From contig JANQWK010000012.1 of assembly GCA_030729925.1 (NCBI GenBank), positions 1,552-65,551 on the forward strand: a DNA stretch of 64,000 nucleotides, given 5' to 3'. Each line of letters begins with the position of its first letter. Within the stretch, counting starts at the first letter, position 1. Under the pieces are notes generated by a model, which was not told where the DNA came from, did no database searches, and saw nothing but the letters and a program-made list of their open reading frames with translations. Below, in pieces: positions 1-64,000 of the stretch. The position numbers and the translations under genes were made by a program. This DNA comes from Saprospiraceae bacterium (GTDB taxonomy: Bacteria; Bacteroidota; Bacteroidia; Chitinophagales; Saprospiraceae).

Positions 1-2
1 CG

Positions 3-1598
3 GATTGTGCCGCTTGTCCGACTTGTGAGGATGGCATCCAGAATGGGTCTGAGACCGGTGTGGACTGTGGCGGTCCAGATTGTGCCGCTTGTCCGACTTG
101 CGAAGATGGGATTCAAAACGGTTTGGAGCTGGATGTGGATTGCGGTGGCCCGGACTGTGCCGCCTGCCCTTGTGGGCAGCCGTATAACCTGTATGCCAGT
201 AACTTTACCAACAGCAACTTCCGCCTAAACTGGAACGGCAGTCCCGAAACCCAGTATTACAAAGTTCAGCTGCGTGGCATCAACTGGAATTTTTCCATGG
301 AAAGGACAACCACAGATACGACCTTGTTATTGGGCTATGAGGTACCCATGTTGCCGATCAGGTGGTGGGTAGAGGCGTATTGTGTCGGGGAAAGTATGTC
401 GCGGTCGGTGGATTGTGAGTTTGAAAGAAACAGAACCTATAGCGGTAACTGCGATCTTGCCCCCAGTTGCGATGATGGTATCCAAAATGGTCAGGAGACC
501 GGCGTGGATTGTGGCGGCCCGGATTGTCCGGAGTGCTTGCCGGCGTGTTATGCCCCGTACAACCTTTACGCGGATGATTTAAGCATCGCCCGGCGGAGTG
601 TCAGACTCAACTGGAGTGCGGTGCCAGGAGCGCGCTACTATCGCGTGTACTACAAAATACAGGGCTACGGGACAATCCCAAGAAGTGTAAGTACCAATAC
701 CATCACGCTGGCTATCTTCCTTCCTACCGCTGTCCATGAGTGGTGGGTGGAAGTTCATTGCTACGGCGGGGATATCTTGGTGTCGGAAAAATGTAGTTTC
801 AAACTGAGTACCGGCGAGGGGCAAGGCGTGGTATGTGTGCCGCCTACCTGCGAAGATGGTCTGCAGAACGGTCAGGAGACCGGCATTGACTGTGGCGGTT
901 CTGATTGCACGCCTTGTCCCACCTGCGACGATGGGATTCAAAATGGAGCGGAAACGGATGTGGACTGCGGGGGACCTGAATGTATGGAGTGTCAAGTATG
1001 CAAAGCTCCGGAGGGATTATATGCCGACGGGTTTGAAATCTTTACCGATCGCCCCGGCGGATTGCAGTTCGGGAAAGTGCGTATGCACTGGGAAAAAGTG
1101 CCTTTGGCCATTGCGTACAAGCACATTTTTGTGTTGAATGGCTTCAGTACCCAGACGATCACCACTACCCAGGATACTTTTGTCGAAAAGACCCTGTGGC
1201 CCGATTTGACCTACCGCTGGTGGGTGGAGGCGATCTGTTCCAACAACGAAGTGTATCCTTCAGCATCCTGTACCTTTACGATAGAAACCGCCACCAGCGA
1301 CTGTCCTGCCACTAATGCGATCAGCGCACTGCCAGGGTTTGCCCCGTCCTTACCGGCGGGCATCAAAGCCTGGCCCAACCCGGCAAGCGAAACCTTGCAT
1401 ATCTCGCTCCATTATCCGGATCAGCAGGACTTGGAACTGCGCATTCGGGACATCCGGGGGGTCACGGTCGCACGGATGTTGTTGGACAATGGAACCCAGG
1501 TACTGCGCCAGGAGGTTGGACATCTGCCCAGTGGTGTTTATCTGATCAGCGTATCCAATGGGCAGTTTGTGGAACAGTTGAAGGTGGTTATCCGGTAG
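3..1598 (+). CDS. T9SS cargo: Cys-rich repeat and fibronectin-III-like surface protein (5' end missing)
   Basis: The reading frame is open from base 3, so the gene starts before the window. The visible protein alternates Cys-rich acidic modules of the form C[19 protein letters not shown] (five copies seen, two adjacent at the left edge) with three beta-sandwich-like modules of about 85 residues. Each of these starts with YNLYA or GLYAD and holds a W-W-V-E strand, which resembles fibronectin type III. The last 75 residues carry [11 protein letters not shown] and end in a Lys-Val-Val-Ile-Arg strand, as in the T9SS type A sorting domain. The product is therefore probably exported through the gldKLMN system of this window and anchored or released at the surface. 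The family is known in Bacteroidota; ligand and function are unknown. The stop codon overlaps the convergent M1 peptidase gene by 11 bp. Confidence 0.85.
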
Positions 1599-4137
1599 GA
1601 GCCACCCGCAACAACGGATCCGCTGCTTGCAAGATCTTGTTTTTGAGGCGATAAGAATAGTCGGGGTTTTCCCGCAGGAATTCCCGGATAATAGCAGCAG
1701 CTGCTGGGGATTGATGTCCTCCAAAACTGGCTTCGAGCCAGCGTTTGGGGAAGAAGATGTCCCCGGTTTGCTGGATTTCTTCGAGCAGGTCCAGGGCAGG
1801 TCTGAGGTATTGCATCGAAGAAGCAGCGCGCAGGGGATGATGCAGGTATTCCAGTCCCTGTAAGACCCACGGCTCGTTCGATCGGTTTTCCGGAAGGCGG
1901 AGCAGCTGGAAAAAACTGTCTCGCTCCTCCGGACGGGAGGAAAGGGCAGGCAATACAAAGGCAAATTGCTTTTTGCGGTCGGGATTGCTGATCTTGTCGA
2001 GCTGCTCGCGCAAAAGCTGGTCTGCACCCGGGTAGTCGCGCAAAGCAAGCGCGGAAACCATAGCGATCTGATCCGATTCGGAGAGCGGTAGCCCGGGGAT
2101 GTTTAACTCACCCCGCCAGATGCGGTACAGGTTGTCCATGGCTTCCGGACTGGTGGCCAAAGACCGGTAACTTCGGTAAAAACTGACCTTGTCGTTGATG
2201 CTGCTGCGCTGCTGCATTTGTGTCCACAAGAGGTCTTCCAGTCGGCCGGCATGCCGAAGCCGGGTGTTCGGATCGGAAAATTGCCAGAAGAGATCGTCTA
2301 TGTAACCCAGTAGCTGCTGGTTGAGCAGGGCATTGTCTTCCGCGGGAATGCTTTCCAAATACCAGGTAAAGAGCTGTTCCGGGGCAATGCGGCGGGCCAG
2401 CATTTCTTCATACAGCCCCATGTGAAGGGCTCCCCGCAATAAAGGATCCGCAATATTGGGACGCTGTGCAAGGAGGTAGTTCAGACTGGCATCGTCAAAT
2501 TCAAAGTAACCATAGCTTTTTTCCGAGCCATTGGCGAGGATAAAATCAGGATTTTCAAATCCTTCGGGCAGCTGCAATTCATTGCTGGCTTCAAACAGCG
2601 GCATTGGTATCTGAACCGATTGATCTCCGGCAAATAAGGCAACCGTGGTATTTTCCTGCCAGTTTTTTCCCGAAGGGGAGCTTTTCAATTGCCGCACCCG
2701 GATCTTCCCTTTGTCTGTGCGCTCGGTTTTGAAGTGAGGCATGCCGGGTTCTTTGACCCATACCTCACTCCACTGGTTCAAGTCCAGCGGCGTGCGCTGA
2801 TCCATAATCCGAACAAGATCGTCCCAGACCGCATTGCCATAGGCATAGGTGCGGAGGTATTCCTGCAGGCCCTCGCGGAAAAGATCTTCGCCCATGATGG
2901 CTTCCAGTTGCTTCATGACCACAGGGGCTTTCTGGTAAATGATCCTTCCATAGACCGTGCCCGCGTTTTTGAGGTTGTCCAGCGGCTGCTGGATGCCATG
3001 GGAGCCTTCCGTGCGGTCTTCCCCGTAGGCCGTGGGCTGATGGGCGAGCAGAAAGCGGAGTTCGTGGTTGACTTCCGGGAAACCGGGATTGACGATCTTG
3101 GCGGCCATGAAGTTGGCAAAGACTTCTTTGAGCCAGACGTCGTTGAACCAGTCCATGGTGACGAGGTCGCCAAACCACATGTGCGCGGTTTCATGGGCGA
3201 TCAGACTGGCCCTGCCGAGGTATTGGTTTTGCGTAGCGCCTTCATCTAAGATCAGACTTTGCTCCCGGTAAAAAATAGATCCTACGTGCTCCATCCCGCC
3301 ATACTGAAAGGTGGGAAACAGGGCAAAATCGAATTTGTCAAATGGGAAGGGAATACCGGTGTAGTCTTCCAGCCAGCTGAGTGCCGCAGCGTGAAGGTCG
3401 AAAATGGCGGCTTCGTTGCGCGCTACCTTGGCCGTGTCCGATTCCCGGTAATACATGTTCATGATCCTCCCGTTTCGCTCGGCCTGACGGTGGCGGAGGT
3501 CGCCTGCGGCAAAAGCAAACAGGTAGGTGGAAATGGGCTTCGAGGCCGCAAAAGTGAGGTGTTGCTTGCCGCCCCGCAGCTCGCGCTGCACTTCTGCCCC
3601 GTTACACACGGCCTTCCAGTCGGCAGGTATCGCCAGACGCAGACTAAAACGGGCCTTGAGGTTGGGCTGGTCAAAACAGGGAAAGAGGGTGGAGGCGCGG
3701 TCGGGCACCAGCAGGGTGTACAGGTACTCCGGATTGCGGTTGAGCGATTGTTCACCCGCCATGAAGGTGATGAGGATGCGGTTTTTCCCTTCTTTGAGAT
3801 GCGCAGCCGGTATGCTGATGTGATCATGAATCAATTCATAATCAATAGTCTGATCGTCTATGGAAATTGCTGTGATCTGCACGCTGTCGGTCCTGAAGTC
3901 CAGGATGAGGGCCTCTTTTGCAGAGCTCAAGTCGAATTCCAGCGCTGCGCTGGCCGGTATGGGAGCCTCTTGTTCGAGCGGAATGTCGAAAAACAAGTCG
4001 TAGTGCAGGTCGCTGATACGGGCAGCCCTGTGAGCCGCAAGTTCCTGCGAAATGCCGGGTGCCGTGAGAAGGGTGTCGTCGGGGCTGCTGCAGCGCAGCA
4101 AAAACAGACTGATGAGCAGCAAAATGGCGTACTTCAT
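1588..4137 (-). CDS. M1 family aminopeptidase, lipoprotein
   Basis: An 849-residue zinc metallopeptidase that should remove N-terminal residues from peptides. The N-terminus is a lipoprotein signal with lipobox LLRC (Cys16), so it is envelope-anchored. The exopeptidase motif appears as GGMEH instead of GAMEN. The zinc site is HETAH (His315, Glu316, His319) with the third ligand Glu338 in WLKEVFANF, the HExxH-x18-E pattern of family M1. The C-terminal half fits the ERAP1-like helical domain. The length is usual for the family. The gene is divergent from an S9 peptidase (71 bp between starts), so the two may share a control region and act on the same peptides. A minus-strand CAAACCTA at 4193 reads TAGGTTTG, a possible -7 box, but no good -33 box is seen. 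Confidence 0.93.
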
Positions 4138-4208
4138 AGGAGTAGGTAAATTATTTTGTCAAAACGCATTAATTTTAGCGGTATCTTCCGTTCAAACCTA
4201 AACAAGAT

Positions 4209-6206
4209 ATGAAGTATTTTGCCAGTCTTCTGCTGACTTTTTGTTTTTTGGCCGCTCAGGCCCAGAAATTGCCCATGGATTTGGAAAGTTTTCGATCCCT
4301 TCCGGCAGTGGGCAGCCCCGTGGTGTCTCCCGACGGCCAGTACCTCCTTTATACCGTGACGAGCACCGAGGTGGAGACCAATGGGTTTCGTTCCAGCTTG
4401 GTACTGCTGAATCTGGAGCGCAACCAGGCTTTTGAATTGGCTCGGGATGTCTCGGATGCGCAGTGGTCGCCTGACGGCAAATGGATCAGCTACCGCAGCA
4501 GCCATGCCGGGAAAAGCGGCATTTTCAAGGCCGCGGTCAAAATTACCAACAACAAAGCTTCCCTGGATATTCCCGTATTCCTGGCCGAGGTTTTTTCGAG
4601 CGACCATTTTCTGGGCCACCAGACGGTGAAAAATTATGCCTGGAGCCCCGATGGCAAATACCTGGCGTATGTGTCGGCCGATCCTGCGACCTGCCAGTTT
4701 CGCGAGGATCCCAATGATCCCCTGGAGATCGAACGCACGCTTTACAAAACCCGCACGGATTTTACCGACCATTGCATTACCCGGGTGTATTTGATAAGTT
4801 ACACCGGCAAGCCGGAAAAAGTATTGACACCGGATTCCTGGGATAGCCATTCGATTAGCTGGAGTCCCGATAGCAAGTTCGTTTCTTTTCTGGCAAATCC
4901 CGAAGCGGATCCGGATATGAATTACAACAACGAGCTGTGGAAGGTGCAGATAGAGAGCGGCGAACTGACCCGACTGAGCGAGACCGTGGGCACAGAACAC
5001 GAGCCGGTCTGGAATCCCCGCTACGATCGCATTGCTTTTCCGGCTACGGTGCGCCCCCTGAATACCAAGGATAGTCCTCCGGAAAATACGTTCATCTACA
5101 GCCGCTCTTCCAATGGTACCGATCTGGTCAATTTGACACGGGGTCTTGACAGGCGTGCGACCACACCCCGCTGGCATCCCGATGGGGAATGGTTGTATTT
5201 CATGGCCAGAAATTATGGTCAAACCGGTTTGTATCGAGTCAGACCCGGCGAAGACCCCCAGCCCGTTATCCTGAAAGATGGCAGTGTGGGCGCTTTTTCA
5301 CTGGCCGCGGATAAGGTGTATTTTGCCTGGAATGAACACGGCAAACCAACCGAAATTTACAAGGCCAACCTCGATGGCACGGCTATGTTTCAGGTGACCC
5401 AAGAAACTTACAGTTGGGCCTCAGACAAACAGCCATCCCGAATGGAGTCGTTTTGGTTTGATACTTTCGACGGCAAACAAGTACAGGGCTTTATCGTGTA
5501 TCCGTCCGATCTGCCTGTCGGCAAAAAAATACCGCTCGTTCACCGCATTCACGGCGGCCCACACGGCATGTACGGTTTTGCGTTTACCGATGTCAACGAA
5601 ATGCTCGCCGCAAAAGGCTATGCAGTGCTGATGATCAACCCCAGAGGTTCTACCGGCTACGGACAGCAGTTTGCCGATGGCACTTACCAGGCTTGGGGTG
5701 GGGCAGACTACAAAGACCTGATGGCAGGGCTGGATGCGGCACTGGAAAAGTATCCATTTATTGACGCTGATCGCATGGCGGTGACAGGAGGATCGTATGG
5801 CGGGTTTATGACCAACTGGGTGGTGACCCAGACCGATAGGTACAAGGCTGCCGTGACTGTAGCTTCTTTGTCCAACCTGATTTCTTTCTATGGCACTTCG
5901 CTCTATCAACTGCTGATCGAAACGGAATTCAACGGACTTCCCTGGGAAAACTACGACCTCTTATGGCATTTTTCGCCGCTGCGGCACGTGGCTAAAGTAA
6001 AAACTCCCACCTTGTTGCTGCACGGGGAAAAGGACAATGATGTGCCTATTACCCAGGCAGAGGAGTTTTATATCGCGTTGAAAAAACTGGGTGTTCCGAC
6101 GAGGTTTGTGCGCTATCCCAATGAGGGGCACAGCATCCGGCAACCCCGGCACAGAGAACACTATTACAAGGAGATGTTTGATTGGTTCGAACGCTATCTC
6201 CGTTAA
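4209..6206 (+). CDS. S9 family peptidase (dipeptidyl/acylaminoacyl peptidase type)
   Basis: A 665-residue secreted serine peptidase of the prolyl oligopeptidase clan. Residues 1-18 form a signal peptide ending AQA. A beta-propeller with WSPDGK/WSPDSK blades covers roughly residues 30-380 and restricts entry to short peptides. The alpha/beta-hydrolase domain holds the triad Ser529 (GGSYGGF), Asp609 (HGEKDNDVP) and His641 (NEGHS). Such enzymes cleave dipeptides or acylated residues from small peptides; the exact specificity cannot be read from sequence. The peptide-deformylase-like gene follows after 29 bp on the same strand, so co-transcription is likely. Confidence 0.93.
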   Translation: MKYFASLLLTFCFLAAQAQKLPMDLESFRSLPAVGSPVVSPDGQYLLYTVTSTEVETNGFRSSLVLLNLERNQAFELARDVSDAQWSPDGKWISYRSSHAGKSGIFKAAVKITNNKASLDIPVFLAEVFSSDHFLGHQTVKNYAWSPDGKYLAYVSADPATCQFREDPNDPLEIERTLYKTRTDFTDHCITRVYLISYTGKPEKVLTPDSWDSHSISWSPDSKFVSFLANPEADPDMNYNNELWKVQIESGELTRLSETVGTEHEPVWNPRYDRIAFPATVRPLNTKDSPPENTFIYSRSSNGTDLVNLTRGLDRRATTPRWHPDGEWLYFMARNYGQTGLYRVRPGEDPQPVILKDGSVGAFSLAADKVYFAWNEHGKPTEIYKANLDGTAMFQVTQETYSWASDKQPSRMESFWFDTFDGKQVQGFIVYPSDLPVGKKIPLVHRIHGGPHGMYGFAFTDVNEMLAAKGYAVLMINPRGSTGYGQQFADGTYQAWGGADYKDLMAGLDAALEKYPFIDADRMAVTGGSYGGFMTNWVVTQTDRYKAAVTVASLSNLISFYGTSLYQLLIETEFNGLPWENYDLLWHFSPLRHVAKVKTPTLLLHGEKDNDVPITQAEEFYIALKKLGVPTRFVRYPNEGHSIRQPRHREHYYKEMFDWFERYLR

Positions 6207-6235
6207 TTTTTTGACAAAAAACCTACTATCCACCT

Positions 6236-6724
6236 ATGAAAACCCTGGATGATATTTTATTGCTGGGCGATCCCCGGCTCTACGAAGTTTGTGCGCCTGT
6301 GACCCGGGAAGAATTGCCCGAGCTGATGCCGGTAGTGGAAGATTTAGCGGGTCTGGTGTTGCAGTTCCGCGCAAAATACGGAGCGGGTCGAGCCATTGCT
6401 GCTCCTCAGATTGGGGTCATGAAACGCCTGGTGGTCATGAATGTAGGTCAGCCCAAAGCTTTTTTCAACCCCGTGCTGTTTGATTGCAGCGAAGAAATGA
6501 TGGAACTCTGGGACGACTGTATGAGTTTTCCCAACCTGCTGGTTCGACTTCAACGGCACCGGTATTGCAAGATGCGTTTTTTCAACGCCAGTTGGGAAGA
6601 AGAAGTATGGGAACTGTCCGACGACTTGTCGGAACTGATGCAGCATGAGATTGATCACCTCGATGGCGTACTGGCCACTTCCCGCGCCCTGGATGATCAA
6701 TCCCTGAAACTGCAGCTGAGGTAA
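6236..6724 (+). CDS. Divergent peptide deformylase paralogue
   Basis: A 162-residue member of the peptide deformylase family, which removes formyl groups from N-terminal Met. Motif 1 is GAGRAIAAPQIG (Gly49-Gly60, Gln58). The metal Cys is Cys95, but motif 2 reads DDCMS where active enzymes have EGCLS. Motif 3 is HEIDH (His137, Glu138, His141). All metal ligands and the catalytic Glu are present, so activity is possible, but the Gly before the Cys is replaced by Asp. A canonical deformylase is encoded at 50637-51194, so this is the second, specialised or relaxed copy. It lies 29 bp after a secreted S9 peptidase gene; it has no signal peptide itself. Confidence 0.85.
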   Translation: MKTLDDILLLGDPRLYEVCAPVTREELPELMPVVEDLAGLVLQFRAKYGAGRAIAAPQIGVMKRLVVMNVGQPKAFFNPVLFDCSEEMMELWDDCMSFPNLLVRLQRHRYCKMRFFNASWEEEVWELSDDLSELMQHEIDHLDGVLATSRALDDQSLKLQLR

Positions 6725-7981
6725 TCAGCCCTCTGATAAGGTTGTCGAAATATCTGTTTTTCCCGCTTGTATGGCCGGAATGATGGCTGCAACAAAACCA
6801 ATAGCAATCGCTCCTGCCAACAGCCAGGCTTCTTCCTGCACCCAGGCAAAGCCGGTAAAACTATACTGATAGGCGTCTTTCATCCTGCTACCCAAGACCT
6901 CCATGCTGAGATGACTCAGCCCGGTGCCGAGCAGGTAACCCAAAACGGCCATGAGGATCCCTTCGGTCAGGATCAGGGCTATGATTTTTGCCGGCGAGGC
7001 ACCCATCACCCGCATAAGCGCCAGTTCGTACTTGCGGTCTTTTAGGGAAGCGTACAGCGAAATGAATATGCTGAGACCGGAAACCAGTACGATGACCATT
7101 GCCAGGGTGCGCAGGGCATCCGCTCCTACCCCCAGCATGGCATACAAGCGGTTGATTTCTATGGCGGGCGTAGCAGCCTGCAGGTTGGTGTTCTCGTTGA
7201 TGTTCCGCTGCATATTCAGTGCCTGGAAATTTCTTCCCTTAAAGCGGATCAGGATGGACGTGATGGATTGATCGGTAAATTCGTGCAAGGGCTTTTGCAT
7301 CATCGCAGCAAGATCCGTCTCTGCGGCATGGTCGTGATCTTCGTCCGCTTCCTCATGGTCGTGTACCAACCACACGCTTGGAGTAGCGGTAAGAATCAGT
7401 TGATCCAGCACCGCACCGGAAGGCTCCAGGATACCGGTCACTTTAAAAAGCGGAGCATCGCTGTGGATGAGGTCGTCGTCCTGGATGAGTCCGTGTGAAC
7501 TGTTAAACGTATCGCCCAACTTCAAATCCAGATTGGCAGCTGCAGCAGCACCGACGACTACCTCCATGGGGCTTTCCCACATCTTTCCCTCGGCCAGCCT
7601 TGCCTCGTACAGTTCGAGGATTTCGGGTTGGGTGCCCACGATGCGGTGTGCGCGGTAGCTATCCCCAATGGAAAGCGGTATAGCGGTCTCGATAAGCGGG
7701 TGTCCGGGGCGGAGAAAAGCCTGAGCCTCCTGGATGGGGATATTGCCGGTAGGAGCATCAATGTGGTACATACTATTGAGAATCAACTGAAGAGGGCTGC
7801 CTTTAGCGCCAATCACCAGGTCAATCGAAGCCAGATTTTTATCAAACTTCTCCTGCAGCTGACTGTTGATCAAAAACAACAGGGCGATCAGGCCTACTCC
7901 CAGTGCAAAGAGGATCAGGCTCAGGGTCGTGCGCAGCGGCTTGTGCAGGATATTTCGCAGGCTTAATCCGAGTAAGCTCAT
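6725..7981 (-). CDS. ABC transporter permease, MacB/LolC (FtsX) type
   Basis: A 418-residue permease. One transmembrane helix lies at about residues 15-40, followed by a large periplasmic MacB-core domain (about 40-280) and three helices in the last 130 residues, the four-TM topology of MacB/LolCE/FtsX proteins. A His/Asp/Glu-rich stretch (HDHEEADEDHDHA) near residue 215 could bind metal. The gene lies 4 bp downstream of the ATPase gene on the same strand and would form the complex with it. The family works as a mechanotransmitter for lipoproteins, peptides or drugs; the substrate cannot be told. The 3' end abuts the stop of the deformylase-like gene with no spacer. Confidence 0.87.
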   Translation of the reverse strand: MSLLGLSLRNILHKPLRTTLSLILFALGVGLIALLFLINSQLQEKFDKNLASIDLVIGAKGSPLQLILNSMYHIDAPTGNIPIQEAQAFLRPGHPLIETAIPLSIGDSYRAHRIVGTQPEILELYEARLAEGKMWESPMEVVVGAAAAANLDLKLGDTFNSSHGLIQDDDLIHSDAPLFKVTGILEPSGAVLDQLILTATPSVWLVHDHEEADEDHDHAAETDLAAMMQKPLHEFTDQSITSILIRFKGRNFQALNMQRNINENTNLQAATPAIEINRLYAMLGVGADALRTLAMVIVLVSGLSIFISLYASLKDRKYELALMRVMGASPAKIIALILTEGILMAVLGYLLGTGLSHLSMEVLGSRMKDAYQYSFTGFAWVQEEAWLLAGAIAIGFVAAIIPAIQAGKTDISTTLSEG

Positions 7982-7985
7982 GGGT

Positions 7986-8612
7986 TCAAAGTTGAATTTG
8001 TAAAGGGAATTTATTTTTCAATCGGGAATCGTGGGTGACCACCAGCAGGGTAGCCTGTACGGAGGCCGCCTGTTCTTCCAACAGGTGAATCACATCCATG
8101 GCATTGTGATCGTCGAGCGCTGAGGTAGGTTCGTCTGCAAGAATCACCGAAGGATGGTTGATGATGGCCCTCGCAATCGCCACCCGTTGCTGTTCCCCGA
8201 TACTCAACTGATCGGGAGCAGATTTGATCTTATGCGAGAGATTCAGGCGTCCCAGCAACTCTGCCACCCGATCCCAGTCGGGCTTCAACCCGGCCAGGTG
8301 CTGCGCCAGGATCAGATTTTCTCCCACGCTGAGCGAACCGATAAAGTGGGCGCGCTGAAAAATAATGCCAATATTCCTGCCCCTGAACTGATCCAGTCTG
8401 GAAGCAGGCAAGGCGCTGATATTGACCCCGTTGACCGTAACGGCACCCTGACGGGGCGTAAGCAGTCCCCCCAGAAGATGCAGCAGGGTTGTCTTTCCAC
8501 TACCCGATTGCCCGAGAATCAGTCCGTGTTGACCTTTGTCGAAGTTCAAATCCGGGAAAGCGATGACTTCCTGACCGGGATAGGCGTAGCGTAAACTGGT
8601 TGTTTCTAACAT
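7986..8612 (-). CDS. ABC transporter ATP-binding protein (LolD/MacB type)
   Basis: A 208-residue cytoplasmic ATPase that powers the permease encoded just downstream. It has Walker A GQSGSGKTT near residue 33, signature LSIGEQQRVAIARA, Walker B VILADEPTSALD and the switch His in VVTHDSR. I chose the ATG at 8612, giving MLETTSLRYAYPG, because the longer open frame (to 8735) runs through the dispersed repeat at 8689-8789 and has no homology-like sequence. Its size and lack of fused domains match LolD-like subunits. Confidence 0.9.
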   Translation of the reverse strand: MLETTSLRYAYPGQEVIAFPDLNFDKGQHGLILGQSGSGKTTLLHLLGGLLTPRQGAVTVNGVNISALPASRLDQFRGRNIGIIFQRAHFIGSLSVGENLILAQHLAGLKPDWDRVAELLGRLNLSHKIKSAPDQLSIGEQQRVAIARAIINHPSVILADEPTSALDDHNAMDVIHLLEEQAASVQATLLVVTHDSRLKNKFPLQIQL

Positions 8613-8688
8613 GGGCAAAATGTAAGGCTGTTCTGTAATCAGTAGGAAAGATAAAGAAAATTGAGGCAGAAAAATCCCTACGGGGACG

Positions 8689-8789
8689 GTTACTTTTGAA
8701 AGCTTGGAGGGATTAATAAGGGTAATCAGGTGCAAGCCACCTTAAGGTGCCTTGCACCTGTGCTTTAAGTATTTGAATATCAGTATATT
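8689..8789 (+). repeat. Dispersed intergenic hairpin repeat, copy A
   Basis: First of three copies in the window. The order is a GGTTACTTTT head, a conserved GGATTAATAAGGGTAAT stretch (8709-8725), then a 34-base palindrome at 8727-8760 bounded by CAGGTG and CACCTG with the centre CACCTTAAGGTG. After it comes a tail (8761-8789) shared with copy C, including TCAGTA-ATT. The arms here are GTGCAAG/CTTGCAC with one internal C-C mismatch. It sits between the divergent ABC ATPase and aminotransferase genes. The 293-base gap 8613-8905 holds nothing else I can name. Confidence 0.8.
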
Positions 8790-8905
8790 GACGATATTTT
8801 TTCTCCCCTCAACACCTACATCCCACTAATTCTGCCGCAGCAAAGTAGGGGGAACGTTAAAAAATTTGTACCTTATTGGGATATAAATCGAAAAAACAAC
8901 TGACG

Positions 8906-10030
8906 ATGGAGCAATTTGACAGAAGGAAATGGCTAAAAACAGCTGGTTTGGCTGGTGCCATGACATTTTTTGGCGGGGTGTCGCTGGAAGCAAAATCCCG
9001 ATCCTGGGACAAGTACGAAAAGGAATGGTTGCCTGGTGAATTGGTACGCCTGAGTTCGAATGAGAATCCCTATGGGCCTTCGCAACGGGTCAGGGAGGCG
9101 ATGATCCGGTCTTTCGACCAGGTGTGCAGGTATCCCCGCATGTATTACGATGAATTGACCGCAAAAATCGCGCAGCGGGAAGGCGTGAGCAAGGATCATA
9201 TTCTGCTGACCAGCGGTTCTACGGAGGGACTCAAAGTGGCTGGACTGACCTATGGAGCAGGCAACGGGGAAATTATTGCAGCGGATCCTACTTTTCAGTC
9301 GCTGATGAGTTACGCCGCTCAGTTTGGGTCTTTTATCCATCGGGTACCGCTTGACCAAAACCTCCAACACGATTTGGATGCCATGGCAGGTCGGATCAAT
9401 TCGAATACCCGCCTGATGTTTATTTGTAATCCCAATAACCCTACAGGCACGCTTCTGCCCGCAGCAGATCTCCAGCGGTTCATCGAAGAGGTATCGGATA
9501 AAACGATGGTGTTCTCGGATGAGGCTTACTACGATTATATCGAGGAGCCGGGCTACCCTTCTATGGTGAGCTTCGTCAAGGAAGGGGCGAATGTGATCGT
9601 TTCCCGGACTTTTTCCAAGGTATATGGACTGGCGGGCATCCGCGTGGGGTATTTGATCGCCCGTCCGGATGTGATCCGACGCCTTTCTGCAAACTTGGTC
9701 TCTTACATCAACGTGAGCGCTTTGGCAGCCGCAAGTGCGGCTCTGGATGAAACGGAGTTCTACCAGTTCAGTCTGGAAAAGAACAGGGTCTGCAAACAAA
9801 AAATCTATCAGGCGCTCGATCAACTGGGGCTGAAGTACCAACCCTCTCATGCCAATTTTGTGTTCTTCGACACAGGTCGCTCCATACAATCCTTCACAGC
9901 AGCAATGGAAAAGGCAGGTGTGGAAGTAGGCCGGGCTTTCCCGCCGTTCAACACCTGGTGCAGAATCAGTACGGGACTGGAATCAGAAGTGGATGCGTTT
10001 GTCGTTGCCCTGAAGCAAATGATGGGCTAA
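8906..10030 (+). CDS. Class I/II aminotransferase (HisC-like) with Tat signal
   Basis: A 374-residue PLP enzyme of fold type I, close to histidinol-phosphate aminotransferase. The ATG at 8906 starts MEQFDRRKWLKTAGLAGAM, a twin-arginine signal (RRKWLK, then a hydrophobic stretch and ALEAKS-like end). The catalytic core has SSNENPYGP, CNPNNPTG and the PLP lysine Lys238 in SRTFSKVYGLAG, then the substrate Arg in CRISTG near the end. Tat export of a folded, cofactor-loaded enzyme makes sense for a PLP protein. The gene stands alone, not in a histidine operon, so a biosynthetic HisC role is unlikely. The amino acid it acts on is unknown. A longer start (TTG at 8876) is less likely because it would bury the Tat motif. 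Confidence 0.88.
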   Translation: MEQFDRRKWLKTAGLAGAMTFFGGVSLEAKSRSWDKYEKEWLPGELVRLSSNENPYGPSQRVREAMIRSFDQVCRYPRMYYDELTAKIAQREGVSKDHILLTSGSTEGLKVAGLTYGAGNGEIIAADPTFQSLMSYAAQFGSFIHRVPLDQNLQHDLDAMAGRINSNTRLMFICNPNNPTGTLLPAADLQRFIEEVSDKTMVFSDEAYYDYIEEPGYPSMVSFVKEGANVIVSRTFSKVYGLAGIRVGYLIARPDVIRRLSANLVSYINVSALAAASAALDETEFYQFSLEKNRVCKQKIYQALDQLGLKYQPSHANFVFFDTGRSIQSFTAAMEKAGVEVGRAFPPFNTWCRISTGLESEVDAFVVALKQMMG

Positions 10031-10042
10031 TTGATAGGCTTG

Positions 10043-10087
10043 TTTTCAGCACCTGTGTACCCAAAAAGTACACAGGTGGCTGGAAAA
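10043..10087 (+). terminator. Strong stem-loop after the aminotransferase gene
   Basis: An 11-bp perfect stem CACCTGTGTAC / GTACACAGGTG (10050-10060 and 10068-10078) with loop CCAAAAA. It is extended by partly paired TTTTCAG and CTGGAAAA flanks. It lies 13 bases after the stop codon and between convergent genes, so it may end transcription from either side. There is no long T run, so it could also be a stability hairpin. The rest of the gap to 10260 is AT-rich with no gene. Confidence 0.5.
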
Positions 10088-10260
10088 CTACAAAGTTTCA
10101 CGGGAATATAATAGCTTGAATAGATCGCGAATGTAGTGCGGTCTGAAGATAGCAACGGTGTAGTTTTCCGATAGGACAAAGCTCTCATGCCTGCAGCCAG
10201 GCTAGGTTGTGTGTATATTGTTATACAAATATAGGGAAATAATTAATATAAAAAAATTTT

Positions 10261-12423
10261 TTACGAAAGTAATTGATAAACAAGCAAACTGCCGAAGTAA
10301 GCGAGGGCGCTGAGGTACAAAAATTGGATCAGGGGCCACTTGTAGCTGTTGGTTTCTCGCTTGACTACAGCGAGGGTACTCATACACTGCATGGCGAAAG
10401 CATAGAAGATGAGGAGGGATAGCGAGGTAGCCAGGTCATAAACCGGTTTGCCGGTATCGGGTCGGATTTCCGCGGCCATTTGTTTGCGCACCGAGTATTC
10501 GTCTGCTTCAGATCCAATGCTATAGATGGTGGCCATGGTGCCTACAAAGACTTCCCTTGCGGCAAAAGAGGTAATCAGGGCGATGCCGATTTTCCAGTCA
10601 AAACCGAGGGGTTGTATGGCGGGTTCTACAAATTTTCCGAATATACCTGCATAGGAGGCTTCCAGTTTTTTGGCAGCGAGGAGGTCTGCTGTCTGGGTTT
10701 CGTCCAGACCCTGCTGCGCGGCTGTATTGTTGGTCTCTTGGATAGCCGCTGCCATACCTGCTTCGGGTCCGTAGCTCGACAAAAACCACAAGACAATGGA
10801 AATGACAAAAATGATTTTTCCGGCTTCCCAGACGAAAGTTTTTACTTTTTCCCAAACGGTGTAGCCTACATTGCGCATGACCGGCCACCGGTATTCGGGG
10901 AGTTCCAGCATCAGGTAACTGCGTTCGCCGGAGCGAAGGATGAGTTTGAAAACCAGTGCCGTGAGCAAGGCAGCGACAATCCCCAGCAGGTACAAGCCCA
11001 TAAAGGCAAGTCCTTGGAGGTTGAAGATTCCCACCGTACTCGCCGGTACGACAAATCCAATCAAAACCGTATAAACCGGAATCCGAGCCGAACAACTGAT
11101 CAGCGGGGTTACGAGTATGGTGATCAGGCGCTCTTTCCAATTGGATATGGTTCGGGTGCTCATAATGGCCGGAATGGCACAGGCACCTCCGGAAATTAAA
11201 GCCACAATGCTCCGTCCGTTGAGACCGAAAAACTGCATGATGCGGTCAAAAATGTAAGCAGCCCTTGCCATGTAACCTACTTCTTCCAAAATGGCAATCA
11301 GGAAGAAAAGAATGGTAATCTGGGGAATGAAAACGAGGATACCCGCAAGCCCGGCAATGATGCCATTGGTGAGCAAATCACTGTACCAGGTGTCCGGCAT
11401 GATTTGCTGTAGTCCTTCTCCAAACCAACCGAAGATGGCTTCGATGCCGTCCATAGGATAGCTGGCCCAGGAGTAAATAGACTGAAACACGAGCAGCATC
11501 AGCAACAAAAACAAAAGAGGCCCCGCAATGCGGTGCGTGAGAATATTATCCAGCTTTTCCGTGAATACCTGACTTTTCCGAGTGGTTTGGGTGCGAATGG
11601 CTTGTTTGACCAGCGGGGTAAAAAAGTTGAAACGCTGGAGGGTTTCGGTAACCTGAGCCCGCAGCGATTCAAATTCGGTCTGTTGTACGACTTTGGCGAT
11701 CTTTTCCCTTCGGGCTTCGCCCAAAAATGGCAACCAGCTGTGGTGATGGGCCATTAAGAGGCCATGATAAGGGGTTTTGCCGGAGGCGATCTCCTGCACG
11801 CTCTTACTGAGCTGTTTTTCTTTGGTACTGAGTTCGTATAGTTTGGGCTGAACCTGTATGGGCCCCTGGAGTTGGTTGATGAGTTCCTGCAACTGAATTC
11901 GGAGCGCCTCCACGCCCGAACCCGTCCTGCTGCTCACCATTACGGTGCGACAGCGCAGCTGCTCTTCCAACAATTCTTTCTTGATCGTGATGCCCCCCGC
12001 TTCCGCAATGTCCGCCATGTTGAGCACCAAGAGCACCGGAAAGCCCAAATCTACTATCTGGGTGAGCAACAAAAGGTGGTTTTCGAGCTTGGTGATATCC
12101 GCTACATAGATGATCGCATCCGGATGGGTGTCGCTGTCCGGGTCCAACAGGTTTTGGATGACAATCCGCTCATCCTGGGAGTTGGGATAACAACTATAGG
12201 TACCCGGAAAGTCTATCAGCGTGACTTCCTGCTGATTGTCCAGCCGGAAATCGCCCTTCTTCCACTCTACCGTGACACCGGGAAAATTGCCCACCTTCTG
12301 GTGTAATCCCGTAAGGAGATTGAACAAAGAAGATTTGCCTGAATTGGGGTTGCCAATCAGCGCTATGTTTACTTTTTTGAAATCGGCGGGCGATTGCCCA
12401 ACCGCTACTTCAGCACTATGCAT
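10261..12423 (-). CDS. feoB: Ferrous iron transporter FeoB
   Basis: A 720-residue inner-membrane Fe(II) transporter. The N-terminal G domain shows G1 GNPNSGKSS, G3 DFPGTYS and G4 NMAD, followed by a helical GDI-like region. The membrane part has two gate domains (one with ISGGACAIPAIMSTRTI) and about ten helices, ending in QFLYLSALAYFGSLLVYQLL. The chosen ATG at 12423 gives MHSAEVAVGQSPADFKK. The longer open frame upstream merely overlaps feoA. The start lies inside the last 19 bp of feoA, so the two are translationally coupled. The length is usual for FeoB without a fused FeoA. Confidence 0.95.
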   Translation of the reverse strand: MHSAEVAVGQSPADFKKVNIALIGNPNSGKSSLFNLLTGLHQKVGNFPGVTVEWKKGDFRLDNQQEVTLIDFPGTYSCYPNSQDERIVIQNLLDPDSDTHPDAIIYVADITKLENHLLLLTQIVDLGFPVLLVLNMADIAEAGGITIKKELLEEQLRCRTVMVSSRTGSGVEALRIQLQELINQLQGPIQVQPKLYELSTKEKQLSKSVQEIASGKTPYHGLLMAHHHSWLPFLGEARREKIAKVVQQTEFESLRAQVTETLQRFNFFTPLVKQAIRTQTTRKSQVFTEKLDNILTHRIAGPLLFLLLMLLVFQSIYSWASYPMDGIEAIFGWFGEGLQQIMPDTWYSDLLTNGIIAGLAGILVFIPQITILFFLIAILEEVGYMARAAYIFDRIMQFFGLNGRSIVALISGGACAIPAIMSTRTISNWKERLITILVTPLISCSARIPVYTVLIGFVVPASTVGIFNLQGLAFMGLYLLGIVAALLTALVFKLILRSGERSYLMLELPEYRWPVMRNVGYTVWEKVKTFVWEAGKIIFVISIVLWFLSSYGPEAGMAAAIQETNNTAAQQGLDETQTADLLAAKKLEASYAGIFGKFVEPAIQPLGFDWKIGIALITSFAAREVFVGTMATIYSIGSEADEYSVRKQMAAEIRPDTGKPVYDLATSLSLLIFYAFAMQCMSTLAVVKRETNSYKWPLIQFLYLSALAYFGSLLVYQLLS

Positions 12424-12644
12424 GCGGCTTCTTCCTTGCGTAGCGCCAAATATTGGTCGTTGACCTTGACATAACAGGCCCCTCCAAAGGGAGAGGTTCT
12501 GACGATGCGGATCTCCGACCCGGGAAGAAGCCCCATGGAGATCAGCCGCGCAGCAATCTGCTCGTCCGTAAAGCGATCTATATGGAAGGTAGTACCTTTC
12601 TGGCAATTGGTTAAGCTGGATCCACTGTTGATTATCGCTACCAC
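12405..12644 (-). CDS. feoA: FeoA-domain protein
   Basis: A 79-residue SH3-like protein that assists FeoB at the cytoplasmic face. Typical features are the ARLISMGLLPGSEIRIV stretch and the small beta-barrel ending in LALRKEEAACIVL. The start is GTG at 12644; no ATG exists in frame upstream before stops. It overlaps feoB by 19 bp and is first in the operon. AT-rich DNA with repeated TTAGA half-sites lies upstream (12648-12670), but I cannot assign a regulator. Confidence 0.9.
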   Translation of the reverse strand: MVAIINSGSSLTNCQKGTTFHIDRFTDEQIAARLISMGLLPGSEIRIVRTSPFGGACYVKVNDQYLALRKEEAACIVLK

Positions 12645-12767
12645 GTTGTCTAATTTTAATTAATCTAAATAACGTTACAATGTAAAGGAAAAATTAATTA
12701 CTCTGGTTGACTTTGGGTATGATATCCGTCATTGATCCTGAAAATTCCCGATTATTAGTAGTCGCAA

Positions 12768-12783
12768 TACCTAATTTTAGGTA
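12768..12783. promoter_or_regulatory. Inverted repeat TACCTAA-TT-TTAGGTA
   Basis: A 7-bp perfect inverted repeat with a 2-base centre. It lies in the 202-bp gap between the divergent feoA and amidase genes, 64 bp before the amidase start and 124 bp before the feoA start. Its form fits an operator for a dimeric repressor. Its closeness to feoAB makes a metal-dependent regulator possible, but no known consensus is matched well enough to name one. Confidence 0.35.
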
Positions 12784-12846
12784 TAATAATTGCCGCCTGG
12801 TGGAAATTTGCCGACATTTTTTTAGCTTCGGTCAAAACGAATAGCC

Positions 12847-14502
12847 ATGATCAACCGACTGATGATTTTTGTTTTGGGCACCCTGGTGCTGAGTGCGACT
12901 TCTTTCCTGGCCTGGAATGGATTTGATAAGGGCGATGTTGCCCGGGCACAAAAATTGATCGGATTGTCTTTTACCGAGGGTAAAATTGATACGATGTACG
13001 AAAACCTGATGGATAATAAAGCGGCTTTTGATACCCTGCGGTCTTATGAATTGGATTACACGACGACTCCTGCGTTGTTTTTTGATCCCCGACCCGTTTG
13101 GATGGAGCTTCCAAAGGGGCAACAGCCGGTTTACTGGGATTTTCCCGAAGGGGTAAGACTACCCGACAACCGGGAAGAGCTGGCTTTTTATTCGGTCGCC
13201 GAGCTTTCCTGGCTGATCCGCCATGGAAAGGTGTCTTCTACAGAGCTTACCCGCTTGTTTTTGGATCGGATCCGGCGCTACGACGGACAGCTGCAGGCGG
13301 TGATTACGCTTACAGAAGATTTGGCGCTGGAACAGGCAGCACGGGCCGACCGCGAACTGGCTTCAGGACGCTATCGCGGTCCGCTTCACGGAATACCCTA
13401 TGGGGCTAAAGATATTATTGCGGTGGAGGGGTACAAAACGACTTGGGGATCAGAACCCTATAAAGATCAAATGCTTGAAGGTACTGCTACCGTGATCGAA
13501 AAGCTGGAGGCAGCAGGGGCAGTCCTGGTGGCAAAGTTGACGAGCGGGGCACTGGCCAGAGGAGATGTGTGGTTTGGGGGACAAACCAAAAATCCCTGGG
13601 ATTTGTCTCAGGGGGCCAGCGGTTCGAGCGCAGGGTCGGCCTCCGCTACCGCCGCGGGTCTGGTGGCTTTTGCGATCGGAACAGAGACCCTGGGCTCGAT
13701 TATTTCGCCGGCCAGCCGTTGTGGCGTGACCGGACTGAGGCCTACCTACGGACGGGTGAGCCGTGCCGGCGTAATGTCGCTTTCCTGGACCTTCGATAAG
13801 GTGGGACCGATCTGCCGCGATGCTTTTGATTGTGCCCTGGTGCTGGACGTGATCCGCGGGAGCGACCCCTTGGACAGAACAGCCGTGGACGCGCCGTTTA
13901 ATTACCGGGCTATCCGAACCGGAGCGAATCTGCGGGTGGGGGTGCTGGCGGCTGAGTTTGATCGGGATACAACCGCAGCGGGAACCAACGGACGGGCAGC
14001 CTTGGAACAACTGGCCGCTCTTGGCGTTCAGTTGCAGGCGGAAACCATTCCCACTGATTTTCCCTACGCCGCCTTCGACCTGATTATCCGGGCAGAGGGA
14101 GGGGCTTTCTTCGATGAATTGGTGCTTTCCGGCGAGGTGGATCAGATGGTACAGCAGGGATCGAATTCCCGTGCCAACTCGCTTCGACAGTCGCGCTTTA
14201 TTCCGGCTGTTGAGTACCTTCAGGCCAACCGCCACCGCAGCCTGGTGATCGAATGGTTCAACCGACTGATGCAAAACTACGATGTGCTGATTGCGCCGCG
14301 CAACGCCCGTTACGAGTCGCTGATCACCAATATGACCGGTCATCCCTCTTTGTCTATACCGACAGGTTTGGACGCAAAGGGCAGACCCACCAGTATTGTG
14401 CTGATCGGCAACCTGTACGACGAGGCGCGCATCCTCGAACTGGGAAGGCTGTTTCAGGAACATACCGATTTTGACGACCAGCAACCACCGCTGTTTCGCT
14501 AA
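12847..14502 (+). CDS. Secreted amidase (amidase-signature family)
   Basis: A 551-residue hydrolase of the amidase-signature family (GatA/FAAH relatives). Residues 1-22 are hydrophobic and act as a signal peptide or anchor. The Ser-cisSer-Lys triad is Lys188 (GAKDI), Ser260 (SGSSAGS) and nucleophile Ser284 (GTETLGSI); the 24-residue spacing between the serines equals that of FAAH. About 90 extra residues precede the catalytic domain. It should cleave an amide, with the substrate unknown. It is not GatA: it is exported, stands apart from gatB/gatC and has the extra N-terminal part. The gene is convergent with the next one, 7 bp apart. Confidence 0.88.
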   Translation: MINRLMIFVLGTLVLSATSFLAWNGFDKGDVARAQKLIGLSFTEGKIDTMYENLMDNKAAFDTLRSYELDYTTTPALFFDPRPVWMELPKGQQPVYWDFPEGVRLPDNREELAFYSVAELSWLIRHGKVSSTELTRLFLDRIRRYDGQLQAVITLTEDLALEQAARADRELASGRYRGPLHGIPYGAKDIIAVEGYKTTWGSEPYKDQMLEGTATVIEKLEAAGAVLVAKLTSGALARGDVWFGGQTKNPWDLSQGASGSSAGSASATAAGLVAFAIGTETLGSIISPASRCGVTGLRPTYGRVSRAGVMSLSWTFDKVGPICRDAFDCALVLDVIRGSDPLDRTAVDAPFNYRAIRTGANLRVGVLAAEFDRDTTAAGTNGRAALEQLAALGVQLQAETIPTDFPYAAFDLIIRAEGGAFFDELVLSGEVDQMVQQGSNSRANSLRQSRFIPAVEYLQANRHRSLVIEWFNRLMQNYDVLIAPRNARYESLITNMTGHPSLSIPTGLDAKGRPTSIVLIGNLYDEARILELGRLFQEHTDFDDQQPPLFR

Positions 14503-14509
14503 AACCGGA

Positions 14510-16354
14510 TTACCGAATCAGGGCTACACTGCCGCTTTGGGCAAAACTTCTTGGCTGCCCGTTTTCGAGACCTTCCCAGCTGACAAACCATACGTAGGTG
14601 CCGCTGGGACTGTCCTCCCCGCGATGGCGGCCATCCCAGGTCAGAGTAGGATCGCTGCTTTCAAACAGCAGTTCTCCCCATCGGGAAAAAACCTTGAGCT
14701 GGAAGGATAAGACGGTGCAATTGGAAAAGAAAGCCAGGCGGTCATTGTTGCCGTCTGCATTGGGAGAAAACACGTTTGGAGCCTGGATCTCACAGACCTG
14801 GCAAGGCCTGACCACCAGGGTATCCGCTATGCTCTCACAGTCGTTGAAAGCCTGCAGAATATAAATGCCGGGACCTTCTACCGCATAATCCGGAAGCGTA
14901 CTGCCATCCTGCCAGCGGTATGCTTTGGCCGTACTTTCCACTGCAATTCGAATGCGCTCCGTATCACACAGGAAAGTATCCCTGCCCAGATCCAGTTGGA
15001 GCGCGGGTTGGTAAAAAATAGTCACCTCGTCGCTGGCTTCCCCACAGGCATTGGTGATGGTCACCCCGTAGTTGCCACTTTCCCGAACCAGCAACGCCGA
15101 TTCTTTGCTGTTGTCCTGCCAACGATAGGTGGCGGCTTCGCCAAAAGCACTGAGCAAAATTTCTTCGCCCGGACAAGCTTCGAGGTCGGGACCCAGATTG
15201 GCAGTGGGAGCGGTAGAAACATAACTCATAGAAACGGTATCGGTATCGGTGCCGCAGGCCGTACTGATCTGCACCGCATACGTGCCGGCTACATTAAAGC
15301 TTCGATTGGGATCGGTCGAGTTATCGTTCCACAACACCTGTGCGCCTATGGCACCCACGCTGAGGTTGAGAATTTCTCCCTCGCAGAGGAAAGTTACGTC
15401 GTCGCCCAGGTCTGCGGGCACATCGAGGGCGTCTATCGGCAGAAGGAGCGATTGCTCCAGGGCAGCATTGCCGCAAAGATCGAGAATTTCGCTGCCGCGA
15501 TTGCTCAGGATGCGCAGTTCGTAAGTACCGGTATCTCTAAGGGGAGGCGTAATGTTTAGGAAAAAAGTTTTGGAAAAATTCCCTCCGGCACTGCAATCGG
15601 GCGATTCCACCGCAAGGGTGTAAGGACCTCCGGGGCCTTTCAGTTCGAAATCGCTCCCATCCACACTGGCACATTGCACGAACTCCGAAAACTGCAATTC
15701 CAATGACCCCCCATCGCACTCCTGTTCCAATCCGGCGTTTTCCCCGTAGGGAGCCTCCTCATCGAAAATGCCGATATCCGAAGAAACCCCAAAGTCAATG
15801 GTATAGCCATTTTTGGATCCGGTCCAGTTGGACACCACCAGGGCATACGTGTTTTGAGCCTTCACGGGGATCAGGGCATTGTAGGGGGTTCGGCCAAACT
15901 CGAAATTGGGGGAATTGGCGCCACAGCCGGCTCCCTGGACGCTGAAATTGGTTTTTCCATCGGCGCCGGTCTGACCGTTGCAGGTTCCTCCACCGGCGGC
16001 ATTACAACTCACGATCAGGGAGGGATCGGTGTAAAGATCGCTGCAACTGGCATCGGTGAGGTTGAACAAGGCCCAGTCGTAATCGTCTGCAAGGTTCATG
16101 GGAGTCAGCAAAAAACCAAAATTGCCGGAAGTATTGACGGTAAAGGTGTACCAAATGGAGTTCGATTCGACCTGCATACAGTTGAAATCCGGGTTGACCT
16201 CGTCAAAGTTACCCCGACCAACAGGCGATTGGCTTTCCACATAGATCTTCTGGCATACCGGGATGGCACCGATACAGTCCTGGATAGAGGCAGTCTGTGC
16301 TCTGAGGACGCTTATTGCAAGAACCAGTCCTACAAAAATGGGTAGTTTTCTCAT
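14510..16354 (-). CDS. T9SS cargo with gliding-motility-type (type B) C-terminal domain
   Basis: A 614-residue secreted protein. A signal peptide ends near residue 19 (VLRAQ). The middle holds three consecutive PKD/Ig-like modules that each begin with D-L-G-x-D and carry a W-x-D-x-S strand and a GTYAV or GIYIL turn. The C-terminus, from CEIQAPNVFSPNADGNND through FSRWGELLF to PSGTYVW, is the gliding-motility-associated type B sorting domain (CHU_C). It should be exported by the T9SS and attached to the cell surface. No catalytic motif is visible, so a structural or adhesive role is likely. It follows the S9 peptidase gene by 20 bp on the same strand. Confidence 0.88.
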   Translation of the reverse strand: MRKLPIFVGLVLAISVLRAQTASIQDCIGAIPVCQKIYVESQSPVGRGNFDEVNPDFNCMQVESNSIWYTFTVNTSGNFGFLLTPMNLADDYDWALFNLTDASCSDLYTDPSLIVSCNAAGGGTCNGQTGADGKTNFSVQGAGCGANSPNFEFGRTPYNALIPVKAQNTYALVVSNWTGSKNGYTIDFGVSSDIGIFDEEAPYGENAGLEQECDGGSLELQFSEFVQCASVDGSDFELKGPGGPYTLAVESPDCSAGGNFSKTFFLNITPPLRDTGTYELRILSNRGSEILDLCGNAALEQSLLLPIDALDVPADLGDDVTFLCEGEILNLSVGAIGAQVLWNDNSTDPNRSFNVAGTYAVQISTACGTDTDTVSMSYVSTAPTANLGPDLEACPGEEILLSAFGEAATYRWQDNSKESALLVRESGNYGVTITNACGEASDEVTIFYQPALQLDLGRDTFLCDTERIRIAVESTAKAYRWQDGSTLPDYAVEGPGIYILQAFNDCESIADTLVVRPCQVCEIQAPNVFSPNADGNNDRLAFFSNCTVLSFQLKVFSRWGELLFESSDPTLTWDGRHRGEDSPSGTYVWFVSWEGLENGQPRSFAQSGSVALIR

Positions 16355-16374
16355 GATGCGTTTTTCCTCAAACG

Positions 16375-19137
16375 TCAGTTTTTGCGATCTGTGTATTCAA
16401 AACCCTGTCGAATTCCTTTTTCCATGGCCGGCACTCCGGATTCCATCCAGCGGGGCATGGGCGCATCTTTGAGGTAATAATCAAAAAATTGCATCATGCG
16501 ATACTGGAAGTCCACCCGATTTTGGCGTTTGACGGGCCAGTGCGGCTCGCCGTTGTAATTGAGCATCCAGACTTTTCGGTCGAGTCGCCGCAGGGCGGTA
16601 AAAAATTCGATACCCTGTTCCCAGGGCACAGCAGCGTCTTCGTCGTTGTGCATGATGAGCACAGGGGTGTTTATTTTGTCGAGGGTGAAGATCGGCGAAT
16701 TTTCCATGAAGCGAACGGGGTATTCCCAGATGGTACCACCAATTCGGCTTTGTTGGTGCTCGTACTGAAACTGTCGGCTCACGCCCGGACCCCAGCGGAT
16801 GCCTCCATAGGCGGATAGCATGTTGACTACAGGCGCACCGGATTCGGCGCATCGAAACATATTGGTGCGGGTGAGGATATAGGCAATCTGGTAGCCACCC
16901 CAGCTGTGTCCTTGCAGCGCTACGCGGTCTTTGTCCACAAAACCGCGATCGAGCAGGTGGGTAACGCCGGAGACCACCGCATTGAAGGCGCTTTCGCCCG
17001 GGTAGCCGATTTTGTAGGGAATATCGGGGTTGAAGACGAGGTAGCCCCGGCTGGCATAAAAGGCATAGGTGATTTGAGAGCGGTTGGGCACCGGTGCGCG
17101 ATGGTTGTGCAATCCGTCGGAACTCCTTTCGTAGAAATTGACGATCATCGGGTACTTTTTGTTGGGGTCAAAGTTGTCCGGCTTGACCAGGAGTCCCTGG
17201 AGCACCTCGCCATCGAGGGAGGTCCAGCTGACCAATTCGATCGAACCCCATTGGTAATCTTCCTGTTGAGGGTTAGCCCGACTGATTTGGGTGCTTTCCC
17301 GGAGATTTTTGCTGTATCGCAAATCCGGAAATTGCTGGTAGTCTTCCAGAGAGAAAACCCAATGATCGGCATTTTTAGCTTTCAGAGGTCGTCTGGACAG
17401 TTTGTAGTCGCCCTTCTGGAGTAAGGTTTTGGTGCCGGATTGTGGTTGGAGTTCGACGTAGCCCTCGGCTTTACTCGCCTCATCAAACAAATGCAGCAGC
17501 CATGGACCTGCCTTCGGAATGCTTTTTTCTTCGGGGCTTACCCGGATGTAGCGCATGACCTGTTTGTCCTTGCGCGCGCCTGTCAGGTTGCGCGGTTTGG
17601 TTGCCCCGCTGGGGTCTATCTGCCAAATATCGTAGCGATCGTAGATCAGCACCGCCGCATCGGCATCTGTCCAGCCGGCCAGGCCGTAGGAAGAGGGGTA
17701 ATCCGGACTATCATTGAGTTCGTCGTAAAAAATGGAAGTCTCCTCCCCGGTGAGTTGTCGGAGCTGCTGCGTCTGGATATGGTAAGCAAACCATGCGCTG
17801 GCGACGACATCGAACCAATAGACATACCGGGCATCGGGGGAAAGCATAGGATTGCCGCGAAGTTTGTTGGCCACTGGTGTTTTGGCTCCGGTGCGGAGGT
17901 TGATCAGGAAAACATCCTTTTTGGCCGGGCCGCCTTCCCAGGACGTTTCGCGGAGGTAGGGGAGGTCGGTATAAGCCAGAGCCACCTCTGCGTCGCCGTC
18001 TTTGCCGGTGAGGATATCGGGCAGTTCGGTACTGCCGAGTTGCAGGAATTTGTCGGCAGGGATATCGTACAAACAAGTATAGCTTTTTCGCTTATCGGCA
18101 GACAATTCCACCTTCTGCTGGGGGTACAGGCGGGCATCGTTGTAGTGCCAGACCTCCACCTGCACGATTTCCTCATCGAGCAATTGGGGATCCTGCTCAG
18201 GCAGTTCCGGAGCGATGCCAAAAAACAAGCGCTGGCCATTGGGAGAGAAGCGCAGTCGCCCATTGGCGCTGATCAGCCACTGTTCGGGCAAAAAGGAAGG
18301 ATCGTGTGCGGGCAGCAAGCGGGTCTGATTCGACTGTAACTGCCAGTGGTGCAGATGCAGTTGTTCGCTCTTGGTTGTATCGGCTTCCAGCAAAAAGGCG
18401 GCTTGCGTCCCATCGGCGCTGCTGCTTAGTTGCTGGCAGGCATTTTTGGCCAGGTGTACGGGTTGTACAGTACCAGTAGTGCCCTGAAACCGGTAAACAC
18501 CCGCTTGTTGGGAGGGTTCCTGCTGCCTGGCGGCAAAAAACAAGACTTCGGTCGTTTCGGCCAGACTATAGTGGGTGACCTGGTCCAGGAAAAAAGCGGT
18601 ATCCCGGTTGAGGGGTTTGACGAGCAAGCGGAAAGCATTTTTGCCGTAGGCTTTATCTTTGCCATTGACTTTGGCCACCACCCAGTTGTCCCATTGTTGA
18701 GGCACCTCCATGCTTTTCAGATCGGGATAAGTCTGTTGTGCGGCGCTTGGCAGATGCACGATCACCAGGCTATCGCCGGGCATTTTATCGGGGGCGGTTT
18801 TGGCTCTTTGGAGCTGCCGGGTTAGTGCTCTTGGCGCTTTTCGGGCAAACACGATGGATTGGCCATCGGGGCTGAAAGCGGGTTGATCGCCTCGTTCGAA
18901 GGAGAGGGTTTGACGGGTCTGGGTATGATAGACTTTAAGCGTAGGATCTCCGAGATCGGTCTTTTCCACCCAGGCGATGTATTCGCCCTGGGAAGCAATG
19001 TGGGTATGCGAAATGGACTGCCAGACGTCGAAGTCGGGGATATCCAGCATCTTCTTATCGGCGGTTTGGCCGAAGGCTAATCCCAGGTAAAGTAAAAATG
19101 AAAAAACGAAGGCGGGGATAGATTTCTGCGTACTCAT
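16375..19137 (-). CDS. S9 family peptidase, large secreted form
   Basis: A 920-residue prolyl-oligopeptidase-clan enzyme with a signal peptide ending AFGQ. The long N-terminal part is a beta-propeller-like region with FSPDGQ and FSPNGQ repeats. The hydrolase domain has the triad Ser745 (GHSWGGY), Asp834 (HNDEDAAVPW) and His866 (GEPHWP). I chose the ATG at 19137 (MSTQKSIPAFVF) because it places the signal peptide at the start; the longer frame to 19164 begins at a non-ATG codon. A TAAATTTG box (minus strand, 19162-19169) fits a -7 element 25 bp before this start. It is likely co-transcribed with the T9SS cargo gene downstream. Confidence 0.9.
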   Translation of the reverse strand: MSTQKSIPAFVFSFLLYLGLAFGQTADKKMLDIPDFDVWQSISHTHIASQGEYIAWVEKTDLGDPTLKVYHTQTRQTLSFERGDQPAFSPDGQSIVFARKAPRALTRQLQRAKTAPDKMPGDSLVIVHLPSAAQQTYPDLKSMEVPQQWDNWVVAKVNGKDKAYGKNAFRLLVKPLNRDTAFFLDQVTHYSLAETTEVLFFAARQQEPSQQAGVYRFQGTTGTVQPVHLAKNACQQLSSSADGTQAAFLLEADTTKSEQLHLHHWQLQSNQTRLLPAHDPSFLPEQWLISANGRLRFSPNGQRLFFGIAPELPEQDPQLLDEEIVQVEVWHYNDARLYPQQKVELSADKRKSYTCLYDIPADKFLQLGSTELPDILTGKDGDAEVALAYTDLPYLRETSWEGGPAKKDVFLINLRTGAKTPVANKLRGNPMLSPDARYVYWFDVVASAWFAYHIQTQQLRQLTGEETSIFYDELNDSPDYPSSYGLAGWTDADAAVLIYDRYDIWQIDPSGATKPRNLTGARKDKQVMRYIRVSPEEKSIPKAGPWLLHLFDEASKAEGYVELQPQSGTKTLLQKGDYKLSRRPLKAKNADHWVFSLEDYQQFPDLRYSKNLRESTQISRANPQQEDYQWGSIELVSWTSLDGEVLQGLLVKPDNFDPNKKYPMIVNFYERSSDGLHNHRAPVPNRSQITYAFYASRGYLVFNPDIPYKIGYPGESAFNAVVSGVTHLLDRGFVDKDRVALQGHSWGGYQIAYILTRTNMFRCAESGAPVVNMLSAYGGIRWGPGVSRQFQYEHQQSRIGGTIWEYPVRFMENSPIFTLDKINTPVLIMHNDEDAAVPWEQGIEFFTALRRLDRKVWMLNYNGEPHWPVKRQNRVDFQYRMMQFFDYYLKDAPMPRWMESGVPAMEKGIRQGFEYTDRKN

Positions 19138-19214
19138 TACTTTTTTAGTCTTAGTTTGCACCAAATTTAAACAATTGATCAGGAAATTGAGCAGTTTGTA
19201 AGTTTTTAGTCATT

Positions 19215-20600
19215 ATGAATCAAACGATCAGCATCATTCGGGACGCCTTGCAGGGCAAGGAAGTGGATCTGACTGCGGTTAGCATCAAGCGAGCTATTGT
19301 GTTATTGGCCATTCCCATGGTTTTGGAGATGATCATGGAGTCTTTATTTGCGGTGGTAGATGTGTTTTTTGTGTCGCAGGTCAGTACAGAGGCCATAGCC
19401 ACGGTAGGTTTGACCGAGTCGGTACTCACCTTGTTGTATGCCTGTGCGATGGGACTGAGTATGGGGGCAACGGCGATGGTTTCGCGGCGGGTGGGGGAAA
19501 AGAACCCCGATGCGGCCGGGCTTGCTGCTGCGCAGGCGATCATGCTGGGGCTGATCCTTTCGGTGATCGTGGGGGTAGTGGGGATTTTTTATGCGGAAGA
19601 TATTTTGCGGTTGATGGGGGGTAGTCCTTCGTTGGTAGAGAGTGGTAAGGGGTACACCCGTTTGATGTTGGGAACCAGCATCATCATCATTTTACTTTTT
19701 TTGTTGAACGGGATATTCCGGGGAGCGGGTAATGCTGCGCTGGCCATGCAAGCTTTGTGGATTGCCAACGGGATCAATATCATTCTGGATCCCTTATTGA
19801 TATTTGGTTGGGGTCCGATTCCTGCCATGGGGGTAGAGGGAGCGGCATTAGCCACGGTAATTGGTCGCAGTACGGGGGTATTGTTCCAGTTGTATTTGCT
19901 ATTTCGCGGCAAGGGCATTGTGCAGATCCGTGCGGGATATTTTCGGGTACGCGCGGAAGTCATGAAGCGTTTGTTGGGGGTAGCTGCCACAGGGGCGGGT
20001 CAATTTCTGATTTCTTCGGCAAGTTGGGTATTTCTCATGCGGATCATTGCCGAATTGGGCAGTGAAAAAGTTGCGGGATACACGGTTGCGATCCGATTAT
20101 TGATTTTTACCATATTGCCGGCCTGGGGTTTGTCCAATGCGGCGGCTACCTTGGTGGGTCAAAACTTGGGTGCAGGTCAGCCCGATCGGGCTGAAAAATC
20201 GGCCTGGATGGCGGCGCATTTCAACATGATTTTCCTGGGACTGGTTTCGGTGATCTACCTGTTGGCAGCCCGGCCTATCATTGAATTGTTCACCACTGAG
20301 CCGGCGGTCGTAGCGAGCGGAGTAACCAGTCTGCAGATTCTCTCTTCCGGGTACATCTTATTTGCCTATGCGATGGTCATCACCCAGGCGTTCAACGGAG
20401 CGGGAGACACGCGCACGCCCACGCTGATCAACCTTTTCTGTTTTTGGATACTGGAAATCCCTTTGGGTTATGTATTGGCGATCACCTTTGACTTTGGACT
20501 GCCGGGCGTTTGCTGGGCTATTGTCATCAGTGAAAGTTTGATGGCCTTCCTGGCCATTGTCTTGTTCAGGCGGGGCAAGTGGAAGGGGATCGTCATATAA
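19215..20600 (+). CDS. MATE family efflux transporter
   Basis: A 461-residue inner-membrane protein with about 12 hydrophobic segments in two similar halves, each a MatE domain. The first half starts AIVLLAIPMVLEMIMESLF and the second repeats the pattern after residue 250. MATE proteins export cationic drugs or metabolites with H+ or Na+; the substrate is not readable here. It is divergent from the S9 peptidase gene, with 77 bp between starts, and ends before a strong bidirectional terminator. Confidence 0.92.
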   Translation: MNQTISIIRDALQGKEVDLTAVSIKRAIVLLAIPMVLEMIMESLFAVVDVFFVSQVSTEAIATVGLTESVLTLLYACAMGLSMGATAMVSRRVGEKNPDAAGLAAAQAIMLGLILSVIVGVVGIFYAEDILRLMGGSPSLVESGKGYTRLMLGTSIIIILLFLLNGIFRGAGNAALAMQALWIANGINIILDPLLIFGWGPIPAMGVEGAALATVIGRSTGVLFQLYLLFRGKGIVQIRAGYFRVRAEVMKRLLGVAATGAGQFLISSASWVFLMRIIAELGSEKVAGYTVAIRLLIFTILPAWGLSNAAATLVGQNLGAGQPDRAEKSAWMAAHFNMIFLGLVSVIYLLAARPIIELFTTEPAVVASGVTSLQILSSGYILFAYAMVITQAFNGAGDTRTPTLINLFCFWILEIPLGYVLAITFDFGLPGVCWAIVISESLMAFLAIVLFRRGKWKGIVI

Positions 20601-20637
20601 AAAAAAGGCCGGGGTTTTGGTAAAGCCCCGGCCTTTG
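20600..20637. terminator. Bidirectional terminator between MATE gene and ahcY
   Basis: An 8-bp GC stem GGCCGGGG / CCCCGGCC flanked by an A run on the left and TTTGTG on the right. Read on the minus strand it is followed by eight T, a strong intrinsic terminator for ahcY. On the plus strand it is a weaker one for the MATE gene. Confidence 0.85.
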
Positions 20638-20665
20638 TGTAGGTCGTGTATAGGAAAAGTACCGA

Positions 20666-21979
20666 TTAGTAGCGGTAGTATTCCGGTTTGAACGGACCTT
20701 CCGGCGTAACCCCGATATACTCGGCTTGGTCATTGCTCAGTTCGTCGAGTTCCACGCCAATTTTAGAAAGGTGTAGTCTGGCCACTTGCTCATCGAGGTG
20801 TTTGGGCAGGGTATAAACCTTATTTTCGTATTGGCTGTGGTTATGCCAAAGTTCCATTTGAGCCATTACCTGGTTGGTAAACGAATTGGACATCACGAAA
20901 GAGGGGTGTCCGGTAGCGCAGCCCAGGTTGACCAATCGGCCTTCAGCCAAAAGGATAATATCTTTGCCATCCACGGTATATTTGTCCACTTGTGGTTTGA
21001 TCACCACTTTGGAGTGTCCCACTTCGCGGTTGAGCCATGCCACATCAATTTCGTTATCGAAGTGACCGATATTTGCCAAGATGGCTTTATCTTTCATCAA
21101 ACGGAAATGTTTTTCCGAGATGATATCCTTATTGCCGGTTGCAGTTACGATGATATCAGCTCTTGGAATAGCATTGACCATTTTGGTCACTTCAAAGCCG
21201 TCCATAGCCGCTTGTAGTGCACAGATCGGGTCAATTTCGGTCACGATAACCCGGCAGCCTGCACCTTGTAGGGATGCAGCGGAACCTTTTCCAACGTCCC
21301 CGTAACCTGCCACGACAGCCACTTTACCTGCCATCATCACATCGGTAGCGCGTCGGATGGCATCTACGCAAGACTCTTTACAACCGTACTTGTTGTCGAA
21401 CTTAGATTTGGTCACGGAATCGTTCACGTTGATAGCGGGCATAGCCAGCGTACCTTTTTTCTGGCGCTCATACAAGCGGTGCACGCCGGTAGTTGTCTCC
21501 TCGCTCAACCCTTTCACGCCTGCGATCAATTCGGGGTGATGGTCCAACACCATATTGGTCAGGTCACCGCCATCATCGAGGATCATATTGAGGGGTTTGC
21601 CATCTTCGAAGGCAAAAAGGGTCTGTTCGATTGCCCACCAGAACTCTTCCTCGTTCATTCCTTTCCATGCATAAACGGGGATCCCTTTTGCAGCGATCGC
21701 TGCGGCTGCATGATCCTGGGTAGAGAAGATATTGCAAGAAGACCAGGACACCTCAGCACCGAGTTCGATGAGGGTTTCGATCAACACGGCGGTCTGAATG
21801 GTCATGTGAAGGCAACCCGCGATTCGGGCACCGGCTAAGGGTTTAGAAGCCCCGTATTGTTCTCTGAGTGCCATCAAGCCAGGCATTTCGGCTTCAGCCA
21901 GTTCGATTTCCTTGCGACCCCAGTCGGCCAGGGAAATATCCTTGACTTTGTATCCGGTATTCGTTTGAACGTTTTGCAT
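20666..21979 (-). CDS. ahcY: Adenosylhomocysteinase
   Basis: A 437-residue cytoplasmic NAD-dependent enzyme that splits S-adenosylhomocysteine into adenosine and homocysteine, closing the methylation cycle. It shows the NAD-binding [17 protein letters not shown], the substrate-domain segment [13 protein letters not shown] and the typical C-terminus PFKPEYYRY that completes the neighbouring subunit's site. The ATG at 21979 gives [14 protein letters not shown]; the upstream extension to 22030 is not family-like. The gene is monocistronic between two terminators. No SAH riboswitch is evident upstream; the minus-strand TAACTTTG at 22010-22017 may be its -7 box. Confidence 0.96.
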
Positions 21980-22087
21980 GAAATTATTTTTGAGTTTGAA
22001 GAATTGCCGCAAAGTTAAAGTATTGGACAAAGTTTTGCTAATATTTATCAGGCAATTGCGATTTTATGTACGATTATTAGGGACAAA

Positions 22088-22120
22088 AAAAGCCTCCCCC
22101 CGATATCGGGAGGAGGCTGC
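22088..22120 (-). terminator. Terminator of the susC-susD transcript
   Basis: On the minus strand, AGCCTCC and GGAGGCT pair around CCCGATATCGGG (22091-22118) and are followed by seven T. It lies 21 bp after the susD stop and separates that unit from ahcY. Confidence 0.85.
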
Positions 22121-22138
22121 AAGCAAAGTATCATCCAT

Positions 22139-23608
22139 TTATTTCTCCCACCAAACTTTTGTCGTGATTTCGTCCGGTCCTTGTCTGCTGATTGCAGCTT
22201 GCCGGCTCTCTGCATTCAGGGCTTCTTCCTTGGAAGGATATTCGAAGCGGCTGGGGTAGGTGCTGTAGAAAGCATCCGGCCCTGGCTGAATGGTCGTTGG
22301 GAAACCTGTTCTGCGGAATTCGATAAAACCCTGGAAGTCTGTGTAGAACAAAGCCAGGTATTTCTGCTGCATAATGCGCTCCAGGGTGTTGTTGAAGGCA
22401 CTTTCTTGTGCAGTCAGGTAGTCTCCCGGCATGGGGATACCCCAGTAAGTGATGGCAGCCTCGACACCGCGGTTGTACCATTGGGTGGCATCTGCTGCGA
22501 TCCAACCTCTGAAAGCTGCCTCAGACAGGATGAACGCCACTTCGGCGTATTGCATAAGGCGTGCTTCGTTGCGGTTGGGTGCAAAGAAGAAAAAGTCGCT
22601 GTTGAACTTGGACAAGAAGGCATCTCCGCCTTTGTATTCGTAGGCGGGGCCATCCACAATGCCGTTTTGCATACCGGAAATTTCAGGAGAGCCTGCAGCC
22701 ACGGAGTTGGCGGTAGGGTCTGCCCAAAAGGCCAGCCTTGGGTCGTTGAAGCTGCGCAAAACGCCTTCTACGGTTTCGCTGATCCGGTATTCGTTGTAAG
22801 AACCGGAGCGGTAGGTGGACTCTTCCGTGATGGGGTGAGCGTTGGGTCGTGCAGAAAGGTATTTCAACACGGCGTTGTCGCTGTTGGAAGCCATGATGGG
22901 GTATTGGGCAGCATTGCCGAACACCTTGGTGATTTCTGCCTGTGCGGTCGTGGGTTTCACCTTGCTCAGGCGCATGGCAACGCGCAGGTGTAGGCTGTTG
23001 GCAAACCTTCTCCACTTGTCCAGGTTTCCGTTGAAGATAATATCACCTTTGATGTTGGGCAAATAAGCAGCGCTTAGCAACGTATTGGCCTTCTCGAGGT
23101 TTTCCAGCAACTGGTTGTAAATCGCTTCCTGGGTATCGTAAGCGGGGGTAAAAACAGGTTCTTCTGCGGTAGCTGCTGCTGCCTCAGAGAAAGGCACATC
23201 GCCCCACATATCGGTCAGGATCTGCCCGATCCAGGCTTGCATGATCAGCGAAACAGCCTCGTAGCTCACGTGGGCTTTTTGAGAAGCGATAGCCTGAAGT
23301 TCTCTGGCGTCGCGGATAGACAGGTACAGCCCGTTCCAGGTACCGGATTGGTCGCCCCAGTTAAAGAGGTCGAATTCTGTAAATACAATTCTGGCACCGT
23401 ACTGCGCCATGAGGTTGCCCTCGCTCCAGGCGGAACCTACCATGTTGTTGACCGCGCTGCGCTGGATGTTGGTCAGCAGCAGTTCGGGGTTGTTTTCGAT
23501 GCTTAAGGCCACATCGGGGTTTTCGTTGCTCACCTCAAAAGAGTCGCAGGCACTGACTGCCAGCAGAAGACCGATGAGGAGGACACTATGTTTGAACATT
23601 TTTTTCAT
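22139..23608 (-). CDS. SusD/RagB-like nutrient-binding outer-membrane lipoprotein
   Basis: A 489-residue surface lipoprotein (signal with lipobox VSAC). It has the SusD-like helical-repeat fold of the PF12771-like branch: NENPDVALSIENNPELLLTNIQ near the start, LSEAAFRGW in the middle and the closing YPSKEEALN region. SusD proteins sit on top of the SusC barrel and bind the nutrient as a lid. The gene follows susC by 18 bp. This SusD branch is often found away from glycan-degrading enzymes, and no glycoside hydrolase is present here, so the ligand need not be a sugar. Confidence 0.92.
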   Translation of the reverse strand: MKKMFKHSVLLIGLLLAVSACDSFEVSNENPDVALSIENNPELLLTNIQRSAVNNMVGSAWSEGNLMAQYGARIVFTEFDLFNWGDQSGTWNGLYLSIRDARELQAIASQKAHVSYEAVSLIMQAWIGQILTDMWGDVPFSEAAAATAEEPVFTPAYDTQEAIYNQLLENLEKANTLLSAAYLPNIKGDIIFNGNLDKWRRFANSLHLRVAMRLSKVKPTTAQAEITKVFGNAAQYPIMASNSDNAVLKYLSARPNAHPITEESTYRSGSYNEYRISETVEGVLRSFNDPRLAFWADPTANSVAAGSPEISGMQNGIVDGPAYEYKGGDAFLSKFNSDFFFFAPNRNEARLMQYAEVAFILSEAAFRGWIAADATQWYNRGVEAAITYWGIPMPGDYLTAQESAFNNTLERIMQQKYLALFYTDFQGFIEFRRTGFPTTIQPGPDAFYSTYPSRFEYPSKEEALNAESRQAAISRQGPDEITTKVWWEK

Positions 23609-23626
23609 GGTTCTTGTGTTTTTGGA

Positions 23627-26600
23627 TTAGAAATCAACTTTTACCGAGAAACCTACGCTGCGTGAAGAGGGTACTGTAGCGTCTTCCACGCCGGGTACAA
23701 ATTGTCCGCCTCCGAATGATAGGAGTTCCGGGTCGCCGTGGTTGAAGTCTTTCGCCCACAACATCAAGTTGTTGCCAATCAGAGAAAGGGTAAGTTTGTT
23801 GATGGTTTTGCTGTTGAGTACCGATGCAGGGATCTGGTAGCTCAGGCGTGCCTCACGAAGTTTGATGAAAGTAGCATCGTACAAACCTTCGGTTTCGTTT
23901 TGGCGGCGGTAGCGGTTGTTGTGGTAAGCGTTGGCTGGTACCTTCACATCGTTAGGGACATAGCTGATGCTTCCATTGTCGTTGACGACTTCTTTTACCC
24001 CTGCACCAATGATACCGTCAGTTTTGGTTTGTCCGGATGCGTCGGTGTAGCTTAGACCTGAGTCGTAAATACCCGGGTGTGCGCCCCCGAATTCTGGTTC
24101 TCTGCCCCAAAGGGTTTCTACTACGTTACCGGCAGTGGCCGCGATCAGGCGCGTAGCGGAGATCAGGTCGCCACCTTGACGGTAGTCAAACAAAAAGCTG
24201 AGGGAGAAATTTTTATAAGCAAATTCGTTGGTTACACCCAACATGAAATCGGGGTTGAAGTTACCGATTTTACGCAGGGTGTTGTCTTCCTGAACCAGAC
24301 CGTTTTTGAAGATGACTTCTCCGTAGTAAGGGCTGGAAGGATCCTGTACGGTTTTCAAACCCGTCCCCCACATATCACCCAATGAACCACCTTTTTGGGC
24401 TATCAGGGTCATCCGGTTACCGCCATATACATAACGGTCAACGCCTTGTGGCAGCTCCAGGATTTCGTTGCGGTTGAGGGAGAAGTTGAACAGGGCGTTC
24501 CACTTGAATTTTTTGTCGGAAGACAGGGGTGCCACGCCAAGCAGGGCTTCGATACCGTAGTTTTGAATCTTACCTGCGTTGATCAAACGGGAGGTTTTAC
24601 CCGTTGTTGCCGGCAATTCGATAGCGAGGATCTGGTTTTCTGAGATGGTACTATAATAAGTCACATCCAGGTTCAGTCTGTTTTTAAACAGGCGCACATC
24701 TGCACCGATCTCGAAAGAGGTCTGCAACTCAGGCTTCAGATCGAGGTTGGGCAGTGCGTTGGAAGGCGCTGCAGTGGCATTGCTTCCAAATGGGGTTCCA
24801 CCAAACAGGAAGGGGTTGGCCAACTGGAACGGGGAAGCATCGCTACCTACCTGTGCTACCCCTACGCGCAATTTGGCGAAGGAAAGGGTGCTGTTGACGG
24901 GTACGTCAAACAGATCCGTCAATACTGCACTCAGCGAAGCAGAAGGATAGAAGTAGGAATTGTTGTCCACAGGCAGGGTGCTGGACCAGTCGTTTCGGGC
25001 GGTCAAGTCCAGGTAAATGGCATTTTTCCAGCCGATTTGGGCGAAACCATATACCGAGTTGATTTGTCTTTCCGGCCGGTCAATAGATTGTACCAGCGGC
25101 ACACTTGCGTTGGTGAAGGAGTAAACACCCGGAATCAACAGACCATTGGCCGACAAACCATTGAAGTGGTTTTTCTGAACCATGCGGTTACCACCCAGGT
25201 TAGCACTTACCGTCAAATCACTGCCAAAGTTTTTGTTGAAGTTAAGCAGGAAGTCGAGGTTGGTTTCGTTGAAGTTGATTTTGTCTTCTCTGTATTGTCC
25301 TCTTGGGAAACGCTGGGTAGAATAGGCGCGTTTCATAAAGCGGTATTCAGAGAAGAAGTCAGTACCTCCGCGAACCATCAGGTTGAGGTAGGGGGTAAAC
25401 TTGTAGTTGGCTGAAATATTTCCAATGATCCTGTCTTTTTGCAGGGCATTGGTGTTTTCGTACATCGTGAAGTAAGGGTTGTCGTGGTAGTTGTAGTTGT
25501 AGTTGAACTGCTGGAAGCCTTCCAGGCCGCGCTGCCAGTAATCTCTGAGCGAGCTGGTGCTGACGTTTTGACCCCACCAGATAAACAGGTACATGACCGA
25601 TTCTGTACCATATCCATTGACATGGCGGTTGTCACTGTCAGTGCGGATGTAGTTGGACTTTGCCGAGATGGTCAACTTGTCGGTGAGGTTGTAATCTCCC
25701 GAAATGGCCACAGTATTTCTGCGCAAGTCGGTATTAGGAAGAATGCCGGTGTTGTCAAAGTTGGTGTACGACACCCGGAAGTTTCCATTGTCATTATTTC
25801 CGAAGAAGGATACGTTGTTGATCAGGGTGCGACCTGTTTCCATGAAGTTGGCCACCGGATCTCCCGGATCTACAAAAGGCGTCGGTGTGATGGCACCGCG
25901 ACGAGCCAGGTTGACCCCGCTTGGACCCAGTACAAAGTCCAAACCATGAACGTCAGCACCTCTTAGTCCGTTGGCGGTAGGAGAGTCGTGCTGTGCAATG
26001 AGTCGGCCATCCAGTCTCGGTCCCCAGCTTTCGTCCACCCCGTCGAAGGTTCCGTTACCGTAACCGTCCACAAAGCCAAACTGAAAGTTTTTACCCTGAC
26101 CATATTCTCGCTGAAATTCAGGTCCTGTTAGGATAGACTCGAAGGTGGTTTTGGAGTGGACACTTACACCGATCCCTTTTTTGCCTTTACCACTTTTGGT
26201 CGTGATGATCACCGCTCCGTTGGCTGCACGAGATCCGTACAAAGCCGTAGCGTTGGCACCCTTCAACACAGAGATGCTCTCGATATCGTCGGGGTTGATG
26301 TCGGCTGCACCATTGCCAAAGTCCATGTTCATGTTGCTGGCAATACCGCGTGTGTTGGTACGGGTATCAGTGGTGTTGTTGATAGGAGTACCATCTACGA
26401 CAAACAGCGGCTGGTTGTCGCCGCTCATAGAAGTGTAGCCTCGAATCACCACACTGGCAGAAGCACCTGCTCCTGCACCGCTGCTTACCACTTGTACACC
26501 GGCAGTACGACCGGCAAGTGAACTAACCAGGTTGGCACCGTTGGCAGCAGCGATTTCCTCGCCACCCAATTCCTGCACGGCATAGCCCAATGCCTTTTTT

Positions 26601-26953
26601 TCACGGGTAATACCGAGTGCGGTAACAGTCACCTCATCCAATCCCAAAGCAGACTCCGTCAAAGTGATAGAGAGGGTTTCTGTGCCGGTAACGGCTATTT
26701 CAATCGTGGTGTAACCCACATAAGATACCGACAATACCGTCGGCAAAGTTGCCACGCTGATCTCGAAGTTTCCCTCGAAATCGGTTACCGCTCCTGTAGC
26801 AGTACTTTTCTCGATAATGGTGGCTCCAATCAAAGGCTCGGCCGAGGTATTGGCTACCTTGCCTCGGATAAGTTGCTGCCCGTTTACCTGTGTGTAAAGG
26901 GCAACAACCATCAAGGTAAAGAATAAACGACTGGTGTACAGATGTTTAAACAT
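23627..26953 (-). CDS. SusC/RagA family TonB-dependent outer-membrane transporter
   Basis: A 1108-residue TonB-dependent barrel. After a signal peptide (to about residue 25, NGQ) comes a carboxypeptidase-D-regulatory-like domain (GKVANTSAEPLIGATI ... VSYVGY). Next are the plug with the SusC signature region (GADVRGY-like SASVVIRGYTSM, SISVLKGANATALYGSRAANGAVIITTKSGK) and then the 22-strand barrel, ending in SVGFSVKVDF. It imports the substrate bound by the adjacent SusD protein, driven by TonB-ExbBD. The 120-bp gap before it (26954-27073) contains no clear promoter or terminator, so it may be transcribed from the phosphoesterase genes upstream. Confidence 0.94.
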   Translation of the reverse strand: MFKHLYTSRLFFTLMVVALYTQVNGQQLIRGKVANTSAEPLIGATIIEKSTATGAVTDFEGNFEISVATLPTVLSVSYVGYTTIEIAVTGTETLSITLTESALGLDEVTVTALGITREKKALGYAVQELGGEEIAAANGANLVSSLAGRTAGVQVVSSGAGAGASASVVIRGYTSMSGDNQPLFVVDGTPINNTTDTRTNTRGIASNMNMDFGNGAADINPDDIESISVLKGANATALYGSRAANGAVIITTKSGKGKKGIGVSVHSKTTFESILTGPEFQREYGQGKNFQFGFVDGYGNGTFDGVDESWGPRLDGRLIAQHDSPTANGLRGADVHGLDFVLGPSGVNLARRGAITPTPFVDPGDPVANFMETGRTLINNVSFFGNNDNGNFRVSYTNFDNTGILPNTDLRRNTVAISGDYNLTDKLTISAKSNYIRTDSDNRHVNGYGTESVMYLFIWWGQNVSTSSLRDYWQRGLEGFQQFNYNYNYHDNPYFTMYENTNALQKDRIIGNISANYKFTPYLNLMVRGGTDFFSEYRFMKRAYSTQRFPRGQYREDKINFNETNLDFLLNFNKNFGSDLTVSANLGGNRMVQKNHFNGLSANGLLIPGVYSFTNASVPLVQSIDRPERQINSVYGFAQIGWKNAIYLDLTARNDWSSTLPVDNNSYFYPSASLSAVLTDLFDVPVNSTLSFAKLRVGVAQVGSDASPFQLANPFLFGGTPFGSNATAAPSNALPNLDLKPELQTSFEIGADVRLFKNRLNLDVTYYSTISENQILAIELPATTGKTSRLINAGKIQNYGIEALLGVAPLSSDKKFKWNALFNFSLNRNEILELPQGVDRYVYGGNRMTLIAQKGGSLGDMWGTGLKTVQDPSSPYYGEVIFKNGLVQEDNTLRKIGNFNPDFMLGVTNEFAYKNFSLSFLFDYRQGGDLISATRLIAATAGNVVETLWGREPEFGGAHPGIYDSGLSYTDASGQTKTDGIIGAGVKEVVNDNGSISYVPNDVKVPANAYHNNRYRRQNETEGLYDATFIKLREARLSYQIPASVLNSKTINKLTLSLIGNNLMLWAKDFNHGDPELLSFGGGQFVPGVEDATVPSSRSVGFSVKVDF

Positions 26954-27073
26954 GAATGGTTGTTTTTGTTAAAGAATACACAAAACAACTCATCATGCTT
27001 TAATCCAACCGTCGCCTAATCTTAAGAATAAGTTAGTTATTTGGTGTCGAATTTCAGTTTTGTAACTTTTTCA

Positions 27074-28174
27074 TTAATTCTTGTTTAACAAATCCCCGAT
27101 TGCCTGTCCGGCTTTGCCCTTGCCGTCATAAGGAATGCCGAGGAGGGTAGTCGCGGTGCGGGCGATTTGGTTGGTATAGTAAACGGGTGAATTTTGCCGT
27201 TCGCCGCTGGCTGGGGTATCGGGTCCTATAGCGGCGATCCAGGTTTGGTAGGCATCTTTGACGCTGGTACCGTGGTCGGTCCACTGGCGTTTGATGGCGT
27301 CTCCGCGGCCGTGGTCGGTGGTGATGATAAAGGTAGTATTGTTGGCGTAGTGGGGATCTTTTTGGCAATACTCCCAGAGTTGGCGGATAAAAGTATCTGT
27401 TCTTCGAGCAGCATGGAGGTATTGGTCGTAGTCGGCATCGTGGGCAAAGTCATCGGTTTCGCCGTAGGCGATGTAGAGGAGTCGGGGCTGGTGTTTTTTG
27501 ACCCACTCGAGCGCGTAATGGTGGGTAAAGACGTCCAGTCTGACGCTTGACCAGGGAGAGGGGGTTTGTTCTTGGAGTTCATTGAGGAAGCTTTCCCGTT
27601 CGCTGAGGGTTTCTTCGGTGGCAGGCTGAAAACCGGCATTGACGTGCACCCCACTGCGCTGGTCGTTGATGATATAAGGAAAGACATCCCAGGAGCCGAA
27701 GGCGGCCACTTTCCCTTCGAAACCGGGGCTTTGGTTGGCTATTTCGAGTATGGTGGAGTTGGGATTGTATTTTTTGGCATTGGAAGTGATGTTCGGGTCG
27801 GCATAGCCGGTGAGGATTTCATTGTAGCCCGGGTAGGAAAACCACTGGTCGTTCGTAAGGTTGACTTGGCTGTTGAGGTTTCGGTTGCCGATAAGTTGTC
27901 CTTCTTTGGCGAGGGTTGACCAAAAGAAAGGCATGAGGAGCTGTCGGCGCTGTTCCGGGCTTTCTGCCCAAAAGGCGTCTTTGAGCGATTGGGTATCGCT
28001 GACGTACCGGGTATCAGCGATGAGTTCTGGATCTGCTCCGGCAAAAAGTTCCTGCCAGCGCAATCCGTCGAGGGTGATGATCCATACGTTTTGGGTTTGG
28101 TAGTCCTGCGCTCGGATAGTGGAAACAAACAAGCAGGACAGGAGGAAAAGAGCGAAATGGGGTTTGAATGGCAT
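27074..28174 (-). CDS. Alkaline-phosphatase-fold phosphoesterase, secreted
   Basis: A 366-residue enzyme with a signal peptide (to about residue 22, IRAQ). Alkaline-phosphatase superfamily metal ligands are seen as WIITLDGLRWQELF near the start, GETDDFAHDAD in the middle and ITTDHGRGD then TDHG later, as in phosphodiesterase/nucleotide pyrophosphatase relatives. It should hydrolyse phosphate mono- or diesters in the periplasm or outside. The gene lies between a metallophosphoesterase gene (14 bp upstream) and susC (120 bp downstream), all on the minus strand, so it may release or prepare the SusCD ligand. The precise substrate is unknown. Confidence 0.85.
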   Translation of the reverse strand: MPFKPHFALFLLSCLFVSTIRAQDYQTQNVWIITLDGLRWQELFAGADPELIADTRYVSDTQSLKDAFWAESPEQRRQLLMPFFWSTLAKEGQLIGNRNLNSQVNLTNDQWFSYPGYNEILTGYADPNITSNAKKYNPNSTILEIANQSPGFEGKVAAFGSWDVFPYIINDQRSGVHVNAGFQPATEETLSERESFLNELQEQTPSPWSSVRLDVFTHHYALEWVKKHQPRLLYIAYGETDDFAHDADYDQYLHAARRTDTFIRQLWEYCQKDPHYANNTTFIITTDHGRGDAIKRQWTDHGTSVKDAYQTWIAAIGPDTPASGERQNSPVYYTNQIARTATTLLGIPYDGKGKAGQAIGDLLNKN

Positions 28175-28188
28175 AGGGATAAGGTTTT

Positions 28189-29448
28189 TTATTTTGTAAA
28201 GGTCACTTGATCTATGATGTGGCCGTTGAGGTCGTACACCAGGAGTTCGGCCTTGTTGTCATGGAGCACCATCCGACAAAAGTGATGGACTTTGAGGATG
28301 TTGTCCATCTGGGGTTGAGGATTGTTTGGGGGCGCTTCCAATCCGCCACCTGCGCCACCTGAGAGGATAAAATGGGTAGCTTGTTGACCGTAGTTTTTGC
28401 TGAGGCGCTCGTAGTCGTGGTTGTGTCCGCCAAGCACGAAATCAATCCGGTATTTTTCCGCAAGGGAAGCTATCCAATCGCGCAGGAATAAGTCGCCCTC
28501 ATGACCCTCCCAGCCTTGCCCGTAAGGAAATTGATGCAGTGCAACGAATCGCCAGTCTGCTCGTTGCCAGGCTTCTGACGACAAAACTTCCATAGCCCAT
28601 TGTTGCTGCAACGAGTCAATAGACAGGGGGAAATTGCCATTGGGGTCGAGCATCAGGAAGATGGCATTGCCCCGGCTGAAGGAATACCAGGTGGTTTGGC
28701 CGGGTTGCAACTGGACGAGTTGCCGATAATGATTGCTGACCAAGTCCTGGTAGTAGCCATCATAGTCGTGGTTGCCCGGAATGAGGAACACTTCCCGGTC
28801 GGCAGAAAGCGCATACAGGATTTTCTCGAAGTCTATCCATTGTTCTCTGTCTATCCCATTGCCCACCAGGTCGCCCAGTCCGATGGAAAAATGGTCGGGA
28901 TACCGCTGCATTTGGGCTGCCAATTGCCGAAACACAGGCCATCCGCCCTGGGAGTCGCCCCAAAAGCTGAAATGCACAGGGGGCTTACGCGCTTTAGGGG
29001 TGAGTAGGGTGATGGATCTTAGGCCGCCTTCTAGGGCGTTGTTGAGTACCCGGATTTGCAGGTTGTTTACCCTATTTCTTTGCCCGGGCAATATGAAATG
29101 CCCAAACTGGTCGCGCAGCAACATTTGTGCGTTGAGCCAGGCCTGTGCTCCGTCATCGGCGCTGATGGCCATTCGGGTAGCCGAGTCCGGCAAAACGACA
29201 TTGGTCTGGTACCAGAGTGCCTGATCAGGCATGTTCACGCGGTGGGGAAGGGCAACCGCTATACTTTCTTGGAAATCCGGGATGAAGCCGGGTATCAGCC
29301 CCTGAGCAGTTTTTTCCGGCAGGAAATACCAAGTACCTTCCAAAGGCGTAGGAGTATAACTATTCCTATCGGAAAAAGGATACCTTCCGGTTTGGCCGAC
29401 AAGTACCGTGGTGACCAGCAATAAAAGCCCTGCAGCATACCCTTTCAT
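28189..29448 (-). CDS. Calcineurin-like metallophosphoesterase, secreted
   Basis: A 419-residue enzyme with signal peptide MKGYAAGLLLLVTTVLVGQ at the ATG 29448; the open frame further upstream is not protein-like. The five dinuclear-metal motifs are present in order: GDSQGG, GLGDLVGNG, PGNHDYDG, LHQFPYG and GGHNHDYER. A beta-sandwich-like domain precedes the catalytic part, as in purple acid phosphatases. It hydrolyses phosphoesters outside the cytoplasm. It is first in the leftward cluster with the alkaline-phosphatase-fold gene, susC and susD, and a good promoter lies just upstream. Confidence 0.9.
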   Translation of the reverse strand: MKGYAAGLLLLVTTVLVGQTGRYPFSDRNSYTPTPLEGTWYFLPEKTAQGLIPGFIPDFQESIAVALPHRVNMPDQALWYQTNVVLPDSATRMAISADDGAQAWLNAQMLLRDQFGHFILPGQRNRVNNLQIRVLNNALEGGLRSITLLTPKARKPPVHFSFWGDSQGGWPVFRQLAAQMQRYPDHFSIGLGDLVGNGIDREQWIDFEKILYALSADREVFLIPGNHDYDGYYQDLVSNHYRQLVQLQPGQTTWYSFSRGNAIFLMLDPNGNFPLSIDSLQQQWAMEVLSSEAWQRADWRFVALHQFPYGQGWEGHEGDLFLRDWIASLAEKYRIDFVLGGHNHDYERLSKNYGQQATHFILSGGAGGGLEAPPNNPQPQMDNILKVHHFCRMVLHDNKAELLVYDLNGHIIDQVTFTK

Positions 29449-29463
29449 AGAGAAAATTTCCGA

Positions 29464-29492
29464 CAAATGTATTTTCCTTATGTTAACGGCAA
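29464..29492 (-). promoter_or_regulatory. Bacteroidota-type promoter for the phosphoesterase-SusCD cluster
   Basis: On the minus strand a TTG (29490-29492) is followed after 18 bases by TACATTTG (29464-29471). This matches the phylum's -33 TTTG / -7 TAnnTTTG pattern. The start codon at 29448 is about 15 bases beyond, leaving a very short leader. Confidence 0.45.
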
Positions 29493-29536
29493 TGCCACTC
29501 CGGGTTAAGGAATGGTAACTTTCCCCCGAAGGCAGG

Positions 29537-30124
29537 TCAGAGCCAGGTGAGGGGTTTGTCAATGCCCTCATGTGCCGGATAAGCAAGGATGTAATCGAGC
29601 AGGGCGTCCATGTCGTCAGAGGCCCGGATGATGTTCTTGTTGATCTCCTGTAAAAAGCCGTCTTCATTCATGCGCGCCACATGAGCCAGTAGGTGATCGT
29701 AAAAGCCGTTGATGTTATAAATGGCGATGGGCTGGTTGATTTGTTTGAGCTGCTGGAGGGTCAACATCTCGAAGAGTTCGTCGAGGGTGCCGTAGGCTCC
29801 GGGGAGGACAAATACCCCGTCCGACATTTCCGCCATGCGTATTTTCCGCTCGTGCATACTCGATACCACGATTTCCTGAGTGAGGTCGGGTATCCCGCCT
29901 TCCAGCTTTTGCAAAAACCAAGGGATGATGCCGACTACCTCAGCCCCGTGGTCAAGGGCAGCTCTTGCACTGATGCCCATCAAACCTACTTTTCCCGAGC
30001 CATAAATCATGGCAGCGCCTCTTTCGGCAATTTTTTTGCCGAGCTGCGCAGCGGCTTCGGCATACAGCGGATTAGTGCCTGTTTGCGAACCGCAAAAAAC
30101 GAGTACAGATTTCTTTTTAGTCAT
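29537..30124 (-). CDS. LOG family protein (nucleoside 5'-monophosphate phosphoribohydrolase-like)
   Basis: A 195-residue cytoplasmic Rossmann-like protein. It has VFCGSQTGTNPLY at the start, YGSGKVGLMG, the Arg of HERKIRM and the signature PGAYGTLDE (usual PGGxGTxxE, here with Ala for the second Gly). Members remove the base from AMP or cytokinin nucleotides, and many are annotated TIGR00730. I chose the ATG at 30124 because residues before it do not fit. The gene is 10 bp after the methylglyoxal synthase gene, so the two form an operon. Confidence 0.9.
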   Translation of the reverse strand: MTKKKSVLVFCGSQTGTNPLYAEAAAQLGKKIAERGAAMIYGSGKVGLMGISARAALDHGAEVVGIIPWFLQKLEGGIPDLTQEIVVSSMHERKIRMAEMSDGVFVLPGAYGTLDELFEMLTLQQLKQINQPIAIYNINGFYDHLLAHVARMNEDGFLQEINKNIIRASDDMDALLDYILAYPAHEGIDKPLTWL

Positions 30125-30134
30125 GAAAGATAGG

Positions 30135-30509
30135 TTAGTGTTTGTAAACCAGCGATTTAAAAAACAATTGGGCAGCGGCAGGGTTGGTGGCCAGAGGAAT
30201 ATTGTGGACATCACAGAGCCGCATCAGCATACTTACATCTACTTCGTGCGGGTGCTTGCCCAGGGGATCCCGGAAAAAGACGACCATATCCACGTTCTTT
30301 TCGACCATCCGACTGGCGATTTGGGCATCACCCCCCATTGGCCCACTGGCCATCTTCTCTACCTGTAGCCCGGCTCGCTCCAAATGAGCGCCGGTAGTGC
30401 CGGTAGCGATGAGGTTAATATTGTGTTCCTTGAGCAAAGAAAGGTGATCCATAATAAAGGCTACCATCTCTGCTTTCTTGCCATCATGCGCGATTATTGC
30501 TATTGTCAT
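30135..30509 (-). CDS. mgsA: Methylglyoxal synthase
   Basis: A 124-residue cytoplasmic enzyme that converts dihydroxyacetone phosphate to methylglyoxal and phosphate, a glycolysis overflow valve under phosphate shortage. Family motifs are IAHDGKK at the start, ATGTTG, SGPMGGDAQIA with the catalytic Asp, FFRDPLGKHPHEVDV and NIPLATNPAAAQ. It is about 20-30 residues shorter than E. coli MgsA because the termini are trimmed. It is first in the operon with the LOG gene and is divergent from the DUF2911 gene. Confidence 0.95.
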   Translation of the reverse strand: MTIAIIAHDGKKAEMVAFIMDHLSLLKEHNINLIATGTTGAHLERAGLQVEKMASGPMGGDAQIASRMVEKNVDMVVFFRDPLGKHPHEVDVSMLMRLCDVHNIPLATNPAAAQLFFKSLVYKH

Positions 30510-30530
30510 TCAACTTTTCCTTTAATTTTG
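30503..30530 (+). promoter_or_regulatory. Bacteroidota-type promoter for the DUF2911 gene
   Basis: TTG (30503-30505), 17 bases, then TAATTTTG (30523-30530), matching the -33/-7 pattern. It overlaps the first codons of the divergent mgsA gene. Transcription would begin near 30537, about 100 bases before the chosen start. Confidence 0.5.
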
Positions 30531-30640
30531 TGTATCTCCAGTCAATGGAAGTTGTGCAAAATAAAAAAAAGAATGTTCCCCTGCACAGGCTTTTGGTCGG
30601 CTGCAGGTATTTTTTCACCCGTAATTTTAAATCACTTTTT

Positions 30641-31492
30641 ATGAACAGCAAAGTTTCTTTGTTTGTAGTCGTTTTCTCTTTGTTTAGCACGTTATCTTTT
30701 GCGCAGTTGCGCACACCGGCTGCGAGCCCTGCTGCCAAATTGACTCAGACGGTGGGTTTGACCGAGGTGACGCTGGAGTATTCCCGCCCTTCTATGCGCG
30801 GTCGTGCGATTTTCGGTGGACAGGATGCCCTGGAGCAGTACGGCGATATCTGGCGAACAGGTGCCAATGCTGCTACCAAAGTGAGTTTCAGCAAGGATGT
30901 GACTATTGGCGGTACCAGCCTGAAGGCAGGGGCATATTCAGTGCTGTCTGTCCCGGGTGCAACGGAATGGGAATTGATGTTCTATCCCTATTCCACCAGC
31001 GATTTTAATGCTTATGTGAAGGCTACACCCGCTGCTACGGTTAAGGTACCCGCTCAAACCCTGAGCCATACCGTGGAGACCTTTACCATGGATGTGAACA
31101 ATATCGGCAATGATGGGGCAACCCTGGATATCATGTGGGAAAATACCCTGGTATCCGTACCTTTCGGGGTGAGTACAGATGCAGAGGTGATGGCTGCTTT
31201 CCAGCGCATGATGGATGGCCCAAGTGTGAATGAGTACTACGCGATGGGCAATTATTTGTTCGAGACGGGTAAAGACCTGGAGACCGCTTTGATGTATGTG
31301 CGCAAAGGGACTCAGGGCGAGAATGCCCGCTACTGGAACGTACACCGCGAGGCTTTGATCCTCGGTGCATTGGGCAAGTACGATGAGGCGATCGCTACCG
31401 CGAAAAAATCTATGGAGATGGCCAAAGCAGCCAATAGTGCAGACTATATGCTGCTCAATGAGAAGGCGATTGCCCAGTGGATGAAGCAGTAA
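30641..31492 (+). CDS. DUF2911 secreted protein with TPR-like tail
   Basis: A 283-residue protein with a signal peptide ending LSFAQ. The DUF2911 domain covers about residues 25-170, with QTVGLTEVTLEYSRPSMRGRAIFGG-like opening, WRTGANAAT and LKAGAYSV, and is followed by a helical region with repeats of TPR type (ALMYVRKGTQ, AIATAKKSM). The function of this common Bacteroidota family is not established. The ATG at 30641 gives a proper signal peptide; the open frame before it is not protein-like. Confidence 0.88.
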   Translation: MNSKVSLFVVVFSLFSTLSFAQLRTPAASPAAKLTQTVGLTEVTLEYSRPSMRGRAIFGGQDALEQYGDIWRTGANAATKVSFSKDVTIGGTSLKAGAYSVLSVPGATEWELMFYPYSTSDFNAYVKATPAATVKVPAQTLSHTVETFTMDVNNIGNDGATLDIMWENTLVSVPFGVSTDAEVMAAFQRMMDGPSVNEYYAMGNYLFETGKDLETALMYVRKGTQGENARYWNVHREALILGALGKYDEAIATAKKSMEMAKAANSADYMLLNEKAIAQWMKQ

Positions 31493-31513
31493 GGATTTAA
31501 CCCCAAAAGAATT

Positions 31514-31550
31514 AAAAAGCCTGTCGCAGCATACTGTGACAGGCTTTTTG
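31514..31550. terminator. Bidirectional terminator
   Basis: AAAAAGCCTGTC and GACAGGCTTTTT pair around GCAGCATACTGT, giving a T run on both strands. It ends the DUF2911 gene (plus) and the beta-helix lipoprotein gene (minus), which converge here. Confidence 0.88.
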
Positions 31551-31552
31551 TT

Positions 31553-33058
31553 TTAGGGCTGGTATTCAAAACAACCGATATCCGGTTTTTCCGGATCCCG
31601 GGGATTGCCTTCCAGGTCAATGCCGATGCGGAGCGGGAAGGTGAGGGGTTTGGCCTTTTCCAGGGCTATGGAGGTCTCGCTGAGTCGGTAGTCGTCTGCG
31701 TTGAGGTCGGCAAACAAGGGGTCTTCCCGCTTGCCGGGGATACAGTTCAGACAGATCTTGTCGAAAAAGTCTTTGTACAGCCCGTCCTGCTCCGTGAGCA
31801 GTTCTTCGACCCTGACCACGCAGTTTTCCATGCGGAGCTGGAAAAGTTCAGGGGTCTGCCCCCCGGAGATGTCCAACAGGGTGAGTTCGTCTTTCCTCGA
31901 GCCAAAAATGATGCAGTTGTTGAAGGTTGCCCGCAAGGGCCTGTAAGCGAGCTGATCGCAGATCAGCGGGTTGTCGTAACAGCGGAAGTTGCTCATGCTC
32001 ACCGCACTGGCATCTACCCCGTAGCTGGCGAAGGTGCAGTAGTTAAATTGATAGGTGCCACCCAAAATGGCTTGGAAGGAGGGGGAGTAGTTGTTGTAAA
32101 ACAGACAGTTATTGGCTGTGATGTTGCCGTGGTAACCAATGAGTCCGCTGCCATTGGTGTTGTAAATCCGGGTATTGTTGAGCTGCACACTGGCCAACGA
32201 ATCCACAATCAGTCCATAAATCGAATTTTTGATGCTGGCATAGCGGATCCGGTTGTTTTTGCTGCCCCTGCCCAAGCGGATACCGTACCACTGACCGGGT
32301 TCTTCGCTAAAGGCAGGCTCGAGGCGGTCGCCCTGAATGACCACAGGTTTTTCGGCCGTGCCGTCAATCTGCAAACTCCCTTTTTCAAAGGTCCACAGGA
32401 TGCCGTCGTTGAAGGCTCCAAATAGCTCGTTGCGGGCGATGCCGCCATGCACGTAAATCTGCGTTCCCGCCGGAATGACCAGGGTACAGCTGTCAATGAA
32501 AATTTCCCCGAAGAGTACGTAAGGCCGGGGGTCGTCCCAAACGACTTCGGACAGGTTGCAACTGAGCAGTACCGGCACGCCTTTGTTAAATTGACTGGGC
32601 AGGTAGTTGGCGTTTTGCCCCCAGGCTTCCAAATAGACTTCCTGGGTGTTGCCGTTGAGGGTGAAGGTGATGCGATCCTCTACCACGAAAGGACTGACAG
32701 AGGGCGGTTGGTCGGGGTCAACCGTGACTTCCAGAAAAATATATATCGAGTCGTTGGGCAATATCTCTATATCCTCGACCATATCCCCGGGAATGCCATC
32801 TACGTTCATCCGAAAAAAAGAGGATCCGCCCACAGGGAGGGCGATATTGGATACCAACAGGGGCTGGTCATAGGTGTTGTACACTTTCAGGTAACGGGTA
32901 GCGGATCCCCTGGCGGTAAAAACCGTGTCGAAGCGCAGGGTGTCCACCGAAAACTCCAGTCTGGCATCGCCGGACAGCAGGAAGCTCTGCTCTTTCTGAC
33001 AGGCTCCGCCTAAAAACAGGGTCGCGATTAAGGCGAAAAACAATACCGGGTACTTCAT
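31553..33058 (-). CDS. Lipoprotein with right-handed beta-helix region
   Basis: A 501-residue lipoprotein (lipobox LGGAC). An Ig-like N-terminal half (about 30-150, TVFTARGSATRYLKVYN) is followed by a pectate-lyase-like region (PAGTQIYVHGG, then N- and Y-rich rungs such as NNRIRYASIKNSIYGLIV and NNTRIYNTNGSG). It ends DIGCFEYQP, as in many polymorphic beta-helix proteins of the phylum. No catalytic residues can be assigned, so function is unknown; surface binding of a polymer is one option. Confidence 0.75.
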   Translation of the reverse strand: MKYPVLFFALIATLFLGGACQKEQSFLLSGDARLEFSVDTLRFDTVFTARGSATRYLKVYNTYDQPLLVSNIALPVGGSSFFRMNVDGIPGDMVEDIEILPNDSIYIFLEVTVDPDQPPSVSPFVVEDRITFTLNGNTQEVYLEAWGQNANYLPSQFNKGVPVLLSCNLSEVVWDDPRPYVLFGEIFIDSCTLVIPAGTQIYVHGGIARNELFGAFNDGILWTFEKGSLQIDGTAEKPVVIQGDRLEPAFSEEPGQWYGIRLGRGSKNNRIRYASIKNSIYGLIVDSLASVQLNNTRIYNTNGSGLIGYHGNITANNCLFYNNYSPSFQAILGGTYQFNYCTFASYGVDASAVSMSNFRCYDNPLICDQLAYRPLRATFNNCIIFGSRKDELTLLDISGGQTPELFQLRMENCVVRVEELLTEQDGLYKDFFDKICLNCIPGKREDPLFADLNADDYRLSETSIALEKAKPLTFPLRIGIDLEGNPRDPEKPDIGCFEYQP

Positions 33059-33123
33059 AGCGCGGTTTCTTTGGTTGCTTTGTGTTTTGAAACGTGAAGA
33101 TACGATTTGTATTTTAACGGCAT

Positions 33124-33159
33124 TTTGCCCCGGGAAGATTTAAAAACGCGCTACCTTTG
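33124..33159 (+). promoter_or_regulatory. Possible promoter of the glycosyltransferase cluster
   Basis: TTTG at 33124-33127 and TACCTTTG at 33152-33159, a perfect -7 match, with a 24-base gap, slightly long. The site is inside the longest open frame of the first glycosyltransferase, which supports the shorter start at 33212. Confidence 0.4.
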
Positions 33160-33211
33160 TCACCGCACCGATTTTTGCAAGCTTTTCCGGAACGCTTTAA
33201 ATTGCTTTGCC

Positions 33212-33910
33212 TTGAACAAACCAAGCATTGATGTTATTATTCCCGCTTTCAACGAGGAGACTTCGATCGGAAAGGTGCTCCGGGATATTCCCTGGGACCT
33301 GGTGCGGGAGGTGATTGTTTGCGACAATGGAAGTACCGATAACACCGCCCGCGTGGCAGCAGCAGCCGGAGCTACCGTGCTTCGCGAAAATAGAAAGGGC
33401 TACGGCAGCGCCTGCCTGAAGGGACTGGCGTATCTGCGCGAGCGCCCGGCAGCTTCTTATCCCGATATCGTGGTTTTCCTGGACGGGGATTATTCCGATT
33501 ACCCGGAGGAGATGGAATTTTTGATCCACCCCATCTTGGATGAAGGTGCAGATCTGGTGATCGGTTCCCGGGCTTTGGGATTGCGCGAACGAGGATCTAT
33601 GCAACCTCAGCAGATTTTTGGCAATTGGCTGGCTACTACCCTGATCCGATGGCTCTACGGTTATGTGTTTACCGATCTGGGGCCTTTCCGCGCCATTCGC
33701 TATTCCAGTCTGGAAGCGCTGAATATGAAGGATAAAGATTTTGGCTGGACCGTAGAGATGCAGGTGAAAGCGGCCCGACAGCGATTGGTGTGCCGCGAAG
33801 TGGCCGTTAGTTACCGCCAACGCATCGGCGTGTCTAAAGTGTCCGGAACGGTAAAAGGGACTTTTATGGCCGGGTACAAGATTCTTTGGACCATTTTCAA
33901 ATTGTTGTGA
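33212..33910 (+). CDS. Glycosyltransferase family 2 (dolichol-phosphate mannosyltransferase-like)
   Basis: A GT-A enzyme of about 232 residues. It shows VIIPAFNEETSIG, the nucleotide-binding CDNGSTDNT, the metal-binding FLDGDYSDYPEE and GSRALGLRERGSM, as in DPM1-like transferases that charge polyprenyl phosphate with a sugar. No C-terminal membrane helices are seen. The start is uncertain: I use TTG at 33212 because the frame from 33107 runs through a promoter-like sequence and adds residues that the family lacks. It is followed by two more glycosyltransferase genes on the same strand. Confidence 0.85.
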   Translation: MNKPSIDVIIPAFNEETSIGKVLRDIPWDLVREVIVCDNGSTDNTARVAAAAGATVLRENRKGYGSACLKGLAYLRERPAASYPDIVVFLDGDYSDYPEEMEFLIHPILDEGADLVIGSRALGLRERGSMQPQQIFGNWLATTLIRWLYGYVFTDLGPFRAIRYSSLEALNMKDKDFGWTVEMQVKAARQRLVCREVAVSYRQRIGVSKVSGTVKGTFMAGYKILWTIFKLL

Positions 33911-33953
33911 CCCCGAGCAGGTACCTTTACCTGACTGGCTAAACAAATATCAC

Positions 33954-35444
33954 ATGGTGTCTGTATGGGCTTTTTTGGTGTTGGGAGTGTATGGGCTTTC
34001 CCTGGTGTATGTGACCGTCTATTGCTTGATCCAGTTCGATTTGCTGTTGCATTACTTGAAAAAAGAACCCCGTTCGGCCCAACAAGACCCACAAACAAAC
34101 CAAGCGATCCTCCCCTTCGTGACCATCCAGCTTCCCCTGTACAATGAAAAGTATGTGGTCGAGCGCCTGCTCGATGCCGTGGCAGCGATGGATTACCCCA
34201 CGGATCGCTTCGAGATCCACGTCCTGGATGATTCGACAGATGAAACCCTGGAAGTGGTGCAAGCCAAAGTGGCACATTACCGCTCAAAAGGTATCCAGAT
34301 CGCTCAAATTACCCGCTCCGATCGAACAGGCTACAAAGCGGGGGCTTTGCGCGATGCCCTGCCCCTGGCCAAAGGGGATTTTGTGGCCATTTTCGATGCG
34401 GATTTTCTGCCGGATCCCGGTTTTCTCCGACAAACCCTGCCCCATTTCCAAGATCCCACTACAGGGGTGGTGCAAACCCGTTGGGAACACCTCAACGAGG
34501 ATTATTCCCTGATTACTCAAATGCAGGCGCTTCAGTTGAATGTGCATTTTACGATAGAACAAACCGGTCGGATGAAGGGCGGGTATTTGCTGCAGTTCAA
34601 CGGTACTGCAGGCGTATGGCGCAAGTCTTGTATCGCCGATGCCGGCGGTTGGGAAGCGGATACCCTCACGGAAGACCTCGACCTGAGTATCCGGGCACAA
34701 CTGAAAGGATGGAAGATTGTATATTTGGAGGGCGTGGGTTCGCCCGCCGAATTGCCCGCCGAAATGAATAGTTTTCGCTCCCAACAGTTCCGCTGGATGA
34801 AAGGTGGTGCCGAGACGACCCTCAAGATGCTTCCGGCCATCTGGTCGGCTGACTTGGGCTGGTGGAAAAAGCTCCAGGCAACCGTGCACCTGCTGGGAAG
34901 CTCCGTATTTTTGTTTGTTTTTTTACTGGGCGTGTCGAGCGTGCCGCTGTTGTTTGCCCTCGACGAACTAAGCACCCTGGGGTTTTCCAAAGAAAAGTTT
35001 GCCTGGTTTCTCACGGGTCTGGTTTCCATCGGAAGCATCTATTTTGTGGGCAATGTAGGGGCAAGCTATCCGGAAGAACGCCTTGGCAGACGGATCCTGC
35101 GTTTTTTGTTTCGCTTCCCGCTGTTTTTGTCCCTTTCCATGGGAATGGCACTGCACAACACGGTGGCGATCCTCGAAGGTTATCGGGGCAAAAAATCAGC
35201 TTTTGTGCGTACCCCCAAGTTCAATATCCGGGGTACAGCAGATAAACTTTCGGCCAATAGCTATACCCGACACCGCATTGCGATCACCAGCTACCTGGAA
35301 GCACTGCTGAGTTTGTGTTTTCTTGCGGCTTTCATTGCAGGGGTCGCGATGGGGGAGACGACCTTTTTGATTTTTCATGCCATGCTGGCTTTCGGGTACG
35401 GGTTTATTTTTTATTTTACCATCCGACATATTCGATTGAAATAG
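33954..35444 (+). CDS. Membrane glycosyltransferase family 2 (cellulose-synthase/ceramide glucosyltransferase-like)
   Basis: A 496-residue inner-membrane processive-type GT2. A first TM helix (residues 3-25) is followed by the catalytic domain with LPLYNEKYVV, VLDDSTDET, IFDADFLPD, TEDLDLS and QQFRW (the D, DxD, TED and QxxRW motifs). After that come about four to five further helices. No PilZ domain is present. It could transfer a sugar to lipid or make a short polymer. It lies 43 bp after the DPM-like gene and its stop codon directly abuts the next start. Confidence 0.88.
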   Translation: MVSVWAFLVLGVYGLSLVYVTVYCLIQFDLLLHYLKKEPRSAQQDPQTNQAILPFVTIQLPLYNEKYVVERLLDAVAAMDYPTDRFEIHVLDDSTDETLEVVQAKVAHYRSKGIQIAQITRSDRTGYKAGALRDALPLAKGDFVAIFDADFLPDPGFLRQTLPHFQDPTTGVVQTRWEHLNEDYSLITQMQALQLNVHFTIEQTGRMKGGYLLQFNGTAGVWRKSCIADAGGWEADTLTEDLDLSIRAQLKGWKIVYLEGVGSPAELPAEMNSFRSQQFRWMKGGAETTLKMLPAIWSADLGWWKKLQATVHLLGSSVFLFVFLLGVSSVPLLFALDELSTLGFSKEKFAWFLTGLVSIGSIYFVGNVGASYPEERLGRRILRFLFRFPLFLSLSMGMALHNTVAILEGYRGKKSAFVRTPKFNIRGTADKLSANSYTRHRIAITSYLEALLSLCFLAAFIAGVAMGETTFLIFHAMLAFGYGFIFYFTIRHIRLK

Positions 35445-36755
35445 GTGCCGGTGCAACAGTTGCCTTACATCTGGATGTTTTTGCTGACAGGTCTGCTGGC
35501 CTGGATGGGCTTTTTTGCCGGACAGGCAGATTTCTTCCTCTTGTTTCCTGCCTACAGCGCATATTTTGTAGGATACATCTGGTTGTCAGGGGATAATTTT
35601 GCCCGGGTGCCCTACCGCTTGTTGCTGTTCTGGGCGATTGGACTGCGCCTGATGCTTTGGTTTGCTTTTCCCGGATTGTCCGACGATGTGTTTCGCTTTA
35701 TCTGGGATGGCCGATTGCTGGCCGCAGGACACAATCCTTTCGATGCCACCCCGGAACTTCTGATGCAACAGCCTCCTCCTGGTTTCGCGCCTGATCCTGC
35801 GCTATTTGCCGAACTCAACTCTCCTGCGTATTTTACGGTCTATCCCCCATTGTCCCAGGCCATTTTCGCAGGAGCTGCGCTGGTCTTTTCCGATCAGTTG
35901 TACTGGAGCGCCTGGCTGATGAAGTTGCCCCTGGTGGCTGCCGATATCGGCAATATTTTTTTGATGCGCAGTCTTTTGCAACGGCTGGGCCGACCGGTGT
36001 CGCTGGTCTGGTGGTATGCCCTGAACCCCCTGATCCTGCTCGAAATTTCAGGCAACCTGCACTTCGAGGGTCTGATGCTGTTTTTTTTCCTGTTGGGCTG
36101 GCTGGCTTTGATCAGCAGCCGACCCGGATGGGCAGCCCTTGCCCTGAGCTTGTCGGTAGGAACCAAGTTGCTGACCCTGCTGTATGTACCGGCTTTGCTG
36201 CGCCGCCTGACAGCCCGCGCAAGATGGTGGTTTCCCGTGCTGTTGACAGTATTTATCGCAGTCCTCTTTGTTCCCTTCCTGAATGCCTCTTTCGGGACAA
36301 ACTTGGGGCAGAGCCTGGACTTATATTTCCGGAAATTCGAATTTAACGCCTCTTTCTATTATCTGTTGCGCGAACTGGGTTTTGCCTGGAGCGGCTACAA
36401 CCGCATTGCCCTGATGGGACCTGCCCTGAGCGCGGTGTTTGTCGGCCTGCTGCTCATCCATACCTTTACAGAAAAGCAGCCCCGTCTGGAAAACTGGGCA
36501 ACCGCAGTGCTGCTCATCCATACCTTATATTTGTGGAGCAGCACTACCGTTCACCCCTGGTACCTCACGTTTGTCCTTGCCTGTGTACCTTTCACGGGCT
36601 TCCGCTACCCTGTATTCTGGTCGTACCTCATTTATCTTTCTTACGCAACGTATATGGATGCCCCCTATCGGGAAAACCCCATTGCGCTGGTACTGGAATA
36701 TGGATCCGTGATTCCGCTCGCCCTATACGAGTGGCGTCGGCGAATGCTTAACTGA
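35445..36755 (+). CDS. Polytopic membrane glycosyltransferase (GT-C, GT87/mannosyltransferase-like)
   Basis: A 436-residue protein with about ten to twelve hydrophobic helices. After the first helices there is a luminal loop GLSDDVFRFIWDGRLLAAGHNPF, the acidic D-D signature of GT-C enzymes that use polyprenyl-phosphate sugars. That suits the DPM-like enzyme two genes upstream, which could supply the donor. The start is GTG at 35445, immediately after the stop of the previous gene; a GTG at 35451 or ATG at 35475 is also possible. The 3' end overlaps the convergent rhodanese gene by 8 bp. Confidence 0.8.
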   Translation: MPVQQLPYIWMFLLTGLLAWMGFFAGQADFFLLFPAYSAYFVGYIWLSGDNFARVPYRLLLFWAIGLRLMLWFAFPGLSDDVFRFIWDGRLLAAGHNPFDATPELLMQQPPPGFAPDPALFAELNSPAYFTVYPPLSQAIFAGAALVFSDQLYWSAWLMKLPLVAADIGNIFLMRSLLQRLGRPVSLVWWYALNPLILLEISGNLHFEGLMLFFFLLGWLALISSRPGWAALALSLSVGTKLLTLLYVPALLRRLTARARWWFPVLLTVFIAVLFVPFLNASFGTNLGQSLDLYFRKFEFNASFYYLLRELGFAWSGYNRIALMGPALSAVFVGLLLIHTFTEKQPRLENWATAVLLIHTLYLWSSTTVHPWYLTFVLACVPFTGFRYPVFWSYLIYLSYATYMDAPYRENPIALVLEYGSVIPLALYEWRRRMLN

Positions 36756-37065
36756 TGATCCTTCGCAGACTCGCCCAACCTCCTCCGTTGACCGTAGGAA
36801 TGCCTGCTGCATTGAGCTGCTGAGCCGCCATACCGCTCCGCCGACCCGACTGACAGCAAGTGATGATCGTCTTGTTTTGCTTTTTGAGTTTGCCCACAGA
36901 CTTGGATATTTCGTGCAGCGGAATATTGATCGAGTTTTTGATATGCCCACTGTTATACTCTGCCGTGGTACGCACATCCACAATCAGTGCACCTTTTTCG
37001 TACAACTCCTTAATCTTTTCGTTGGAACCGCCGCCCAATAGTTTTTTCAGAAAATCGAGTATCAT
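36748..37065 (-). CDS. Rhodanese-like sulfurtransferase
   Basis: A 105-residue single-domain rhodanese. It has the DVRTTAEYNSGHIKNSINIPL segment in part, and the active loop C-C-Q-S-G-R-R-S with the persulfide-carrying Cys before QSGRRS. A short hydrophobic/basic N-terminus (FLKKLLGGG) precedes the domain, with no clear signal. It probably moves sulfur from thiosulfate or a persulfide donor in the cytoplasm. A TATCTTTG box on the minus strand (37083-37090) is a plausible -7 element 18 bp before the start. Confidence 0.9.
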   Translation of the reverse strand: MILDFLKKLLGGGSNEKIKELYEKGALIVDVRTTAEYNSGHIKNSINIPLHEISKSVGKLKKQNKTIITCCQSGRRSGMAAQQLNAAGIPTVNGGGWASLRRIIS

Positions 37066-37203
37066 GTTTAGGTAATTTTTTCCAAAGATAACGTGCAGTT
37101 TCGGTTGTTTCTGTAGCAGGGATCACATAGCGTGCGGGCCTTACGGCACCCTGTTTCTCAACGCGCGGTTCGGAGTGCAATTTCCCGCCGCAAAGATGAT
37201 TCC

Positions 37204-37276
37204 GGTTACCTTTTTGTTGGTCGAGGGATTAATAAGGGTAATCAGGTGGAAGCCACCTTAAGGTGCCTTGCACCTG
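37204..37276 (+). repeat. Dispersed intergenic hairpin repeat, copy B
   Basis: Same order as copy A: GGTTACCTTTTTG head, GGATTAATAAGGGTAAT (37225-37241), then the palindromic core 37243-37276. The left arm is GTGGAAG as in copy C and the right arm CTTGCAC as in copy A, so this copy carries an extra G-G mismatch. The 3' tail shared by A and C is missing; instead ATTAATAA follows. It lies in the 297-base gap between the rhodanese start and the ABC exporter end, where I see nothing else. Confidence 0.8.
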
Positions 37277-37362
37277 ATTAATAAAAAATTAATAACCAAT
37301 GATTTAAATAAAAAAACCACTTTCATAACGCTGATTTTGACCTTGGCAGGAAAAAATTGAAG

Positions 37363-39231
37363 TTAATCCTGATACCCCTTGGCTTGAAGCTGAAAAAGCT
37401 CGGCATATTTGCCGTTTGCTTCGAGGAGCGATTGGTGGGTACCCATTTCCAGCAGTTGACCGTTTTCCAGGAAGAGGATGAGGTCGGCCATGCGCACGGT
37501 AGAAAACCGGTGGGAAATCAGCACGGCCGTTTTGCCGGAAATGAGTTCGGCAAAACGGTCAAACACTTCCTTCTCGGCACGGGCATCGAGGGAGGCGGTG
37601 GGTTCGTCCAGGATCAACAGCTGTGCCTCGCGCAGGTAGGCGCGGGCAAGGGCGATCTTTTGCCATTGCCCCCCGGACAGTTCGGTGCCGTCCTGAAAAC
37701 GCTTGCCCAGCATTTGGCGGTATTGCTGGGGGAGTTGCCGGATCATGGGGTCGGCCAGACTTTTTTCGGCAGCCTGAACGATTTTTTCCTCGTTGTCTTT
37801 TTCCAAAATATCTCCTATCGCGATATTTTCGGCTGCACTGAGGTTGAAACGCACGTAATCCTGAAAAATGATCCCTATATTGTCTCGAAGGGAGTGCAGT
37901 TCGATGTGCCGCAAATCAATTCCGTCCACGGAAATGTATCCCGAATCAGGTTCGTAGAGCCGAGCGAGGAGTTTGACCAGGGTTGTTTTCCCGGCTCCGT
38001 TTTCTCCTACCAACGCCAGTTTTTTGCCGACAGGCAGGTGGAAACTCAAGTTGCGGACCGCCCAGCGCTCAGAACCGGGATACTTAAAACTCACATCGTG
38101 AAAAGTAAATCCGTCTTTTACCTGGTCGGGAAAAGGTACGGCATTGGGGGCAGATTGGATGTCGGAGCGCAGGTCGAAAAAATCAAACAAATCCTGCAGG
38201 TATAAGGCGCTCTCCGCGATGCGGGAAAACCTGGAGAGGATTTGTTGCAGCATGTTGCGCATGCGGTCAAATGCTCCTGCCAAAAAGGTGAGGGTACCGA
38301 TGGTGATGATCGCCTGCACTGCCTGCAGGGCGATAAATACATACGCGCCATAGTAGGCCAGGGTGCTGAGAAACGACAAGCCCAGACTCCAGGATGCTCT
38401 TTTTACCGACAGGGCCTTATTGGCTTCGTAGTAACGTCTCGAAAGCCGGTCAAAACGCGCTTCCAGAAAACCGGACAGGTTGAATATTTTGACTTCCTTG
38501 GCGGTTTGGTCGCTGGCTCCAATGTAGCGAAGGTAGTCCAACTCCCGGCGTTCGGGAGTCCAGCTGCGGGTCAGGGAATAACTCAGTTGGTTGAAGCGGG
38601 TCTCCCCGATAAAGGAGGGAATGACCGCCAGCACCAGGATGAGGATGAGCCAGGGGTTGAACGCGATCAGTCCTGCACCGAGGGACACCAGGGTGATGCT
38701 GTCCTGCACCTGCGACAAGATCTGCGACATCAGGAGCGTCCGATTGTTGGTTTGCCGCCGTGCCCGCTCGAGCTTGTCGTAAAACTCCGGATCCTCAAAC
38801 TGATACAGGTCCAGGGTGGCAGCATGGCGGATGAGGGCGACAGAGGTTTTGTTCGAGACCAGGTCGCCCAGCAGGCTGTCCAGCAGGATAATGCTGCTGT
38901 TGAGGATTTCAGAGGCTACAACCAAAGCCAGCTCCATGCCAATCCACCACCAAAGTGTACCCAGCTCCTTATTCTCCAGGGTAGCCTGCAGGATGACCTC
39001 GTCAATGATTTCCTTGCCTACCACAAGCATGGCGAGCGGAATCAGCGACTTGACGAGCCTGAGCAACAGGTTGCCCAAGGCCATCTGTGGGTGGGTCTGC
39101 CAGATGAGCTTGAAAAAACGGGGCAGGTTGGAAAGCGATGCGAGTTGGGTGCGAAAACTTTGTGGACTATTTTCCATCTTTGGCCTCTGGTTTTGCTTCA
39201 TGTAACCGATTTGTAGGGCTTCCGGTTGCAT
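37363..39231 (-). CDS. ABC exporter (fused permease and ATPase)
   Basis: A half-transporter of up to 622 residues that should work as a homodimer. Six membrane helices lie in residues 50-330. The ATPase domain has Walker A GENGAGKTTL, signature LSGGQWQKIALARA, Walker B LLILDEPTASLD and switch ISHRFSTV. It may export lipid, peptide or drug; the family (MsbA/lipid A-like) is broad and no neighbour tells the substrate. The start is uncertain: ATG codons lie at 39231, 39201 and 39177, and I give the longest. Confidence 0.9.
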   Translation of the reverse strand: MQPEALQIGYMKQNQRPKMENSPQSFRTQLASLSNLPRFFKLIWQTHPQMALGNLLLRLVKSLIPLAMLVVGKEIIDEVILQATLENKELGTLWWWIGMELALVVASEILNSSIILLDSLLGDLVSNKTSVALIRHAATLDLYQFEDPEFYDKLERARRQTNNRTLLMSQILSQVQDSITLVSLGAGLIAFNPWLILILVLAVIPSFIGETRFNQLSYSLTRSWTPERRELDYLRYIGASDQTAKEVKIFNLSGFLEARFDRLSRRYYEANKALSVKRASWSLGLSFLSTLAYYGAYVFIALQAVQAIITIGTLTFLAGAFDRMRNMLQQILSRFSRIAESALYLQDLFDFFDLRSDIQSAPNAVPFPDQVKDGFTFHDVSFKYPGSERWAVRNLSFHLPVGKKLALVGENGAGKTTLVKLLARLYEPDSGYISVDGIDLRHIELHSLRDNIGIIFQDYVRFNLSAAENIAIGDILEKDNEEKIVQAAEKSLADPMIRQLPQQYRQMLGKRFQDGTELSGGQWQKIALARAYLREAQLLILDEPTASLDARAEKEVFDRFAELISGKTAVLISHRFSTVRMADLILFLENGQLLEMGTHQSLLEANGKYAELFQLQAKGYQD

Positions 39232-39353
39232 GACTTGCGACCACGCGGATTATTTTCCCAAATGCTTGGGGTAATTTTTGCCCGATCATGACATAATTTT
39301 ACAAATTAGTTATTTTTGATGGGCACCTGCCCTTTTTTTAACCTTATAAAACG

Positions 39354-40283
39354 ATGATCATGAAAGCTGATTGGCTCGGCGTGTATCCCGCCCTTACCAC
39401 TAAATTTACTTCCTCGGGCGATCTGGATATCCCCATGTTTTTGCACAATGTTGATGCCCAGATGAAGGCGGGCGTAGATGGTATCATTATTGGCGGTTCT
39501 CTGGGAGAAAGCAGCACGCTGAGTCACGACGAGCGCATCGAGTTGATACAGGCAGCGCGTGATCATGTACAAGGGCGCATCCCCGTGGTGATGAATGTTG
39601 CGGAAGGCTCGCTGCGTTCAGCAGTACAGTTGGCGAAAAGGGCACAAGATGCCGGTGCCGACGGATTTATGCTGCTGCCTCCGATGATGTACAAGCCAAC
39701 GAGTCAGGAAACAGCTGATTATTTTATGGCTTTCGCCAAAAGTACGGATCTTTCTATCCTGGTGTACAACAATCCAGTGGATTACAAAGTCGAGATTACC
39801 CTGGATATGTTCGAACAGTTTGCAGCCCATGACAACATTGCTGCCGTGAAGGAGAGCACCCGCGATATTTCCAATGTGACCCGCATGCGCAACCGCTTTG
39901 GGGATCGCTTTAAGATTCTTTGCGGGGTGGATACGCTTGCGATGGAGGAGTTGCTGATGGGCGCAGATGGCTGGGTGGCAGGATTGGTTTGTGCTTTCCC
40001 GGAGGAAACCGTAGCGATCTATCGCTTGATCAAAGCTGGTCGGATGTCAGAGGCCTTACCCATCTATCGTTGGTTCCTGCCTATCCTGGAGCTGGATATT
40101 GATCCGCAGTTGGTGCAAAACATCAAACTGGCTGAGGTGCTTACCGGGCTGGGCAACGAGAATGTGCGCTTACCGCGCCAGCGCTTGCAAGGGGAACGCC
40201 GGAATGAGGTGTTCCGGATTTTGGCAAAAGGCCTGGAAAACAGACCCAAATTACCGGATTATCTCAGCATAAAAGCACATTGA
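39354..40283 (+). CDS. DapA-family deaminase/aldolase (probable 1-pyrroline-4-hydroxy-2-carboxylate deaminase)
   Basis: A 309-residue TIM-barrel of the dihydrodipicolinate synthase family with Schiff-base Lys166 (AAVKEST) and the active Tyr in LVYNNPVDYK. Family members are dihydrodipicolinate synthase, N-acetylneuraminate lyase and the hydroxyproline-pathway deaminase. Here the next three genes encode a semialdehyde dehydrogenase, a two-Cys proline-racemase-type epimerase and a D-amino-acid-type oxidase. This makes the deaminase of the 4-hydroxyproline route (Pyr4H2C to 2-oxoglutarate semialdehyde) the best fit. The start could also be the ATG at 39360. A TATTTTTG box (39311-39318) may be the -7 element, without a well-placed -33. 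Confidence 0.85.
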   Translation: MIMKADWLGVYPALTTKFTSSGDLDIPMFLHNVDAQMKAGVDGIIIGGSLGESSTLSHDERIELIQAARDHVQGRIPVVMNVAEGSLRSAVQLAKRAQDAGADGFMLLPPMMYKPTSQETADYFMAFAKSTDLSILVYNNPVDYKVEITLDMFEQFAAHDNIAAVKESTRDISNVTRMRNRFGDRFKILCGVDTLAMEELLMGADGWVAGLVCAFPEETVAIYRLIKAGRMSEALPIYRWFLPILELDIDPQLVQNIKLAEVLTGLGNENVRLPRQRLQGERRNEVFRILAKGLENRPKLPDYLSIKAH

Positions 40284-40285
40284 GC

Positions 40286-41866
40286 ATGTTGGAAACAGCC
40301 AATAGAATAGGGTACAGCCTGTCCCGCCTGGGTACAGAGACCTTCCGGGTCTTTAATCCTTATACCCAAACCGAACTCCCCGGTGATTTTGCCGTGGCAA
40401 CGGTGGCAGAGGTTAACCTGGCAGCCGAAAAGGCCTGGCAGGCCTGGCAGGAATACCGCCATTTTTCAGGTCGCCAGAAAGCGGTTTTTTTGCGAGCCAT
40501 CGCAGCCGAACTGGAAGCGCTTGGAGAGACGCTGATCGCAAGGGTGATGGAGGAGACTGCCCTGCCCCGGGCACGGGTGGAGGGTGAGCGCGGACGTACC
40601 TGTGGACAACTGCGGATGTTTGCCGACCTGGTAGAGGATGGCAGCTGGGTGCAGGCCATTATTGATACGGCTTTGCCGGACAGAAAGCCGCTGCCCCGGG
40701 TGGATATTCGCAATATGTTGCAAAGTACCGGGCCGGTAGTGGTGTTTACCGCCAGCAATTTCCCGCTGGCTTTTTCAACAGCCGGCGGAGATACCGCTTC
40801 CGCCCTGGCTGCCGGATGTCCGGTGATTGTTAAGGCGCATGCCTCGCACGCAGGGACAAACGCCCTGGTGAGCGATGCTATCCTGAAGGCAGCCAAAGAA
40901 GCCCAGATGCCTGACGGGGTGTTTGCTTCCCTGCAGGATGCGGGCATCCGAGTTGGAACCCAACTGGTACAACATCCCAGAGTGCAGTCGGTGGCGTTTA
41001 CAGGGTCGTTTCAGGGCGGAATGGCACTGTATAAGGCTGCCCAACAACGCCAGGATCCCATCCCTGTGTTTGCCGAAATGGGCTCGGTGAATCCGGTGTT
41101 CGCGCTTCCCGGAAAATTGGAAAGCGATGCCGAACAGCTGGCTGCTGAGATCGCTGCATCGGTCAACCTCGGGGCAGGTCAGTTTTGCACCAACCCGGGT
41201 GTGGTGGTGATCCAAGACGGTCCTCACGCAGCTGTTTTTGCGACAGCACTTCAACAATCGTTTGAGACCCTCGTGCCTTCGGTCATGCTGAACCGCGGCA
41301 TTTATGAGAATTACCTGCGTGCCCGTGCACATTGTCTGGATGTAGAAGGGGTCAGCGTGGGTTATATTCACCCTGTCGGGGAAAACGAGCGCTGGGAGGC
41401 GTATCCGGCCGTGGCGACCACTACCGGTGCTAACTTTCTGGCTCAACCTTCCCTGCAGGAGGAGGTATTCGGACCCTTTACCCTGCTGGTGCGTTGCGCC
41501 GATAAAGCCGAGATGTTGGCCGTGGCGGATAGCTTCAAGGGACAGCTTACGGCTACCGTGTTTGGGGTAGAAACAGAGTTGCCCGATTGGCGGGCATTGA
41601 TATCAGGCCTTGCCGACAAAGTGGGCCGATTGATTTTTAACGGCGTACCTACCGGCGTGGAGGTGGGACATGCCATGCAGCACGGCGGACCTTTTCCGGC
41701 TGCTACGGATAGTCGTTTTACTTCGGTAGGGAGTTCAGCGATTCGCCGTTTCGCCCGACCGGTAGCTTACCAAAATTGGCCCGATGCCTGGCTACCACCA
41801 GCTTTGCAGGATGCCAATCCCCTGGAAATCGCTCGCTTTGTTAACGGAAAATGGGTCTTACCATGA
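40286..41866 (+). CDS. NADP-type aldehyde dehydrogenase (probable 2-oxoglutarate semialdehyde dehydrogenase)
   Basis: A 526-residue aldehyde dehydrogenase with catalytic Cys301 (GQFCTNPG) and the general-base Glu in FAEMGSVNP. The cofactor segment is FTASNFPLAFSTAGGDTASAL. The length and the FAEMGSVNP / GQFCTNPG pair match the branch that oxidises 2-oxoglutarate semialdehyde to 2-oxoglutarate. The ATG at 40286 lies 2 bp after the preceding stop. The 3' end overlaps the epimerase gene by four bases (ATGA), so the genes are translationally coupled. Confidence 0.9.
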   Translation: MLETANRIGYSLSRLGTETFRVFNPYTQTELPGDFAVATVAEVNLAAEKAWQAWQEYRHFSGRQKAVFLRAIAAELEALGETLIARVMEETALPRARVEGERGRTCGQLRMFADLVEDGSWVQAIIDTALPDRKPLPRVDIRNMLQSTGPVVVFTASNFPLAFSTAGGDTASALAAGCPVIVKAHASHAGTNALVSDAILKAAKEAQMPDGVFASLQDAGIRVGTQLVQHPRVQSVAFTGSFQGGMALYKAAQQRQDPIPVFAEMGSVNPVFALPGKLESDAEQLAAEIAASVNLGAGQFCTNPGVVVIQDGPHAAVFATALQQSFETLVPSVMLNRGIYENYLRARAHCLDVEGVSVGYIHPVGENERWEAYPAVATTTGANFLAQPSLQEEVFGPFTLLVRCADKAEMLAVADSFKGQLTATVFGVETELPDWRALISGLADKVGRLIFNGVPTGVEVGHAMQHGGPFPAATDSRFTSVGSSAIRRFARPVAYQNWPDAWLPPALQDANPLEIARFVNGKWVLP

Positions 41867-42864
41867 AAAAATCATTTTATTGTATAGATGCTCATACCTG
41901 CGGCAATCCTGTGAGGTTGGTCGCAGGTGGCGGCCCCCTGCTCAAGGGCAACAGCATGATGGAGCGCCGACTGCACTTCTTGCAGGAGTTTGACTGGATC
42001 CGACAGGGATTGATGTTCGAGCCCCGCGGCCACGATATGATGTCAGGCAGTATCCTCTATCCCCCTTCAGAACCGGATAACGATATCGGGGTGCTGTTTA
42101 TCGAAACGAGCGGATGTCTGCCCATGTGCGGCCATGGTACCATCGGCACCGTGACCATTGCACTGGAGGAAGGTTTGGTGCAGCCCAAAGTGCCGGGCAA
42201 GCTGCGACTCGAAACTCCGGCAGGATTGGTTTTGGTGGACTACGTCCAAAACGGCCACAAAATTACTTCCGTAAAATTGACCAACGTGCCTTCCTTCTTG
42301 CACAGCGAAAATCTGGAAGTGGAGTGCCCCGACCTGGGGACTTTGTTGGTGGACGTAGCCTACGGGGGCAATTTTTATGCGATCGTGGATCCCCAACCCA
42401 ATTTTCCCGGATTACAAGCCTATACCGCGGCCGACCTGATCCGCTGGAGCCCGGTGATCCGCCGCCGACTCAATGAGCAATTTCATTTTGAACACCCCCT
42501 CAATCCGAATATCAGCGGCCTGAGCCATATTTTGTGGACAGGCGACACGATTGCACCGGAAGCGACTGCGCGAAATGCGGTTTTTTATGGAGAAAAAGCG
42601 ATTGATCGCTCGCCTTGCGGCACGGGCACTTCTGCTCGCATGGCCCAATGGGCTGCCAAAGGCAAACTCAAAAAAGGGGAGCGATTTGTCCACGAAAGTA
42701 TTATCGGAAGCCAATTTGTGGGAATGATCGAGGATCATACCCAATGTGGCTCCTTCGAGGCCATCATTCCCTCCATTGAAGGCTGGGCTAAAATAACAGG
42801 TTACAATCACATCATTATTGATCCGGAAGACGACCCCTATGCCATGGGGTTTCAGGTAATTTGA
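41863..42864 (+). CDS. 4-hydroxyproline 2-epimerase / proline-racemase family
   Basis: A 333-residue cytoplasmic epimerase. Both catalytic cysteines are present, Cys89 (MCGHGTIG) and Cys252 (DRSPCGTGT). This points to an epimerase or racemase rather than to the trans-3-hydroxyproline dehydratases, which have Thr in place of one Cys. The start IDAHTCGNPVR is typical. With its neighbours it should convert trans-4-hydroxy-L-proline to cis-4-hydroxy-D-proline. The ATG at 41863 is chosen for its four-base overlap with the dehydrogenase stop. Confidence 0.92.
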   Translation: MKKSFYCIDAHTCGNPVRLVAGGGPLLKGNSMMERRLHFLQEFDWIRQGLMFEPRGHDMMSGSILYPPSEPDNDIGVLFIETSGCLPMCGHGTIGTVTIALEEGLVQPKVPGKLRLETPAGLVLVDYVQNGHKITSVKLTNVPSFLHSENLEVECPDLGTLLVDVAYGGNFYAIVDPQPNFPGLQAYTAADLIRWSPVIRRRLNEQFHFEHPLNPNISGLSHILWTGDTIAPEATARNAVFYGEKAIDRSPCGTGTSARMAQWAAKGKLKKGERFVHESIIGSQFVGMIEDHTQCGSFEAIIPSIEGWAKITGYNHIIIDPEDDPYAMGFQVI

Positions 42865-42870
42865 CAAGCT

Positions 42871-44115
42871 ATGCGCGTACACATTATTGGTGGAGGAATT
42901 ATTGGGCTTTCCTCAGCTTGGTACCTTCGGAAGGAGGGTTTCGAGGTGACGGTCATTGATGCCCAGGATTTGAAGGAGGGAACGTCTCATGGCAATGCCG
43001 GGATGATCGTTCCAAGTCATTTTATCCCTTTAGCAGCGCCCGGGGTCATTGCCAAAGGCATCAAGTGGATGTTTAGTCGAAAAAGCCCATTCTACATCAA
43101 GCCCCGGCTCAGCCTGGAGTTGGTCGAGTGGCTTTGGACGTTTTACCGCTCTTGCTCGCACGCCCACGTGGAGCGCGCCATGCCGGTACTGCGCGACTAT
43201 AACCTTTGGAGCCGGCAGCTCTACAGCGAACTGGCTTCTCATCCCGACTTCAGATTTTGTTTTGAGCAAAAGGGAATCCTGATGCTGTTCAAAGAAGCCA
43301 AAACGGAGGCGGAGGAGTTTGAATTGGCCGATCAGGCTGCAGAATTAGGGCTGGAAGCCCAAAAACTGTCGGCCGCAGCTACCCAGGCACTGGAACCGGG
43401 ACTTCGCCTGGACGTCCGAGGATCCGTTTATTTTCCCGGCGATGCCCACTTGTATCCCAATCTGCTCATCCGACAACTGACCACAGCACTAAAAAGTCAG
43501 GGTGTAGAATTCCTGACGGGTGCTGCTGTGACCGATTTTGATACCGTCAACGGCAAAATATCTCGCTTGCAACTGAGTACCGGACAGGTGGTTCCCGTAG
43601 AAAAGGTGGTATTGGCAGCAGGCAGTTGGAGCGCAGGTCTGATGAAAAAACTGGGTTTGAAGTTGCTGCTACAGGACGGCAAAGGATATTCTGTGACCCT
43701 GTCCTCACCCGAAAAACGACCGGGTATTCCGGCTTTGCTCAGCGAGGCCAAGGTGGCCGTCACGCCTATGGGCGACGACCTGCGCATCGGGGGCACTCTT
43801 GAGATCAGCAATTTTTCACCGCAGGTGGACAGGCTCCGCTTTCAAGGAATTATGGAAAGTTTGCCGCGATACTATCCCGAACTCAACTCCGGCTGGCAGG
43901 ATTTGTCGAAGGTATGGCACGGATACCGCCCCTGCTCGCCCGATGGTCTCCCGTACATGGGCTTTTCCAAAAAACATGACAACCTACTGGTCGCTACCGG
44001 GCATGCCATGATGGGACTGAGTCTGGGGCCCGCCACAGGAAGAATGGTAGCAGATTTGATGATCGGAAAGCAGCCAGAGGTAAAACTGGATCTGTTTGAC
44101 CCGGCAAGGTTTTGA
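42871..44115 (+). CDS. FAD-dependent D-amino-acid dehydrogenase (probable cis-4-hydroxy-D-proline oxidase)
   Basis: A 414-residue DadA-type flavoprotein. The FAD motif IIGGGIIGLSSAWYL is at the very N-terminus. The rest follows the family: GTSHGNAGMI, the YFPGDAHLYPN region and the closing LLVATGHAMMGLSLGPATGRM. The gene is 6 bp after the epimerase gene, and so is predicted to oxidise its product to 1-pyrroline-4-hydroxy-2-carboxylate, the substrate of the DapA-like enzyme. A general D-amino-acid dehydrogenase is the alternative. Confidence 0.9.
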   Translation: MRVHIIGGGIIGLSSAWYLRKEGFEVTVIDAQDLKEGTSHGNAGMIVPSHFIPLAAPGVIAKGIKWMFSRKSPFYIKPRLSLELVEWLWTFYRSCSHAHVERAMPVLRDYNLWSRQLYSELASHPDFRFCFEQKGILMLFKEAKTEAEEFELADQAAELGLEAQKLSAAATQALEPGLRLDVRGSVYFPGDAHLYPNLLIRQLTTALKSQGVEFLTGAAVTDFDTVNGKISRLQLSTGQVVPVEKVVLAAGSWSAGLMKKLGLKLLLQDGKGYSVTLSSPEKRPGIPALLSEAKVAVTPMGDDLRIGGTLEISNFSPQVDRLRFQGIMESLPRYYPELNSGWQDLSKVWHGYRPCSPDGLPYMGFSKKHDNLLVATGHAMMGLSLGPATGRMVADLMIGKQPEVKLDLFDPARF

Positions 44116-44148
44116 GCGGACAGCTCCGTTTTATCAACAACAACATTC

Positions 44149-46059
44149 ATGATTGCACCTGATGCTTATTTTGGAGAACTATTGGCGCTGCTGAAAACGG
44201 AAAAAGAAGCCGATCTCAGTCAACACCGGGAATTTATTGACAACCTTTCCCTCGATCACAAAAAGAAAAAGGGTTATACCTGGTATCCGCTGCAGATCCT
44301 GAAAAAGGGATTTACTTATGGCGAGCGTGCCTTTGTGCTGATAGAACGCACTTCCCTTCTGGATGAGCCGCACCAGATAAAGGCCGGACACACGGTGCGG
44401 CTGTTTACGATGCAACCTGCGGTAAAACAGGGGGAGCAAACAGGAGTGGTGCACTACGTGGACAAAAACCGCATGAAGGTGATCCTGAACCAGAAGGATC
44501 TCCCCGACTGGATTGACCTGGGGTTGATTGGGGTAGAGCTGATGTTTGACGAACGGACCTACCAGGAGATGGAGCGGGCGCTCAAAACCCTCTTCAAGCC
44601 GGGCAATGGGCGTTTGAAAACCCTCGTGGATGTGCTTTTGGGCAATAGCGCTGCCCACACCAAAGCCAATATTCCCGCCTTGCCTGCAGGCTTTGGAGGA
44701 CTAAACTCCTCTCAGCTCGAGGCCGTTCAACACATTCTCGATGCAGAAGACCTGGCAATTGTGCATGGACCGCCCGGAACGGGCAAAACCACTACGCTCG
44801 TGCAGGCAGTAGTCGCAATGAGTCAGTCGGTCTCCAATATGCTGGTCACTGCCCCGAGCAACACCGCAGTAGATTTGCTAACCGAGCGGCTCCTGTCTGC
44901 CGGTATTCGGGTCGTTCGGATAGGGAATATATCCCGGGTAGATGAAAAAATCATGGAAAGCAGTCTGGAAGTCCAACTTTCAGCCCACCCGGAAGCAAAA
45001 AATATCCGCAAAATTCGCATCCAGGCGGCTGAAAGCAGGAAGACGGCAGCACGTTACAAGCGCCATTTCGGCCATGAAGAGCGGGAAGAGCGGAAGCGAT
45101 TGATGCAGGAAGCCAAGGAAATGTCGGCCTGGGCGAGTCAGCTGGAGCAACGACTGCTGCAGCAGATCCTGGAAGCTGCTCAGGTGATTACCTGCACCCT
45201 TGTAGGAGCCGCTCATCCTACCCTGGATGGCTTTCATTTTCCGGTAGTATTTATTGACGAAGCAGCTCAAGCATTAGAGCCGGCCAATTGGATCCCGATA
45301 CTTCGCTCGGACAAAGTCGTCCTGGCGGGTGACCCCTTTCAACTCCCCCCTACGGTCAAATCAGCTCAGGCAGAAAGAGCAGGGCTGGGCAAAACCCTCA
45401 TGGAGCGCTGTCTGGATCGGGGTGCTCCTGCAGCAGTCCTGAAAACCCAGTACCGCATGCACGAAACCATCATGGGGTTTTCCAACCACTATTTTTACAA
45501 AGACCAGCTCGAGGCCGCCGAACAGGTGAAAGATCACCGACTGGCCACTGCAGACAACCAGCCGCTGATCTTTATTGATACAGCAGGTTGTGGATTTGAA
45601 GAAGAAACCAAGGCTCCCTTTCAAAGCAAATTCAACAAAGGGGAGTGCCATATCATCTACGAGCATTTTTTTAGCCTGTACCAGGATTTTCCGCTCGAAA
45701 TGATCCCCGAAATCGCCATTTTGTCTCCTTACATGGAACAAGTCCTGCACCTGCGCAACTTCTTTGAAGAAATGCCGCTCAGTCAGGGCGTAGCGCTGAC
45801 GATAAGCACCATTGACGGATTTCAAGGACAAGAACGGGATGTCGTGTATATTTCCCTGGTTCGCGCCAACCCTAAAGGGAAAATTGGCTTCCTGTCAGAC
45901 ATCCGCCGCATGAATGTAGCCATGACCCGCGCCAGAAAACAGCTTGTAGTGGTGGGGGACAGTTCGACCATCGGGCAGCATCCCTTTTACAAAGCCTTTC
46001 TGGACTACTGTGATGCCGTTGGCGCCTATCGAACAGCCTGGGAATACATGAGTTATTGA
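44149..46059 (+). CDS. Superfamily 1 helicase (Upf1/IGHMBP2-like)
   Basis: A 636-residue cytoplasmic ATP-dependent helicase. An OB-like N-terminal part (about 1-180) is followed by motif Q/I GPPGTGKTTTLVQAV, motif II FIDEAAQALEP, motif III GDPFQLPPTV, QYRMHE, and motifs V-VI TIDGFQGQERDVVYISL and NVAMTRARK. A Lys/Arg/Glu-rich insert (about 280-330) forms a coiled stalk as in SF1B enzymes. It should unwind DNA or RNA. It starts 33 bp after the hydroxyproline operon on the same strand, so read-through transcription is possible, but no functional link is expected. Confidence 0.92.
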   Translation: MIAPDAYFGELLALLKTEKEADLSQHREFIDNLSLDHKKKKGYTWYPLQILKKGFTYGERAFVLIERTSLLDEPHQIKAGHTVRLFTMQPAVKQGEQTGVVHYVDKNRMKVILNQKDLPDWIDLGLIGVELMFDERTYQEMERALKTLFKPGNGRLKTLVDVLLGNSAAHTKANIPALPAGFGGLNSSQLEAVQHILDAEDLAIVHGPPGTGKTTTLVQAVVAMSQSVSNMLVTAPSNTAVDLLTERLLSAGIRVVRIGNISRVDEKIMESSLEVQLSAHPEAKNIRKIRIQAAESRKTAARYKRHFGHEEREERKRLMQEAKEMSAWASQLEQRLLQQILEAAQVITCTLVGAAHPTLDGFHFPVVFIDEAAQALEPANWIPILRSDKVVLAGDPFQLPPTVKSAQAERAGLGKTLMERCLDRGAPAAVLKTQYRMHETIMGFSNHYFYKDQLEAAEQVKDHRLATADNQPLIFIDTAGCGFEEETKAPFQSKFNKGECHIIYEHFFSLYQDFPLEMIPEIAILSPYMEQVLHLRNFFEEMPLSQGVALTISTIDGFQGQERDVVYISLVRANPKGKIGFLSDIRRMNVAMTRARKQLVVVGDSSTIGQHPFYKAFLDYCDAVGAYRTAWEYMSY

Positions 46060-46075
46060 GTGTGTTTTTCGTTTT

Positions 46076-46177
46076 AATGTACTGAAATTCAGCATTTTAA
46101 AACACAGGTGGAAGCCACCTTAAGGTGCCTTCCACCTGATTACCCTTATTAATACCTCGGCATCCAAAAAAGTAACC
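46076..46177 (-). repeat. Dispersed intergenic hairpin repeat, copy C (reverse orientation)
   Basis: Read on the minus strand this copy runs GGTTACTTTTTTG, GTATTAATAAGGGTAAT, the palindromic core 46105-46138 and a tail TGTTTTAAAATGCTGAAT-TTCAGTACATT shared with copy A. The arms are GTGGAAG/CTTCCAC, fully paired. Relative to the flanks the core is inverted: its internal mismatch is G-G here and C-C in copies A and B. It lies between the convergent helicase and exbD genes. Confidence 0.8.
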
Positions 46178-46251
46178 ATCCTTTTGTGCGCGATTTCAGG
46201 GAGCGAACAATAAAAATGCTGAAGGGGGGGACTGTATTTAGGTGAGAAAGG

Positions 46252-46300
46252 GGCAAAAAAAATGCCGAAGGAGTGAAGCACTCATTCGGCATTTTAGGAA
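46252..46300 (-). terminator. Terminator of the exbB-exbD transcript
   Basis: ATGCCGAA / TTCGGCAT and AGTG / CACT pair around AAG. On the minus strand the hairpin is followed by eight T. It lies just after the stop of the last exbD gene. Confidence 0.85.
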
Positions 46301-46316
46301 AAAAATCAGATACAAA

Positions 46317-46784
46317 TCAATCTGCACGCTTTTTAGCAGAATAATTGACCCGCAGCTGACCAGACTTTCGCAACTGGGTTTTTGTGTCCTGCACAATACC
46401 CATGGTTACTTCACCATCCACCCGAAGCGAGGAGGTGATTCGAGGGCGCTTGGCCTCAGGAACTTTAACTTTATGCTTTTCAAGGAAAAGTGGAATTTCA
46501 GCGATTGACGCGAACTTATCGCCCAGCTGGAGCCTTGGTTTCGTCCCATATACCGGCTGAAACTTTGGCGTAGGGCGGCCAATATAGAGATAATTTACCA
46601 AAGACTTTTCCTCCAGTTTTGTCAACTGCGTGGCGTAAGGCGTACTTACCTTGACTTTTAGCTCAGAGTCGCGGAGTACGGTTACCACCATAAAGAAGAA
46701 CAAAAGCATGAAGATAATATCCGGAAGTGAAGCCGTTGAAACTTCAGGTGAAGCACTACCTCTCTTTTTTGAAAACTTTGCCAT
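46317..46784 (-). CDS. ExbD/TolR family protein (second copy)
   Basis: A 155-residue protein with a short cytoplasmic N-terminus and a single TM helix (PDIIFMLLFFFMVVTVL, with the Asp that ExbD uses in the proton path), followed by a periplasmic domain. It should work with the ExbB-like channel of this cluster in energising TonB-dependent import or a related process. It ends the four-gene minus-strand operon and is 32 bp from the other exbD gene. Confidence 0.9.
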   Translation of the reverse strand: MAKFSKKRGSASPEVSTASLPDIIFMLLFFFMVVTVLRDSELKVKVSTPYATQLTKLEEKSLVNYLYIGRPTPKFQPVYGTKPRLQLGDKFASIAEIPLFLEKHKVKVPEAKRPRITSSLRVDGEVTMGIVQDTKTQLRKSGQLRVNYSAKKRAD

Positions 46785-46816
46785 AATGGATCATTTTTTA
46801 GGTCAAAAAATTGAGT

Positions 46817-47374
46817 TTACTCTTCTTCCCCGAAGTTGGTTGGTTCTGCTTCAGACAAAATCATTGGAATATCTTCCTTGATCGTGCGCTTGTACGCGGT
46901 AGGCAGCTCCTCGCTGTAAGCTACCCCATACCTTCTCTGGCACAAGTCTTCCCAAAGCTCGTCGTAAGCACCTTTCAACTCATTGTAAACTGCCAGGTAG
47001 GTCTTGTAGTTGGTACCCCGGTCGTTTTTGAGTGAAATAATTGCTTTTTTAGGGCTCTCGGACATATCCTCCCGCTTGGTAGGGTTCATGATGAACTCCT
47101 TCGCATTTTCGCGCAGGTTTTCAATATCCATAGGCTCCCCTCTTACCAGGAGCTGATTCTGAGCATTAACCAAAACTGAATACACGTTACGCGTTTTTAG
47201 TTTGGCAATATCAGGCTCTTCCTCAGACCAGGGTGGAAGTCTAACGAGAATACCCTTATCCTCTGCAATGGTAGTTGTAACAAGGAAGAAGATCAGGAGC
47301 AAGAAAGCAATATCCGCCATTGAGCCGGCATTGATTTCATTTTTCATTCTATCTCTAGAACTTTTCTTTGCCAT
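46817..47374 (-). CDS. ExbD/TolR family protein (first copy)
   Basis: A 185-residue protein. It has a basic N-terminus, a single TM helix MADIAFLLLIFFLVTTTI with the proton-path Asp, and a periplasmic domain longer than that of its neighbour, with LPPWSEEEPD. Two different ExbD subunits beside one ExbB is a known Bacteroidota layout. It follows the four-TM protein gene by 7 bp. Confidence 0.9.
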   Translation of the reverse strand: MAKKSSRDRMKNEINAGSMADIAFLLLIFFLVTTTIAEDKGILVRLPPWSEEEPDIAKLKTRNVYSVLVNAQNQLLVRGEPMDIENLRENAKEFIMNPTKREDMSESPKKAIISLKNDRGTNYKTYLAVYNELKGAYDELWEDLCQRRYGVAYSEELPTAYKRTIKEDIPMILSEAEPTNFGEEE

Positions 47375-47381
47375 AACTCAA

Positions 47382-47876
47382 TTATTTAAATAGATTACGA
47401 ATTTCAGCTACCACAAATGCAAGTGCTGCAACTGCAACCAAAACACCTACAGTGGTAATGGAACCTCCTATGAACTTTAGGTTGCCAGAGCTGATAATTC
47501 CGTTGCCGGAAGATTCAAATTTTTCAATTGCACCCTTTATGCTCGGCTCAAGGTCATTCAAATCCCCATTAGCCGTATTGTATGAAATCAGGTACAGTGC
47601 AACCAGAATACCAAACCCAATTAGTCCTTTACCAGAACCTTTTAGATTGGACAAAATCTGGAAAACACCGAAGCCAACCATGGAGAATGCGGTTACAATG
47701 ATCAGAAAGATCGCGCCATAGAGACCGAAATCGAAGATCCCGGTTTCGTACTTGCTGTCAGAGAATTCGTCAAAGGCACCCAAGCCCGAAAAAATACTCA
47801 CAACAAAGATAGCTACAATAACCACACCCAGCAAAAAGGCAAGCGTTTGACCGTTTTTTACTAAAAATTTATACAT
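47382..47876 (-). CDS. Four-TM membrane protein of the exb cluster, function unknown
   Basis: A 164-residue protein with four hydrophobic segments (about residues 11-31, 48-72, 82-98 and 134-160), and a polar loop with LNDLEPSIKGAIEKFESSG before the last. I do not recognise a domain. It sits between the exbB and exbD genes, 18 bp after exbB and 7 bp before exbD, so it is probably part of, or assists, the same motor complex. Confidence 0.75.
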   Translation of the reverse strand: MYKFLVKNGQTLAFLLGVVIVAIFVVSIFSGLGAFDEFSDSKYETGIFDFGLYGAIFLIIVTAFSMVGFGVFQILSNLKGSGKGLIGFGILVALYLISYNTANGDLNDLEPSIKGAIEKFESSGNGIISSGNLKFIGGSITTVGVLVAVAALAFVVAEIRNLFK

Positions 47877-47894
47877 AGTTATTCGGTGTTTCGG

Positions 47895-48749
47895 TTATTT
47901 TTTAAAAACGTTATTCGCAGCCATGATGTCAACCAAAGAGATAGAAGCATCTTCCATTTTGTTGACAATACCATCAATTTTGTTTACAATATAGTTGTAG
48001 AAAATTTGAAGCAAAATAGCCACAACAAGACCGAATACCGTTGTAAGAAGTGCCACTTTGATACCACCCGCAACAACTGATGGAGAAAGGTCACCCACCG
48101 CTTCGATACGGTCGAAAGCTTGGATCATACCAATTACCGTACCCATGAAACCAAGCATCGGTGCAATCGCAATGAAAAGAGAAATCCAAACCAAGCCTCT
48201 TTCCAATAGACCCATTTGAACGCTACCATAAGATACAATAGCTTTTTCAACTGCCTCAGGACCTTCGCCTGCATTTTTCAAACCTTCGTAAAGGATGCTC
48301 GCTGTAGGACCAGGAGTTGCTTTACAAACCTCCATAGCGCCCTTAACATCACCATTGGCAAGGTTGTCGTTGATTTTTTTCAACAACTTGTCGGTGTTGG
48401 TGGTCGCAATGTTCAAGGTAATGATACGCTCGATACAGAAAGCAAGACCCAAAATCAAACACACCAATACGAAGCTCATGAAGCGCCAGTCACCATCAAT
48501 GAAGTATCTTTTCATCACTTGGTAGCCAGAAACAGGCTCTTCGGAGGCAGGTTCGGAAGCAGCAACTACAGGAGCAGCTTCTTCAACAGGAGCGGCCTCT
48601 TCTGCAGGAGCAGCTTCAGCGTCCATAGTAGTTTCCTGTGCAGCGGTTTCTTCAGTAGTCGCTTGTCCGTCAGTTTCCTGTGCGTATAGAGCAGAGAAAG
48701 AGAATACTGCCAAACCAAAAACAAACAGTAATGCAAATAATTTTCGCAT
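47895..48749 (-). CDS. MotA/TolQ/ExbB proton channel protein with Ala/Glu-rich extension
   Basis: A 284-residue protein. A signal peptide ends YAQ near residue 23, followed by an Ala/Glu/Pro/Thr-rich low-complexity stretch (about 24-75) that would lie in the periplasm. Then comes the ExbB domain with helices near 87-108 (MSFVLVCLILGLAFCIE), 180-200 and 215-245, including GFMGTVIGMIQAF and the Thr-lined pore LLTTVFGLVVAILLQI. It should form the proton-driven motor with the ExbD proteins encoded downstream. ATG at 48749 is preferred over the TTG two codons before. Confidence 0.92.
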   Translation of the reverse strand: MRKLFALLFVFGLAVFSFSALYAQETDGQATTEETAAQETTMDAEAAPAEEAAPVEEAAPVVAASEPASEEPVSGYQVMKRYFIDGDWRFMSFVLVCLILGLAFCIERIITLNIATTNTDKLLKKINDNLANGDVKGAMEVCKATPGPTASILYEGLKNAGEGPEAVEKAIVSYGSVQMGLLERGLVWISLFIAIAPMLGFMGTVIGMIQAFDRIEAVGDLSPSVVAGGIKVALLTTVFGLVVAILLQIFYNYIVNKIDGIVNKMEDASISLVDIMAANNVFKK

Positions 48750-48819
48750 AGTCAATAGGTTTTACGATTGTTGTTTAAAGTTAATTATGCTTTAATAAGA
48801 AATGATTCCTGATCCAGGG

Positions 48820-48854
48820 GTCAGGGTGTTTCCGGAACCTTTTCCGACCCTGAC
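48820..48854 (-). terminator. Stem-loop downstream of tRNA-Ser
   Basis: GTCAGGGT and ACCCTGAC form an 8-bp stem around a loop with its own TTCCGGAA. It begins 11 bases after the 3' end of the tRNA on the same (minus) strand and precedes exbB. There is no T run, so it may act in processing or as a weak terminator. Confidence 0.45.
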
Positions 48855-48864
48855 GTTTTGTTTG

Positions 48865-48951
48865 CGGAGAGAGCGGGATTCGAACCCGCGATACCGTCTC
48901 CGGTATACACGCTTTCCAGGCGTGCCTCTTCAACCACTCGAGCACCTCTCC
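48865..48951 (-). tRNA. tRNA-Ser (anticodon GGA)
   Basis: The minus strand folds as a class II tRNA of 87 bases. The acceptor stem is GGAGAGG / TCTCTCC with one G-T pair and discriminator G73. The anticodon stem is CACGC/GCGTG with loop CTGGAAA, reading UCC/UCU serine codons. It has a long variable arm (ATACCGGAGACGGTAT) and the T loop GGGTTCGAATCCC. CCA is not encoded. The adjoining 158 bases to 49109 hold no other feature I can see. Confidence 0.97.
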
Positions 48952-49109
48952 AATAATTTCAAGTTGAACAAAAATAACTATTCAATGCTTTTAAACAACA
49001 CACAGCGTCACAAAAATTGTAAAAAGATGTTACAATTCAAAATTTTTCAAAATTGTAGTCGTTTCCCAACCTGCTATTTTTTGGACAGATAGGGGTCTGG
49101 CTAAATTGT

Positions 49110-49910
49110 TTATTTGTGAGTAATGCCAAAAAGGCGCTTCGCGTTGGCCGACGTTACGGCAGCAACTTCCTCTATGTCAGTTCCTAAGATTTCTGCAAGT
49201 TTTTCTGCAACGATTTTGGTATAGCTGCTTTCGTTCCTTTTTCCCCGATAGGGGACAGGTGCGAGATACGGGGCATCGGTTTCCAACACGATGTGTTGAA
49301 GTGGGATTTGTGACACCACCTGATCCAAACCTGCCTTTTTGAAAGTGAGCACGCCTCCAATGCCCAGCAAAAAACCCATGTCAATGATCTCCATGGCCTG
49401 TGCTACCGTTCCGGAAAAACAATGGAAGATGCCTCGGAGATTATCAGAGGCAATCGGTTTTAAATGACTGATAATCAGGTCGGTTGATTCTCTGGAGTGA
49501 ATGACAACGGGCAGTTGGCGCTCCATGGCCCAGTGTACCTGAGTCAAAAAGGCTTCTTCCTGAGCCGACAACCACGTTTTATCCCAGTAAAGGTCTATCC
49601 CAATTTCTCCGATTGCGCAGAAGGGGCGTTTGTCGAGCCATTGACGAACCAGTTCCAGTTCCTCCTGGTAGTCTGCTTTGACTGAGCAGGGATGCAACCC
49701 GATCATGGGATGCAGGTGCTCGGGATCCATGGCAGCAAAATCCAACATGGCCGCTATGGAATGTTGATCTACATTGGGCAAAAATATATGCTGAATGCCT
49801 TGATCTTTGGCGCGCTGCCAGACTTCCATCCTGTCCGCGTCAAATTCCTGGGCATACAAATGGGCGTGTGTGTCAATCAGTTCGGGGTTCGTAGGGTTCA
49901 ATTGCAACAA
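49110..49910 (-). CDS. tatD: TatD family metal-dependent hydrolase
   Basis: A 266-residue TIM-barrel nuclease of the TatD family. Metal-ligand motifs in order are IDTHAHLY, GEIGID, IHSRES, FHCFSG and ETDAPYLAP. Members are magnesium-dependent 3'-5' DNases or deoxyribonucleases of DNA repair and turnover. It is a single gene, divergent from rnhA with 77 bp between starts. Confidence 0.93.
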   Translation of the reverse strand: MLQLNPTNPELIDTHAHLYAQEFDADRMEVWQRAKDQGIQHIFLPNVDQHSIAAMLDFAAMDPEHLHPMIGLHPCSVKADYQEELELVRQWLDKRPFCAIGEIGIDLYWDKTWLSAQEEAFLTQVHWAMERQLPVVIHSRESTDLIISHLKPIASDNLRGIFHCFSGTVAQAMEIIDMGFLLGIGGVLTFKKAGLDQVVSQIPLQHIVLETDAPYLAPVPYRGKRNESSYTKIVAEKLAEILGTDIEEVAAVTSANAKRLFGITHK

Positions 49911-49987
49911 CTTTGTGATTTATCGTCCGAAAACTAAGGATAGATTGGGTAAATTCCATAGGTTGCAGGTAATTTAATTTATTTTTC

Positions 49988-50629
49988 ATGGCAAAAAAAC
50001 AAAGGTACTACGTGGTATGGGTGGGTCAAAAGCCTGGAATTTATGATTCTTGGGCTGCTTGCCAGGCTCAGACCAATGGGTTCCCCAATGCATCTTACAA
50101 GGCATTTGATTCAAAGCTGGAGGCTGAGCACGCGTTTCAATCGGGTGTTAAGGCGTTTTCCCCGCAAGGGGCAAGGAAATCGAAGGCGCCCACCAAGGCC
50201 GCTCCCAAACAAGGACGCAGCGCCATTATATATAATAGCATAGCTGTAGATGCAGCCTGCAGTGGCAATCCGGGGGTGATGGAGTACCAAGGGGTTTTTA
50301 CCCTCGATAAGCAACAATTGTTTCACCAGAAATTCCAGTTGGGTACCAACAACATCGGCGAGTTTTTGGGCATCGTGCATGCCCTGGCCTACTGTAAAAA
50401 GAATAACTTGGGTGTTCCCATCTATACCGATTCAAAAACGGCACTTGGATGGGTCAGCAAAAAACATTGCAAGACCACGTTGGAAAGAACGGCCAAAACC
50501 CGCGAACTGTTCGAGTTGGTGGACAGGGCAGAGGAGTGGCTTCACCAAAATACCTGGCAAAACCCCATCCTCAAATGGGAAACAGAGGTTTGGGGAGAGA
50601 TTCCCGCCGATTTTGGCCGTAAAGGCTAG
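49988..50629 (+). CDS. rnhA: Ribonuclease H1 with N-terminal hybrid-binding domain
   Basis: A 213-residue enzyme that cuts RNA in RNA-DNA hybrids. The first 50 residues, YYVVWVGQKPGIYDSW to AFDSKLEAEHAF, are the viroplasmin-type hybrid-binding domain seen in eukaryotic RNase H1 and several Bacteroidota. A basic linker follows, then the catalytic domain with VDAACSGNPG, the Glu in NNIGEFLGI and the Asp in IYTDSKTALGW. The fourth acidic residue is near IPADFGRK. The length is usual for this architecture. Confidence 0.93.
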   Translation: MAKKQRYYVVWVGQKPGIYDSWAACQAQTNGFPNASYKAFDSKLEAEHAFQSGVKAFSPQGARKSKAPTKAAPKQGRSAIIYNSIAVDAACSGNPGVMEYQGVFTLDKQQLFHQKFQLGTNNIGEFLGIVHALAYCKKNNLGVPIYTDSKTALGWVSKKHCKTTLERTAKTRELFELVDRAEEWLHQNTWQNPILKWETEVWGEIPADFGRKG

Positions 50630-50636
50630 CGAACAC

Positions 50637-51194
50637 TTATTTTTCGGCAAAACGCATGGAATAGTCTGCCTTGACTTTCCCCTTTCGGATTTGCTCCAAT
50701 TTGCTTTTGAGGAGTCGCCGCTTGAGGGGTTTGAGGTGCTCGATAAACAAAACGCCTTCTATATGATCGTATTCGTGCTGAATGACACGGGCATTGATGC
50801 CCTCAAATTTTATCGTATGCGGTTGAAATTGTTCGTCCAGGTACCTGATGGTAATTCCTACAGGACGGTCCACGTCACCGGCAAGATCCGGGATACTCAG
50901 ACAGCCTTCTTCATAAGAACACAGCTCTTCCGTCTCTTCGATGATCTCCGGATTGATGAATACCTGTTTGATGCCTTCACCCTTGGTTTTTTCGTCCTTC
51001 ATTTGAAGGGTATCCACGACAAAAAGCCTAATGGACAAACCTACTTGTGGTGCAGCCAATCCGACTCCCCCTGCATGGTACATGGTTTCCCACATATCCT
51101 CAATCAATTTGTCCATATTGGGATAGTCCGAGGAAATATCAACGGCTACTTTCTTTAACACTGCCTGCCCATAGGCATATACCGGTAGTTTCAT
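50637..51194 (-). CDS. def: Peptide deformylase, canonical copy
   Basis: A 185-residue iron-type deformylase that removes the formyl group from nascent chains. All three motifs are intact: GVGLAAPQVG, EEGCLSIPD and the metal site HEYDHIEGVLF. It follows ruvX by 20 bp in the common ruvX-def pair of the phylum. Compare the divergent copy at 6236-6724. Confidence 0.96.
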   Translation of the reverse strand: MKLPVYAYGQAVLKKVAVDISSDYPNMDKLIEDMWETMYHAGGVGLAAPQVGLSIRLFVVDTLQMKDEKTKGEGIKQVFINPEIIEETEELCSYEEGCLSIPDLAGDVDRPVGITIRYLDEQFQPHTIKFEGINARVIQHEYDHIEGVLFIEHLKPLKRRLLKSKLEQIRKGKVKADYSMRFAEK

Positions 51195-51214
51195 AACTCC
51201 TTGTGTTTTTTATT

Positions 51215-51637
51215 TTACCTCCCGTTTCGGGCGAGTTCCATAAATTGCTGCAAAATAATAACTGCACTGATTTTATCAACTAAAGTTTTGTCCCTGCGCC
51301 GCTTTTTGCTGACCCCGCTTTCTAATATGGCTCGCTGCGCTTCGACCGAACTCAATGTTTCGTCTTGAAAAGCAACCACCAGCCCCGGGAATTTTTTTTC
51401 CAGCTGCTTTCCCAATGCCTGGATCTCGGGATACAGTTGTGCAGGATTGCCATCCAAGTGGAAGGGTAATCCCAGTACCAGCGTACCGACCTCTTCCTCC
51501 CGAAAATAGCGTTCCAAGTAATCCATTAACCCCGTGGTAGGCACAGTGGTTAGACCATTGGCGATGATGCGCAAAGGGTCGCTGACCGCTATGCCACATT
51601 TTTTTTGACCATAATCTATTGCCAGGATCCGGCTCAT
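51215..51637 (-). CDS. ruvX: RuvX/YqgF-type nuclease
   Basis: A 140-residue RNase H-fold protein of the YqgF family, with roles in Holliday-junction resolution and 16S rRNA 5' processing. It shows the first acidic residue in AIDYGQKKCGIAVSDP, GLPFHLDG, the Glu in FQDETLSS and the closing Asp in LVDKISAVIIL. It is upstream of def. TAGCTTTG on the minus strand (51663-51670) may be its -7 box. Confidence 0.95.
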   Translation of the reverse strand: MSRILAIDYGQKKCGIAVSDPLRIIANGLTTVPTTGLMDYLERYFREEEVGTLVLGLPFHLDGNPAQLYPEIQALGKQLEKKFPGLVVAFQDETLSSVEAQRAILESGVSKKRRRDKTLVDKISAVIILQQFMELARNGR

Positions 51638-51779
51638 TCAGCTTACTTTTGTGATGCACCCGCAAAGCTAATGCTATTGTTGGAGATCACCCCGCTATCC
51701 GGGGCGTTTTTACACATAACACAACTTTGTCGGGCCTTGGTTCTGATTTTTTGGGCTAAAAAAATATAATACACCAGGT

Positions 51780-52970
51780 ATGCTTGATTTGAAGGGGTTT
51801 GTGCAACATTACGATTGGGGGGGCAAAAATTTTATTCCCGATTTGATCGGAGTCGAAAATCCAGCAAATTTGCCGTTTGCAGAGTTATGGCTCGGTACCC
51901 ATCCCAAAGGGCCTTCCCTGGTGACCGATGGCACAACCACGATGAACCTGGCTACCTTGCTTGACGCCAATCCAGCCCTCTTGGGTTCCGGAATCCGGGA
52001 ACGCTTTGACAGTACCCTGCCTTTTTTATTGAAAGTCCTTGACGTAAGGGATATGTTGTCCATCCAGGCACATCCGGATAAAACTGCCGCACAGGCAGGG
52101 TTCGCAGCAGAGGAGGCCGCAGGCATTCCTTTGGAGGCACGAGAGCGAGTGTTCAAAGATCCCAACGACAAACCCGAAATGATGCTGGCGCTGACCGATT
52201 TTTGGCTCTTGCACGGGTTTAAATCAGTTCCAGAGATCACCCAAAGCCTGAGTGCTACTCCGGAACTTAGCCCGCTGCTTGAGGACTTTGCAGATATCAA
52301 GACGCTCTATACGCATATCATGACCCTCCCCCAAGATGCCGTCAACAACTTGCTTTTTCCGCTGAAACAACGACTGCTCGATTCAAACCTTACCGACAAA
52401 AGTTCACCCGAATTTTGGGCAAAAAGAGCCCTCCAAACCTTCCATAACGACAACGGCGACATTGACAGAGGGATTTGTTCCATTTTCCTGATGAATATCG
52501 TTTACCTCCAACCCGGAGAGGCCATTTTTCAGGATGCCGGCATCCTGCATGCCTATCTGGAAGGGGTGAATGTCGAACTCATGGGTAACTCCGATAATGT
52601 GTTCAGAGGAGGGTTGACCAACAAGCATATTGATGTCCCCGCCCTGCTTACCCATATCTCCTACGAGCATGTTGAACCCAATATCCATAAAGGATGGAAA
52701 AAAGATCAAGTCGAGACAGCCTTTCCCTCGCCTTTTCCCGCTTTTGCGTTAAGCGTCCTCCAACCTGACCCCGATACCCCTTGGAACCACCACAATCCCG
52801 ATAGCCTGGAAATCTATCTGGTGCTGAAAGGTTCCGTAACTGCCAATGGAAAAAATAAACAAAAAGGAGCTGCTTTCGCGCTGGAAGCCAACCAGCCCCT
52901 TACCCTCAAAGCTTCAGCCAATGCCCCAAAAGCATTTTTAGTAAGGGCTTCTGTGGGAAATAATATTTAA
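51780..52970 (+). CDS. manA: Mannose-6-phosphate isomerase, class I
   Basis: A 396-residue zinc enzyme that interconverts mannose-6-phosphate and fructose-6-phosphate. It shows QHYDWGGKNFIPDL at the start, ELWLGTHPKGPS, the metal-site IQAHPDK, and the C-terminal signature ILHAYLEGVNVELMGNSDNVFRGG. The length is usual for type I enzymes. It could feed the mannose-type donors needed by the glycosyltransferases elsewhere in the window (inference). Confidence 0.95.
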   Translation: MLDLKGFVQHYDWGGKNFIPDLIGVENPANLPFAELWLGTHPKGPSLVTDGTTTMNLATLLDANPALLGSGIRERFDSTLPFLLKVLDVRDMLSIQAHPDKTAAQAGFAAEEAAGIPLEARERVFKDPNDKPEMMLALTDFWLLHGFKSVPEITQSLSATPELSPLLEDFADIKTLYTHIMTLPQDAVNNLLFPLKQRLLDSNLTDKSSPEFWAKRALQTFHNDNGDIDRGICSIFLMNIVYLQPGEAIFQDAGILHAYLEGVNVELMGNSDNVFRGGLTNKHIDVPALLTHISYEHVEPNIHKGWKKDQVETAFPSPFPAFALSVLQPDPDTPWNHHNPDSLEIYLVLKGSVTANGKNKQKGAAFALEANQPLTLKASANAPKAFLVRASVGNNI

Positions 52971-53001
52971 AATGTTGTTTTTCAAGGTGTAGTAGCATAT
53001 A

Positions 53002-53030
53002 CAAAAAAGGATCGCCCTTTGGCGATCCTG
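53002..53030 (-). terminator. Terminator between manA and the glucosaminidase gene
   Basis: Stem GGATCGCC / GGCGATCC with a four-base loop; on the minus strand it is followed by six T. It ends the glucosaminidase transcript and may also slow manA transcription. Confidence 0.85.
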
Positions 53031-53080
53031 ACATACACATGAGAAAACCACAAGCATATATGGGTTAGCCTTACCTCTTA

Positions 53081-53794
53081 TTACATTTTGTCATAACGCT
53101 GTAACTGAAACCTGCTGATCACTGCCCCTAACTTGCTGGCATAGAGCGGATCTGAGGAATAATTGAGCTCTTGCAAGGCACGCAGCCATTGTGCCGCATC
53201 ATTGCGCAAGCCCAGCAGTTGCGGATACCGTTCCTGGATCAACAAGCTATGCGCACGCCAGTTTTCCCAGGCACTGGGGAAATCCTGCCCGGCAAAAACC
53301 TGACCGAAATGGTTGTTGGAAACAGGCGTCAGCGGATGCCCATCGGCGTGACTTTCCAAAATCCCCATGGCCATTTTTATGCTGGCCGGAATACCGAATT
53401 TTTTCATCTCCGCCAAGGCCACCTTTTCAAACCGCTTGAGGTAAGTCCGCACCTGCGCATCCGTCAGCAAATCCGGATCGGCAGGCTGCCACTCCCCACG
53501 GCTCGCCTCCTTGGGAATATCCACTATGGAAAGCGTAGCAAAAGAAGAAGCCTGAGGCAGTAACTCGGGATTTTTTGGAGAAAAGCCAATGGAAAAACTG
53601 AAGTCCTGCTGCTGTATCAAATACATAATCAAACAAATAAATCCGATTTTAATCCACCGAAGTACCATATCACTATAGTTGTACAAAAAAACAACAGGTG
53701 CCAACTCCCGCCGGGCGGTAACGAGTAACCTTGGCTTTTGACCGGCAACGCGTTTGTCGGAGCAGGTCGTTCCTTCAGGTAGTTGCTTGTTCAT
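53081..53794 (-). CDS. Membrane-anchored glucosaminidase (peptidoglycan hydrolase, FlgJ/LytG-like)
   Basis: The catalytic domain (last 130 residues) has the glucosaminidase features IKMAMGILES with the catalytic Glu, NNHFG and a Tyr-containing end (FQLQRYDKM). It would cut GlcNAc-containing glycan strands in the periplasm. A TM helix WIKIGFICLIMYLI precedes it. The start is uncertain. The ATG at 53794 lies about 40 bases after a promoter-like pair and gives 237 residues with a 46-residue cytoplasmic part. The ATG at 53668 gives 195 residues, and the N-terminus beyond it looks less protein-like. Confidence 0.8.
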   Translation of the reverse strand: MNKQLPEGTTCSDKRVAGQKPRLLVTARRELAPVVFLYNYSDMVLRWIKIGFICLIMYLIQQQDFSFSIGFSPKNPELLPQASSFATLSIVDIPKEASRGEWQPADPDLLTDAQVRTYLKRFEKVALAEMKKFGIPASIKMAMGILESHADGHPLTPVSNNHFGQVFAGQDFPSAWENWRAHSLLIQERYPQLLGLRNDAAQWLRALQELNYSSDPLYASKLGAVISRFQLQRYDKM

Positions 53795-53838
53795 CCTGTA
53801 CGTTTATTTTGAGGTGAAAAAATTGTTTCCTTACTCCA

Positions 53839-53869
53839 CAAAAATAAACATTTTGTTTTAAAGTACAAA
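53839..53869 (-). promoter_or_regulatory. Bacteroidota-type promoter for the glucosaminidase gene
   Basis: On the minus strand TTTG (53866-53869), 19 bases, then TATTTTTG (53839-53846), matching the -33/-7 pattern. Transcription would start near 53833. Confidence 0.45.
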
Positions 53870-53994
53870 TTTTAAAAACAAATTTTAGGATAAATTTGCA
53901 TGAAAATTGGTCGGGGAGTAAACCAAGCGGCTGCAGGGGAGTTTTATTATCAGAGAAATTGCTTAGTTTTCCAAAAAAAATCTTTTCGAGTACT

Positions 53995-56049
53995 ATGGCC
54001 AATCAACTCCAATACGAAACCAGTCCTTATTTGCTCCAGCATGCTCACAATCCGGTAGATTGGTATCCTTGGGGAGAGCCTGCTTTTGAACGAGCCCGAA
54101 AGGAGAATAAGCCCATTATGGTGAGTATTGGCTATTCTACCTGCCATTGGTGCCATGTGATGGAACGGGAGTCTTTCGAGGACCAGGATGTGGCGGCATT
54201 CATGAACCGCTTTTTTGTCAACATTAAGGTGGACAGAGAGGAGCGCCCGGATGTGGACCATCTGTACATGGAGGCTTGTCAGGCTTTGACGGGTTCGGGT
54301 GGCTGGCCGTTGAACGTGTTTCTTACTCCGGAGGGTAAACCGTTTTATGCAGGTACGTATTTCCCGCCGGAGTCCATGCACAACCGGCCTTCCTGGATCC
54401 AGGTGCTGAAATATATTCACCATACTTACGTGGACAAGCCAGAGGTGGTGGAAGAGCAGGCCAACCGATTGATGGGAGCGATACAGCGTGCCGATGGGGC
54501 TTTTTTGTCCGGGCAAACCGAGGCAGTGGCTTTCGACGAGGGGTTGTTTGAACGCGATTGGTCGAAGAAATTGTTTGCATCTTTTGCTGAGCGGTTAGAC
54601 AAAGTCCATGGTGGATTTGACGGCGCTCCAAAGTTTCCGGCAACGATGTCCCTGGAGTATTTGTTGGATTATCATTTGCTCGCGAAAGATCAGGTAGCGC
54701 TAGATTATGTGGATTTTTCTTTGAAAAAAATGATTTTCGGAGGAATCTATGATCAGATCGGCGGTGGATTTGCGCGTTATGCGACCGACCGGGCCTGGCT
54801 GGTTCCGCACTTCGAAAAGATGTTGTACGATAATGCCTTGTTGACAACCCTGCTGGCTCGGATGTTTCAAGTGACAGCAGATCCGTTGTACCTGGAGACG
54901 TTGAACCAGACTTTGGCTTTTGTTGATCGGGAGATGACCCACCCGCAAGGGGGCTTTTATTCGGCACTTGATGCGGATTCAGAAGGCGTGGAGGGGAAAT
55001 TTTATGTTTGGGACAAAACAGAAATCGAGGAGTTGTTGGGCGCGGACGCTGAGCTGTTTTGCCGCTATTTTCAGGTGCTCCCTGAAGGAAATTGGGAAGG
55101 AAAAAATATTTTACACCGCAAACAAGGATATGCCACCTTCGCGGCAACAGCGGATATAGATGCCGCAGCCTTGCAGAAATTGGTGGAGCGATCTGTTCCC
55201 AAATTGTTGTCTGCAAGGGCTTTGAGGATACGACCAGGGCTCGATGATAAAGTGCTGCTCAACTGGAATGCGCTGATGTGCTCTGCTTATGTCCATGCCT
55301 GGGAAGCTACCAATACGCCTGCGTACTTGGAGGCAGCCCGCAAGAATATGCAGTTTCTCCTGGATCATTTTCGCCGATCCGATCAGCCCGGTGCGTTTTG
55401 GCATACCTGGAAAGCTGGGGAGGCCCGCTATGCCGCTTTTTTGGACGACTATGCTTTCCTGATTCGGGCTATGTTGGATTTGTATGAGGCAACTTTCGAC
55501 GAGTCCCTGCTCGAGGGGGCTATGGATATTGCCCGGTATGTGATGGACGCGTTTTTCGACGAGACCAGCGGCCTGTTCTTTTTTACCGATAAAAGTCAGA
55601 CCGACCTGATTGTCAGAAAAAAAGATTTATACGATTCTTCCATGCCCTCGGGCAATGCCGCCATGCTGATGAACCTGCAAAAATTGGCAGTTATGGCAGG
55701 GGAGGAGGCTTTCGCCAAAATGGCAACACGCATGATGGCCAACATGAAGGATGCCGTTGAGCGGTATCCGAGTTCTTTTGCTTACTGGGCGCGCTGTATG
55801 TTGTATGAAACCCTGGGGTGGAAAGAGATCGCAGTAGTCGGGGACAATGCGGTTACCCTTGCGGGAAAACTACATCGCCTTTATTTTCCGGCTAGGATCC
55901 TGATGGCCTCTGCTAGTCGGGAGAGTACCTACCCACTGTTGGCCAATAGATATACCCCCGGACAGGACTTGTTTTTTCTTTGTGAAAATTTTAGTTGCCG
56001 GCGTCCTACATCGGATTGGGATACCTTTTTGCGAATGCTACACTCCTGA
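53995..56049 (+). CDS. DUF255 / thioredoxin-domain protein (YyaL, SPATA20 family)
   Basis: A 684-residue protein. The N-terminal thioredoxin-fold domain (about 1-165) has [18 protein letters not shown], the CHWC active pair in STCHWCHVM, and [15 protein letters not shown]. The rest is an alpha/alpha-toroid of cellobiose-epimerase (AGE) type with repeated [12 protein letters not shown]-like turns. The family is common but its reaction is not established. The ATG at 53995 is chosen because SSPYLL-type homology starts there. TAAATTTG at 53891-53898 may be a -7 box with a leader of about 90 bases. The sprF-like gene follows after 28 bp. Confidence 0.9.
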
Positions 56050-56077
56050 CAGATCAACCTTATTTCAATACCCGACT

Positions 56078-57064
56078 ATGAAAGCACTAACTTTGCCAAA
56101 ATATTTTTTTTCAGCGCTGCTGGTGTGTTTTTTCTACAGCGCCGGACTCGAGGCGCAGCACAATGCTCCTTTTAGTTTGTTTGGATGGAATCAAATGAAC
56201 TGGAACCCGGCTTATGCCGGACTTGACCATTCGCTGAGCGTAACCGGGCAGGTGCGGAGCCAGTGGCAGGGTATAGCCGATAATCCGGAGACCCAACAGA
56301 TCAATGTTCATGCACCTGTGTATTTTTTGCAGTCAGGCCTGGGGTTGTTGTTTGAAAACGATGTCTTGGGGGCATCAGATTACCTTCGGTTGGGACTGAA
56401 TTACAGCTACCAACTGGATCTGGGCAATAGCGTGCTATCTCTGGGATTGGGCGTTGAGCAGGTACAGCGGCGTCTCGATGGCTCAAAACTCAGAACTCCG
56501 GATGGTACCTATATAGATGATCTGCCCATAGATCATGCAGATGGCATTTTGCCCACAGGGCAAGTAAGCGGAAGTACGGTCAATTTTAGCGCGGGTGTAT
56601 TTTTTATCAGCGAACAATTCCAGGCAGGACTTTCGGTGAGGAACCTGACTGAGCCGGTCATTGACCTGGAGACCACGGGTATTCTCCTTCCCCGACAAAT
56701 TTTCTTCTTCGGAAGCTATGATTATAGTCTGGGCAATGCCTTTAGCGTTACCCCGGCAGTACAATTGAGTATGATGGCCGGTAGTATGCAAAGTCAGGCC
56801 GGTTTGATGTTCCATTACAACGATAACCTTTCTGCAGGAGCTTCCTACAGGGGGTATGGAGGAACCAGCAACGATGCAATTGCGGTGTTGCTGGGAGTTA
56901 AGCTCTCCGATAACATCAGGCTGGGCTATGCCTACGATGCCGGACTTTCCGGTTTGAATAACGTACACCGGGGCTCACACGAGCTTTTGATCAATTATAA
57001 TCTCAATAAACGGATCTTGGGCGGGCGTTTGCCCAAAATAATTTACAATCCCAGGTCACTCTAA
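56078..57064 (+). CDS. PorP/SprF family type IX secretion outer-membrane protein
   Basis: A 328-residue outer-membrane beta-barrel with a signal peptide ending EAQ. The start of the mature protein, FSLFGWNQMNWNPAYAG, is the PorP/SprF hallmark. The barrel strands and the typical C-terminal SHELLINYNL follow. SprF-type proteins help surface exposure of T9SS products; PorP is part of the T9SS core in Porphyromonas, upstream of porKLMN as here. The ATG at 56078 gives the proper signal peptide. Confidence 0.93.
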   Translation: MKALTLPKYFFSALLVCFFYSAGLEAQHNAPFSLFGWNQMNWNPAYAGLDHSLSVTGQVRSQWQGIADNPETQQINVHAPVYFLQSGLGLLFENDVLGASDYLRLGLNYSYQLDLGNSVLSLGLGVEQVQRRLDGSKLRTPDGTYIDDLPIDHADGILPTGQVSGSTVNFSAGVFFISEQFQAGLSVRNLTEPVIDLETTGILLPRQIFFFGSYDYSLGNAFSVTPAVQLSMMAGSMQSQAGLMFHYNDNLSAGASYRGYGGTSNDAIAVLLGVKLSDNIRLGYAYDAGLSGLNNVHRGSHELLINYNLNKRILGGRLPKIIYNPRSL

Positions 57065-57387
57065 AAAATATTCCCAATCAATTACCGTTAGATTGTTCGG
57101 ATTTGGCTGGAACAATTCTTACTTTTGGCATCTTTCCGGAGAAAGGGGTTGGGCATAGTGCCTGCTACTGATCGTCCGGGACAAATCCACTATCTTGTAG
57201 CTGACCAAATGACAAGGCTTTGTGCTTTATTTGGGCGTCCACAAAATATGCCGGAAAAGATTGTCGTTTCAAGATGGCCAGCACAAAAAGTCCAGGCTCA
57301 AAATGAAATATCAAATTTTTGATAAATTTTTTAAACAATCTATCTTTACCCACGCTTTTAAAAAAGGCAATTAATCTGACGGAAAAC
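57065..57387. other. Gap between the sprF-like gene and gldK
   Basis: 323 bases without a convincing gene. A 65-codon frame at 57125-57322 begins at a non-ATG codon and has no recognisable protein character. The only support I find is the gldK promoter-like pair near its right end. No clear terminator follows the sprF-like gene. Confidence 0.6.
57318..57348 (+). promoter_or_regulatory. Possible promoter of the gldKLMN operon
   Basis: TTTG (57318-57321), 19 bases, then TATCTTTA (57341-57348), one base from the -7 consensus TAnnTTTG. The start would be near 57355, about 33 bases before gldK. Confidence 0.45.
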
Positions 57388-58680
57388 ATGGGTGTTAACA
57401 TGGAAAAACTGCGTAAAATTTCACTAGCATTCCTTGTTATTGCTGCAGCAGCTTGCGGCAGAAATGACAATGGCCAGTTGGTAGGTGTTCTCGACCGCCC
57501 TTCTTGGAAAGGAATCAATCCTTACGGGATGGTCTATATTCCTTCCGGGACCCTGCACGTTGGCCCCAGCGATCAGGATGTGACCAATACTTTTGTCCAG
57601 CGCCCGAAAGCGATATCTATCCAGGGGTTTTACATGGATGATACGGAGATTACGAACAACGAGTACCGACAGTTCGTGTATTGGGTAAGGGATCTCAATG
57701 CGCACAAGATGCTCGACCATTACATGGAAGATGAAGACGGAAACGAGGTGGTGGATTGGGATTATGAAATTGATTGGGAGGATGAGACCCTCGAGGATAT
57801 GTACTACCAGGAAAACGACCGATTCGCCGGCAGAAAAGAGCTGGATATCTCTAAATTGGTTTACGAATACCAATGGTTCGACTGGCAGGAGGCTGCCAAA
57901 AATTCTGCGCCCTGGGAAGGTGAGGACGATGATAAAAATCGGCCTACTCAAAAGAGGAGAAGCGAATACATCAAAAAGGAAAAAGTGGCGGTACACCCCG
58001 ATGAGATGGTCTGGATCCGCGATTTCGCTTATTCCTACAATGAGCCGATGACCCGTAACTATTTCCAACACCCTGCTTTTGATGATTATCCGGTGGTAGG
58101 GGTCAACTGGCACCAGGCAACTGCTTTCAATTTCTGGCGCACCGAACAGTGGAACGAATTTCAGAAGGAGAGAGGTGATGGGATCAATACAGAGGATTTC
58201 CGCTTGCCAACCGAACACGAGTGGGAGTACGCAGCAAGGGGAGGTCACGAGAATGCGCCTTATCCATGGGGCGGTTACTACGTCCGCAATGGCAAGGGAT
58301 GTCTGCTGGCCAACTTCAAACCCGGTCGCGGTAATTACCCCGAAGATGGCGGTCTATACACCGTAAAAGCAGATGCTTATTTCCCGAATGATTATGGCTT
58401 GTACAATATGGCCGGCAACGTGTCCGAGTGGACCCTATCCGCTTACTACGACAATGCCTATTCCTTTATGCACGACCTCAACCCGGATATCCGCTATGAT
58501 GCAGCGAAAGGAGATCCTGATGCTTATAAGCGCAAAGTGATTCGTGGGGGCTCTTGGAAGGATATCAGTCACTTCCTGCAAAATGGAACTCGTCACTGGG
58601 AGTATCAGTATGAAGCTAAGTCCTATGTGGGCTTCCGCTCTGCGCTGACTTTCCTGGGACGATCTATGAACGACTTCTAA
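57388..58680 (+). CDS. gldK: GldK, T9SS outer-membrane-associated lipoprotein
   Basis: A 430-residue lipoprotein (lipobox AAAC) with a formylglycine-generating-enzyme-like (FGE-sulfatase) fold: NPYGMVYIPSGTLHVG, DDTEITNNEYRQFVYW, PVVGVNWHQATAFNFWR, RLPTEHEWEYAARGG, NMAGNVSEWT and RKVIRGGSWKD. It lacks catalytic function in this family and forms the periplasmic/outer-membrane ring with GldN. An acidic insert (DEDGNEVVDWDYEIDWEDE) lies near residue 120. The start could be the ATG at 57388 or 57400. Confidence 0.95.
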   Translation: MGVNMEKLRKISLAFLVIAAAACGRNDNGQLVGVLDRPSWKGINPYGMVYIPSGTLHVGPSDQDVTNTFVQRPKAISIQGFYMDDTEITNNEYRQFVYWVRDLNAHKMLDHYMEDEDGNEVVDWDYEIDWEDETLEDMYYQENDRFAGRKELDISKLVYEYQWFDWQEAAKNSAPWEGEDDDKNRPTQKRRSEYIKKEKVAVHPDEMVWIRDFAYSYNEPMTRNYFQHPAFDDYPVVGVNWHQATAFNFWRTEQWNEFQKERGDGINTEDFRLPTEHEWEYAARGGHENAPYPWGGYYVRNGKGCLLANFKPGRGNYPEDGGLYTVKADAYFPNDYGLYNMAGNVSEWTLSAYYDNAYSFMHDLNPDIRYDAAKGDPDAYKRKVIRGGSWKDISHFLQNGTRHWEYQYEAKSYVGFRSALTFLGRSMNDF

Positions 58681-58778
58681 AGTACACTTTTTAATAATTG
58701 CATGATTACACGGACGATTCCCGGATTTTTCCGTAGGGTTGTACCGCTTTTAACTAACTTCCTAAACGACTGCTGAAC

Positions 58779-59393
58779 ATGAGTTTCTTAAAATCCAAAG
58801 GCTTCAAATACATAAAAAACCTGTTGATCGGTGTGGGTGCAGCTACGGTACTTGTTGGTGCACTTGCCAAGCTGGAAAGCTGGCCCATCGCTAGTTTGTT
58901 GCTCCAAATTGGTCTTTTTGTAGAAGCAGGCATCTTCCTCTTTCTGGGATTAATCGGTCCGGATAAAGATTATTATTGGGAAAAATTGTATCCGGGTTTG
59001 GATAGCTATGGTGCTAAAATGGAACCCATTACGGTTGCGCCGGCTACAGGCGGCAAAGCTTCCGGGCTTAGTGGTGAAGTGGTAGAACAACAATTGGGAG
59101 GGATGCTTTCGGAGTTGCAGACCATGTCGAGAAGTCTTTCTTCTCTCAAGGCGTTGCAGGAGGTGGATTTTTCCGGGACGCAGGAGCAGGTACAACAAAT
59201 GACCAACTTCTACTCCAAAATCAATGAGGCAATGGTGGATCTGAGCGATACCCTCGAGGATACCAAAAGATATAAAGACCAATTGAGCCAATTGAACCAA
59301 AATATCGGTTCTTTGAACAATGCTTATAGTTCTTTGAATAATGTTTATGGCAATATCATCTCTGCTATGACCAATGCAAGGAGAGATGCCTAA
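58779..59393 (+). CDS. gldL: GldL, T9SS inner-membrane motor subunit
   Basis: A 204-residue protein. Two TM helices (about 13-32 and 36-60) and the cytoplasmic segment with PDKDYYWEKLYPGLDSYG match GldL. Glu49, in QIGLFVEAGIF, is at the position known to matter for proton-driven torque in GldL. The C-terminal part is a long helical region rich in Gln, Asn and Ser. It forms a pentamer around the GldM dimer. It is 98 bp after gldK. Confidence 0.95.
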   Translation: MSFLKSKGFKYIKNLLIGVGAATVLVGALAKLESWPIASLLLQIGLFVEAGIFLFLGLIGPDKDYYWEKLYPGLDSYGAKMEPITVAPATGGKASGLSGEVVEQQLGGMLSELQTMSRSLSSLKALQEVDFSGTQEQVQQMTNFYSKINEAMVDLSDTLEDTKRYKDQLSQLNQNIGSLNNAYSSLNNVYGNIISAMTNARRDA

Positions 59394-59505
59394 AGGCTCC
59401 TCTTCTACGAGGTTTTGTTCCAACAGCGCAGCAGTGCAGCAATAACTGAATATTGTTGCACTCCTGCATTTCTTATTGATTTTTTACTAGAAAAATTTAT
59501 CCAAT

Positions 59506-61050
59506 ATGTCCATACCTAAGGAACCCCGGCAGTTGATGATCAACCTGATGTACCTGGTACTAACTGCCCTGCTGGCCCTTAACGTTTCCGCTGAAGTAAT
59601 GAATGCGTTCTTTACTTTGGATAAAGGTATCAAGAACAGCAACGATATTGTCCAAAATACGAACCAAACCATCCTGAACAATATCCAAAAGCAGGCTCAG
59701 GCTTACGATAACGATCAAAACAAGGCTTTCTTGGCTGCTGCAAGCCAGGCAGAGGATCTGACCGAAGAGTTGGTGGCCTATGTGGAAGCCATTAAGACCG
59801 AGTTGTACGAGGCTGCTGGTGGCGATGATCCCAAACATCCGGGACAGCCTAAGCGAATCAAGGACAAAGATGTGACTACCCGAATGTTCGTAGGGGACAC
59901 AGGTGCCAACAACGGCAAAGGTTTTGAGCTGGAAAAGAAGATCCGCGATACCCGCGATGTTTTGCTCCAATTGGTGGACAATGATCCTTCTCTGGCAGAG
60001 TCTATCCCCTTGAAGATTGATGAAACTGCTCTTGAGAAGTCAGGGGCAAAGTCCTGGACAGATTACAATTTCAAACAGATGCCCGTAGCAGCTGTTTTTC
60101 CCCTGCTTACCAAAATCCAAAACGATGCCAAGGCTTCTGCTACGGCGATCCTGAATCACTTTCTGGGCAAAGTGAGCGGCGAGGAGATCAAGTTTGATGC
60201 CTTCGAGCCTGTGATTTCTGCCCGAAAAGGCTATATTATCCGCGGGGAGACTTACAATGCGGATATTTTCTTGAGTGCATATAGCACTTCGGCAGGTGAC
60301 AATACCCGAATCTCCGTGAATGGTGCAAACTTGCCGGTTAAGGATGGTAAGGCTGTTTACAATGCCAGCCCCGATGCGATTGGTGCAAAAAAATACAATG
60401 TAAAAATTGATGTAACGAACCCCCTGACCGGCGAGATCAAGTCTTATGCGAAGGAGTTCGAATACGAGGTGGGCGAGCGTTCGGTCGCGGTTTCCGCCGA
60501 TAAAATGAATGTGTTCTATATCGGTGTGGACAACCCGGTGTCTGTTTCAGCAGCAGGTATTTCCAGCAACGAGCTGTCGGTTTCGATTGACGGAGGCGGT
60601 GGTACGATCAAAAAAGTAGGCAGCAACAATTTTGTGGTGAATGTAACCAACCCCGGCGATGCAACGATCAATGTCGCTGGCGGTGGAATGCGCGATAGCA
60701 AACTTTTCAGGGTGAAGCGGATTCCAAACCCGGAGGCGCGTTTGAGTAATAGCAACGGCGGCAATATGGGCAGTGGGGAGTTCAAGGCTCAGGCGGGTGT
60801 CGGTGCTTTCCTGGATAATTTCGATTTCGATGCGAAATGTTCCGTGGTTGGATATGAGTTGGTGTATGCAGCCAAGCGTGCAGACGTAGTTATTGTAGAA
60901 AACGAGGGCGCTCGCTATACCGATGCGTCTCAAAAACTGGTAGCCATGGCCAAGCCAGGTGATACCTACTACTTCAACAATGTCCGGGCTTCTTGCCCCG
61001 GGGATAAAGTTTCCCGAAAAATTAATTCTATGGTGTTTACCATCCGATAG
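59506..61050 (+). CDS. gldM: GldM, T9SS motor/periplasmic shaft
   Basis: A 514-residue protein with a single N-terminal TM helix (LMYLVLTALLALNVSAEVMNAF) preceded by the short basic-acidic IPKEPRQ, where the Arg corresponds to the one paired with the GldL Glu. Four periplasmic domains follow, the last ones with FYIGVDNPVSVSA and the closing VRASCPGDKVSRKINSMVFTIR. It transmits motion from the GldL ring to GldKN. It starts 112 bp after gldL. Confidence 0.95.
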   Translation: MSIPKEPRQLMINLMYLVLTALLALNVSAEVMNAFFTLDKGIKNSNDIVQNTNQTILNNIQKQAQAYDNDQNKAFLAAASQAEDLTEELVAYVEAIKTELYEAAGGDDPKHPGQPKRIKDKDVTTRMFVGDTGANNGKGFELEKKIRDTRDVLLQLVDNDPSLAESIPLKIDETALEKSGAKSWTDYNFKQMPVAAVFPLLTKIQNDAKASATAILNHFLGKVSGEEIKFDAFEPVISARKGYIIRGETYNADIFLSAYSTSAGDNTRISVNGANLPVKDGKAVYNASPDAIGAKKYNVKIDVTNPLTGEIKSYAKEFEYEVGERSVAVSADKMNVFYIGVDNPVSVSAAGISSNELSVSIDGGGGTIKKVGSNNFVVNVTNPGDATINVAGGGMRDSKLFRVKRIPNPEARLSNSNGGNMGSGEFKAQAGVGAFLDNFDFDAKCSVVGYELVYAAKRADVVIVENEGARYTDASQKLVAMAKPGDTYYFNNVRASCPGDKVSRKINSMVFTIR

Positions 61051-61111
61051 TGTCCGATTTGTATATCAATTGCGAAGCTGCTTTCGTTAAGAGAATAAAC
61101 CATTTCAATTT

Positions 61112-61978
61112 ATGACCATGAAGATATTGTTCAAATTGTCGCTGGCTGTGCTGCTTACGGTTGCTTATACGACGGTGTCTGCACAAACACCCAGCAATGT
61201 CATGCTGACTGAAGCTGCCGATCCCAACAAGGGCAAACCCCTTGACGATATCGTGGAGCGTGTACTGGTGTACGAAAAACAAACCCTCGATTACGAAAAG
61301 TTGAGAGAGGCCGATGTTTTTTGGCAACGCCGGATTTGGCGCCTCATTGACGTGCGGGAAAAAATGAATCTTCCTTTCAGTTATCCAGAGCGTCCTTTCG
61401 TGGATGTATTGCTGGAGGCTACCGAAAACCTGGAGCTGACTGCCTACGCCGATGAGAAGTTCGAAATACCGATGTCTAAAGAAGATATTGACAGCAAGGT
61501 CAACAAAAAAGAGACGGTAAGTACCATTGATCCCGAGTCAGGCGAGGAGATCATCAAAGAGGTCGTACAGGAGCTGAACCCGGAGGATATCAAGCAATTT
61601 CGGGTGAAGGAAGTCTGGTTTTTCGAAGAGGAAAGTTCTACCTTCCAAAAACGCATCTTGGGAATTGCACCTATTCGCGATGCCTTTAATGACAGTGGCG
61701 ACTACATGGGACAGGAAGTGTTGTTCTGGGTGTATTATCCAGAAGCGAGAAAGGTGCTGGCACGGGAGAAAGCCTACAATATGTTCAATAATGATTCTAC
61801 TCCTATGACTTGGGAGGATATCTTCGAGATGCGCTTCTTCGCGAGCTATATCTACAAAGAGTCCAATGTGTATGATCGCAGGTTGGAAGAATTCCTTTCA
61901 GGGCTGGATCTGCTGATGGAGTCAGGTAAGATCAAGGATAAGCTGTTTAGCTACGAACACGACCTTTGGGCGTATTAA
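61112..61978 (+). CDS. gldN: GldN, T9SS periplasmic ring protein
   Basis: A 288-residue protein with a signal peptide (to about residue 25, VSAQ). It has the GldN features EADVFWQRRIWRLIDVREKMN, VKEVWFFEEESSTFQKRILGI, VLFWVYYPEARKVLA and the C-terminal SYIYKESNVYDR region. It is the partner of GldK in the outer ring. It is 61 bp after gldM and ends the operon before a bidirectional terminator. Confidence 0.95.
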   Translation: MTMKILFKLSLAVLLTVAYTTVSAQTPSNVMLTEAADPNKGKPLDDIVERVLVYEKQTLDYEKLREADVFWQRRIWRLIDVREKMNLPFSYPERPFVDVLLEATENLELTAYADEKFEIPMSKEDIDSKVNKKETVSTIDPESGEEIIKEVVQELNPEDIKQFRVKEVWFFEEESSTFQKRILGIAPIRDAFNDSGDYMGQEVLFWVYYPEARKVLAREKAYNMFNNDSTPMTWEDIFEMRFFASYIYKESNVYDRRLEEFLSGLDLLMESGKIKDKLFSYEHDLWAY

Positions 61979-62005
61979 TCAGCGCAGGTGTCTGACTAAG
62001 TCAGG

Positions 62006-62046
62006 ATAAAAGGCTCAACTTTTGTACAAAAAGCTGAGCCTTTTGT
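62006..62046. terminator. Bidirectional terminator after gldN
   Basis: AAAAGGCTCA and TGAGCCTTTT form a 10-bp stem around ACTTTTGTACAAAAAGC, with T on both sides. It separates gldN (plus) from the convergent DUF4293 gene (minus). Confidence 0.88.
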
Positions 62047-62049
62047 TTT

Positions 62050-62490
62050 TTACCGAAGGCGATCCATAGATTTGACGAGGTTTTCGTCTTTCTTGATGTT
62101 CCTGGAGGCAAAAAGGGAGAGGATCCAAAACAGCGGAGGCAAAATTAACCCCAGACCCGGCTGGAATCCCTCCGCCAGGGCTTCTTTTTCCCGAAGGAAT
62201 AGCCATAAAAAGAGTGACGCATAGCCCAACAATACCGCCCAACGCGACCAACTGTTGAGCTTGAGCTGCAAGGGACGGTTGCGGTAGGTAAATATGCTGA
62301 TGAGCGCGAGCAGGAGGGCGAGGCTGAACAAAACCATAAACAATATATGGTCGTGGATGTCAAAAATGCCATCGCGGAAAAAAACAGAGGCCTCCAGCGG
62401 CTGGGCCAGCGAAAGAAACGGCGATACCGCCAGTGCACCCAGCGCCAGTACGGCAAGGATTAGAAACAGGGTTTGAATTCTTTGTAGCAT
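62050..62490 (-). CDS. DUF4293 membrane protein
   Basis: A 146-residue protein with four TM helices. It has the family's start MLQRIQTLFLILAV, the cytoplasmic turn IFTYRNRPLQLKLN and the tail ANRxIKKDE-like RNIKKDENLVKSMDRLR. The family is restricted to Bacteroidota and its role is not known. Its start is 57 bp from the divergent FAD oxidoreductase gene. Confidence 0.88.
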   Translation of the reverse strand: MLQRIQTLFLILAVLALGALAVSPFLSLAQPLEASVFFRDGIFDIHDHILFMVLFSLALLLALISIFTYRNRPLQLKLNSWSRWAVLLGYASLFLWLFLREKEALAEGFQPGLGLILPPLFWILSLFASRNIKKDENLVKSMDRLR

Positions 62491-62506
62491 AGATTGATTA
62501 AATTTG
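62472..62506 (+). promoter_or_regulatory. Possible promoter of the FAD oxidoreductase / OstA-like pair
   Basis: TTTG (62472-62475), 23 bases, then TAAATTTG (62499-62506), a perfect -7 match. It overlaps the start of the divergent DUF4293 gene. The predicted leader is about 34 bases. Confidence 0.42.
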
Positions 62507-62546
62507 TGAGCGTCGTAAATATACTTAAGTTCTCCAATTCTGAAGC

Positions 62547-63698
62547 ATGCAAAACAATAGCCTGAGTTTCTGGGAATACAATACTTGGTTCGACCATACC
62601 GATGTGGCTATCGTGGGGGCAGGACTGGTGGGTTTGAGCGCGGCTATTGAACTGAAAGTCCGCGAGCCCCGCCTGAAAGTGGTGGTGCTGGAGCGTGGCC
62701 CCCTGCCAAGTGGTGCGAGTACGAAGAATGCAGGTTTTGCCTGCTTCGGGAGTCCTACCGAGCTACTGGACGACCTGGATCAGGTGGGGGAAACCCTGAC
62801 CTGGGAAACGGTAGAGATGCGCTGGAAGGGTTTGCAACGCCTCAGACAGTTACTCGGCGATGCAGCGATCCGCTACGAGGGACTCGGTGGCTATGAGGTG
62901 TTTTGTGCCCCGGACCAGTCCCGCTATGAGACCGCCCGCGAACGATTGCCCCACCTGAACCGTATTTTGGCCGATTTGACCGGGGTACCCCAGGTTTTTC
63001 AAAGCGCCGATGCACAAATCGGCAAATTGGGATTCCAGGGGGTGGATCATTTGCTGCTGAATACCGCCGAAGGACAAATTGATACCGGATCCATGGTAAG
63101 GGCACTTACCCGCAAGGCACAGGAACTGGACGTTCTACTGGTCAATGGCATCGGGGTTTCGGGCTTCGATAGCGAGGGCGATAAGGGGATATGCCTGCTT
63201 ACCGACCAGGGCTGGCGAATCCCAACCCGAAAGGTACTGCTGTGCACCAATGGATTTACCCGGAGGTTTTTTCCCGACCTCGAGGTGTTTCCCGCCCGCA
63301 ACCAGGTCATGATTACCCGACCCATTCCCGGACTTCGCCTGAAAGGGTGCTTCCACTACGATCAGGGTTATTTTTACCTGCGCAATATCGGCGATCGGGT
63401 ACTGATTGGCGGAGGGCGACACCTGGCAGGGGAGGGCGAAGTGACCGATGGTTTTGGAACGACGCCTTTTATCCGCGAAACCTTACACCAGTTGCTGGAT
63501 TCCGTGTTTTTACCCGATACCGCATGGGAATCGGAATTTTGGTGGAGCGGTATCCTGGGCGTAGGGCCGAGTAAAAAACCGCTTACGGAGTGGGTGGAGG
63601 AACATATAGCTGTGGCCGTTCGAATGGGGGGCATGGGGGTAGCCATCGGAAGCCTGGTAGGCGCAAAAGGGGCGAATTTGATCTTGGAAGCTTTATAA
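62547..63698 (+). CDS. FAD-dependent oxidoreductase (DAO family)
   Basis: A 383-residue flavoprotein of the glycine-oxidase/D-amino-acid-oxidase type. The FAD motif VAIVGAGLVGLSAAIEL begins near residue 19. It continues with VLERGPLPSGASTKNAGFACFGSP, a middle substrate region and the C-terminal WWSGILGVGPSKKP with GMGVAIGSLVG. The substrate is unknown. It lacks the operon context of the flavoprotein at 42871 and is not close to it in sequence. The stop overlaps the following start in TAATG, so translation is coupled. Confidence 0.88.
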   Translation: MQNNSLSFWEYNTWFDHTDVAIVGAGLVGLSAAIELKVREPRLKVVVLERGPLPSGASTKNAGFACFGSPTELLDDLDQVGETLTWETVEMRWKGLQRLRQLLGDAAIRYEGLGGYEVFCAPDQSRYETARERLPHLNRILADLTGVPQVFQSADAQIGKLGFQGVDHLLLNTAEGQIDTGSMVRALTRKAQELDVLLVNGIGVSGFDSEGDKGICLLTDQGWRIPTRKVLLCTNGFTRRFFPDLEVFPARNQVMITRPIPGLRLKGCFHYDQGYFYLRNIGDRVLIGGGRHLAGEGEVTDGFGTTPFIRETLHQLLDSVFLPDTAWESEFWWSGILGVGPSKKPLTEWVEEHIAVAVRMGGMGVAIGSLVGAKGANLILEAL

Positions 63699-64000
63699 TG
63701 TTTGATATGAAAATATTCCGGTTTTTTATTTTTGCCTGGATGGCCATGGGGCTCCTTCCACTGCACGCTCAGCAAAACACAACCGATACGGTGTCACTGG
63801 TGCAAGTGGATCATGCCGATGTCTTGAGCTTTATCCAGCTGCCGGACAAATCTTACCTGCAGGTATTGTCGGGCTCGGTCGAGTTGCGACAGGACAGCAT
63901 CTTTATGTATTGTGATTCTGCTACCATCCGCAATGGCAACTATGTGGTGGCTAAGGGGAATGTGATCATCCAGCAGGGCGATTCTACCAGCATTTTCGCA
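63698..64000 (+). CDS. OstA/LptA-like protein, N-terminal part (runs off the window)
   Basis: Only the first 101 residues are visible; the frame is open at base 64000. A signal peptide (MKIFRFFIFAWMAMGL...LHAQQ) is followed by beta-strand repeats of the LptA/OstA type: LSGSVELRQDSIFMYCDSATI and VVAKGNVIIQQGDSTSIFA. Such proteins carry lipopolysaccharide through the periplasm, and in Bacteroidota these OstA-like proteins are often long. The start is the ATG at 63698, or 63707 three codons on. It is coupled to the preceding gene through TAATG. Confidence 0.8.
   Translation, partial: MFDMKIFRFFIFAWMAMGLLPLHAQQNTTDTVSLVQVDHADVLSFIQLPDKSYLQVLSGSVELRQDSIFMYCDSATIRNGNYVVAKGNVIIQQGDSTSIFA

Follow-up and report, generated by a model that had tools for sequence, protein, structure and literature searches.

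Four genes on the reverse strand of the window, the 64-kb stretch of DNA analysed here, which is part of contig C12 of a 3.74 Mb Saprospiraceae genome (99.8% complete), encode two secreted phosphoesterases and a SusC/SusD pair. Judged from sequence comparison, it is probable that this cluster, a variant of PusCD, provides the outer-membrane and periplasmic part of a system for scavenging aminophosphonate esters. The flow would run inwards. SusD and SusC would capture and import an esterified aminophosphonate, e.g. a piece of a phosphonolipid or a phosphonoglycan, and the enzyme of the alkaline phosphatase (AP) superfamily, aided by the metallophosphoesterase (MPE), would cut its P-O ester in the periplasm. 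What this cut sets free would be a small aminophosphonate such as 2-aminoethylphosphonate (AEP) or N-methyl-AEP. DUF5690 may move this product over the inner membrane, an FAD oxidase of family TIGR03364 would turn it into phosphonoacetaldehyde, and a PhnX-like hydrolase would split the C-P bond to yield phosphate. The genes for these cytoplasmic steps would, in the window's genome, be those that sit on other contigs.

Read from 29448 down to 22139, the genes encode the MPE, the AP-fold enzyme, SusC and SusD and are separated by 14, 120 and 18 bp, as the first-pass annotation had placed them. The MPE (28189-29448) scores 46.8 bits against PF00149 (cut-off 21.5), and the AP-fold enzyme (27074-28174), a putative secreted ester hydrolase, scores 32.2 against PF01663 (cut-off 23). 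The third gene (23627-26953) encodes a SusC/RagA-type TonB-dependent outer-membrane transporter (TIGR04056, 640 against a cut-off of 368; TIGR04057 is also above its cut-off), and the last (22139-23608) a SusD-like surface lipoprotein of the SusD-like_2 family (PF12771, 319 against 27). The profiles assign SusC and SusD to their families clearly, and both esterases with moderate support.

Ahead of the first gene lies a promoter-like -33/-7 pair of the Bacteroidota type (TTG-N18-TACATTTG; 29464-29492, reverse strand), which is present as a motif; seven pairs of this type occur on the same strand across the 64 kb. A sigma-70 scan, which used the E. coli-type and not a Bacteroidota consensus, gave an uninformative three matches against 5.8 expected. 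The cluster ends in a strong intrinsic terminator on the reverse strand at 22091-22118, within the limits of 22088-22120 given earlier, with a 12-bp stem (nine G-C pairs), a loop of four and a T tract. The stretch holds 13 matches to the terminator pattern, of which this one has the most stem pairs; shuffled sequence gives a mean of 11.2 such matches of any strength. A second promoter had been proposed in the 120-bp gap between the AP gene and susC. We rejected this candidate: a motif scan found no TANNTTTG in the gap, which leaves the proposal without motif support.

The four genes are probably one operon. Their grouping is not a matter of chance, because the same four families occur in the same order, MPE-AP-SusC-SusD, in genome G003 (locus L098), where a partial TIGR03364 match below the cut-off lies 17 kb off, and because G363 (L227) carries SusC-SusD-AP-MPE beside the FAD oxidase and DUF5690. 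The cluster is flanked downstream by a SAH hydrolase and upstream by a LOG-family protein. A scan with Pfam and NCBIfam found no glycan-degrading enzyme in the cluster or among the flanking proteins, in agreement with the earlier annotation, and the cluster does not qualify as a polysaccharide utilisation locus. The SAH hydrolase gene adjoins susD in the window (20666-28174) and the AP gene in Portibacter lacus (L036:8175-11083), where no SusCD is found at the AP gene.

The connection with phosphonates comes from relatives. There, an operon recurs with the order SusC-SusD-AP-HD-X-DUF5690-FAD, in which HD is a PhnZ-like oxygenase, X a PhnX-like hydrolase and FAD the TIGR03364 oxidase. The closest family of HD is the phosphonate-degradation HD oxygenase TIGR03276 (185 bits, below the cut-off of 214.6) and that of X the phosphonatase-like TIGR03351 (175 bits, below 218.9), while FAD exceeds the cut-off of TIGR03364 (391 bits against 285). 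The run in G017 (L099) reads SusC-SusD-AP-HD-MPE629-PHP-FAD-X-DUF5690, and in G263 (L155) X-DUF5690-FAD-MPE-AP form a single run in one direction. In G122 (L178), SusC-SusD-AP-HD is followed by PhnA, phosphonoacetaldehyde dehydrogenase and PhnW, each above its curated cut-off, and after these by another FAD enzyme and DUF5690; the presence of PhnA, the dehydrogenase and PhnW marks this run as an AEP catabolic operon. At least 90% of 32 X proteins carry a G-x-x-K motif, which lies at about the place where the Schiff-base lysine of PhnX would be expected. A family of about 205 residues with HTH_3 and Cupin_2 domains, seen in 11 loci, sits beside phosphonate genes in several relatives (L161:7449-8159, L227:3481-4056, L237:556-1131), in L161 between a divergent susC and DUF5690-AP. 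These positions hint that it is likely a local regulator in some relatives; none was seen beside the operon in the window.

The gene neighbourhoods were counted at 73 mapped AP loci, which had partly been selected for nearby FAD genes (those of L227 and L237 being called by BLAST only). Within 9 kb, FAD was found at 35 loci, SusC at 35, DUF5690 at 34, SusD at 32, X at 30 and HD at 21. For 71 distinct loci (L036 and L037, kept among the 73, were left out as duplicates of the loci in G079 and G314, a shared 2-kb stretch being identical), SusD lies within 9 kb at 31, at least two phosphonate genes at 34 and both at 25 (p 1e-6); SusD occurs without two such genes at six loci, that of G003 included, and the phosphonate genes occur without SusD at nine. 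Across 298 genomes of the order, with the window's own included, AP occurs in 83, TIGR03364 in 74 and both in 43, against about 21 expected (Fisher p 1.3e-10). TIGR03364 was not found in 40 of the 83 AP genomes, nor AP in 31 of the 74 TIGR03364 genomes; since six candidates per genome were scored, TIGR03364 may be undercounted. Across the phylum, AP occurs in 53 of 395 genomes. Many of the AP loci mapped outside the order are without phosphonate neighbours, and the AP family is therefore broader than phosphonates.

These counts bear on a rival explanation, that the cluster is a general phosphate-starvation PusCD locus, in which phosphodiesters such as lipid head groups or nucleic-acid pieces would be imported and in the periplasm the two phosphoesterases would strip off phosphate. 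On this view, relatives would show the link to phosphonates only incidentally, since both are forms of phosphorus scavenging. We regard this as rather unlikely, even with the 40 AP genomes in which no TIGR03364 was found and with a precedent in Flavobacterium, whose PusCD occurs with phosphomono- and diesterases according to passages of PMC8115612. What speaks against an incidental link is the physical linkage of AP and the FAD oxidase, which lie at most 10 kb apart in 27 of the 43 genomes that hold both. At some loci, AP has phosphoesterase genes as neighbours, namely PF04185 phosphoesterases with beta-propeller matches, PhoX, GDPD, a metallophosphoesterase and the PhoA type (L174:10193-12643, L193:9676-12459, L237:10704-12839, L235:7895-9619, L236:11811-13586). 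These neighbours hint at lipid-derived substrates, and the GDPD, PhoX, PhoA-type and PF04185 genes would also suit a general phosphate-starvation locus.

For the aminophosphonate reading that we prefer, the parts are present in the window's genome but split. An FAD oxidase (TIGR03364, 385.6 against 285.1) and a PhnX-like hydrolase (236.1 against 218.9) are adjacent on contig C33 (L114:9790-11650), and no SusCD was seen in the 20 kb that hold them; the pair of an aminophosphonate catabolic locus thus occurs in the genome, on C33 and not in the same cluster as the operon on C12. DUF5690 is on C57, a relative of HD on C16 (202 bits, below the cut-off of 214.6) and a relative of MPE629 on C88. The clearest weak points of our reading are two. 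No phosphonate gene lies in or beside the cluster itself, so that the link to phosphonates is one of homology. Moreover, a congener (G001) whose SusD matches that of the window at 84% shows neither AP nor TIGR03364, although this genome is 88% complete and its contig breaks off just upstream of susC, 136 bases beyond the start of that gene.

The AP-fold enzyme was modelled with a mean pLDDT of 95.3. Its sequence profile gave weak matches in the PDB (best E 0.0033), and the superfamily was settled by the fold search, in which the best 50 solved folds listed had Z scores of 24 to 30. Among the matches listed, PafA (5tj3) is the closest solved fold by VIA-align (Z 29.6, rmsd 3.2, 296 residues aligned), and the others include SPAP, NPP diesterases at about Z 26 and the phosphonate monoester hydrolase 2w8s at Z 24.9. 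An alignment of 38 AP sequences has a mean column identity of 54%, and D36, S113, N132, D241, H245, D287, H288 and H301 are invariant in all 38. These residues are presumably the metal ligands, the nucleophile (S113) and the phosphate-binding Asn of the superfamily, and make up a probable catalytic set. Both the predicted fold and the full set of metal-binding and nucleophile residues place the enzyme in the alkaline phosphatase superfamily.

That PafA, a phosphatase, is the nearest fold among those listed would favour a general phosphate-starvation locus. The two enzymes differ in that they share 17% identity over the 296 residues, that the window enzyme has 366 residues and PafA 520, and that the probable nucleophile position holds Ser in the window enzyme and Thr79 in PafA (as named in the title of entry 5too). 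The modelled fold does not distinguish cleavage of monoesters from that of diesters, nor does it give the substrate. We also considered whether the enzyme is the phosphonoacetate hydrolase PhnA and rejected this: it has no NCBIfam match at 1e-3, TIGR02335 (PhnA) included, and L178 encodes a true PhnA in addition to its relative of the AP enzyme, which shows that AP and PhnA are different genes.

The SusC tree places the window SusC in a clade of 16 members with a support of 0.925; it was used because support near the window in the SusD tree is modest (0.72). Outside the window's genus the clade has 14 members, all of them in genomes that match TIGR03364, and at 10 of the 14 the FAD oxidase is in the locus. 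As eight of these ten entered through the AP search, the figure free of this bias is the one obtained by SusD: TIGR03364 was found in six of seven genomes with a SusD match of at least 290 bits and in 3 of 52 others (p 1.2e-5), where the threshold was chosen after a gap in the scores had been seen (p 0.006 at 210 bits and 0.018 at 190 bits) and G003 among the six and G056 among the three are counted on partial TIGR03364 matches below the cut-off. In the sister SusC clade, AP, HD, FAD, X and DUF5690 are near susD at none of nine loci, one of which is the window genome's own paralogue; this control covers five genes on each side of susD and fewer at contig ends (almost nothing downstream in L268). 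Directly downstream of susD in L265-L267 and L270 of the sister clade, two proteins recur, one of about 450 residues and one, of the Metallophos_2 family, of about 280; the domain assignments come from L266, where the longer protein has no Pfam match. This pair is a different conserved cargo of the sister SusCD clade.

The SusD bears, by eye, the lipobox LAVSAC. Its model (pLDDT 84.2) has 5j5u as the best fold match listed (Z 42.9), and the closest folds among those listed are a chitin-binding SusD and other glycan-binding SusDs. This likeness raises the alternative that the pair imports a glycan or glycolipid that bears phosphate or phosphonate decorations, which the esterases would only take off. 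A check of two neighbours that resembled glycosidases identified a GH2 gene some 1 kb ahead of the operon in L174 (L174:513-2939) and, in L233, a GH1 gene that lies three genes beyond AP (L233:5871-7286); both point the same way and speak against a purely phosphonate reading of those two loci. Nevertheless, we find such an importer improbable, as the window cluster and its flanks encode no glycoside hydrolase, none turned up among those neighbours of the remaining loci that were scanned (a part of all neighbours), and the modelled SusD fold alone does not show the ligand.

The MPE also follows the oxidase. By eye, it has an N-terminal signal peptide and the purple-acid-phosphatase-like motifs GNHD and GHNHDYER. 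Relatives that match its catalytic domain at 44-52% are in G263, G003, G265, G203 and G139, and all five relatives at 44% or above come from genomes that match TIGR03364 (p 8e-4); the next ones, in G287 (39%) and G008 (32%), are from genomes without such a match. Like AP, both the relatives of the MPE and the SusC clade track the FAD oxidase, which argues further against a general phosphate-starvation locus. The first-pass annotation had suggested that the transporter imports a phosphorus-bearing nutrient rather than a glycan, and organic phosphorus is upheld here. Its examples of a nucleotide, a phospholipid head or a phosphosugar are not favoured, since AP, the SusCD clade and the MPE are tied in relatives to genes of aminophosphonate catabolism.

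PusCD of Flavobacterium is a precedent for SusCD pairs that serve phosphorus, and passages of PMC8115612 report its induction by low phosphate and six forms of PusD. The window cluster resembles PusCD in that a SusCD pair lies beside phosphoesterases and not glycan enzymes. Compared by Pfam type, the two PusDs described in those passages are of the PF07980/PF14322 types, whereas the window SusD is PF12771, with PF14322 at 25 bits, below its cut-off of 27. One sentence of PMC8115612 states that PusCD clusters co-localise with phosphonate-degrading enzymes too; the window-type operon differs in that it is tied, in relatives, to one particular aminophosphonate gene set. For the FAD oxidase, passages of PMC10590968 report that the N-methyl-AEP oxidase PbfD1 carries the annotation TIGR03364, that PbfC and PbfD convert N-methyl-AEP to phosphonoacetaldehyde with some such FAD enzymes also using plain AEP, and that these enzymes come predominantly from Proteobacteria and some PVC. 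The pairing of an FAD oxidase with a PhnX-type hydrolase is common to those clusters and ours, but here it is found in Bacteroidota together with SusCD, the AP-fold enzyme and DUF5690, and the oxidase does not adjoin the window operon. Among the matches listed in our literature search, no title or abstract concerns the window-type operon, the nearest text being the sentence in PMC8115612, and no paper concerns DUF5690.

SusCD-type importers are best known for sugars, and to our knowledge phosphonate transporters carry small free phosphonates. Phosphonates also occur built into lipids and glycans, as a passage of PMC8316502 states. It is conceivable, though we propose this more tentatively than our reading of the window cluster itself, that a dedicated SusCD imports natural aminophosphonate esters in Chitinophagales and other Bacteroidota, and that the AP-fold enzyme acts specifically on phosphonate esters, as a new hydrolase of the periplasm that feeds the pathway of oxidase and PhnX-like hydrolase via DUF5690. 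If this is true, Bacteroidota would gain a route to bound phosphonate by SusCD import, ester cleavage and C-P cleavage. It would also point to what a large clade of SusCD pairs imports, and DUF5690 and an uncharacterised enzyme of the AP superfamily would acquire roles that can be tested.
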